Of a stretch of DNA of 32,682 nt, positions 1 to 32,682 are shown one piece after another. The DNA lies in IMG/VR virus record IMGVR_UViG_3300009059_000037, positions 1-32,682 of that record, one strand, 5' to 3'. Position numbers and translations under genes: made by a program. Positions within the stretch are counted from its first letter, which is position 1, and every line of letters begins with the position of its first letter. This stretch comes from a virus. The notes below the pieces were generated by a model, which was given only the letters and a program-made list of their open reading frames with translations, was not told the DNA's origin and made no database searches.

Positions 1-457
1 CAAGACGAATCTTCTTTGTAGTCAATTCAACCTTTGAGAATGTTGCACCTGCGTTTGTGTAATCGCCAACTGCTTGCGCTGCTGCACGAATAACACGCTC
101 TCCGACGTTTACCTTTTCGAGTTGCATTGTTATGGCTCTCATTGTAACACGACGGCCATTGTAGGGGAGAATGGTAGCATCCCACACGTAGTCGATAAAA
201 CGACGTGCTTGCTCTGGGCGTAGGATACCTGATCCAGCCTCACCTGAAGGGTTAACTGCATTTGGACCAGAGTTTACTCCTGCTAGTGCTGTTGGGATAT
301 TACCCAATACACCACCATCAGTGTAATTACCTGGTACATTTGAACCTGCATCTGAACCTGAAGCAAATGCTCCTTGTCCTTGATACAAACCTGGGGCTGT
401 GCCACCAAGTTGACCTGATGTTCCAGGCTGGTTCTTTTCTATATTTTGTTCCGACAT
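1..457 (-). CDS. Major capsid protein, N-terminal part (cut by window edge)
   Basis: This reading frame begins at an ATG (457-455) behind a near-perfect ribosome binding site (AGGAGGTGAC) and runs off the left edge after 152 codons. The first 80 or so residues are Gly/Pro/Ala-rich and probably disordered. From about residue 80 the sequence turns into ordered protein (PEQARRFIDYVWDATILP, then VNVGERVIRAA and YTNAGATFSKVELTTKKIRL), which resembles the entry into the HK97-type capsid fold of phage major capsid proteins. The position directly downstream of portal and protease-scaffold genes is the classic head-gene order and is the strongest support. The strong ribosome binding site fits a protein needed in hundreds of copies. 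The rest of the fold lies outside the window, so the family is inferred from order and local similarity. Confidence 0.75.
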   Translation of the reverse strand, partial: MSEQNIEKNQPGTSGQLGGTAPGLYQGQGAFASGSDAGSNVPGNYTDGGVLGNIPTALAGVNSGPNAVNPSGEAGSGILRPEQARRFIDYVWDATILPYNGRRVTMRAITMQLEKVNVGERVIRAAAQAVGDYTNAGATFSKVELTTKKIRL

Positions 458-480
458 ATTGTCACCTCCTGTGATTTTTT

Positions 481-1110
481 CTAAATGAATAGATCGGCTG
501 TTTTGAGGAAACTACCGCCCCATAGGGATTTTTCAACCGTTTCAGGCTGATTCTGTACTATCTCGCCGAGATCGCCAGACTTTCGGAAAGCAGTGTCTTG
601 CTCTACAAGTTCCACTCGCTTACCAAATTCATTGAATGTATTTGTTGCTGATGCAATATCTTTTGCAACTGCTTCAAATGACTCTTTTGCTACTTCAACA
701 TCTACCTTTGAAGACTTAAGCATTTCTACTTCTGCCTGCAATGATTTTACTGTTGATACTAGATCGCTAAAGGCTTGGTTAAGATCGACAGTGTTATCTG
801 CATCTGCAGTAACTTCGTCTGACTTAGGAGCCATTGGCTTCTTTGCCTCAGCCTCTTCAGCAAGTGCAATTTCTTCATCAGTCATTGGCTTTGCAGCCTT
901 TTCTGTTGATTCTTCTGCATCTTCTTCAGCATCATCTTTACCATGAGATGGCATTACTGCTTTCTCTGTATCAGACTTTGCTACTGCTTCTTCGACTGCT
1001 TCTGTTGCTTCCGCAACGGCAACTGCCTCTGGAGCGATCTCTACTGCTTCAACTGCAACTTCTGATTTCTCAACGATTTCTTCTGTTACGTTTTTTGTTG
1101 TTTTTGCCAT
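481..1110 (-). CDS. Nested in-frame scaffold protein
   Basis: An internal ATG (1110-1108) in the protease frame would give a separate 209-residue scaffold protein ending at the same stop codon. It is preceded by AAGGAGG (1125-1119) with an 8-base spacer, a far better ribosome binding site than that of the full-length gene. The product starts MAKTTKNVTEEIVEKSE and is acidic, Ala/Glu/Lys-rich and low in aromatic residues. Near its C-terminus it has a helix-rich stretch (LNQAFSDLVSTVKSLQAEVEML) likely to form a coiled coil. The arrangement matches the lambda C/Nu3 logic, where a short scaffold is made in excess from inside the protease gene. That it is translated separately is inferred from the ribosome binding site. 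Confidence 0.65.
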   Translation of the reverse strand: MAKTTKNVTEEIVEKSEVAVEAVEIAPEAVAVAEATEAVEEAVAKSDTEKAVMPSHGKDDAEEDAEESTEKAAKPMTDEEIALAEEAEAKKPMAPKSDEVTADADNTVDLNQAFSDLVSTVKSLQAEVEMLKSSKVDVEVAKESFEAVAKDIASATNTFNEFGKRVELVEQDTAFRKSGDLGEIVQNQPETVEKSLWGGSFLKTADLFI

Positions 1111-1902
1111 AGGATTTGCCTCCTTGTTAATCTTAGAAGTATTAATGCCTTTAGCACTATCGACTAAGAACTTTATCATATTTAGTTTTTCGTTATCCGT
1201 TTTTTCAACGAAACCTATATTCACCATATCTTCACCTGATGTTGGACTAACTTCAGATTCATTCTCTGAAACCATTACAAGGCCTGATTCTTTATCATAA
1301 AAAACATTCTCTAAAACTGTTTCGTCAACTTTAATAACATCTACTCCGTCAACTTTTTCAACAGATACAATGTTTGCAAACTGATTAGCAGGGGAATCAA
1401 CAAGACTCAACTCTACCAAATCATATTCTTTAATAACTCTAATTGACTTATCTGACTTCTCATCATAAGCATCATCCCACTTGTTCATTCTTCCGCCAAT
1501 TGAAAATCCTGTATATGTTCCATCAATAACCTTTTCCCATGCATCTTGTGCTCCCTTTGAAATATAGGCAGACACAAAAACACCCTTATAAAACTTCTTT
1601 GATTCTGGATCAAAATACTTATCTTCTTTAAATGAAACCATCTTTCCTACTGCTGATGGTTGGTGCATTTCTCTGATGTTACCACGAAACTTTGCAAATG
1701 CATCCATAGATGCTTCTGCTGTTACAATATCATCTTGCTTATCAACGTTATCTAATGATGCAAAACCAGAAACAATTCGACGTTCTTTGTCAACCTTTGT
1801 TAGAGGCATAGATAGTCGTATGTTATCCCCATCTGAATTCCAATGGGCTTTGAAGATATTAGTCACAAGTATATTATAGAGCCTTTTTTTACGATATCTC
1901 AA
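481..1902 (-). CDS. Prohead protease fused to scaffold domain
   Basis: A 473-residue protein. Residues about 32-185 resemble the XkdF/S78-type prohead protease: a start strand (MPLTKVDKERRIVSGFAS), a likely catalytic His80 (REMHQPSAVGKM) and Ser166 in the ELSLVDSPAN block. In this family the protease cleaves scaffold and capsid N-termini during head maturation. Residues about 265-473 are Glu/Ala/Lys-rich with coiled-coil character, typical of a scaffold. The frame opens with a TTG (1902-1900) touching the portal stop codon, and the ribosome binding site is weak. A GTG at codon 13 (1866) or the ATG at codon 32 (1809) are possible real starts. It sits between portal and capsid genes as expected. 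A second, strong start exists at codon 265 (see separate entry). Confidence 0.82.
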   Translation of the reverse strand: MRYRKKRLYNILVTNIFKAHWNSDGDNIRLSMPLTKVDKERRIVSGFASLDNVDKQDDIVTAEASMDAFAKFRGNIREMHQPSAVGKMVSFKEDKYFDPESKKFYKGVFVSAYISKGAQDAWEKVIDGTYTGFSIGGRMNKWDDAYDEKSDKSIRVIKEYDLVELSLVDSPANQFANIVSVEKVDGVDVIKVDETVLENVFYDKESGLVMVSENESEVSPTSGEDMVNIGFVEKTDNEKLNMIKFLVDSAKGINTSKINKEANPMAKTTKNVTEEIVEKSEVAVEAVEIAPEAVAVAEATEAVEEAVAKSDTEKAVMPSHGKDDAEEDAEESTEKAAKPMTDEEIALAEEAEAKKPMAPKSDEVTADADNTVDLNQAFSDLVSTVKSLQAEVEMLKSSKVDVEVAKESFEAVAKDIASATNTFNEFGKRVELVEQDTAFRKSGDLGEIVQNQPETVEKSLWGGSFLKTADLFI

Positions 1903-3513
1903 CTATTGAGATGCTCGTCCTTCACCTTTGGGATTTCTACCACTTACTGTAGCAGACCCATCGGATTGGTTGTTTAGTCTTTCTCCATCCCGTGCACGAT
2001 CTGCGTTGTCATTTGCAGTATCTTGTGGCTTAGGTTGGAAAGGCTCGTTTCCTCCATCTCTTTGTGGTAAACCTAGAACTTCTCTTGCTTCATTAGGAAC
2101 CATAATCTGTGTCTTAATGTATCGTTCTAAAATTTGAGATTGAGCGATTTCATCTGTAAGGGTAAGTTCATTAAACTTAAAATCAACAATGTCTGTCTTT
2201 TCACGAACTATCTTATTAATCATCTTTTCAAGATTACGTTGTGCTGGTCTTGCTACCTGCTCCTTGAAAGTTCTATCCTGTGCTAGGGCTGCAGCAATTG
2301 CTGCTGAATCTGATCCACCTAACTTTGAAAGAGGAACTTGGTGAGCAACAAGAATATCATCACGATTAGACTTGCGGTAGTCTCTAAATGATCCTTCTTG
2401 GATACCGTTTTCAATAGGCTCCATTTTAAATTCAACCTTGTTTGTGTCTGAGTCGGCTGGCAAAGGAATATATAATGTTCTGTGGTTTTGTCCTTTGAGT
2501 CCAGTCTGCAAGAATCTAAACATCTTGTCTTCTGCTTCTGGAGATAACTTTGCACCCTTAAGAGTTACTACATATCTTGGGACTGCTTTGTTGCTAAAGA
2601 AATCAATGTTGTATTGTGAAGCCAAAGCATCACCATAAAGAGCATTAATTGCAGAAAGAATATCTGGAACTCCATAGAATGTATTTAGAGGTGAGTATTC
2701 TTTAAAGTGAATAATCTCATTTGGTCTTGGGTCCGTTCCAAGTGGATTAGGATTCGTTGCTCCAAAGTTACGGAAGTATACAACCTTGTTTCCAATAACC
2801 TGTACGTAACCATCACGAAGTCTGCGAACACGCATAGTTGTTGATGGAATATGTCCAACATATCCAATGTCTCCTGTTACGGTTCTTCCAACTTCAAGGT
2901 AGGCATTACCAGTTGCCTGAAGATCAGTAAATACTTTTTCCATGCTTGATGTAAATGAATCATCATTATTTAAAGACTCTAGCCAATCACGAAGTTCAAT
3001 CTTGGCTCTTTCAATTCTTTTTCTTGCAGCCTCTGCTGCTTTTGCTTCAGATCCCTCTAACTTAAGCATAGTTCTTGCTGCTATCTTGAAATCGTATCCA
3101 AGTCCTACAATGTTTTCTACCTTGGCGTCAATGGCTGCATGGTTTGCAAATGATGTGTCGTAGTAGTTTGCTAATTCGTACAAGTTCCATGGTGGTGTAA
3201 TTACATCAAACAGGCCATAGCCATTACGATAAATTAATCCTGGGTTAATCTCTTTAGATGCTGTTCCATTAATACCAGTGTTTACTGCACGAGCAGAGTC
3301 AATGTATCCTTGAGATGCATCTACTTTTCCCATCTCTATGGATTCAGATTTAACTACCCTGGAGGTTCTGCGTTTAAAGTTGTTGTCTAGTCCAGATAAA
3401 TCTTTTAGTTCATCCCAAGTTTTGTTGAATGGATCTTGTGCTTGAAAGACATTTATTTCTTCTGGAGTGTCATCCATTTTAATTCTAACATACTCTTGTC
3501 TATCTTCTGACAT
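1903..3513 (-). CDS. Phage portal protein
   Basis: A 536-residue protein of portal length. The middle holds the most telling block: an IIHFKEYSP stretch followed by NTFYGVPDILSAINALYGD, then NIDFFSNKAVPRYVV, then HQVPLSKLGG and an Ala-rich helix (DSAAIAAALAQDRTFKE). These match the SPP1/PBSX-type portal family, which forms the dodecameric DNA channel at one head vertex and docks the terminase and tail. The C-terminal 60 residues are polar and Gly/Asn/Asp-rich, probably flexible. The ATG (3513-3511) overlaps the upstream stop by one base (TAATG), so translation is probably coupled. The protease gene begins immediately after its stop codon. Confidence 0.9.
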   Translation of the reverse strand: MSEDRQEYVRIKMDDTPEEINVFQAQDPFNKTWDELKDLSGLDNNFKRRTSRVVKSESIEMGKVDASQGYIDSARAVNTGINGTASKEINPGLIYRNGYGLFDVITPPWNLYELANYYDTSFANHAAIDAKVENIVGLGYDFKIAARTMLKLEGSEAKAAEAARKRIERAKIELRDWLESLNNDDSFTSSMEKVFTDLQATGNAYLEVGRTVTGDIGYVGHIPSTTMRVRRLRDGYVQVIGNKVVYFRNFGATNPNPLGTDPRPNEIIHFKEYSPLNTFYGVPDILSAINALYGDALASQYNIDFFSNKAVPRYVVTLKGAKLSPEAEDKMFRFLQTGLKGQNHRTLYIPLPADSDTNKVEFKMEPIENGIQEGSFRDYRKSNRDDILVAHQVPLSKLGGSDSAAIAAALAQDRTFKEQVARPAQRNLEKMINKIVREKTDIVDFKFNELTLTDEIAQSQILERYIKTQIMVPNEAREVLGLPQRDGGNEPFQPKPQDTANDNADRARDGERLNNQSDGSATVSGRNPKGEGRASQ

Positions 3514-3917
3514 TAGTCATCACTTCCATATTTTGCAATAGTATCTTTGGCTGCCTGTACTGCACCAAGATCGTTCATAGAAGGAATAAGGCCTTCTGAC
3601 AGTCTTTGTTTTTGTTCAGAATATTCTTCTTCTGAAATTCTTGTAAGTCCTGGGACGAAGACGCACTCGCCATCTCCTTCATCTCCAAAGTGTCTTGCTG
3701 CTTCTTTTAGTTTTGATATCTGAAGAATGTCTCCACGCATTGATTCAATATTTAATACTGAGCCTGTGCCGTCTGTAAACCATTTTCCATTAGACTTTTT
3801 GTAAACATAAAGACCCCATTCGTAGTGCTTTTCAATAACTTTTACGCGGGAGTCTCCCACTTGCCCTTTCATTCTGGGCGCTTGCTTACGCTTTTTGGTT
3901 GGTTTTTCCATATTCAT
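3513..3917 (-). CDS. Unknown head-module protein, probably leaderless
   Basis: I do not recognise this 134-residue protein. It opens with a basic tail (KPTKKRKQAPRMKG), then a compact part with aromatic residues (HYEWGLYVYKKSNGKWF) and an acidic C-terminal half with CVFVPGLTRISEEEY. The frame could open with GTG at 3923, but the ATG at 3917 is preferred because an extended -10 box (TGGTATACT, 3933-3925) ends only seven bases before it, which suits a leaderless message; an ATG at 3911 is also possible. It is the first gene of the head operon and overlaps the portal start by one base. Its position before the portal suggests a head assembly or packaging accessory role, but nothing in the sequence proves this. 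Confidence 0.7.
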   Translation of the reverse strand: MNMEKPTKKRKQAPRMKGQVGDSRVKVIEKHYEWGLYVYKKSNGKWFTDGTGSVLNIESMRGDILQISKLKEAARHFGDEGDGECVFVPGLTRISEEEYSEQKQRLSEGLIPSMNDLGAVQAAKDTIAKYGSDD

Positions 3918-3924
3918 ATACACA

Positions 3925-3933
3925 AGTATACCA
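3925..3933 (-). promoter_or_regulatory. Extended -10 promoter of the head operon
   Basis: TGGTATACT on the minus strand, with seven bases between the box and the ATG at 3917. No convincing -35 is seen, as is usual when the TG extension is present. It would drive the unknown protein, portal, protease-scaffold and capsid genes. Confidence 0.6.
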
Positions 3934-3935
3934 TA

Positions 3936-6900
3936 TTAAACGGCGGTGTTAGTGCTTTGTGTCCAAGTGACTTGGCTATAAAGACTATACTTGTAGTCTT
4001 TTAATCTTAAAATCTTTTCACTATCAACAATTATTTTATTTGTTCCTGTGTAACTCTTATAGATTGTAGACGGGTTGACTCCTCCAGGGCTTGTTGATGA
4101 TCTAATAAGTACCCCACGCCACAAGATACCTTCTGGTGCCCAGAAAGCCCACTCAATAGGACTGTTTGGGCCAGTCTTTACGTTAAACCATGGCCTAGTT
4201 ATAATCCTTTGATTTTCTATAAGGTTTGTGGATTTATAATATGAAATTGTGTTAAAGGTTATTGGACCATTAATCCTAAGAGATCCGACCATATTTTTAA
4301 AATCAAGTAGGACTGGGAAATAGACACCAAGGAATCCCCACTCCTTTACTGTCAGAGTTGGCTCTTTTACTAACTTTCCGTTCCAGTAAAACGCTATACC
4401 GTCTTCTAGTTGTCCGCTTCGAGCATTTATAGCATAAATCTTTGCCCTCTTTCCATCTGGGCCATTTGCAACAATAAAAAACTTAATGTGTGCACTTTCT
4501 GATTCAATCTCAAAAATCTCTGTAGGAGCATACGGGAAAAAGTCTTGATCAAACCTTATTGCACTTTGCATTGCCATAATTTTATAATCTGAAGAGACAT
4601 TCTCATTTATTGGAATTGAAAGGCCCCTACTAATTAAAGGATCGTATGTTCCTTTTAACTCTATCCCGCTAGTTCTTGTCAAATATAGATATGGGGAACT
4701 CCCCTTGTAAATTGTAAAAGGGTTTTTAGACTTATAATCAAAATAGTCTCCAGCCATTGTGTATGGATATAAAGAGTTTCCAAACCTAGTCCCAATTGGA
4801 TTTGGGGATGACTCATTAAATGATTGAGACGCATACTCAAGGCTTTTAATTGAGACTTTATTTCTTAAGATTCCAGGAACTAAAAACTCAAGGTGAGTAA
4901 CGATGGCCAAATCTTTTGTATCTGCTGTAGAGGGTGGATAGATAATCATATTATTTATAACCTCATATTTTGTATTCATCCAGTTATTCCCTGGATTAAC
5001 GACTCCTTCTTTTGGTGGAAGTTCTTTATTAATAAAATACCCATCTACCGCATTTGCCCCTGACTCAATATACTGAAATGTAACATAAGACCTAACCAAA
5101 GAAAAAGATGTATTATATTTATAGTTTTTGGTTGATTTATTCTTTAAGTCAGAGTAGTCCATATAACCAGTAAAAAGTTGATTGTCTAGTGAATCATAAG
5201 TTCTTTGAATTGGGTTTGAGTAATCATTCTGAAGTTCTGCGTATGTCCAAGAGCCAGTTTGCTCTTCTTCTAAAAACTTTGATGGAGAAGGATAGTTGAT
5301 GTTAAACTGAATAAAGTCTAAATCATAATAGTCATCGCCACGAGCATCTTTTACATATTGAGAAAAATAAGTAAGTGGGACATAATCTTCCCAAGAGCAA
5401 CTAACATCTATGTCTAATGAGTATTCCTCAAAATAAACCTTTGGCCTTAGTGTATAACTTGCTGTGTGATCTTTAAATTTAAATGTTGAGTAAGACCCTG
5501 GGTTTCCTCCGTCAAGGTAGTAGTCCCAGAACTGTGAAGATCCGACTCTCTGAAGTTCGTTCTCTGAGTTATAGTACCACCCCTCTGTTCCAAAATAAGA
5601 GTTTCCTCCATCATGATTTACTGAATTTGTATAGTTGTTAAAAAGGTTTTCGTAGTCTTTTGAAGTTCCGATTTCGTTAAAAAGATCTTGTATCTTTGAG
5701 TGATTTGACTCGTTACAGAATCCAATGTTATAGATGTTACCACTAAAAGTATTTGAAAGATTGCTTTTTCCACCAACATATAGTTCTAGGCTGTTAAAGT
5801 TTGCTAAAAAAGATTCTACGTCTCCGCCAAAATTAGCAGAGAACAAGTCTAGATCCATAGCAACAGAAAAAGGTTCTCCAGGATAAACATTGTATGAAGA
5901 ATGAATCACTGACTCTTGTCCATTATAGTTTAAAACATAGTTGATAGTTGTATTATTAAGAACAATAGATAAAGTATTTGTTGTAACACCTGACTTTATT
6001 AAAAATAATACTTCGTCACTTGTTGACAAACTTTTTACTTTAAATGTTCCATAAAAAGATCTTACCTTTTCACGCAACATATTTAAATTACTGAATAACA
6101 AGTATCCATGTTGCTGTGCCCATGTGGTAGATGGCCTAAAAGAAAAGAACAAATCATTTTCTTGTTGCACAAGATCGTTATCTGCATATATAGATACGGT
6201 GTCTGAATTAGATAAGTATATTTCTGGCAATTCATAGTCTGGTGTAGATAGAACATTGTTAGCAGCAGATAGATTGTTTAGTTTACCCTGTTGCCATTTG
6301 CCAATATTTGGATAAGAATAATTGTTTGTATAGTCTGCAAAGGGATAATCTATATATATAGAAGATCCGCTATACGCTTGATTAATACCTTCTGGAAATT
6401 CTACACCCTGACCATAAACAAACCTTCTTTTTGCTACGATAGAAGGAACTTCATATGTATATATTGCAACACAATCAATCTCTATTGGTGCAACATTTTC
6501 CCAGGCATAAAAACCTACCCAGTCTTGATTTTTACCATTATTTAATTTGTAGGGAAGGTCAAGGTCAGAAGTTGTATAGGAAAGAGATATTACGGACTCT
6601 CCATTTATTAACAAATTTGCAGAATCATTTTTTATTACTAAGTCTACTAGCATTGGTCTAGTCCATTCACCAATAAAATATGAACCAGATGTGTTACCAA
6701 TTTTTAACTTTAGAAATGGACCATCAACATATATTCCATCGGATGAACCTATGGGGCCAACAATTCTTAGTGGTACTAGAGTAGCGTCTGAGTTTATTCT
6801 TATCCAAAACTCAAGAGTGTAACTATTGTATTGACCTTCTTTATTTAAAAATCCTAGTCCTGGAATTATCAATGAAGGATAAAATGGATCTGGGTTGGGA

Positions 6901-7703
6901 GATAAGACTGTTACATTAGAAGCACCATAAACCATGGGGATCCCGCTATTTTTTGCCAGTAAAAAGTTGTTGTTAATAATATAGTATCCAGGATTTTCCT
7001 GTAATCCGTAAGACTTTGCTTCAATCGAAAACGTTGTTGGGGATTCAATGGCGATTGATGAAGGAAGTAATGTTTTTGTTGATCCTAGAGAGGTTGCACA
7101 AAATTCTTCTGACCATTGTCCCAATGTAATTCCGTTTGTAAAAAATACATAATCTTCCTCTACCTCAGATCCTGCACGATAATTTATCTTTATAACTATA
7201 CTCATTTCAGAGTCTTCTAGTGGAACTTGAAAAGTTTCTGAAAGAAATATCCATTCGTTTGATACTAATGTTTCAAAGTATTTTAACTTTGTTATTTTCT
7301 CTCCACTTGTGTCATCACGATACTCATAGCCGATATGGATTCCAGTAATGAAAGGACTTTTTGCATAAAAGTATCCACCAATAGCAAAGGTTCCTAATTC
7401 ATAATCAAACTGTGTAAATTTTTTAATAGGAAGACTGATGCAGGTAATTTCACCGCTGTCTCCAGTAGGAATTTCTCCTGTTATCTTTGTAACATTACTG
7501 GTAGGAAATGGCTGGTCAAGAACATCTGTAACAGTTACAGCAGAAAGACCAAGTGAGTTTCCTGATATATCTTTCCAGGAAGAAACAGTTCTTTCTTCTT
7601 CTGAGACTAAGGAAAGATAGTCTACCTGATCGTCTAAAGCCCAAAGAGTTGCTGGATGTTCAGCAAAAATCTTTTCAGCATATAGGTTTGATGGGTTAGA
7701 CAT
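3936..7703 (-). CDS. Large LamG-like virion protein (adhesin or tail protein)
   Basis: A 1255-residue, mostly beta-strand protein without signal peptide or membrane segment. The N-terminus (AEHPATLWALDD) looks like the lead-in of LamG-type lectin domains. Residues about 70-200 look like a carbohydrate-binding jelly-roll. Residues about 285-400 read as a LamG/concanavalin-like domain (YTLEFWIRIN, then LVDLVIKNDSANLLINGE). A further LamG-like stretch lies near residues 1050-1170 (IAFYWNGKLV, KNMVGSLRINGPI). The rest is rich in Tyr, Asn and Ser. It probably forms a virion surface or tail-tip structure that binds host glycans; this is inferred from fold type and size. It has its own promoter, with TAAAAT nine bases before the ATG. 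No tape-measure gene is visible in the window, and this protein lacks the long helical character of one. Confidence 0.7.
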   Translation of the reverse strand: MSNPSNLYAEKIFAEHPATLWALDDQVDYLSLVSEEERTVSSWKDISGNSLGLSAVTVTDVLDQPFPTSNVTKITGEIPTGDSGEITCISLPIKKFTQFDYELGTFAIGGYFYAKSPFITGIHIGYEYRDDTSGEKITKLKYFETLVSNEWIFLSETFQVPLEDSEMSIVIKINYRAGSEVEEDYVFFTNGITLGQWSEEFCATSLGSTKTLLPSSIAIESPTTFSIEAKSYGLQENPGYYIINNNFLLAKNSGIPMVYGASNVTVLSPNPDPFYPSLIIPGLGFLNKEGQYNSYTLEFWIRINSDATLVPLRIVGPIGSSDGIYVDGPFLKLKIGNTSGSYFIGEWTRPMLVDLVIKNDSANLLINGESVISLSYTTSDLDLPYKLNNGKNQDWVGFYAWENVAPIEIDCVAIYTYEVPSIVAKRRFVYGQGVEFPEGINQAYSGSSIYIDYPFADYTNNYSYPNIGKWQQGKLNNLSAANNVLSTPDYELPEIYLSNSDTVSIYADNDLVQQENDLFFSFRPSTTWAQQHGYLLFSNLNMLREKVRSFYGTFKVKSLSTSDEVLFLIKSGVTTNTLSIVLNNTTINYVLNYNGQESVIHSSYNVYPGEPFSVAMDLDLFSANFGGDVESFLANFNSLELYVGGKSNLSNTFSGNIYNIGFCNESNHSKIQDLFNEIGTSKDYENLFNNYTNSVNHDGGNSYFGTEGWYYNSENELQRVGSSQFWDYYLDGGNPGSYSTFKFKDHTASYTLRPKVYFEEYSLDIDVSCSWEDYVPLTYFSQYVKDARGDDYYDLDFIQFNINYPSPSKFLEEEQTGSWTYAELQNDYSNPIQRTYDSLDNQLFTGYMDYSDLKNKSTKNYKYNTSFSLVRSYVTFQYIESGANAVDGYFINKELPPKEGVVNPGNNWMNTKYEVINNMIIYPPSTADTKDLAIVTHLEFLVPGILRNKVSIKSLEYASQSFNESSPNPIGTRFGNSLYPYTMAGDYFDYKSKNPFTIYKGSSPYLYLTRTSGIELKGTYDPLISRGLSIPINENVSSDYKIMAMQSAIRFDQDFFPYAPTEIFEIESESAHIKFFIVANGPDGKRAKIYAINARSGQLEDGIAFYWNGKLVKEPTLTVKEWGFLGVYFPVLLDFKNMVGSLRINGPITFNTISYYKSTNLIENQRIITRPWFNVKTGPNSPIEWAFWAPEGILWRGVLIRSSTSPGGVNPSTIYKSYTGTNKIIVDSEKILRLKDYKYSLYSQVTWTQSTNTAV

Positions 7704-7712
7704 TATAAGTCT

Positions 7713-7721
7713 ATTTTACCA
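7713..7721 (-). promoter_or_regulatory. Extended -10 promoter of the LamG-like gene
   Basis: TGGTAAAAT (one mismatch to TATAAT) on the minus strand, nine bases before the ATG at 7703. No ribosome binding site lies in between, so the message is probably leaderless or nearly so. Confidence 0.5.
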
Positions 7722-7726
7722 CATGA

Positions 7727-9757
7727 CTACTTGATTTTAATCTCACAATAGTCTGTTGTGCAGTAGGCTTCGCCTTGAGCCTCAAGATTATCTACCCCGT
7801 CATAAATAGCAGAAAAGTCAATGTGCTTTATTTTGCCAATATAAGACTCATACTGCTCTTCCGTAATTCCTGTGTATGGTTGCTGTGGATAAACAGTGTT
7901 TCCCATTGGCAAGAATGATACAGCCTTTAATTGACCTTCATACATATGAAGAGCAGATGCAACATGCTTTGATTCTGTTTCTTTGTCAAATGAAAGTGTG
8001 ACAGATACTCCGTTGTCTGACCAGTACTTTTGAGCAGTTGCTGCTAAAGCAATCTTTTCAAACAATGTTACATCTTTTTCAGAACGCTTTTGGCCTGATT
8101 TGATTGGAAAGTAAACCACTGATGTATTTGCTGAAACAACATCTTTTTCAACATTATAATTTGCTGCCTTAAACAAATGCAGCATTGGATCAGTATCTCC
8201 AAATCGGATTGCACGAAGATAAAATTCTCCACCTGGACCCCAGTGAACTCCAGGAGTTGCACCAGAAAGAATTGAAACTGATCCTGATGGCTTAACTGTT
8301 GTTACACGAATTGATTCACGAACACATAGCCATTCTGAATACTGGTGGTCATAGTGACGAATCTTGTTGTATCCCTCGTCCATCCATTCACGAACTGCAG
8401 GCAATCCTTTTTGATCTGCAAAAGATGCAATACCAGTGAGAGACGTACCAATACGACGATTACGTTGCATGATACCGTTTGTTTGTGGCCAGTGTGTTGG
8501 AAGAAGAGTGACAGTCTTACCATAAAGATATGCAAACTTTAATGTCTTGAGGAAGTCTTCCTTGGATTCATGACGATTTAAGTGCACTTCTACAAGTGTA
8601 CAAAGTTCGTAAGATTCCAATGGCTGCTCCGCACAAGGATTAAAGCCCATAACACGATAGTCTTTTCCATCTGCTGGATCTAATAGACGACCATAGTTAC
8701 GAGCAACATCAAGCCAAATAAATCCTGGCTCTCCATTGTTAACAATTAGATCAGTATACTTTTCGTATTCCATTCCAACTGTTGCAGAAATTGAGTTATT
8801 GGACATCCAAGCCCACCCTGGATTTTCTGAGTCAAAGGAGTTACGCTCTGGAAAAACCTCAGCATTTTTTAAATTAATGAAGTCTTCATCTCCTGCTGCT
8901 CCTAGAGCCAAGGTTGCAGAACGACGAACATTTCCTGAAACTACACAGGTTCCAATAAGATTAATAATATCTGTAATGGCACGGCTATCTAGGGTTTCTC
9001 CTGCTCTACCGCCAATGACCTTGTCTATCTGTGTATGTAGTTGAATAAGTGGTGCTGGACCGCTGGCGACCCCTCCAAAGCCTTTAATTGGTGCTCCTAG
9101 AGGACGGATGAGGTCATAGTTAAACTTCTGAATAGACTGATTTGGTCTTAGGTAGGAGTTTAACAAAAGACGAACTGAGTCTACCCAACCTTCACGGGTG
9201 TCTGGAATTTCAAACACCTCTTCTGGCTCTGTAGGGGAATAGATTTGAAAATTCTTTTCCTGTCCTACAGTGTCAAACCCTACACCAATTCCTAGCATCA
9301 AAGCATCCATAACCCAAGCAAACAATGCACCAGGATCGTTCTTGTCAAGGTCTTTTGTAGATACCATTGCACAGTTTTGTAGTGCTGCAGAGTTCTTCTT
9401 CTCCATAGTCATAGGAGTTCCAAATGTCCACATACCGCGACCTGGTGGAGTCCACTTTAATTCAAACATTCTTTGAAATGCTTCTTGTGCAGACTTCTGA
9501 GCCTTATAGTCATTCCAGGGTAAACGATTTTCTTTAGCATGATTCTTTTGTACTGAATACATCCCCTCGATTACACGACGACAAACTTCGTGCCATCTTT
9601 CCTTAGTTCCATTTTCCTTCATGCGAGAATATGTACGAATAAAAGTAATTTCTCCAAGTGAATTTTCTGCTGCATCCTTAAACCCAAATGGGCTTTCTTG
9701 GCTCTTGTACTTTTCTACGAAGTCCTCTGGAAGTTTAAAACTAAAAAAATCTGACAT
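7727..9757 (-). CDS. Adenosylcobalamin-dependent ribonucleoside-triphosphate reductase (class II)
   Basis: A 676-residue, single-chain ribonucleotide reductase that would convert ribonucleotides to deoxyribonucleotides for phage DNA synthesis. Visible key residues are Cys129 (QNCAMVS), the thiyl-radical Cys375 and Glu377 in NPCAEQPLE, Cys386 (ELCTLVEVHLN), and the C-terminal redox pair Cys666 and Cys671 in YCTTDYCEIK. The pair has the same spacing as in the Lactobacillus leichmannii enzyme. The lack of a separate small subunit or activase gene agrees with class II, which needs coenzyme B12 from the host. It is slightly shorter than the 739-residue Lactobacillus enzyme. The ATG follows AAAGGAC at a proper distance. 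It lies among structural genes but has its own terminator upstream and its own promoter, so it is a separate unit. Confidence 0.95.
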   Translation of the reverse strand: MSDFFSFKLPEDFVEKYKSQESPFGFKDAAENSLGEITFIRTYSRMKENGTKERWHEVCRRVIEGMYSVQKNHAKENRLPWNDYKAQKSAQEAFQRMFELKWTPPGRGMWTFGTPMTMEKKNSAALQNCAMVSTKDLDKNDPGALFAWVMDALMLGIGVGFDTVGQEKNFQIYSPTEPEEVFEIPDTREGWVDSVRLLLNSYLRPNQSIQKFNYDLIRPLGAPIKGFGGVASGPAPLIQLHTQIDKVIGGRAGETLDSRAITDIINLIGTCVVSGNVRRSATLALGAAGDEDFINLKNAEVFPERNSFDSENPGWAWMSNNSISATVGMEYEKYTDLIVNNGEPGFIWLDVARNYGRLLDPADGKDYRVMGFNPCAEQPLESYELCTLVEVHLNRHESKEDFLKTLKFAYLYGKTVTLLPTHWPQTNGIMQRNRRIGTSLTGIASFADQKGLPAVREWMDEGYNKIRHYDHQYSEWLCVRESIRVTTVKPSGSVSILSGATPGVHWGPGGEFYLRAIRFGDTDPMLHLFKAANYNVEKDVVSANTSVVYFPIKSGQKRSEKDVTLFEKIALAATAQKYWSDNGVSVTLSFDKETESKHVASALHMYEGQLKAVSFLPMGNTVYPQQPYTGITEEQYESYIGKIKHIDFSAIYDGVDNLEAQGEAYCTTDYCEIKIK

Positions 9758-9791
9758 GTGATTCGTCCTTTCAAAAACGGATTAAGTGTTA

Positions 9792-9800
9792 AGTATAGCA
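9792..9800 (-). promoter_or_regulatory. Extended -10 promoter of the ribonucleotide reductase gene
   Basis: TGCTATACT on the minus strand, 34 bases before the ATG at 9757. The leader carries a ribosome binding site (AAAGGAC), unlike the leaderless promoters elsewhere in the window. A poor -35 (TTTGCT or TTGCTT) lies 15-16 bases upstream, inside the tail of the preceding terminator. Confidence 0.6.
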
Positions 9801-9809
9801 GAGTTTTAT

Positions 9810-9848
9810 AAAAAGCAAAACTCTCCCTAAACTAATAGTGGAGAGTTT
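9810..9848 (-). terminator. Rho-independent terminator
   Basis: Perfect 9-base inverted arms (AAACTCTCC at 9818-9826, GGAGAGTTT at 9840-9848) with a 13-base loop. On the minus strand the stem is followed by TGCTTTTT. It ends the transcript of the preceding genes and separates them from the ribonucleotide reductase promoter a few bases on. Confidence 0.85.
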
Positions 9849-9875
9849 ACTAATAAAATAAACTGTAACAAAATG

Positions 9876-10652
9876 TTACGTATATCTTTTCTTAACCCTA
9901 TATTCTCTTTTGTATTTGCCTGGATTGGGGCTTCCGTCTTTATTATACTGTTCACTCATATAGAATGTTTTTTCAGCATGATAGTTAGTTTCTAAATCTT
10001 TGCTAAGATCTTCGTTGACTTTCATAGTCCAGTTTGTACGCTTAAATGGAATTATCTGAACAACTGGTGTACCTGCTGGTATTACTCCCTCAAAACTATT
10101 TTTCATTAAGAATGGGAACAGCACTGGCATAAAGAAGTTATCTGTGTCCACTACCCCGTCAAGGGTCTTAAATGGTGCTTCTATTCCATCTAGTGGGTGG
10201 GTAAATAGGCAACTATATCCTGGGGGAGTTTTGATTAGCCAGGAGTTTTTCCACTTAAAGGCTTCTTCAATATATTCTGGAGATAAAGAGACTGTATTGA
10301 TCTGAGTTATGGGATGTCGTGAAATTGGCTCCTCATTCATAATTTTTGCAGGACCAATAAATTTTGACTCCTTTAGTTCTTTATCATATGAAAAACTATA
10401 CTCTTCTTTTGTAACTAAATAATATCCCATTGTTAATGCATCTAATATTGGTATACACTTCTTTATAGTTAGATCGTCTTGTAGTCCAGGCCCTAATTGT
10501 TTTATTCCTGGCATATCTTTGTACCATTTTGGAAGAGATATTTTTTGTGGAACTAGGTGAAATTGCTTATCTATATTCATGAACTCTATGACGCCTTCTT
10601 CTGAAGGAGTATAGGTATCTACTCTTTTTGCTGGCTTTTTATTCCATTTCAT
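9876..10652 (-). CDS. Unknown phage protein, DUF6065-like, paralogue 1
   Basis: A 258-residue soluble protein. The layout recalls the DUF6065 family as I remember it: a CIPILDALTMGYYLV block near residue 75, then TPPGYSCLFTHPLDG, PFKTLDGVVDTD, and a closing IPAGTPVVQIIPFKR. This pattern of a beta-rich cupin-like protein is paralogous to the adjacent upstream gene (THPMNQFQLPFTT and IPKGTAMYQIIPVKR there). The start ATG lies inside the upstream gene, a 14-base overlap, so translation is coupled. It is the last gene of its operon, closed by the terminator at 9.82-9.85 kb. Function is unknown; the family assignment is from memory of motif order and should be treated as a hypothesis. Confidence 0.7.
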   Translation of the reverse strand: MKWNKKPAKRVDTYTPSEEGVIEFMNIDKQFHLVPQKISLPKWYKDMPGIKQLGPGLQDDLTIKKCIPILDALTMGYYLVTKEEYSFSYDKELKESKFIGPAKIMNEEPISRHPITQINTVSLSPEYIEEAFKWKNSWLIKTPPGYSCLFTHPLDGIEAPFKTLDGVVDTDNFFMPVLFPFLMKNSFEGVIPAGTPVVQIIPFKRTNWTMKVNEDLSKDLETNYHAEKTFYMSEQYNKDGSPNPGKYKREYRVKKRYT

Positions 10653-11394
10653 AGACTTTTTTTACCCATAAGTTGTCTCTGTAAAAACCATACAAAACTT
10701 CTCTGGCTTTTACTGTTATAAACTGTCCCTTTTTGCTAACAACATTTACTGGAACAACTCCTAGCCACTTCTTTCTTTTTACTGGGATTATCTGGTACAT
10801 TGCTGTTCCCTTTGGAATGATACCTGTCCAGCCTTCTTTAATATACCAGGGAATTCTACCCCCCGCAATGAATCTATCGCTTTCCATGAAGCCTGAAGAG
10901 GTTGTAAAAGGCAACTGAAACTGATTCATTGGATGTGTAATAATCATGCTGTATCCTCTTGGCAATTTCCATCCCCAATGCCCTGACCAAACCATATGGT
11001 TTTGAGCATGTCCATGAGGTCTTGGAACAGTATGACCAATTGACCCTGATCTTTCTTCAATTAGGCCTATATCCTCTACTTGAACATACTCTCCATTTGC
11101 ATCAAGTTCTACGTATCTCCACTCAAGATTACTTGAACCGTCATTCTTAAGAATTTCAATGGCGCATGAAAGAGGTTGTATATATCCAGCGATTATAGAA
11201 TCAAGGAAAGGATTGCAGGACTTTAATCCTCCTGCACGTAAACTTGGATCTGGAATATTTAAAGACCCATCTTCTTTATTTATAAAACGCTCACCTTGAC
11301 GATACCATTCTGGAACAAACTGGCTTGATGGCTGTGGAGGTAAAATAATTCTTGGATCGCTATTAGGATCTAAATTAAATACTACTCTTTTCAT
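10639..11394 (-). CDS. Unknown phage protein, DUF6065-like, paralogue 2
   Basis: A 251-residue protein homologous to its downstream neighbour. Shared landmarks in order are PPQPSSQFVPEWYRQGE near the start (compare KISLPKWYKDMPG), SCNPFLDSIIAGYIQPL (compare KCIPILDALTMGYYLV), PRGYSMIITHPMN, a PFTTSSGFMESDRF block, and IPKGTAMYQIIPVKRKKW. It has an extra His-rich turn (HTVPRPHGHAQNHMVWSGHWG, about residues 120-140), absent from paralogue 1, which could be a metal site; that is a guess. The ATG lies one base beyond the stop of the upstream gene, with a weak ribosome binding site (AAAGAG). Function unknown. Confidence 0.7.
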   Translation of the reverse strand: MKRVVFNLDPNSDPRIILPPQPSSQFVPEWYRQGERFINKEDGSLNIPDPSLRAGGLKSCNPFLDSIIAGYIQPLSCAIEILKNDGSSNLEWRYVELDANGEYVQVEDIGLIEERSGSIGHTVPRPHGHAQNHMVWSGHWGWKLPRGYSMIITHPMNQFQLPFTTSSGFMESDRFIAGGRIPWYIKEGWTGIIPKGTAMYQIIPVKRKKWLGVVPVNVVSKKGQFITVKAREVLYGFYRDNLWVKKVYEME

Positions 11395-11395
11395 T

Positions 11396-11863
11396 CTAAA
11401 CTCTTTCTTTTAGTTTTGAAACATAATCTTTAAAAGTTGATAACTTGGGTAGTTGTGGTAAACCAGCATTAAGTCTACTCAGATAATCTTTAAATGTTGG
11501 TAGGTCGTCATCTTCTTGTTGAGGCTGTGTTGGCTCATCAGGAAGGTCAAACTTTCCATCTTCATATTTAAACCCTGGCTTTATTACCTGTCCTTCTGGG
11601 ACTTGAACTATCTCTGGAGAACTAAGAAGGATTGCAGCCATTTTTGGCTGACAATGAATAATTTCTACAACTTGACCATCAATTACAAATGCAATATTTT
11701 CAGTGATAGTAGAAACATCTGGGGCAATGTTTTTCTTAGTAAGATACTTATACTTTAATCTTGGGTAGGGGTTTATTCTTCTAGTTTTATGAGCAAGGCG
11801 ACCCAAAGCATCAGATCTCTTTTGCTTTTTAAACTGCTTAGATAATTTTTTATACTCGTCCAA
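11396..11863 (-). CDS. Small protein with VIDGxVV module
   Basis: A 155-residue protein. The N-terminal 50 residues are strongly basic (KKLSKQFKKQKRSDALGRL). Residues about 55-110 hold a beta-rich module reading FVIDGQVVEIIHCQPKMAA, then ILLSSPEIVQVPEGQVIKPG and YEDGKF. Similar modules occur in the genes at 22365-22745 and 20746-20955. The C-terminus repeats TFKDYLSRL and TFKDYVSKL, two short amphipathic helices. The start is TTG (11863-11861): it directly follows the stop of the upstream gene, whose last codons form a good ribosome binding site (GAGGTGAG). Similar modules are common in phage hypothetical proteins; I know of no proven function. Confidence 0.7.
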   Translation of the reverse strand: MDEYKKLSKQFKKQKRSDALGRLAHKTRRINPYPRLKYKYLTKKNIAPDVSTITENIAFVIDGQVVEIIHCQPKMAAILLSSPEIVQVPEGQVIKPGFKYEDGKFDLPDEPTQPQQEDDDLPTFKDYLSRLNAGLPQLPKLSTFKDYVSKLKERV

Positions 11864-13591
11864 TTAACTCACCTCAAATTGATCAATAGTACTTGTGGCA
11901 GCAGCGCCATAAGTAACTGCTCCCTTAAGTATACCATGAACTTTGCTCTTTGTTTGACCAGAGATCGTAGTTGCTTGGCTTGATCCAATTTGAGTGGTAG
12001 CACCTGTATTAGAATATGCTGATACAGTTACTGAGTTTCCAGATAGTACTGTTTTAATTGCTGCGATTGTTCCAGCAAATGCTAGGGTTGCCACTGTTGA
12101 AATGGTTCCCGCAACATTTTTAATAATCTTAACCTTGTCATTATTTACACAGTTACAGGCTGAGTATACAAGAGCGTTGGTGGCATTACATTGAGTTCCA
12201 TATACTGCTGTATTGGTAGCATTACACTGTGTGCCATATACTGCTGCGTTGTTAGCATTACATACTGTTCCATAGACTGTTGCGTTGTAAACATTACACT
12301 GTGTGCCATATACTGCTGCGTTGTTAGCATTACACTGAGTTCCATACACTGCGGAATTTGCTGTTGCACAGAAAGTTGCTGATGTGTAGTTTGTGCTTGC
12401 ACAGAATGTAGAGGCCACAGTTGCATTGGCTGAAGTACATCCATAGTTTGGATTTACTGCATTTGTTGAAGTACATCCATATACTGCGCTTGTTGCAGCA
12501 AATGATGCACAGCCATAGTTTACGTTTGTTGGAGCATATCCTGTACATCCGTAAGATACGTTTGTTGCAGCAGTTGCGTTACAAGTAATTCCATATGCTG
12601 CTGCTGAATATGCGTTACATGTAGTTGGTCTACCAAGGTTTCGACAAGATGTTCCTGTTGGACATGATCCACAGTTTGAACATGGGGAAGCATTTCCACC
12701 ACTGCCACCGTAAGGTGTACCTGTTGCTACTAATCCATAAGTAACTGCGCCTTGACCATATGTTGAACAGCCACCTGCTGAGTTCATGACAGTTCCATAA
12801 GCAGAACATCCTCCTCCACCGTAACCAGAAACTCCATAAGAGGTACATCCTCCTCCACTGTAACCAGAAACTCCATAAGAGGTACATCCTCCACCGCTAT
12901 AAGAGGTTACACCATATGCTGCACAGTTACCACCAGAGTATGAAACAACTCCATATGCTGCACAGTTACCACCAGAATAGTTTGTACCATAAGAAGCACA
13001 GTTTCCTACTCCGTAGTTTGTTCCGTATGTAGCACAGTTTGATGCAACGTTCATTACAGTTCCGTAAGTTGAACAAGATGGTGCCACATTCATTACATTT
13101 CCGTAAGTAGCACAGGTAGAGTTAGCATTAACTTGAGTTCCATAAGTAGAACAAGTAGATGCTTGATTTAAAACAGTTCCGTAAGTTGAACAAGTAGATG
13201 CTTGATTTAAAACAGTTCCATAAGTAGAACAGTTTCCGCCAGATGAACATGTTTGACAAACTTGCTCTGTATCAACATATGTTCCCCACCAGTTATTTGA
13301 GTCTGTTACCCAAAAGGCTGTTCCAACTCCTGGGCCTACGCCCTTGGCTGTTATGGTTACATCTTGTTCAGAAAAGTTGAGGGTTGCTAGTGGGTATGAT
13401 GATCCTGAATCAGAAGACGATGCCATGTTTGATGAAATACCCCAAGATCCACGAACATTGGACCAAGAAGCCCCTGTTGCTGTCTTGCCAAGACTGGCAG
13501 AGTCAGAACGAACAAATGTTTCTATAACATTCTTTAAGGCCTTTAATCTTGAAGATACCTTTGCGGATCTTCCTCCTGTTTTTCTTGGCAT
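11864..13591 (-). CDS. Cys-rich repeat protein: beta-sandwich with a 370-residue Cys/Tyr/Gly insert
   Basis: A 575-residue protein. Residues about 25-110 (RSDSASLGKTATGASW, then VGTAFWVTDSNNWWGTYVD) and about 481-575 (VKIIKNVAGTISTVA, NSVTVSAYSNTG, ATSTIDQFEVS) read as the two halves of one concanavalin-like beta-sandwich seen in many phage adhesins. Between them sits a 370-residue insert. Units of 12-13 residues start at Cys121: 13 of CxxYG type (CSTYGTVLNQAST). A small five-Cys knot follows (CSNCGSCPTGTSC), then 12 units of type CNANNAAVYGTQ. The whole protein has about 34 Cys. The regular spacing suggests a solenoid or ladder of stacked Cys and Tyr, perhaps cross-linked outside the cell. 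The ribosome binding site is GGGAGA. It follows a tail-fibre gene, so a virion surface role is likely. Confidence 0.8.
   Translation of the reverse strand: MPRKTGGRSAKVSSRLKALKNVIETFVRSDSASLGKTATGASWSNVRGSWGISSNMASSSDSGSSYPLATLNFSEQDVTITAKGVGPGVGTAFWVTDSNNWWGTYVDTEQVCQTCSSGGNCSTYGTVLNQASTCSTYGTVLNQASTCSTYGTQVNANSTCATYGNVMNVAPSCSTYGTVMNVASNCATYGTNYGVGNCASYGTNYSGGNCAAYGVVSYSGGNCAAYGVTSYSGGGCTSYGVSGYSGGGCTSYGVSGYGGGGCSAYGTVMNSAGGCSTYGQGAVTYGLVATGTPYGGSGGNASPCSNCGSCPTGTSCRNLGRPTTCNAYSAAAYGITCNATAATNVSYGCTGYAPTNVNYGCASFAATSAVYGCTSTNAVNPNYGCTSANATVASTFCASTNYTSATFCATANSAVYGTQCNANNAAVYGTQCNVYNATVYGTVCNANNAAVYGTQCNATNTAVYGTQCNATNALVYSACNCVNNDKVKIIKNVAGTISTVATLAFAGTIAAIKTVLSGNSVTVSAYSNTGATTQIGSSQATTISGQTKSKVHGILKGAVTYGAAATSTIDQFEVS
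12152..13231 (-). repeat. Cys-repeat array inside the coding region
   Basis: The segment encodes about 25 units of 12-13 residues, each with one Cys, in two sub-arrays. At the DNA level units recur every 36-39 bases, and neighbouring units are nearly identical, for example the two CSTYGTVLNQAST copies and the CNxxNxAVYGTQ copies near 12.2-12.35 kb. The sub-arrays differ in phase, with Tyr-Gly after Cys in the first and before the next Cys in the second. Length change by slippage or recombination is expected. Confidence 0.85.
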
Positions 13592-13625
13592 TTAAATCTC
13601 CCTGGTTTCGTTTTTTTTAATACTG

Positions 13626-15788
13626 TTATGCTGTTAGATCTCCAGTAAGTAGCCATTCATCAGTATCTACCTTGACTAAAACCATAGATGAGTACTGAGT
13701 TCTTGACTTATTCTGAGAATCTGTTGATCTAATTGATGTTGTTCCTGGAGTTACTGCAGTTACTGTTAGTTGTCCTGCACCAAATTGATAAAATTCAATG
13801 TACGTTCCGACTGGGAACGCTACTGATGCGTTGGTTGGTACAGTAATACTTGTTGCTGTTGCTCCTGTAAATTTAATTGATGCGAACTTATCGCCAAGAG
13901 CAAGAACTCTTGTTGTTGTTGCATCAGGTGTAAATGTATAAAGTTCTGGAGTCTTTGCAGCAAGTGATGTTGTAACTGTTGAAGCAAAGTTTGCGTCATC
14001 ACCAAGGGCTGCTGCTAACTCATCAAGAGTGTTGAGTGCTGCTGGTGCTCCTGTGAGAAGAGCATTTACTTGTGATGTAGCATCTGCGATTGCTTCTGAT
14101 TTAGCAGTAGCAATTGCTGAAGCCTGGGCTGTTGAAACTGGCTTACTTGTATCTGCAGTATTATCTACAAGACCAAGCCCAACCATTCCTTTAGTAATAC
14201 CAGCAACTGTGCCAGTAAAAGTAGGAGAAGCGATTGGTGCTAGTAGTCCAAGGGCTGTGTCAAGTCCTGAAATTTTAGATGTTGCAATTGCTGCAGTGGC
14301 TGAAACTTTTGCGTTTGTTATTGCTCCGTCTGCAATTTTTCCTTCTGTTACTGCAAGTGCAACAATTTCGTTTGTTCCAACCGAATCGTCACTCATCATT
14401 GATTGTGAAATTGTATTAGCAGGAAGTGTTACAGTCCCTGTAAATGTTGGAGAAGATAATGGTGCATATGTTGTTGAAGCAGTTAAGGAATCAAGTTTTG
14501 CATCAAGTGCTGTCTGTGTAGCAGTTGAAACTGGCTTTAGTGCATCTGTTGTGTTATCAACATTTCCTAGGCCTACATGTGTCTTAGTAACACCAGATAC
14601 CGTACCTGTAAAAGTAGGGGATGCTAGGGGTGCTTTTAGATCAAGCGCTGTGTTAACTGTCGCTGTCAATGCTAGTGCTGAAGTATCTGCAATACCATGT
14701 ACATCTGTTGTATCAATAGAGTGTGTGCTTACTGCTGAGTCCGAATAAGTCTTAGTTGCGAGTGCTGCAGTGTCTACAATGCCGTGAATATTTGTTGTAG
14801 CATCTTTGTGAGTTGTTACTGCATTATCTGCATAAGTCTTAGTTGCTACTGTTGAATCTATGTCAATAGTAATTGTATTTGCTTCATCATCATAGGTCTT
14901 GTCTAATCCTGTACCCGCAACTAGGGCAGCGTTTACTGCTTCTTGTGCTGCTTCAGTAATTGAAGAAGACTCTGCTTTAGCATCTAGTTGTGTTTGAACT
15001 GATGAAGTAATTCCATCAAGATATCCTAGTTCTGTTGAAGTAAGTGTACCAATTGATGTTGTTGCTGGAAGAATAACTGTTCCTGTGAATGTTGGGTCTG
15101 CTGATGTGGCACGAAGTCCTACAGCAGTATTTAGGCCAGAAATGTTTCCTTCAATAGTAGTAATGTCAGTCTCAATTGTTGAGATATCTGAAACCAAATC
15201 AGTAACTGCTGATTGTGGGATTGCGCTAAAAGTATTGCTTGCACCAGACATTGTCTTATTAGTTAATGTCTGAGTGTTAGTTGTTCCAACAACTGCTCCT
15301 GTTGCGCCGTGTGTTGTAGTATCTACTTCGTGATCACTTAAATTTTCTGCTAGTTGGTCAGTAATAAGAGTCATTGATGCAGCGTATGATGCGTCATCAT
15401 TTACTGCTGCTGCCAACTCGTTAAGTGTATTAAGGGCTAAAGGAGCGCCATCAACAAGTGCGGTAACTGCATTATTTACAGCAGTTGTAATTTCTGTATC
15501 AAGGCCGACTAGAGAAGGAATTTGCTCAGAAGGAATGACTCCTTGAGCATTAAGAGAGGCAACGCCATTTGCTTGGCCTTTTGTAGTAAGAGGGACATAA
15601 TCATCTAGTGAGCCACCTAGATCTTCAAGGTTCTTGAAGTAAGATAGGTCTTCCCACTGATTAACACCGTCACCAATTTTAAACTGGTTGGTATCTGTTT
15701 CGAATCCAATTTCGCCTGGGGCTAAAGTTGGGTTTGCTGTTGTCCATTGTGTCGCAGTTCCTCTGCGCTGTTGCATTCTAGTTGCCAT
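13626..15788 (-). CDS. Tail fibre protein with RGTAxQW head and repeat shaft
   Basis: A 720-residue fibre. Residues 1-50 (MQQRRGTATQWTTANP, GEIGFETDTNQFKIGDG) match the N-terminal attachment domain seen in Bordetella phage Mtd-like and other tail proteins. The shaft alternates helical ALNTLNELAAAVNDD units (twice) with beta repeats of the type ASPTFTGTV, and carries a VVGTTNTQTLTNKT hinge also found in the fibre at 16328-18421. The last 100 residues form a knob (from about 620: FTPDATTTRVLALGD, ending VKVDTDEWLLTGDLTA) homologous to the end of the gene at 24801-25430. It probably forms a trimeric fibre for host binding. A promoter about 40 bases upstream and a clear AAGGAG site support the ATG. 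Confidence 0.88.
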   Translation of the reverse strand: MATRMQQRRGTATQWTTANPTLAPGEIGFETDTNQFKIGDGVNQWEDLSYFKNLEDLGGSLDDYVPLTTKGQANGVASLNAQGVIPSEQIPSLVGLDTEITTAVNNAVTALVDGAPLALNTLNELAAAVNDDASYAASMTLITDQLAENLSDHEVDTTTHGATGAVVGTTNTQTLTNKTMSGASNTFSAIPQSAVTDLVSDISTIETDITTIEGNISGLNTAVGLRATSADPTFTGTVILPATTSIGTLTSTELGYLDGITSSVQTQLDAKAESSSITEAAQEAVNAALVAGTGLDKTYDDEANTITIDIDSTVATKTYADNAVTTHKDATTNIHGIVDTAALATKTYSDSAVSTHSIDTTDVHGIADTSALALTATVNTALDLKAPLASPTFTGTVSGVTKTHVGLGNVDNTTDALKPVSTATQTALDAKLDSLTASTTYAPLSSPTFTGTVTLPANTISQSMMSDDSVGTNEIVALAVTEGKIADGAITNAKVSATAAIATSKISGLDTALGLLAPIASPTFTGTVAGITKGMVGLGLVDNTADTSKPVSTAQASAIATAKSEAIADATSQVNALLTGAPAALNTLDELAAALGDDANFASTVTTSLAAKTPELYTFTPDATTTRVLALGDKFASIKFTGATATSITVPTNASVAFPVGTYIEFYQFGAGQLTVTAVTPGTTSIRSTDSQNKSRTQYSSMVLVKVDTDEWLLTGDLTA

Positions 15789-15800
15789 TTATATCTCCTT

Positions 15801-15837
15801 ATGGGTGCTGCCCATTATTATCTATCTTATTATAACA
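15801..15837 (-). promoter_or_regulatory. Promoter and leader hairpin of the tail-fibre gene
   Basis: On the minus strand TGTTATAAT (15837-15829) is an extended -10 box. The predicted leader of about 35 bases contains a small hairpin (ATGGG and CCCAT arms, 15801-15805 and 15811-15815) just before the AAGGAG ribosome binding site. The hairpin could modulate translation or stabilise the message. This promoter would drive all genes down to the terminator at 9.82-9.85 kb. Confidence 0.55.
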
Positions 15838-15842
15838 TCAAT

Positions 15843-16292
15843 TTAATTGAAGTTATCTACTGCACTACCGCCATCAAAAACAACTGTCCAAACTGTTGAG
15901 TCTGGTCCACCTGCATCTAATCCTACACCCAATGGGCTGTTAAAACTTCCTCCATTATAGAACTGCGAAACGATGAAACCTGTTCCATCAATTGCAGTAT
16001 CGTGAATGTGTTCTGGAAGATTATTTGTATCATCAATAGTTGCTTGGGTATACCAAGTTCCATCGTAATAGAAGTTAACTCTGTTTGTTGCAGTGTCTAA
16101 CCACATTGTTCCATTAGTTGGTGAAGAAGGAGCAGTAGCGCCAACAGCCATTGATCTTGAGTCAACATACTCCTTGGTTGCTGCGTGGCTATTTGATGTA
16201 GGTGTTGCTACCTCAACTGTCCCGCCAAAAGAACCACCGTTTGCAACGATGAGTCCATTCTTTACCTTGAAGTCTTTTGCGACTGTTGCCAT
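15843..16292 (-). CDS. Short fibre or adhesin protein
   Basis: A 149-residue protein. The start (MATVAKDFKVKNGLIV) is nearly the same as that of the 697-residue fibre upstream (MATVNKDFKIKSGLIV), suggesting both dock to the same virion site. Then comes a HAATKEYVDSRS segment, a standard phage-fibre connector. Next is an APSSPTNGTMWLDTATNRVNFYYDGTWY-like stretch, here quoted only in part as NGTMWLDTATNRVNFYYDG, typical of phage fibre beta segments. The C-terminus is Gly/Asp-rich (GVGLDAGGPDSTVW, ending FDGGSAVDNFN). A GGGAG ribosome binding site lies six bases before the ATG. Function in host recognition is inferred. Confidence 0.75.
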   Translation of the reverse strand: MATVAKDFKVKNGLIVANGGSFGGTVEVATPTSNSHAATKEYVDSRSMAVGATAPSSPTNGTMWLDTATNRVNFYYDGTWYTQATIDDTNNLPEHIHDTAIDGTGFIVSQFYNGGSFNSPLGVGLDAGGPDSTVWTVVFDGGSAVDNFN

Positions 16293-16327
16293 TTACTACT
16301 CCCTCTTCCAACTATTTTTATTTTTTA

Positions 16328-18421
16328 TTACGCAACAAGTGTTCCGACAACAGTAACTGTTGAGTTATTGTTAACGGTTGTAACCTGAAGTTGTACGTTT
16401 GATCCTGAAATACCTGCTGAAACTGATGACGCTGAGCCATTTGTTCCGACAATTCCGTATTCAGTAATTGCAATGTTGTCTGAAGTATCAAGTGTCAAGA
16501 GGACCTTTGAGATTTCAGTATGTGTTCCGTAGGCAACCTTTACAAGGTATTCTGCTGAACGGTAGTCAGCCTTTGCAAAAGCGTGGGCTGTCTGAACTCC
16601 TGCTGTTGGTGCTGAGAGTGTTGCTGCAACTTGCTTAGCAACTGAGTTTAACTCAACTGCTGTGAAGTTTGGAACAACTGCTTCAAGAGCATCTACTGCA
16701 CGGACATCTGTGAAGTAAAGGTTTGTTGTACCCTCATCAAGATCATCAGTATCAGAATCTGCTACACCGTTTTCTGCGGTAATAACAAGGCCTGAACCTG
16801 AACCTGTTATGGTAATGTTAGTCTTTGTAGCGCCAGTCAAAAGATCTGCTGCTGAAGCCTTGGCACGAGCATCTGTAAAGTACTGTGCTGTTCCTTCTGC
16901 AACATCATCTGTATCAAGTGCATCTGCGTGTGCAATTGCTGCTGCTTGTGCAGCATTTGCCTTTGAAGTAGCGTCTGCTGATGCTGTGGCCTCTGCTGCA
17001 GACTTTGCTGCGTTAGCCTTGCTTGTTGCATCTGCTGAAGCAGTTGCTTCTGCTGCTGCTTGTGCAGCGTTTGCCTTGCTTGTTGCATCTGCTGAAGCAG
17101 TTGCTACTGAGGCTGAATCACCTGATACTCTAAGTGCTGCTTCTGCAGCAACCTTTGAAGTTGCATCTGATGAAGCAGTTGCTTCTGCACCTGACTTAGC
17201 ATTGTTAGCCTTTGTAGTTGCGTCTGCTGATGCTGTAGCCTCTGCTGCTGCTTGTGCAGCATTTGCCTTTGAAGTAGCGTCTGATGCAGCGTTTGATTCT
17301 GCTGTATCTACATAACCCTTAGTTGCTGCATGTAATGATGATGTAGGGGCACCTGACAATGTCAAGGCTCCAGTCATTGTGTCGCCAGCCTTTGCTACCT
17401 TTTCACCAACTGCTGTAGCAAGGTCTGTTGCATAATTTGGATTATCTGAAATTGCTGCTGCTAATTCATTAAGTGTATCAAGAAGTGCTGGTGCTGAGTC
17501 AACAAGTGCTGCAACTTCGGCATCTGTGTAAGCATTTGCTGCTGCTTGTGCTGCATCTGCTTTTGCAGTAGCATCTGCTGCTGCTGTTGCTTCTGCTGCT
17601 GCTTGTGCAGCATTTGCCTTTGAAGTAGCGTCTGCTGATGCTGTAGCAACTGATGCTGAATCTCCAGAAACTCTAAGTGCTGCTTCTGCTGCTACTTTGT
17701 TAGTTGCATCTGTTGCTGCTGCTGAGATAGCGTCTGCTTCTGCTGCGTCAGCCTTAGTTGTAGCATCTGCTGATGCTGTTGAAATTGCATCTGCTTCTGC
17801 TTGATCTGCGTAACCACGAGTTGCAAGAACATCTGCACCCCACTTAACAGAAGAGCCTGCTGCTGGAGTAAGAACGATATGAGAATCAGAGTTGATTGTC
17901 ATTGCTCCTGCCCCAGTGAAGTTAAGTGTATCTCCAATAGTCTTATTTGTTAATGTCTGTGTGTTCGTTGTTCCAACTACCGCACCTGTTGCACCGTGTG
18001 CTGCTGTTGCTGCTTCGTGATCTGAAAGATCTCCTGCTACTACATCTGCTTCTGCTGCTCCTGTACCTGCTGCATCATATGCAGCGTTAGTTGCATCAAG
18101 TGCTCTTTGGTTTGTGAAATATTGGTTAATTGTGCCCTCACCAAGATCATCGGTATCGTGGTTTGAAATATCTGATACTGTACCAGTTACGTTACCAATC
18201 AAGTCTGCTGTAATATCACCAGCAGCAAAATCTCCAGTAGCATCACGCTTTACAACTGTGTTTGCTGTGTTAGCAGATGTTGCTGTACCACCAATAAGAT
18301 CAATAATATAATTTTGATCTGCTGTTTTCTTTGTAAGAACGTCAAAGTTGTTGACTGTCGCTGTTGTACCTTCAACAATGAGACCACTCTTAATTTTAAA
18401 ATCTTTATTTACTGTTGCCAT
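16328..18421 (-). CDS. Long Ala-rich coiled-coil tail fibre
   Basis: A 697-residue fibre. It begins with the shared MATVNKDFKIKSGLIV head. About residues 200-560 are low-complexity helical repeats built from ADATSKANAAQAAAEA, interrupted by a DTLNELAAAISDNPNYA unit and a HAATKGYVDTAE connector. The block AALRVSGDSASVATASADA occurs twice, identical. Segments DTDDLGEGTINQYFTNQRA and DTDDLDEGTTNLYFTDVRA are also repeats of each other. The last 90 residues (YRSAEYLVKVAYG, ITEYGIVG) form a beta knob homologous to that of the gene at 18439-18888. Such fibres are typically trimeric coiled coils with a receptor-binding tip. The ATG has an AAGGAG site; no own promoter is seen, so it may be co-transcribed with the gene upstream. 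Confidence 0.85.
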   Translation of the reverse strand: MATVNKDFKIKSGLIVEGTTATVNNFDVLTKKTADQNYIIDLIGGTATSANTANTVVKRDATGDFAAGDITADLIGNVTGTVSDISNHDTDDLGEGTINQYFTNQRALDATNAAYDAAGTGAAEADVVAGDLSDHEAATAAHGATGAVVGTTNTQTLTNKTIGDTLNFTGAGAMTINSDSHIVLTPAAGSSVKWGADVLATRGYADQAEADAISTASADATTKADAAEADAISAAATDATNKVAAEAALRVSGDSASVATASADATSKANAAQAAAEATAAADATAKADAAQAAANAYTDAEVAALVDSAPALLDTLNELAAAISDNPNYATDLATAVGEKVAKAGDTMTGALTLSGAPTSSLHAATKGYVDTAESNAASDATSKANAAQAAAEATASADATTKANNAKSGAEATASSDATSKVAAEAALRVSGDSASVATASADATSKANAAQAAAEATASADATSKANAAKSAAEATASADATSKANAAQAAAIAHADALDTDDVAEGTAQYFTDARAKASAADLLTGATKTNITITGSGSGLVITAENGVADSDTDDLDEGTTNLYFTDVRAVDALEAVVPNFTAVELNSVAKQVAATLSAPTAGVQTAHAFAKADYRSAEYLVKVAYGTHTEISKVLLTLDTSDNIAITEYGIVGTNGSASSVSAGISGSNVQLQVTTVNNNSTVTVVGTLVA
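16900..17800 (-). repeat. Ala-rich coding repeats in the fibre gene
   Basis: The DNA here is a patchwork of imperfect direct repeats encoding ADATSKANAAQAAAEA. Two stretches (about 17060-17180 and 17600-17720) encode an identical block of more than 35 residues, though with synonymous differences, so the duplication is not recent. Confidence 0.7.
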
Positions 18422-18438
18422 TTTTTATATCTCCTTAG

Positions 18439-18888
18439 TTATGCCTTAAGTCCCATACGAGCATATCGTACGGTGACTGGCTTGATCGCAGGATCTGGAG
18501 TGACTGATAAAGCCACGGTATTTCCAGTGCGAGAGACATTAATGGTGCCAATATTCCCATCATTGTCGATTGTTCCATACTCATTAACAGATACATCTGT
18601 ACCGTCAACAAGAATACTTATTTCGGTTGCATAGAACTTATTGTCCCCTGCTGTAGTCTTGGATATTGAAATAATATACTTGACCATTCGCCATTGTGTG
18701 GCATCAAAATTATCAATTACAGTTACGTTTTGAATATCCGCAATTGTATTTTCGTTGTTGTTACCTGCTGATCCCAACTCTGTTGCTTGGGATGAAAGGG
18801 TATCAATTAAATCTACATAATTTTCTTGAGTGGGTCTATCACCTGTTTGGAATAACCCCTTAACGCTTGAAACTGATATCTTAGCCAT
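18439..18888 (-). CDS. Small adhesin with YxxxYGxI knob
   Basis: A 149-residue protein. Residues 1-55 are helical (MAKISVSSVKGLFQTGDRP, ENYVDLIDTLSSQA). Residues about 60-149 form a beta knob: QWRMVKYIISISKTTAG, then VSVNEYGTIDNDGNIG, then VALSVTPDPAIKPVTV. This aligns with the C-terminal knob of the 697-residue fibre (EYLVKVAYGTHTEIS, ITEYGIVGTNG, NVQLQVTTVNN). It is thus a short stand-alone carrier of the same tip. An extended -10 lies six bases before the ATG with no ribosome binding site, so a leaderless message is likely. Confidence 0.75.
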   Translation of the reverse strand: MAKISVSSVKGLFQTGDRPTQENYVDLIDTLSSQATELGSAGNNNENTIADIQNVTVIDNFDATQWRMVKYIISISKTTAGDNKFYATEISILVDGTDVSVNEYGTIDNDGNIGTINVSRTGNTVALSVTPDPAIKPVTVRYARMGLKA

Positions 18889-18894
18889 AATGGT

Positions 18895-18903
18895 ATTATA
18901 GCA
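18895..18903 (-). promoter_or_regulatory. Extended -10 promoter, leaderless type
   Basis: TGCTATAAT on the minus strand, six bases before the ATG at 18888. It probably also serves the two fibre genes downstream, which lack visible promoters of their own. Confidence 0.6.
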
Positions 18904-18918
18904 TCTATTTCTAACTAA

Positions 18919-19143
18919 TTAAAGAATGTAATTGCTGTATCCAATTACTTGTAGGGGAATTGCTGGGGTATTTCCTAAGCCAATTGCCTGTACCTGTATT
19001 GCTGTAAAACGAACCCTAAAGGGTAATACTTCGCTTATAGATACAGTTCTTTCAAGGTTTTCTATTTGAACTACTGGGTAGTCAATTGGGAAAATTCGTT
19101 TTGTGTTGTTACTTAGTTCATCAAGAATTATTGCTGTGGCCAT
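18919..19143 (-). CDS. Small unknown protein coupled to a BppU-like gene
   Basis: A 74-residue protein beginning MATAIILDELSNNTKRIFP, followed by beta-strand-like sequence (VQIENLERTVSISEVLPFRV) and a C-terminal QVIGYSNYIL. It is not recognised. The ATG overlaps the upstream stop by one base (TAATG), so it is translated together with the BppU-like gene; a second BppU-like gene at 27873-28253 is likewise followed by a coupled mini-gene. A small structural partner is plausible, not proven. Confidence 0.6.
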   Translation of the reverse strand: MATAIILDELSNNTKRIFPIDYPVVQIENLERTVSISEVLPFRVRFTAIQVQAIGLGNTPAIPLQVIGYSNYIL

Positions 19144-19559
19144 TAATCTGTTACATCTTCAAGAATTTTCATGCTGCCCTGAGCAACTGTCCAAACTCTT
19201 GTTGGGTCTGACACTTGAATATCAAAGATGTCTCCTGTTTGTAAGACATTAGACTCTTCTGCTGTAAGCCAAACTGTAAACTCTCCAACTAAATCGTCTT
19301 CATCTGCAACTGGATGCAATGCCATGATTGTAGTTGCGTTATCAGTGATGACTCCTTTGTCTGCTGCAAGGGTTGGTCTTTTAATCTTCATAGCGATGTC
19401 CCATTCAGATCCAGCACCCTTTAAAATTAGCGGGACCTTTGCATCATCAGTTACATAAACCTTAAAGCCAGAAGTATCTCCACGAACTACAGTCCAAACA
19501 ACTGTAGGAGGTTTATTTCCTATGTCGTATGATGTTTGAGATCCTCTTAAAGTTGCCAT
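19143..19559 (-). CDS. BppU-like baseplate/adhesin attachment protein 1
   Basis: A 138-residue beta-rich protein. The hallmark is an early VVWTVVRGDTSGFKVYV strand pair, then a middle with LILKGAGSEWDIAMKIKRP, and the ending IFDIQVSDPTRVWTVAQGSMKILEDVTD, quoted here in part as DIFDIQVSDPTRVWTVAQG. The order (strand with rGDT, description of a constraint, an EFTVWL strand, output strand ending in DVT) recalls the N-terminal domain of phage upper baseplate protein BppU. Two relatives occur at 26596-27027 and 27873-28253. It probably connects adhesins to the baseplate. An extended -10 lies five bases before the ATG, so the message should be leaderless. Confidence 0.68.
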   Translation of the reverse strand: MATLRGSQTSYDIGNKPPTVVWTVVRGDTSGFKVYVTDDAKVPLILKGAGSEWDIAMKIKRPTLAADKGVITDNATTIMALHPVADEDDLVGEFTVWLTAEESNVLQTGDIFDIQVSDPTRVWTVAQGSMKILEDVTD

Positions 19560-19564
19560 GGTTT

Positions 19565-19573
19565 ATTATATCA
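19565..19573 (-). promoter_or_regulatory. Extended -10 promoter, leaderless type
   Basis: TGATATAAT on the minus strand, five bases before the ATG at 19559. With the usual six or seven bases to the transcription start, the RNA would begin at the start codon itself. Confidence 0.6.
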
Positions 19574-19576
19574 CTA

Positions 19577-20086
19577 TTAGGCTAGTCCAGCCTTTAGTGC
19601 CCCCCATGTACCGTTGCCTTTTGCCTCAACAATAATTGTTCCAGCAGTAGCAGCCTGTGCTACTATTCCTACTGCTCCTGAACCACCTGCAGGTCTTGAG
19701 TTTGTCAAGCCTCCAGTGGCTCCAACATAAAGAACATCTCCGTTAGCGAAAGAACTTGTATTAATATTGTTTAAAACTCCTGCAACTACAACAACTCCTG
19801 ATGCACCTGATGCTATCGCTTGTTTTGCTAATCCTAGAATTGGGGAAGTTGTTGGTGTTGCTTTTGAAACTGTTGTTGCTGTTGTGTATCCCGTTGCATA
19901 TACGGGAGATCCTGCTGTAATTGCAGATCCAGAATTATTTATAACATTAATTTGAATAATAGATAAATTTAAAGCGCTCAGCGTTTGACTTACTTCTGAA
20001 GCCAAGTCTTTAATATCTCCATGAACATTAACTGGATCAGAAGACTCTGGGTATGGTAATGGGAAAGATCCGCTTGTATTTGTCAT
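19577..20086 (-). CDS. Fibre-associated beta protein
   Basis: A 169-residue protein. After a Pro/Ser-rich head (SGSFPLPYPESSDPV) and a short helix (DIKDLASEVSQTLSALNLS) it has a repetitive beta domain: VINNSGSAITAGSPVYATG, PILGLAKQAIASG, VVAGVLNNINTSSFANGD, VLYVGATGGLTNSRP and GAVGIVAQAATAGTIIVEA. This pattern (GxxVYxxG, then GLA, then GD-LYVG-GGLT) is common in tail-fibre domains of marine and freshwater phages. It probably forms a trimeric beta-structure in a fibre. It has its own promoter eight bases before the ATG and is transcribed divergently from the lysozyme gene. Confidence 0.7.
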   Translation of the reverse strand: MTNTSGSFPLPYPESSDPVNVHGDIKDLASEVSQTLSALNLSIIQINVINNSGSAITAGSPVYATGYTTATTVSKATPTTSPILGLAKQAIASGASGVVVVAGVLNNINTSSFANGDVLYVGATGGLTNSRPAGGSGAVGIVAQAATAGTIIVEAKGNGTWGALKAGLA

Positions 20087-20094
20087 AATGATTC

Positions 20095-20103
20095 ATTATA
20101 CCA
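20095..20103 (-). promoter_or_regulatory. Extended -10 promoter, leaderless type
   Basis: TGGTATAAT on the minus strand, eight bases before the ATG at 20086. No ribosome binding site is present in the short leader. Confidence 0.6.
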
Positions 20104-20149
20104 CTTTTCAATGTCTACATTTGCCATTTTAAAAATAATGTGCTCAAAA

Positions 20150-20179
20150 TTGACTTTTGGGGTAAAATTATGTTATACT
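20150..20179 (+). promoter_or_regulatory. Sigma-70-like promoter of the lysozyme gene
   Basis: TTGACT (20150-20155) and TATACT (20174-20179) are 18 bases apart, and TG at 20171-20172 makes an extended -10. This is the most complete promoter in the window. The transcription start is expected near 20186. Confidence 0.8.
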
Positions 20180-20189
20180 TGGTAGTAAC

Positions 20190-20208
20190 AACCCTGAAAG
20201 GGGTTTTT
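20190..20208 (+). promoter_or_regulatory. Promoter-proximal hairpin with U-tract in the lysozyme leader
   Basis: AACCCT and GGGGTT arms (20190-20195 and 20200-20205) close on a GAAA tetraloop and are followed by a T run (20204-20208). It begins about four bases after the predicted transcription start and resembles a rho-independent terminator. It may attenuate or time lysozyme expression, protect the 5-prime end, or stop leftward antisense transcripts; the sequence cannot tell which. Confidence 0.55.
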
Positions 20209-20228
20209 CGTTTCTAAGGAGGAAACAG

Positions 20229-20777
20229 ATGAACATAACACAAGATAAACAAAAACTCATCGGAATACTCACGATTATAGTAATGTCAGCACAAGGTTTA
20301 AATGCTGCTAATGCTAGTGAACGCAACAACTTAAGTACAAAACCTGTAGTTGTAACAAGTCAAGCCTCGCAAGAGGCTTTAAGTGTTTCTACAGAGCAAA
20401 AATTAAAAAAGTTTGAAAATAAGGGTTCTCTAACCGATGGTGAACTCAAGGAACTTTTATACCTCGTTGGCTTTAGGGGCAACGATCTAAAGGAGGCTTG
20501 GGCAATAGCCAAAAAAGAGTCTAATGGACAACCAATCAGATTTAATGGAAATACTGGGACTGGCGACAGTTCTTATGGTATGTTTCAGATTAATATGATT
20601 GGCATGCTAGGTCCTGATCGTAGAGACAAGTTTAACCTTGTAACTAACTCAGACCTTCTAAATCCCGTTGTAAATGCACAAATTGCATTTCATATGTCAA
20701 ACGGTGGAAAAGATTGGTCAGCCTGGAAAGGCTTGACTCCAAGAACTAAAGAATGGATGAATCGCTTTCCTGAATAG
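20229..20777 (+). CDS. Secreted lysozyme-like / transglycosylase (endolysin)
   Basis: A 182-residue protein that would cleave the glycan strands of peptidoglycan. The N-terminus is signal-like: MNITQDKQKLIGILTIIVMS, a hydrophobic stretch with an Ala-Asn-Ala site near residue 29. The catalytic domain (about residues 85-182) has AWAIAKKESNGQPIRFNG with the probable catalytic Glu, then TGDSSYGMFQINMIG and AFHMSNGGKDWSAWKG, as in soluble lytic transglycosylase-like lysozymes. The start is fixed by AAGGAGG six bases before the ATG and by the promoter upstream. It is the only rightward gene in the first 28 kb and overlaps the next minus-strand gene tail-to-tail by 32 bases. A secreted endolysin would not need a classical holin for export. 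Confidence 0.88.
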   Translation: MNITQDKQKLIGILTIIVMSAQGLNAANASERNNLSTKPVVVTSQASQEALSVSTEQKLKKFENKGSLTDGELKELLYLVGFRGNDLKEAWAIAKKESNGQPIRFNGNTGTGDSSYGMFQINMIGMLGPDRRDKFNLVTNSDLLNPVVNAQIAFHMSNGGKDWSAWKGLTPRTKEWMNRFPE

Positions 20778-20955
20778 GATTGTCAGACAAATCTGAGTAA
20801 AAAGACTGAGTATCTGGGTTAAATTTTGTTCCTACGGGAATATCATTTAGCCCAGATATTTCTTTTATAAAGGCTGCTTCGGCTTCTGGGGAAACATCAA
20901 ATGTAGCCTGAACTACATTGTCTACTATTAGGGCAAAACTTCTTGGCTCTGTCAT
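20746..20955 (-). CDS. Small VDNVV-module protein
   Basis: A 69-residue protein (MTEPRSFALIVDNVVQATFD, then VSPEAEAAFIKEISG and IPVGTKFNPDTQSFYSD). The start ATG overlaps the zinc-ribbon stop upstream by one base (TAATG). A longer frame opens at 21066, but that would run through the zinc-ribbon gene in another frame and is rejected. The order of a V(I/V)D strand, a helix ending in Ala-Ala, and a closing FDG/FYS turn is similar to modules in the genes at 11396-11863 and 22365-22745. Function is unknown. Its 3-prime end overlaps the lysozyme gene by 32 bases. Confidence 0.65.
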   Translation of the reverse strand: MTEPRSFALIVDNVVQATFDVSPEAEAAFIKEISGLNDIPVGTKFNPDTQSFYSDLSDNPIQESDSSIL

Positions 20956-21197
20956 TACTCGATCTCCTCTGTATATAGTTCTTTCTCTTTGCCCCATTTT
21001 CCTATAGGGCATTCTGCATGTGGGAGTTTTGTTTTTGCTTCCATAAAACAACCACACTTTTTGCACTGCTTGGTCATCTTAATCAAATGCTTACATCCTA
21101 GACAGGCAGCAAGTCTTGCTTCTGCAACCTCTGGCTTGACCCTACCAATATTTTTATTAAACATATCCCAAGGTCTTACTGGTTTGTCTTCTGACAT
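20955..21197 (-). CDS. Zinc-ribbon miniprotein 1
   Basis: An 80-residue protein with five Cys in a C-x2-C, C-x2-C-x-C, C pattern: CLGCKHLI, then QCKKCGCFMEAKTKL and CPIGKW. The likely role is binding one zinc ion. The helix before it (PEVAEARLAA) precedes the first CxxC, as in DUF6171-like phage miniproteins. A paralogue at 22124-22351 shares QCKKCGCFM and CPIGKW. Proteins like this commonly sit next to glycosyltransferase genes in environmental phages, as here. It has a ribosome binding site (AAGGGAG) and its own promoter. Confidence 0.78.
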   Translation of the reverse strand: MSEDKPVRPWDMFNKNIGRVKPEVAEARLAACLGCKHLIKMTKQCKKCGCFMEAKTKLPHAECPIGKWGKEKELYTEEIE

Positions 21198-21216
21198 AAA
21201 AACTCCCTTTTTATTA

Positions 21217-21225
21217 ATTATATCA
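21217..21225 (-). promoter_or_regulatory. Extended -10 promoter of the zinc-ribbon gene
   Basis: TGATATAAT on the minus strand, 19 bases before the ATG at 21197. The short leader carries AAGGGAG. The box directly follows the stop codon of the glycosyltransferase gene. Confidence 0.6.
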
Positions 21226-21227
21226 TA

Positions 21228-22145
21228 TCAAGAATCTAGGTGATCTTGATCTACAAAGCAGTCTATCCAGGACTGTAGTGAAGAGATGTCTATTAAAGAG
21301 TATCGTTCGTCAGCCAAATTACCAGTATAAAAATCATTCAGTCTCTGAGCAGATGCCTGGTCATTTTTGATGTGAGCCTCTTGATCTCCATCCCACTGCC
21401 TTTTTCTTTTTTTACCGCTGTAATCATGAAAAATATAATTCCTTGGCGGGGCAATTAACTTAACCCCTTTTTCATAAAACCTAATAGAAAGGGTTTGCTC
21501 CTCTCCATTAAAATATATACATGGATCATATCTAGTATTTAAAAAAGACTCTGTTTTTCCAAAAACCATGCCTGCACAAAAGTATCCAGTAAGCATTCCA
21601 AAATCTTCTCCAATATACTCTGTATATTTACAGTTATATCTTAGTGTCTCACTTTCTGAAATTACCCCCTTTACTGCAGTAGGTCTTTCAAATTTATCAG
21701 AATAAGTGTTTCCATATTCATCATAAACATAACCTTGTGGGTAAGAGGTCAGGATGATCTCACTTGTCCAATTACTATAACATTTTTTATAATCATCAAC
21801 AAGCATCTCGTCCCAGTGTTCAGCAAATCTTGAGTGGCTATCAATTTGCAAGAAGAAGTCATGCTCAGGCTTAATAAAATCTTGAATGTAATTTCTTGCG
21901 TATCCTACTCCAGAAGAATCTACATAGTTGATCTTTTTATATGTGTAGTCTGATACTCCAAATAGGTCAAACAGATTTTCTAGTTTTGGATGTTTGTCAT
22001 CTTCATCCTGAGAAAAAATACAAACGTGAATCTTGCCTAAGTCTTTTGCTTGAGATAATAGACTATACAGGGTGTTTGTTAATTCAGCATCACGGAATGA
22101 TGCTATAGAAACAAATATGCTATCTACCACTTTCCGATTGGACAT
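21228..22145 (-). CDS. GlcNAc-type glycosyltransferase 1
   Basis: A 305-residue GT-A type glycosyltransferase resembling the PF11397 (GlcNAc transferase) family, which moves a sugar from a nucleotide donor to an acceptor. Key motifs are the opening strand SIFVSIASFRDAELTNTLYS, ICxFSQDEDD-like region (CIFSQDEDDKHP), the metal-site strand FFLQIDSHSRFAEHWDEM and FNGEEQTLSIRFYEKGVKLI. The frame is open to 22190, but the ATG at 22145 with GAGG in front is chosen because it lines up with the family start. It overlaps the zinc-ribbon gene upstream by 22 bases. Targets may be virion proteins, host wall glycans or modified DNA; the sequence does not say. Confidence 0.85.
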   Translation of the reverse strand: MSNRKVVDSIFVSIASFRDAELTNTLYSLLSQAKDLGKIHVCIFSQDEDDKHPKLENLFDLFGVSDYTYKKINYVDSSGVGYARNYIQDFIKPEHDFFLQIDSHSRFAEHWDEMLVDDYKKCYSNWTSEIILTSYPQGYVYDEYGNTYSDKFERPTAVKGVISESETLRYNCKYTEYIGEDFGMLTGYFCAGMVFGKTESFLNTRYDPCIYFNGEEQTLSIRFYEKGVKLIAPPRNYIFHDYSGKKRKRQWDGDQEAHIKNDQASAQRLNDFYTGNLADERYSLIDISSLQSWIDCFVDQDHLDS

Positions 22146-22351
22146 GTTGCTGCCTCTAGACCTGTTTTGATTTTCATGAAGCAGCCACACTTTTTACATT
22201 GAGAGGTTACCTGTATCAATTCTGGGCAGGCTTTGCATATCTCAAACCTTTCCTCCCCCAAAGTCTTTTCTGCTTTTTTTGTTTTTGGGTTAAGCAAATC
22301 TAATGGAGTTACTCCATTTTTTGCTTTGTATTCTTCCCAACGACTTGTCAT
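22124..22351 (-). CDS. Zinc-ribbon miniprotein 2
   Basis: A 75-residue protein: a basic N-terminal helix (MTSRWEEYKAKNGVTPLDLL), then ICKACPELIQV, QCKKCGCFMKIKTGL and a terminal CPIGKW. The five Cys match those in the paralogue at 20955-21197, so both likely bind zinc. Its start uses a weak ribosome binding site (AGGAT). The last bases overlap the glycosyltransferase start. The two paralogues bracket the glycosyltransferase gene, which suggests a functional link such as a chaperone or recruiting subunit, though no experiment is known to me. Confidence 0.78.
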   Translation of the reverse strand: MTSRWEEYKAKNGVTPLDLLNPKTKKAEKTLGEERFEICKACPELIQVTSQCKKCGCFMKIKTGLEAATCPIGKW

Positions 22352-22364
22352 TGTTTATCCTATT

Positions 22365-22745
22365 CTACGGTAGAAAATCAGTAACGTCTTGATTTAAAAT
22401 TATAAACTTCTCACCATCAAACTGTGCGTTTGGAGATTGTACATACCTGCCATATGGGTAGTCTGCTAGATCCAATATCTGTGGGCTGCTTAAAAGAATA
22501 CTTCCAAAATATTCAGAGGTATTAAAATCTTCTAAAGTAACTCCATTATTAATTAATCTCACAGTGATTCCTTCATTATCTGGATACTCATTTGATACAT
22601 CAAGTATATCAGTTGTTGCTAAGAACATGCTTGCATAGTTTTTATTTAATGGAAGATCATACAAACATTCTCCATCAATCACCCACACTAATGCCTGCCC
22701 CTTACCTTGATCAGACTGAAACTCTATATCTATATCATTAATCAT
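22365..22745 (-). CDS. Protein with two tandem VIDG-type modules
   Basis: A 126-residue acidic protein made of two similar halves. The first reads LVWVIDGECLYDLPL, then ASMFLATTDILDVSN. The second reads VRLINNGVTLEDFN, then GSILLSSPQILDLADYP and FDGEKF. Both align with the module in the gene at 11396-11863 (FVIDGQVVEIIH, AAILLSSPEIVQVP, YEDGKF). A strong AAAGGAGAAA site precedes the ATG. It follows the PASTA/poly-Thr gene, with 12 bases between. Function is unknown; repetition within one gene suggests duplication of a protein-binding unit. Confidence 0.7.
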   Translation of the reverse strand: MINDIDIEFQSDQGKGQALVWVIDGECLYDLPLNKNYASMFLATTDILDVSNEYPDNEGITVRLINNGVTLEDFNTSEYFGSILLSSPQILDLADYPYGRYVQSPNAQFDGEKFIILNQDVTDFLP

Positions 22746-22757
22746 TTATTTTCTCCT

Positions 22758-24794
22758 TTATAGGTAAGCACATCTATATTCAACTCCTGATGTACATATT
22801 GAACCGCTACCGCAACCTCCGCTGCTGCATCCTTGAGATACACAGTCTTGGTTCGCAACGTTAAATGATGTACAAAGTCTGGATACCTCTTGTGCTGCAG
22901 TTGTTGTAGTCGTAGTTGAACCAGTAGCAACACAACCTGTGTCAGTAGTAACATTATCGCATGTTCCTGGAGTCCAACAAGTATAAGTGTTCATTGTTCC
23001 AGAAGCACATACAGATGTTGAAACAGATCTTGTGCCAGTGTAACTTCGTGCTGGATCGCAAGTATTTCCAGAGCAGTCAAGGCCTGTTGTTGTCGTGGTT
23101 GCAGGGGATGCTGTTGTCGTTGTCGTGGTTGCAGGGGATGCTGTAGTTGTGGTAGTCGTTGGAGCAACTGTGGTTGTAGTAGTAGTTGGAGCAACTGTGG
23201 TTGTAGTAGTAGTTGGAGCAACTGTGGTTGTGGTAGTTGTTGCAGCACCACTTGTAGAAATAGAAGCACTGGCATCTGCTAAATAGCCGTTGTTAGAATT
23301 TTTTGCGGTAACAAAAACTGTATGTAAAGTGTTTGGAGCAAGACCAGTAAATGTCTTAGATGTTGACCCTGTTGTTTCTGATGGATAGACTGCATCATTA
23401 TCAGAGTATTGAACAGTATAGAATGCAGTTCCTGCTGGAGGGTTTGACCAAGAATAAGTTACAGAATTTGTAGTTGAAGATATACCGCTAATAGTAAATG
23501 CACCTGGTGCTACAGTGGTTGTAGTTGTAGTTGTAGGTGCTACAGTAGTTGTAGTTGTAGTTGTATTTACAGGTGGACAACTTGTTGGTGCTGCAGGCTG
23601 AGAAACTATTGAAACCGAAATACTTGTTGCTGGAGGATTTAAACCTTGAAGAAATGAAGTGTAGGCAGCAATTGCTTGGTTAATATCTTGTACAAGCGTG
23701 TTATCGGAATTAACAGGATATGATTCTTCTACAGGGGTTCCGAGGAAGCAATATGATAGATACGCTGTACCAGTTGCTGGTGCTGCAGTTGTTGTAGTAG
23801 TTGTTGTAGGGGCAACCGTTGTAGTGGTAGTTGTAGTTGTTGTAGGGGCAACCGTTGTAGTGGTAGTAGTAGGATTATTTGCAGGATTTGCAGTAAATGT
23901 TGATGAACCAGTAGAACTTGTATACCCATCCTTAGATGCAGTTATATAAACCGTATAGGATTGATTTGGTGTTAAATTTTCAACAATAAATTCTTCGGGG
24001 AATTCGGGATTCTGAGTTCCAAGAGTAGAAGTATAAGTTGTTGTATATGTTGAATCAAAGTTAGTTATGTTAAATGTTGCATATACTGATCCTGGATAAA
24101 CTTGCCAGCCAGCATATGTTTGAATTACTGGTGTTGGTAGTGTTGGAAGTGGTGCAACAGTTGTTGTAGTTGTTGTAGTTGTAGTTGTAGGAGCAACTGT
24201 AGTAGTAGTTGTAGTAACAACTGGGTGAGCAAAAGTAATGGTTTGTGAGTTTCCAGCACCAGCACTATTTATCACAGTTATAGTGACTGTATAAGACTGC
24301 CCTTCAGTCAAGTTAACAAGGTTTCCTGGCCATGTTGCAGTGTATGCTCCATAGTTGTATGGTGATGGATATAAAGATGAGTTTCCAGTAAACAGATAAT
24401 TATTTATATTGCTTCCAGACCAAGAAAGAGTTCCAGTAGTAGTACCAGTTTTTGTATATGTTAAATTACTTATAGTTGCAACTGGGGCTGATGTTGTTAC
24501 AGGTCCACTGCCACCGCCAGAAGTTGTTGTGGTAGTTGTTGTTACTGCTACATAGTTATAAATAGAAAGATCAACAGTGGTTTCATAATCAACTAGAGTT
24601 CCAGATGCAGGAGTTTGTAGTGCAACCTTATTTGATAGATTAGAGTCTGATGTTGAGGTTGTAGAAATAATTGAGGCAACAGTCAGTCCTGCTGATTGTA
24701 TTGCTGAAATTGCTTGTGCCTGTGTAAGTCCAGAAAGATTTGGTACTAAGACCATACCTTTTGATGAAGACCATAAGCCAAGGAATCCAAGCAT
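22758..24794 (-). CDS. Mucin-like virion protein: PASTA + Fn3 domains on poly-Thr linkers
   Basis: A 678-residue protein. Residues about 16-79 form one PASTA domain (VPNLSGLTQAQAISAIQSAG, then VALQTPASGTLVDYETTV), a fold known to bind muropeptides in Gram-positive kinases and penicillin-binding proteins. About four fibronectin-III-like beta domains follow (near 100-195, 222-305, 345-410 and 430-515), joined by linkers of TTTTTTVAP repeats. The last 100 residues hold two Cys-rich knots (LDCSGNTCDPARSY, QGCSSGGCGSGSIC). No signal peptide is present, as expected for a virion part. It resembles actinobacterial Thr-rich wall proteins and might be glycosylated. The ribosome binding site is weak; the ATG lies six bases after the upstream stop. 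Confidence 0.82.
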   Translation of the reverse strand: MLGFLGLWSSSKGMVLVPNLSGLTQAQAISAIQSAGLTVASIISTTSTSDSNLSNKVALQTPASGTLVDYETTVDLSIYNYVAVTTTTTTTSGGGSGPVTTSAPVATISNLTYTKTGTTTGTLSWSGSNINNYLFTGNSSLYPSPYNYGAYTATWPGNLVNLTEGQSYTVTITVINSAGAGNSQTITFAHPVVTTTTTTVAPTTTTTTTTTTVAPLPTLPTPVIQTYAGWQVYPGSVYATFNITNFDSTYTTTYTSTLGTQNPEFPEEFIVENLTPNQSYTVYITASKDGYTSSTGSSTFTANPANNPTTTTTTVAPTTTTTTTTTVAPTTTTTTTAAPATGTAYLSYCFLGTPVEESYPVNSDNTLVQDINQAIAAYTSFLQGLNPPATSISVSIVSQPAAPTSCPPVNTTTTTTTVAPTTTTTTTVAPGAFTISGISSTTNSVTYSWSNPPAGTAFYTVQYSDNDAVYPSETTGSTSKTFTGLAPNTLHTVFVTAKNSNNGYLADASASISTSGAATTTTTTVAPTTTTTTVAPTTTTTTVAPTTTTTTASPATTTTTTASPATTTTTGLDCSGNTCDPARSYTGTRSVSTSVCASGTMNTYTCWTPGTCDNVTTDTGCVATGSTTTTTTAAQEVSRLCTSFNVANQDCVSQGCSSGGCGSGSICTSGVEYRCAYL
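23161..23241 (-). repeat. Three 27-base tandem repeats encoding TTTTTTVAP
   Basis: Three near-identical 27-base units lie at 23161-23187, 23188-23214 and 23215-23241. Similar units recur near 23.10, 23.51, 23.80, 23.84 and 24.16 kb as poly-Thr linkers of the same gene. Such tracts are prone to slippage and likely vary between related phages. Confidence 0.8.
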
Positions 24795-24800
24795 CTGATC

Positions 24801-25430
24801 CTACGCTTTCAAATCGCCAATAAGAATCCATGCATTTGTATCATCTTTTACTAAAACAGCGCCAGACCATTGTGCTGCAATTTTTCTATTTGAATTCTTG
24901 CTATAAAGAGTCACTCCTGCTGCAGGTGCGATAGATACTTCTCCACTACCTTTTCTAACAATCTCAATTTTTTGTCCAACGACAAATGGGATTGTTGCAT
25001 AAGATGGAATAGTAATTGTTACGTTAGACGATGACTCAACTCTAATTGTTTTTCCAGCATCTAAAAGAACTATTTGATAGTCTGCAGTTTTGGTTTCAAG
25101 CCAGCAAGAGTCATTATAGTTTCTCCACTTACCAGCATGATAATATTGAATTTGATTAATTTGATTTCCTGATGCATCTTGTCGTACAAAAACAACAAGG
25201 CCTTCAGGGGGTGCGGTGATTACAGCATCTCTAACTGTTGATGTTGCAAAATTATTTACTCCTGCTTTTGATACAACAACATCATTTAAAGATACTGTAG
25301 AACCAAATGAGTGTGCTCCTGACCAGTCAAAATTTGCTGCTGCATTTGTAGTTCCAGAAACTGGATACCAAGTATCAGTACCTTGATCATAAATGTATGC
25401 TGTTTTACCAACGCTACTAGTTGTTGCCAT
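24801..25430 (-). CDS. Virion adhesin with shared knob domain
   Basis: A 209-residue protein. The N-terminal half holds fibre-like beta strands (TAYIYDQGTDTWYPVSG, then AHSFGSTVSLNDVV and IQYYHAGKWRNY). The C-terminal 100 residues (ADYQIVLLDAGKTIRVESSS, VVGQKIEIVRKGSGEVSI, VLVKDDTNAWILIGDLKA) form a knob homologous to the end of the 720-residue tail fibre at 13626-15788 (YIEFYQFGAGQLTV, VLVKVDTDEWLLTGDLTA). It is thus a short protein with a module also used in a long fibre. The ATG overlaps the 38-residue gene upstream by 14 bases. Receptor binding is a reasonable inference. Confidence 0.72.
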   Translation of the reverse strand: MATTSSVGKTAYIYDQGTDTWYPVSGTTNAAANFDWSGAHSFGSTVSLNDVVVSKAGVNNFATSTVRDAVITAPPEGLVVFVRQDASGNQINQIQYYHAGKWRNYNDSCWLETKTADYQIVLLDAGKTIRVESSSNVTITIPSYATIPFVVGQKIEIVRKGSGEVSIAPAAGVTLYSKNSNRKIAAQWSGAVLVKDDTNAWILIGDLKA

Positions 25431-25533
25431 CTGATCTCAACCCCAATGCTCTTAGTTCTGCCTCTGTAAATCCTAGTTCAACAAATTTGGCAATTGCAAT
25501 TTCTTTTAACATCTGATCTCTTTCGTCACTCAT
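25417..25533 (-). CDS. 38-residue helical protein
   Basis: A short gene starting MSDERDQMLKEIAIAKFVEL and ending LRALGLRSDGNN. It is predicted to be one or two short helices (ELGFTEAELRALG). Its ATG overlaps the upstream stop by one base (TAATG), and its end overlaps the next gene by 14 bases, so it is embedded in a coupled run of genes. A longer frame to 25707 is rejected because it would run through the upstream gene. Role unknown; perhaps a small assembly or trimerisation helper. Confidence 0.6.
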   Translation of the reverse strand: MSDERDQMLKEIAIAKFVELGFTEAELRALGLRSDGNN

Positions 25534-25985
25534 TATGCACCTATCTCTAACCAGGCAGTACCTGAGTATACATACATTTTTAGTGGTGATGAGTCTGAGT
25601 CTACCCAAAGCATTCCTTGAGTAAGACCATTTGTTGGAGCGGTTGTTTGATAACTTGCAGTAGAAACAATTTGAGTAACTGTTGCTGTTGAGTTTGAATC
25701 CATCCAAATATATCCCTCTACTGGTGTTGTAGGTAAAGTTGCGCTATATTCAGAACCAACTCCAAGGTTTTCTTGTGCAGTAACTCTATTTGATAATGAC
25801 TGTAAGTGGCTTGCAATAGATGGAGTTGTCAAAGAAGAAGTGTTAGTATTGGCACCGTCATAAGTATACGAGCCATAGTGATATAACTTTAGCGCTGCTT
25901 GTATATCTGCTGCGTCTGAAAGTGCTGGAATCTTGGTATTGAATAAACCAGTTCCGTTTGGGGTACCGTCAATGTTCTCAGTCAT
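25533..25985 (-). CDS. Small fibre-type protein
   Basis: A 150-residue protein. It has an N-terminal helical part (PALSDAADIQAALKLYHYG, HLQSLSNRVTAQENLG) followed by two copies of a fibre-type beta motif: TTPVEGYIWMDSNSTA and TQGMLWVDSDSSPLKMYVYS. The motif resembles NGTMWLDTATNR in the gene at 15843-16292 and is common in phage tail-fibre proteins (an xxGxxWxDs turn). It may be a short fibre or the attachment point for one. An extended -10 box lies 18 bases before the ATG, so this gene probably heads a transcript extending to the glycosyltransferase at 21.2 kb. Confidence 0.68.
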   Translation of the reverse strand: MTENIDGTPNGTGLFNTKIPALSDAADIQAALKLYHYGSYTYDGANTNTSSLTTPSIASHLQSLSNRVTAQENLGVGSEYSATLPTTPVEGYIWMDSNSTATVTQIVSTASYQTTAPTNGLTQGMLWVDSDSSPLKMYVYSGTAWLEIGA

Positions 25986-26003
25986 AAGTTATCACCACTT
26001 TAG

Positions 26004-26012
26004 ATTATACCA
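26004..26012 (-). promoter_or_regulatory. Extended -10 promoter overlapping an upstream stop codon
   Basis: TGGTATAAT on the minus strand, 18 bases before the ATG at 25985. The box contains the TAA stop (26007-26005) of the gene upstream, whose last codons read GTG GTA TAA. Confidence 0.55.
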
Positions 26013-26583
26013 CGGTAATGAATAGATGGACTGTTACTGATTTAGCCAAATCTACCCAACCTGTTCCGTTATATTCAACCGCTTTAAAAAGTAAAGGCAG
26101 AGATAATACAGTATCTACGCTCTCCAATGGAAGAACAGAGACTGAAGAGGCGAGAGGTTCGTCATTTCCAGTTATTGAGTACTGAATGTTAAAGTTTGCC
26201 GAAGTTGCTGTTCCAATCATAGAAGATGGGACTAGGCTTGCAACGGGAATATTGACTCTTTGTTCTCCTGCTGCAAAAGTTACAGACCTATTTACGCTAT
26301 AAGTATTTGGAATTAGTTTAAACAACTTGCTCCAAGAATTAGTTCCACTTACATTTTTGTATTGATAAATATATAGATAGTCTACATGCCCTGGATTTGT
26401 GTTTATACAAATATCAAAAACATTTGGATTGGAAACTGGAAGAGTTGAGGTTGGGGCGCCTGATGAATTTGTATACCAAAGACTTCCACGTGTTCCAGCA
26501 GGACCAAAATCAAGGTCAACAGAAATAGAGGCTGGACCACCAAGTACCGTCATGTCGTCTGTTGATAAAAGTACGTCTGCCAT
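26005..26583 (-). CDS. Adhesin-like beta protein
   Basis: A 192-residue protein. It has a short collagen-like turn near the start (LDFGPAGTRGSLWYTNSSG) and beta strands throughout (VDYLYIYQYKNVSG, FNIQYSITG, KSVTVHLFITVV). The ending resembles that of the collagen-like neighbour (SVILNSIYVSVV), so the two may share a C-terminal fold. The AAGGA site five to seven bases before the ATG supports the start. It lies 12 bases after the BppU-like gene and is probably co-transcribed with it. Function in receptor binding or as a baseplate adhesin is inferred from context alone. Confidence 0.65.
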   Translation of the reverse strand: MADVLLSTDDMTVLGGPASISVDLDFGPAGTRGSLWYTNSSGAPTSTLPVSNPNVFDICINTNPGHVDYLYIYQYKNVSGTNSWSKLFKLIPNTYSVNRSVTFAAGEQRVNIPVASLVPSSMIGTATSANFNIQYSITGNDEPLASSVSVLPLESVDTVLSLPLLFKAVEYNGTGWVDLAKSVTVHLFITVV

Positions 26584-26595
26584 ATTATTCCTTAA

Positions 26596-27027
26596 TCAGG
26601 GAGTTCCAGAGCCAGTTGCGACTTGATCTGTTACGGTTATAAATCCGTTTAGAAGAGTATGAACAACTGGATAGCCATTTGCAGAAGTGTTTGTAGAAAC
26701 CTGAACATCGTAAACATACTGTGTTCCTGCTGTCATTGTTAATCCGTCTGCTGGTCTAATTGCACAAACAATATGTGTTTTGTCATCAGAAATTTTTGAA
26801 TAGCATGCTCTTTGATTTGCTACACCAGAGGCTCCTCTAGATGTAGAAAAAACAAATTTTGAAGTGTCATAGGCAACTTGAGGTGTTGATGAGTTTGAGT
26901 CGTCGTCATACAAAAGAATAAATGCAGATAGGTCAAAAACTGTGCCATCTGTCTTTTTAGGGTAGATTTTAAACTCGTAGGTGTCACCTTTGTAGTAACT
27001 AATATTTAATTCTCCTGGAAATGCCAT
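26596..27027 (-). CDS. BppU-like baseplate/adhesin attachment protein 2
   Basis: A 143-residue beta protein. It opens with LNISYYKGDTYEFKIYPKK, the counterpart of the RGDT strands of its relatives, then FDLSAFILLYDDDS and later IVCAIRPADGLTMTAG, QYVYDVQVSTN and HTLLNGFITVTDQV. The last segment (DlQV-tLL-G-itV-DvT) is the clearest match to the family of small BppU N-terminal-like proteins. Here it likely anchors the neighbouring adhesin genes' products to the baseplate. A TGGTATAAT box six bases before the ATG, overlapping the stop codon of the upstream gene, predicts a leaderless message. Confidence 0.68.
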   Translation of the reverse strand: MAFPGELNISYYKGDTYEFKIYPKKTDGTVFDLSAFILLYDDDSNSSTPQVAYDTSKFVFSTSRGASGVANQRACYSKISDDKTHIVCAIRPADGLTMTAGTQYVYDVQVSTNTSANGYPVVHTLLNGFITVTDQVATGSGTP

Positions 27028-27033
27028 AGTTTT

Positions 27034-27042
27034 ATTATACCA
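27034..27042 (-). promoter_or_regulatory. Extended -10 promoter, leaderless type, inside a stop codon
   Basis: TGGTATAAT on the minus strand, six bases before the ATG at 27027. It includes the TAA stop (27037-27035) of the collagen-like gene (GTG GTA TAA). Confidence 0.6.
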
Positions 27043-27766
27043 CGCTGACGTAGATAGAATTAAGGATTACGGATGCGTCAAAATCTGTTCTTAATTGAGG
27101 AACTGCTCCGTTACCCCACATTTTTTGGTTTTCAATAAATACCTGCTGTGTGATAGATATGTTGTAGGTGTGTTGATATTTAAAAGACCCTACTAGGTGT
27201 GCAATTTCCTGCTCGTGTGATGGAAAGAAGGTTCTCATCCAGACTTCAGTATTTTGAGTAAAGGTTGTCAACTCTAGGTTGTAAGTTACAAAAACTTGAG
27301 ATCCTATTTTTAGTCCTTTAAAATTTAGCATTCTTGAGTGTGGATTCCATAGACTTACACAGTCCTTTGGCAAAAATTCCTCATTCTTTTCTCCATCAGA
27401 GATGTATAGGCTTACCCATCCGTCAGTTCCTCTTGTTGCTCCTAGCCTAATCTCAATTTCAGAATCTGTAAAATATGAAGACCAACCTGCTTGTTGACCT
27501 GAAGAAGATAAAGAACTTAATCCGTTTTGTCCAGAAGATCCTTTTTCTCCCTTTTGTCCCTTTTGTCCTTCTGGGCCTTGAGGTCCAACTGATCCATCTT
27601 TTCCATCTTTGCCATCTCTACCTGCGGGACCTTGAGGACCTTGTGGTCCAGGTACTGGAAGAAATGATAGTGTATTCTCTTGGTATGTATTTTGATTCTG
27701 TTCTACTTGCGCTGCGTAGCCAGACTTTTTTGCACTGGGAAAGTCCATAGATTTAGAAGCAGCCAT
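27035..27766 (-). CDS. Collagen-like tail or adhesin protein
   Basis: A 243-residue protein. Residues about 40-82 are 14 unbroken Gly-X-Y triplets (GPQGPQGPAGRDGKDG, GPEGQKGQKGEKG), predicted to form a collagen triple helix. The C-terminal 160 residues form a beta domain (WSSYFTDSEIEIRLGATRG, VSLYISDGEKNEEFLP, SQVFVTYNLELTTF, TYNISITQQVF). Phage collagen-like fibres are trimeric, so this probably forms a stalk with a globular tip. The ATG at 27766 is six bases from a TGAGATAAT box with no ribosome binding site, again pointing to leaderless translation. Confidence 0.82.
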   Translation of the reverse strand: MAASKSMDFPSAKKSGYAAQVEQNQNTYQENTLSFLPVPGPQGPQGPAGRDGKDGKDGSVGPQGPEGQKGQKGEKGSSGQNGLSSLSSSGQQAGWSSYFTDSEIEIRLGATRGTDGWVSLYISDGEKNEEFLPKDCVSLWNPHSRMLNFKGLKIGSQVFVTYNLELTTFTQNTEVWMRTFFPSHEQEIAHLVGSFKYQHTYNISITQQVFIENQKMWGNGAVPQLRTDFDASVILNSIYVSVV

Positions 27767-27772
27767 GGATTG

Positions 27773-27781
27773 ATTATCTCA
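27773..27781 (-). promoter_or_regulatory. Extended -10-like box, leaderless type
   Basis: TGAGATAAT on the minus strand (one mismatch to TATAAT), six bases before the ATG at 27766. It is one of the weaker members of the set. Confidence 0.45.
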
Positions 27782-27786
27782 CGGAA

Positions 27787-27873
27787 TTATGATTTTACTT
27801 TAAATATTTTGTTCTTAATTTTAATTACTGCTGGCAACTCAGGTCTAGGAGTTGATACTTTTACAACTGCCAT
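27787..27873 (-). CDS. 28-residue coupled mini-protein
   Basis: A tiny frame (MAVVKVSTPRPELPAVIKIK, then NKIFKVKS) whose ATG overlaps the stop of the BppU-like gene by one base (TAATG). It is basic (six Lys and one Arg) with no acidic residue except one Glu. The position mirrors the 74-residue gene coupled to the other BppU-like gene at 19143. It may be a real micro-protein or translational by-product; coupling is the only support. Confidence 0.4.
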   Translation of the reverse strand: MAVVKVSTPRPELPAVIKIKNKIFKVKS

Positions 27874-28253
27874 TATAGGCTACCTGTAATATCTCCAAGG
27901 ACAGAGATAGTTCCAATCAATGGTGTCCAAATGGTTTCTCCATTAATAGTTACTTGAAGGTCAAAAGTTAATTCCGTTACAACTGGTTTAAAACCAAACC
28001 CCCATAGTTCTGTAATAGATGCAGGGGCAAGAATATCAACATATCCTGTTCCACGTGAAACTTCCAGGGAATCAAGAATGTCAGACTGAGGATCATAAGT
28101 AGTAGCCTCAAATGTCCAATCAGATATATCAAAATATGTTACTTCGTCATCTTCTAAAAATTCAACACGAAGCGGAGAGGTATCTCCTCTAACAATCTGC
28201 CATTTAATTCTGGCTGGATCTGCTCCAAATATCTCAGGTGAACAAAGATTCAT
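27873..28253 (-). CDS. BppU-like baseplate/adhesin attachment protein 3
   Basis: A 126-residue beta protein: IKWQIVRGDTSPLRVEFLED, FDISDWTFEATTYDP, TFDLQVTINGETIWTPLIG and a closing ISVLGDITGSL. It is clearly related to the gene at 19143-19559 (VVWTVVRGDTSGFKVYV, closing LEDVT). The frame is open to 28313, but the ATG at 28253 is chosen because a terminator and promoter lie between the two; the box TGGTATAAT ends nine bases before it. The gene starts the leftward adhesin block. Its role as an adaptor for adhesins is inferred from family resemblance. Confidence 0.7.
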   Translation of the reverse strand: MNLCSPEIFGADPARIKWQIVRGDTSPLRVEFLEDDEVTYFDISDWTFEATTYDPQSDILDSLEVSRGTGYVDILAPASITELWGFGFKPVVTELTFDLQVTINGETIWTPLIGTISVLGDITGSL

Positions 28254-28262
28254 AATACTTAG

Positions 28263-28271
28263 ATTATACCA
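28263..28271 (-). promoter_or_regulatory. Extended -10 promoter of the first adhesin-block gene
   Basis: TGGTATAAT on the minus strand, nine bases before the ATG at 28253, and directly after the T-run of the terminator upstream. It starts the leftward adhesin block. Confidence 0.65.
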
Positions 28272-28272
28272 T

Positions 28273-28328
28273 AAAAAAAGACTAGTACTCAGGCTGGTGG
28301 GTATGAAGGACAAACCAGAGTACTAGTC
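28273..28328 (-). terminator. Hairpin terminator with T7 run
   Basis: Outer arms of 10 bases (28280-28289 and 28319-28328, GACTAGTACT) and inner arms of 5 bases (CTGGT, 28294-28298 and 28314-28318), with a 4-base CAGG bulge and a 15-base loop. On the minus strand the stem is followed by seven Ts (28279-28273). It should stop leftward transcripts, including those from the holin-like gene and from the promoter at 28.34 kb. Confidence 0.85.
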
Positions 28329-28335
28329 AACTTAA

Positions 28336-28344
28336 ATTATATCA
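28336..28344 (-). promoter_or_regulatory. Extended -10 box just upstream of the terminator
   Basis: TGATATAAT on the minus strand. Its transcript would start close to the base of the hairpin (near 28329) and end at the T-run, giving a candidate short RNA of about 55-60 bases. The box alone is the evidence. Confidence 0.45.
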
Positions 28345-28538
28345 TATCAGTACAATCTGGACACTAAGATTAAAAGTTATCAGATTGTTATAATGGTTAA
28401 TGTCCGTTTTGTCTTCTTTGTAATACTTAGTCAAAACTGGGATAGTGTATACTTAAAATATATAAGAAAAAAGAACTATCTTTAAAGGTTTATATTTATA
28501 TATCTTATATACTATATATAGCAAATAGGCAAATTAGG
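28345..28538. other. AT-rich noncoding region
   Basis: No convincing gene. It holds a rightward TGTTATAAT (28386-28394) followed by only a seven-codon frame, and an alternating TATA-rich stretch around 28486-28522 that could melt easily. It is the 3-prime side of the holin-like gene. Confidence 0.5.
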
Positions 28539-28805
28539 TTATTTACTATTATCAGCAATATGCTTAATTAGAATTTGATACATTTCATCAAGTTTCTTTT
28601 CTTGTCGATCTCTAGATTTTATAGAGTCAATTCTCTGATCGTCTAAAGCACTTTCTAATCTTGAAACCTGATCTTTGAGACTCGATCCAGAATTAGGCTT
28701 AAGTTCGCTGAGATAATGTTTGACTAGCCACTTGATAGAAAAGGCGATTGATGATACAATTGTAAGTATCGCTACGATTAAGGAAGCCCAGTCTTGTATT
28801 GTCAT
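28539..28805 (-). CDS. Holin-like small membrane protein
   Basis: An 88-residue protein with one membrane segment near the start (ASLIVAILTIVSSIAFSIKW, about residues 7-26) and a charged helical C-terminus with coiled-coil character (KDQVSRLESALDDQRIDSI). This layout resembles small phage holins or phage-encoded membrane regulators. The frame is open to 28970, but the ATG at 28805 is chosen: TGTTATAAT ends nine bases before it, and translation would begin at the membrane segment. It is divergent from the DHH-like gene and shares its promoter region. Lysis role is inferred only; the lysozyme gene is 8 kb away. Confidence 0.6.
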   Translation of the reverse strand: MTIQDWASLIVAILTIVSSIAFSIKWLVKHYLSELKPNSGSSLKDQVSRLESALDDQRIDSIKSRDRQEKKLDEMYQILIKHIADNSK

Positions 28806-28823
28806 AACTATATTATTATAACA
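28794..28823. promoter_or_regulatory. Divergent overlapping promoters
   Basis: Leftward: TGTTATAAT (28823-28815), nine bases before the ATG at 28805. Rightward: TTGTAT (28794-28799) and TATAAC (28817-28822), 17 bases apart. The two -10 boxes occupy the same bases, so the two promoters should exclude each other, a simple switch between the holin-like gene and the rightward operon. Confidence 0.55.
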
Positions 28824-28839
28824 GGAGTATTTGAATAAA

Positions 28840-29610
28840 ATGAAAACAGCCATAATCAATACCCTGCAGCATTCGACAAATCTAATTATATCCCCAGATG
28901 CAGATGGAATTCTTTCAGCAGAGTTTTTAAATCGACATAACGGTTCTAAAGTCGTCGGCACATACGACAAAAATATTTTATGTCTCGCCGATGGTATAGA
29001 TCCGTCAGAATGTTTGTTTGTTGATTGCGATATGAATCGTTCGGAATATGTGTCAATCGGAAATCATATGAGGCTTTTAGTCGACGGGATGGCACTAAAC
29101 TCGTTTAATCCGAATGTACACTTCGCCGAAAAGATATACACTAACAAGTTCCCATACGCAACCGCTTTTTTAATCGCCGACGCGATAGAGGTTCCTACAT
29201 CTCACTCTGACCATCTACGCATGGCATATGCAGATTCGACTCTAAGAAACATGGAGTCGTATGCAAGGAATATGCGAGCATGGTCTACTCGGATGAGCCA
29301 TCCTTCTATTGACTACATTATTGAGAATTCTCCAGAATCTATTGAAGCAGATAATCTATTTAGAAAAACCCAAACAAGCCAAGCATTGGTTTCTAAGAGG
29401 TTTGGAAAGGCTAGGTACATAGATACCCTAAACAATGCCTTTGAACTCTCTGGTGTGCCCTTTGAGCCGATTTTAGACGGTAAGAAGTACGTGTCCGACA
29501 AGGTAGGTATTAACACGGTAATGAGATATAGTAAGGATATAATTTCTTATGCTGAAGTATATATGGGAGAGTATTCTGTTACATATGATGAAGAGGTTGA
29601 TTGGAAATGA
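28840..29610 (+). CDS. Degenerate DHH phosphoesterase-like protein
   Basis: A 256-residue protein. TNLIISPDADGILSAEFL (Asp20, Asp22) matches motif I of DHH phosphoesterases, ECLFVDCDMN (Asp62) matches motif II, and the later YATAFLIADAI with AYADSTLRN (Asp132) matches the closing helix and fourth Asp. The signature third motif, normally DHH, reads GNHM (only His76 kept). DHH proteins hydrolyse short nucleotides or act as exonucleases using two metal ions; the altered motif suggests a lost or changed activity. The frame opens with TTG at 28831, but the ATG at 28840 is preferred, with AGGAG 12 bases ahead. It is the first gene of a rightward operon and overlaps the next by four bases. Confidence 0.6.
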   Translation: MKTAIINTLQHSTNLIISPDADGILSAEFLNRHNGSKVVGTYDKNILCLADGIDPSECLFVDCDMNRSEYVSIGNHMRLLVDGMALNSFNPNVHFAEKIYTNKFPYATAFLIADAIEVPTSHSDHLRMAYADSTLRNMESYARNMRAWSTRMSHPSIDYIIENSPESIEADNLFRKTQTSQALVSKRFGKARYIDTLNNAFELSGVPFEPILDGKKYVSDKVGINTVMRYSKDIISYAEVYMGEYSVTYDEEVDWK

Positions 29611-30599
29611 TTCGTATACCTTCGATTCCTCCGCTAGTTGGTAAGGTTAATGCTCCAAAGATAAATACAAACCAAAACATAAAAACAATTTTTATTTCTA
29701 TTGCAAGTTATCGAGATCCAGATCTTGTGAATACAGTTAGAAATGCCTATGAGAATGCTGCATTTAAAAATAGGTTGTTTTTTTCTATTGTTTCCCAGGC
29801 TGCCCCACAAGAACATCCAGATCTTTCTTTTATTCCAGAAGAACAACTAAGATATGAAAAAATTTCTTGGCAAGAAAGCCAGGGAGCATGTTGGGCAAGA
29901 GAAATTGCATCTAGAAGAATTGAACACGATTATTATTTACAAATAGATTCTCATTCTAGATTTATTCCAAACTGGGATAAGGTTGTTCTTGAAAATTATG
30001 TTATGTGTGAAAAACATTGGGGATCTGATATAGCCTTTACCATGCACCCAAGAGGTTTTAGAAGAAACCACGAAACTGGAGAAGAAAACTTTTATGATTT
30101 TGGAAAGAAGCCACTAGTCGGTTTTATGGGCTGGAAAGAAGGAGAGTCAATGCCATGGCCAATATGGTATGACGTTGAGTACTCTAAGTACGGATATGAA
30201 GCCTACTTCCTTTGTGCTAACTCCTTGTTTTGCGATGCAAAAATTATAAAGGCTATTCCATATGATCATCAACTGTACTTTATTGGCGAAGAACCAACCT
30301 TGGCCTTGAGGTTTTATACCAGGGGAGTCAAATTGATCAACCCATCTTTCCATTATATGTGGCATGCCTATAACGACGAGTACAGAACAGATAAGAGAAG
30401 GCTACACTGGGATGATAACCCCGATTGGGATAACATGAACGGGCATTCTTATAATAGGGCTGCTAAGATTCTAACTGGGGATATGTCTTTAGGCGTATAT
30501 GGCATAGGCTCAAAAGAATTATATGATCAGTTCCAGGAAAAATCTGGAATTACCCTGCATGATAAGCGTGAACATATCATAGGTCACTATAAGGTATAA
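29607..30599 (+). CDS. GlcNAc-type glycosyltransferase 2
   Basis: A 330-residue GT-A type glycosyltransferase of the PF11397-like group and a paralogue of the gene at 21228-22145. Shared motifs are IFISIASYRDPDLVNTV, FSIVSQAAPQEHP, YYLQIDSHSRFIPNWDKV, AFTMHPRGF and FIGEEPTLALRFYTRGVKLI. The DSH triplet in the metal-site strand replaces a normal DxD, as in paralogue 1. The ATG at 29607 overlaps the preceding stop (ATGA) and is preferred over an in-frame TTG at 29601. The second copy on the opposite strand may act on a different acceptor. No zinc-ribbon partner adjoins it, unlike paralogue 1. Confidence 0.85.
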   Translation: MIRIPSIPPLVGKVNAPKINTNQNIKTIFISIASYRDPDLVNTVRNAYENAAFKNRLFFSIVSQAAPQEHPDLSFIPEEQLRYEKISWQESQGACWAREIASRRIEHDYYLQIDSHSRFIPNWDKVVLENYVMCEKHWGSDIAFTMHPRGFRRNHETGEENFYDFGKKPLVGFMGWKEGESMPWPIWYDVEYSKYGYEAYFLCANSLFCDAKIIKAIPYDHQLYFIGEEPTLALRFYTRGVKLINPSFHYMWHAYNDEYRTDKRRLHWDDNPDWDNMNGHSYNRAAKILTGDMSLGVYGIGSKELYDQFQEKSGITLHDKREHIIGHYKV

Positions 30600-30600
30600 T
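30595..30600 (+). promoter_or_regulatory. Possible -10 box of the methyltransferase gene
   Basis: TATAAT overlapping the stop codon of the glycosyltransferase gene. It lacks the TG extension and a good -35, so read-through from upstream may be more important. Confidence 0.35.
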
Positions 30601-30629
30601 GTTTATATACGATCAGAATAAGGTAAATT

Positions 30630-31343
30630 ATGAAGCATGAATATTTAAATGGCGATGCTATGGAAGAAATTGTTGTAGATGAGTCTATTGAGTTGTTTAT
30701 TCTGCACCCTCCGTATTTTGGAGTTGACGTCAATAGATATGCTAGACCTGAAAAACAACTAAATAAAGTAAAAAACAAAAAAGCCTTTATTAAAAATCTT
30801 GTCAAGGTTACGCACAACGCAGCCAAAGCCTTAAAGCATAATGGAAGCATTCTTATGGTTCTGCCATCATCAGATTATGACTTGATGCATAGATATCTAT
30901 CTACCGTTGCAAAAAAATCAAATCTTCAACATAATGTTACTATGGTCTGGTCATACTATGATCAGGAAACCGCTGATGGAATCTATCCTTCTTACGCATA
31001 TGTTATACATCTATCAAAAGGACTTCCCAGACATGACAAAGAGTACATTAACAAACACCTTAATCCTATTTTAGAGTTTAAGAATGATCATGAACAATTG
31101 AGAGAGTTATACGCTACCCTGGCATATACCTCAGATGCAATGTCATTAGAATTAACCAAACACTTAATTAAGATGTTTACACTTGAAGGAGATACTGTTT
31201 CAGAACTCTTTGGAGGAACAGGAACTGTTGTTCTTGCAGCAGAAAGCACAGGACGCAACTCTGTCTATAATGACATATCGGAGATACAGTTAAAACTTGC
31301 TAGGAAGCGTTTTGCTGATTTTAAGAAGACTGAGAAGGATTAG
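30630..31343 (+). CDS. N4/N6 DNA methyltransferase-like protein with HPPY motif
   Basis: A 237-residue protein of the beta-class amino-methyltransferase layout: the target-base motif comes first (ELFILHPPYFGVD, about residue 27), and the SAM-binding motif last (VSELFGGTGTVVLAAESTGR, about residue 195, followed by NSVYNDIS). Such enzymes add methyl groups to adenine or cytosine amino groups and would protect phage DNA from host nucleases. The catalytic motif is HPPY rather than the common DPPY or SPPY. No target-recognition domain is obvious, so the site specificity cannot be told. The ATG has AAGG eight bases ahead. Its 3-prime end overlaps a minus-strand mini-gene by 23 bases. Confidence 0.8.
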   Translation: MKHEYLNGDAMEEIVVDESIELFILHPPYFGVDVNRYARPEKQLNKVKNKKAFIKNLVKVTHNAAKALKHNGSILMVLPSSDYDLMHRYLSTVAKKSNLQHNVTMVWSYYDQETADGIYPSYAYVIHLSKGLPRHDKEYINKHLNPILEFKNDHEQLRELYATLAYTSDAMSLELTKHLIKMFTLEGDTVSELFGGTGTVVLAAESTGRNSVYNDISEIQLKLARKRFADFKKTEKD

Positions 31344-31443
31344 TCTTACAGGTACAGTTACCACCACAGCCTTCTTCTTTAACAATGTCGATTGCTTCTT
31401 TAGATGTACCCTTTTTTGGAGACAGGATCTGGAATAGTTTCAT
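31321..31443 (-). CDS. 40-residue Cys-containing mini-protein
   Basis: A short frame reading MKLFQILSPKKGTSKEAIDI, then VKEEGCGGNCTCKTNPSQSS. Three Cys occur as C-x3-C-x-C, a possible metal site. The start is chosen because TGCTATACT ends six bases before the ATG, the same geometry as in nine other genes of the window. It ends within the methyltransferase gene, overlapping by 23 bases tail-to-tail. Function unknown. Confidence 0.55.
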   Translation of the reverse strand: MKLFQILSPKKGTSKEAIDIVKEEGCGGNCTCKTNPSQSS

Positions 31444-31449
31444 AGATTC

Positions 31450-31458
31450 AGTATAGCA
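31450..31458 (-). promoter_or_regulatory. Extended -10 promoter, leaderless type
   Basis: TGCTATACT on the minus strand, six bases before the ATG at 31443. The geometry is typical of the leaderless set. Confidence 0.55.
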
Positions 31459-31583
31459 CAAAATCTGAAAAATTATTTATTTTCACTTTGTGGTAAATCT
31501 GAATATTTTTATTAAATGTACGATACATAATTTTAAAAAAAGCAAATCAAAATAATAGTGAGCACATAATTGTGGATCAGATA

Positions 31584-31617
31584 CTAAATTGATCTGCTAA
31601 ATTGATCTGCTAAATTG
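31584..31617. repeat. 13-base tandem direct repeats
   Basis: CTAAATTGATCTG occurs at 31584-31596 and 31597-31609, followed by a partial copy to 31617. Each full unit holds a GATC. They lie in a 226-base gap between genes and could be operators, iteron-like sites or the remains of slippage. Confidence 0.7.
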
Positions 31618-31628
31618 TTGAGGCATAG

Positions 31629-31658
31629 GGTACCACCCTCATTTAATTGGATGGTACC
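31629..31658. repeat. Inverted repeat GGTACCA / TGGTACC
   Basis: Seven-base arms at 31629-31635 and 31652-31658 with a 16-base spacer. There is no T-run on either side, so it is not a standard terminator. It directly follows the last gene of the leftward small-gene operon and may protect or end its message by another mechanism. Confidence 0.5.
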
Positions 31659-31669
31659 GCCCCCACTAA

Positions 31670-31963
31670 CTATGTTTTGACCCTACTTAAAATAGGGACT
31701 ACCTTTTGGTCATAGTGGTATTTGAGTGTTTTGATGTCCTCAGATTGCTTAGCATCTATTTTGTTAATACCTAAATCTTTTAACACTTTACTAGTTTCTA
31801 CTACAATAGTTTTAGCAAATGCAACACCTAATAGTTTTAATCCTAAAGGTATTGCAACTACCGCGCCTATTGTTAGTACTAACATAATAATTGCCATAAA
31901 AATAAGTGAGTATTGGACTACATTAGCAAACCATTCAAATGGTGATGTAATAAAATCTAACAT
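31670..31963 (-). CDS. Small membrane protein
   Basis: A 97-residue protein. Two hydrophobic segments fill residues about 15-50 (VQYSLIFMAIIMLVLTIGAV and AIPLGLKLLGVAF), and the C-terminal half is soluble, Lys/Asp-rich (KDLGINKIDAKQSEDIKTLK). Topology suggests a membrane hairpin with a cytoplasmic tail. A TAGGAGATAC site precedes the ATG. It is the last of the leftward small-gene operon. A holin or host-membrane modifier is possible; no family is recognised. Confidence 0.65.
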   Translation of the reverse strand: MLDFITSPFEWFANVVQYSLIFMAIIMLVLTIGAVVAIPLGLKLLGVAFAKTIVVETSKVLKDLGINKIDAKQSEDIKTLKYHYDQKVVPILSRVKT

Positions 31964-31970
31964 GTATCTC

Positions 31971-32180
31971 CTAGTCTGATGTAGTGAGTGTTGATACTGG
32001 AGTGAGTGAGTCTAGGTAATCTTGACGTACCTTAGACATAACTCTATCTATCTGTGCGTATGCGTTAGCACAGTTATAGCAATAGGTTTCTGTGTTAATG
32101 CCTAGCATAAAGGCATCTGTACCACTATAGACCAATTCTGTTGAGTCACAGTTAATTACCTTGCATGTATTTGTATTCAT
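31971..32180 (-). CDS. Small CxxC protein
   Basis: A 69-residue protein with Cys in the pattern C-x4-C near the start (TCKVINCDSTE) and C-x2-C at residues about 34-37 (YCYNCANAYAQIDRVMS), suggesting a zinc-binding knuckle followed by an amphipathic helix. The tail is Thr/Ser-rich. AAGAGAT lies a few bases before the ATG. It follows a similarly Cys-patterned mini-gene in the same operon. Function unknown; early-acting host-interaction proteins of this sort are common. Confidence 0.6.
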   Translation of the reverse strand: MNTNTCKVINCDSTELVYSGTDAFMLGINTETYCYNCANAYAQIDRVMSKVRQDYLDSLTPVSTLTTSD

Positions 32181-32184
32181 TTAT

Positions 32185-32289
32185 TTATCTCTTTTCTGTT
32201 GTGCATGAACATGGGTTGATTGTTATTTGTTTATTTTTTTGTGTCACTATAGCAAGCGTGTTGCATGATGAACATAGGTATAGGTGCAT
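32185..32289 (-). CDS. 34-residue CxxC/CxC mini-protein
   Basis: A short frame reading MHLYLCSSCNTLAIVTQKNK, then QITINPCSCTTEKR. The CSSC and CSC pairs are spaced like a small zinc ribbon. The ATG overlaps the stop of the gene upstream by one base (TAATG), and it ends four bases before the next gene. Coupling in a dense operon plus the Cys pattern make it likely to be real despite its size. Confidence 0.55.
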   Translation of the reverse strand: MHLYLCSSCNTLAIVTQKNKQITINPCSCTTEKR

Positions 32290-32381
32290 TAGAATTCGCT
32301 ATCCTTATCTAACATAGTAGGGATTAGTACAATTATAGCGCATAGCACTGACAAGGCTAGGACAATAAGGGGTAGGCTCAT
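32289..32381 (-). CDS. 30-residue single-span membrane mini-protein
   Basis: MSLPLIVLALSVLCAIIVLI followed by PTMLDKDSEF. Almost the whole protein is one membrane segment, with a short acidic tail. The ATG directly abuts the stop of the gene upstream, and its own stop overlaps the next start. Small single-span phage proteins of this sort can act on host membranes or membrane proteins, but nothing specific can be said. Confidence 0.55.
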   Translation of the reverse strand: MSLPLIVLALSVLCAIIVLIPTMLDKDSEF

Positions 32382-32591
32382 TTACTTACCTACCTTTTTG
32401 TTACCATATAGGGACATGTAGCGTTTAACAATATACTTAGCCTTATCCATAGGGTACTTATTGTTTAGTATTTGACATTGGCGTAATGTCAATGCGTACT
32501 TAGGGACAGGGGCGTAACCTGCTGCCTCTAATCCAAACTCTTTAGCAATATCAGAGCGTATTTCGTTATAGTAGTTATTTAATGTAGTCAT
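32382..32591 (-). CDS. Small soluble protein, first visible gene of the right-end operon
   Basis: A 69-residue basic, helical protein (NYYNEIRSDIAKEFGLEAAG, then RQCQILNNKYPMDKAKYIVK). AAAGGTGG precedes the ATG. The 91 bases to its right contain only short frames and a possible stop of a gene beyond the window. No extended -10 box is visible before it, so it may be read from upstream. The family is not recognised; similar small basic proteins in early operons are often DNA or RNA binding. Confidence 0.6.
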   Translation of the reverse strand: MTTLNNYYNEIRSDIAKEFGLEAAGYAPVPKYALTLRQCQILNNKYPMDKAKYIVKRYMSLYGNKKVGK

Positions 32592-32682
32592 TTTTGACCA
32601 CCTTTCTTTTTTAGTTAATAGGGGCTAAGTTTTATTTGCTTTAGATTTATTTGCTCTATTTCTAGAGGCTCACCCTAAAGGC

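Follow-up and report, generated by a model that had tools for sequence, protein, structure and literature searches.

A putative disulfide-stapled hairpin stalk within a ConA-like tail adhesin of uncultured phages

The adhesin encoded in the window, which is the whole stretch of DNA analyzed here (an IMG/VR virus record of 32,682 bases), is best read as a ConA/CBM66-like domain in which one β-hairpin has grown into a giant two-stranded antiparallel stalk stapled by nested disulfides. We give this reading a probability of about 0.8. From the sequences we strongly infer disulfide oxidation, nested intrachain pairing and an antiparallel hairpin; the pairing and the topology follow from the even number of cysteines, the palindromic spacing and the co-varying lengths of the two arms.

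Cysteine arrays and carrier domain of the window protein

All 34 cysteines of the 575-residue adhesin lie within residues 112 to 481 of the translated ORF. In array 1 (C121 to C275), successive cysteines are separated by 13, 13, 13, 13, 13, 12, 12, 13, 13, 13, 13 and 13 residues, and the unit is CxxYG, with YG at +3/+4 of 13 of 13 cysteines. Array 2 (C325 to C468) proceeds in steps of 12 with one step of 11, and here YG precedes the cysteine (YGxxC in 6 of 13 and YGC in 4 of 13). The complete ascending series comprises C112, C115, C121, C134, C147, C160, C173, C186, C198, C210, C223, C236, C249, C262 and C275, and the descending series comprises C325, C337, C349, C361, C373, C385, C397, C408, C420, C432, C444, C456, C468, C479 and C481. 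These positions bear out the original prediction, made from this DNA alone, of about 25 repeats with one cysteine every 12 to 13 residues over about 360 residues, in two sub-arrays of opposite Tyr-Gly phase, as well as the five-cysteine knot that it had noticed (C304, C307, C310, C316 and C325). The prediction had also called about 34 cysteines unusual for a phage structural protein, and the other structural genes of the window indeed encode 0 to 5 cysteines, with the exception of a PASTA/fn3 gene with 14. The product of that gene (22758 to 24794, minus strand) is 678 aa long; besides its PASTA and fn3 domains it has extended Thr-rich linkers and a Cys-rich C-terminus, and its cysteine number is even. 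The same adhesin protein was present in two near-identical strains with longer contigs.

AlphaFold2 was run on the window protein together with 36 family members. Residues 20 to 111 and 478 to 575 folded together as one domain with a pLDDT of ~92 to 98. The last strand of the N-terminal half, ...WVTDSNNWWGTYVDTEQV, runs into the insert, and the first strand of the C-terminal half, VNNDKVKIIKNV, pairs with the ascending strand. At the base of the insert, strands at 101 to 112 and 121 to 125 were predicted to lead outward, and strands at 475 to 479 and 481 to 493 to return. The rest of the insert was poorly modelled, with a pLDDT of ~35 and no regular stacking or turns visible, and the model of one relative, L254, behaved in the same way. 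The best fold match of the carrier domain in VIA-align was the C-terminal domain of Douge gp20 (Z of 16.6 over 167 residues), followed by CBM66 (Z of 16.3); both alignments spanned the two halves, at a sequence identity of only 14 to 18%. Foldseek against the PDB alone gave weak matches, and the carrier domain had no Pfam family match at an E value of 0.1. The whole model was matched by six uncharacterised uncultured-phage proteins in BFVD, indicating that such sequences are already deposited, though nameless. The models thus indicate that both flanks are one ConA/CBM66-like β-sandwich domain. In the expectation of a regular solenoid between two halves of a concanavalin-like domain, the packing of the halves and the giant loop between them stood, whereas the solenoid did not appear in the model.

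Table 1. Coordinates of the adhesin gene, its predicted parts and its neighbours in the window
Feature	Position	Strand	Basis or remark
Tail adhesin (minor tail protein) with ConA-like domain and putative stalk, 575 aa	11864..13591	(-)	ORF; relatives in >80 viral-contig loci
N-terminal half, ConA/CBM66-like domain, residues 1-111	13259..13591	(-)	AlphaFold2 pLDDT >90 over most of 20-111; VIA-align Z 16
Putative ascending arm, residues 112-275, 15 Cys, unit CxxYG(8)	12767..13258	(-)	Cys positions
Putative tip/knob, residues 276-324, 4 Cys (304, 307, 310, 316)	12620..12766	(-)	Motif GNASP..C..C..C.....CRNLG
Putative descending arm, residues 325-481, 15 Cys	12149..12619	(-)	Cys positions, mirror symmetry
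C-terminal half, ConA/CBM66-like domain, residues 482-575	11867..12148	(-)	AlphaFold2; VIA-align
Tail fibre gene with Mtd_N domain, upstream	13626..15788	(-)	Pfam PF18454, E=2.7e-14; related gene near family gene in 62 loci
155-aa gene, downstream	11396..11863	(-)	Begins at base adjoining adhesin stop; match in 24 loci via shorter ORF 11396-11641
Two paralogous genes, PHROG 7084, one weakly DUF6065-like	9876..11394	(-)	Accompany adhesin gene in 66-67 loci

Parity, mirrored spacing and matched change in related inserts

Whole-protein searches found no match in INPHARED, Pfam, PHROGs or the PDB sequences, and neither did searches with three relatives as queries; the flanks alone gave nothing above chance level against INPHARED. 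Searches with DNA patterns of the repeats turned up no comparable long open frame outside the phage's own strains. A bare period-12 cysteine pattern led to Cys-rich frames that are unrelated and, for the most part, low in complexity; these were reused as controls. One member of this control set, a 464-residue open frame in frame +1 of L087, is an unrelated phage protein with 54 cysteines in C-x3-C arrays in its C-terminal half. Entry to the family was gained with a degenerate DNA pattern built on the N-terminal flank's ConA motif, LGx4GxxWx4GxWG[IV], which gave 19 loci beyond the phage's own strains. Most of them encoded the plain domain without an insert, while L170 and L171 carried Cys-rich inserts at the same site. 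Searches with flank alignments gave overlapping sets of 65, 43 and 21 loci, and more than 80 related viral-contig loci were found overall; the one-genome-per-species contigs contained no relatives of the adhesin. The search alignments (A1, A3 and A7) consisted of the flanks and included only the outermost cysteines. Because the searches rested on the flanks, the make-up of the inserts is unbiased by the search.

The insert site is common to the family and lies between ...W(V/I)TDSxNWW... and ...YIRxIQSxxNxVS.... Insert length ranged from 0 (L219 to L222) to ~490 residues (L177). Tyr, Thr, Ser, Gly, Asn, Cys and Ala abound in the inserts, whereas charged and aliphatic residues are scarce; His, Asp and Glu are nearly absent, and the insert of the window protein has no His. 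Cysteine steps varied from 1 to 52 residues across the family, and a regular spacing of 12 to 13 was confined to the window protein and L279. In viral contigs L256, L270, L272 and L217, the same or a corresponding site is occupied by a Tyr/Thr/Ser-rich insert without cysteine, and in the first three of these the positions of Tyr, Thr, Ser and Gly showed no mirror symmetry. The occurrence of such Cys-free, Tyr-rich inserts in a few relatives indicates that the disulfides are not indispensable. L219 to L222, which lack an insert, carry a polyproline-linked, Cys-rich C-terminal region with 44 cysteines, which is an alternative way to carry Cys modules. At two loci, L201/L245 (3300043444_000140) and L202/L246 (3300046779_000116), the family gene consists of two overlapping frames split near the hairpin tip, for which a sequencing error, a true frameshift and a programmed shift are all possible.

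The number of cysteines was even in 38 of 38 Cys-containing clusters at 60% identity and in 47 of 47 at 80%, with no odd count. The counts were 4, 6, 8, 10, 12, 14, 16, 18, 20, 22, 24, 26, 30, 34, 36, 42 and 46, and the folded part of the parsed members contained no cysteine outside the insert. For this parsing, residues preceding the probable start codon were disregarded, and three loci without a full frame were excluded. At a chance of one half per cluster, 38 even counts out of 38 have a probability of ~4e-12. Among 144 unrelated Cys-rich control ORFs, 78 (54%) had an even count. L294 to L299, L305 and L309, which were fetched after the hypothesis had been formed, were all even; a further locus, L308, was the contig of L190 again, already used. 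The even counts throughout indicate that all cysteines must pair, in line with the earlier suggestion that the insert may become disulfide-linked. The original prediction had proposed to count repeats in related phage genomes; the number of cysteines in the parsed Cys-containing inserts ranges from 4 to 46, at the same site of the same domain.

If the cysteines were instead reduced, or bound zinc or iron-sulfur, the insert would be a flexible or metal-loaded element. The CNC and CxxC pairs at the base and the assembly of virions in a reducing cytoplasm are consistent with this, as is a pair of neighbouring thioredoxin-like ORFs in the window's phage (contig G001 (L146), 84847 to 85397, plus strand, contig coordinates). 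However, phages with ribonucleotide reductase commonly encode redoxins, which hence carry little weight; thioredoxin/glutaredoxin matches occurred and were not specific to the stalk. DsbA was found in none of 14 records, and sulfhydryl oxidase Evr1/Alr gave no match, but its control likewise gave none. Furthermore, metal sites of four cysteines need counts that are multiples of four, whereas 6, 10, 14, 18, 22, 26, 30, 34, 42 and 46 were observed. As these many counts are 2 modulo 4, four-Cys sites cannot use all cysteines, and the inserts offer almost no His, Asp or Glu. We therefore regard reduced or metal-bound cysteines as very improbable.

The cysteine steps were also palindromic: the ascending arm read from the base resembled the descending arm read backwards. 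In L177, the ascending steps were 17, 17, 17, 14, 18, 18, 9, 12, 9, 12, 21, 13, 11, 10, 13, 13 and 9, and the mirrored descending steps were 16, 16, 16, 14, 19, 19, 10, 11, 10, 11, 21, 13, 11, 9, 14, 13 and 9. The arms of L268 read 2, 3, 3, 5, 5, 6, 5, 48, 8, 6, 14 and 3, 2, 8, 5, 5, 6, 5, 48, 8, 5, 12, and in L233 a step of 41 was mirrored by one of 42. Over 46 members, the combined permutation test gave a Z of -19.5. With one protein per clade (26), the Fisher p was ~4e-36, and it was 2e-22 when the conserved base steps were left out. The mean step difference was 1.8 residues in register and rose to 4.6 to 5.1 after one arm was slid by 1 to 3 rungs, and the control ORFs had a mean z of 0.09 in the mirror test. 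The test was not significant for L189, L193, L205 and L206; L210 was mirrored only in two-step sums, its phase being different, and the newly fetched L309 (p of 0.17) and L305 (p of 0.07) showed weak symmetry. The window protein alone gave a p of 0.007, with asymmetry at the second step (6/11) and at the knob (29/9). Palindromic spacing is a prediction of nested pairing (C1 with Cn, C2 with C(n-1)) and not of pairing between neighbours or of a solenoid.

These data bear directly on the proposal in the original prediction of a stacked Cys-containing β-solenoid of the Tenebrio antifreeze type, with disulfides within or between successive turns. The period of 12 to 13 residues in the window protein is what such a fold would show. 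In the family, however, the spacing runs from 1 to 52 residues and is mirror-symmetric, and the cysteine number is always even, though each unit has one cysteine. In addition, the lengths of the arms co-vary across the middle, the units stand in opposite phase in the two arms, and the AlphaFold2 model lacks regular stacking. A solenoid thus seems extremely improbable, and the same observations point to an antiparallel, two-armed hairpin.

Changes of step length between relatives agreed across the arms (r=0.90 over 507 comparisons, which are non-independent). Examples of matched changes are +12/+12 from L214 to L248, -9/-9 from L198 to L213, -15/-15 from L200 to L273, and +10/+10, -15/-16 and +11/+10 from L230 to L237. 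A rung was gained as two cysteines at mirrored places, as seen in L188 compared with L183 to L187, where two separate insertions are involved, and in L248 compared with L214. Three clusters kept every cysteine column (22 of 22, 24 of 24 and 20 of 20), with 21 to 56% of their other insert columns varying. Between L253 and L254, DNA identity was 80% in the insert as opposed to 97% in the flanks, from which it appears that change or recombination is faster in the stalk loops than in the carrier domain.

Architecture, role and genomic surroundings of the putative stalk

In the proposed hairpin, the window protein would have 15 cysteines going up, 4 in the knob and 15 coming down, making ~17 disulfides. 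C112 would pair with C481, C115 with C479, C121 with C468 and so forth up to C275 with C325; the pairs in the knob would be C304-C316 and C307-C310. The two rungs at the base would adjoin the folded carrier domain. An interchain ladder, in which the ascending arm of one chain is bonded to the descending arm of its neighbour in a trimer, would leave a sequence pattern identical to that of intrachain rungs. Phage fibre proteins are often trimers, and T4 gp37, a split domain around a needle (PMC6957217), illustrates the intertwined form that would result. In the monomer models, however, the strands of both arms adjoin the carrier domain, which is the simplest start for an intrachain ladder, and the interchain arrangement appears unlikely to us.

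With intrachain rungs, the stalk would be loose in the reducing cytoplasm. Once the cell has lysed, pairing would start with the cysteines at the base and zip the ladder up outwards. The stalk would project the knob, the presumed site of receptor contact, away from the tail. At full extension, 163 residues per arm at 3.3 Å would reach ~54 nm, which is an upper bound. Changes of stalk length come as matched additions to both arms. The protein is likely a stalk-and-knob receptor-binding adhesin. The tip segment of the window protein, GGNASPCSNCGSCPTGTSCRNLG, resembles the tips of L175 (GNAAPAASCGLTSAQATACGGCKNLG) and L180. Despite this common knob motif, the stalks have 34 cysteines in the window protein, 46 in L175 and 24 in L180; by these comparisons, the knob seems to be conserved on stalks that differ. 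Furthermore, segments like CNVTGNRYC, CDVVGNRFC and CDRTGNRFC recur between clusters.

The hairpin may also be real and serve as a variable-length spacer or decoy surface, with recognition by the ConA-like domain rather than by the knob. The carrier fold is a glycan-binding fold, and a recombinant piece of the Douge central fibre, comprising the tip and the C-terminal part, binds mycobacterial LAM/AM and alpha-glucan fragments (PMC13033339). By its fold, the carrier domain of the window protein may likewise bind a surface glycan. In several pairs, moreover, the carrier domain varies more slowly than the stalk loops. However, the knob motif shared by the window protein, L175 and L180 on different stalks, and the CNVTGNRYC-like segments, suggest a function at or near the tip. 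We consider a mere spacer or decoy possible but doubtful. Receptor binding through the knob remains the preferred role, and these proteins probably form a large, apparently undescribed virion-protein family of "protein stem-loops", that is, disulfide-zippered hairpins with up to 23 rungs, perhaps tens of nm long, with arms that evolve through compensatory insertions and gains of cysteines in pairs, and with interchangeable receptor-binding knobs.

The genes around the adhesin (Table 1) fit a tail-fibre/adhesin module, and the PHROG 7084 paralogues are candidates for a chaperone or a tail part. RVT_1, the reverse transcriptase of DGRs, was found in none of 14 records, including the window's phage and possibly fragments, while the control matched in 3 genomes. 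A ribonucleotide reductase gene (7727 to 9757, minus strand) sits within the tail/head gene cluster. Its product shares 62% identity with the counterpart in Actinomycetia phage DSL-LC01, and the portal is 45% identical to the portals of Streptomyces phages. Because of these similarities, the host is likely among the Actinomycetota.

Relation to known systems and implications

Nested disulfides between two antiparallel strands are known from theta-defensins and β-hairpin antimicrobial peptides. Theta-defensin has 18 residues, three rungs and a cyclic backbone. For the phage insert, the parity and symmetry of its cysteines strongly imply nested rungs like those of this cystine ladder, of which there would be 2 to 23, in a linear segment within a virion-protein domain; a head-to-tail cyclic backbone is absent, the insert being a linear part of a 575-aa protein. 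In T4 gp37, the two parts of the D10 domain (residues 811 to 881 and 1010 to 1026) enclose an elongated needle that ends in the receptor-binding tip (PMC6957217), and the window protein likewise has a discontinuous globular domain around its insert. The T4 needle, however, is trimeric and holds seven irons through His, whereas the window insert lacks His and would have Cys pairs instead. In the bovine ultralong CDR H3, a β-sandwich loop has lengthened into a stalk that bears a disulfide-rich knob (PMC8602281). It belongs to an antibody with an Ig fold, is ~50 to 70 residues long and has its disulfides in the knob, not along the stalk. The two stalks would be alike in design and are unrelated by descent, the phage carrier being ConA/CBM66-like and not Ig. 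As the Ig fold, the His iron sites and the cyclic backbone are each absent, the phage stalk belongs to none of the three systems. The C-terminal domain of Douge gp20, a tail protein, has the same fold over both halves, but no giant Cys insert has been described for Douge.

We found no description of such a protein in the open-access papers searched, which agrees with the earlier statement that no described phage protein of this design was known. As far as the libraries searched tell, the stalk architecture is new; precedents exist for the carrier fold and for the general role as a tail adhesin. If the proposed structure is true, the topology of a protein can be read from its sequence, through the mirror symmetry and parity of its cysteines, where structure prediction fails. 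The two arms of a protein hairpin would then show compensatory evolution of length, like the two sides of an RNA stem, and it would be a puzzle how matched rungs hundreds of bases apart are gained without lasting odd states. Such a protein would also offer protein design a natural stalk, disulfide-stapled and tunable, whose tips can be exchanged, and it would explain the receptor reach of a group of uncultured phages.
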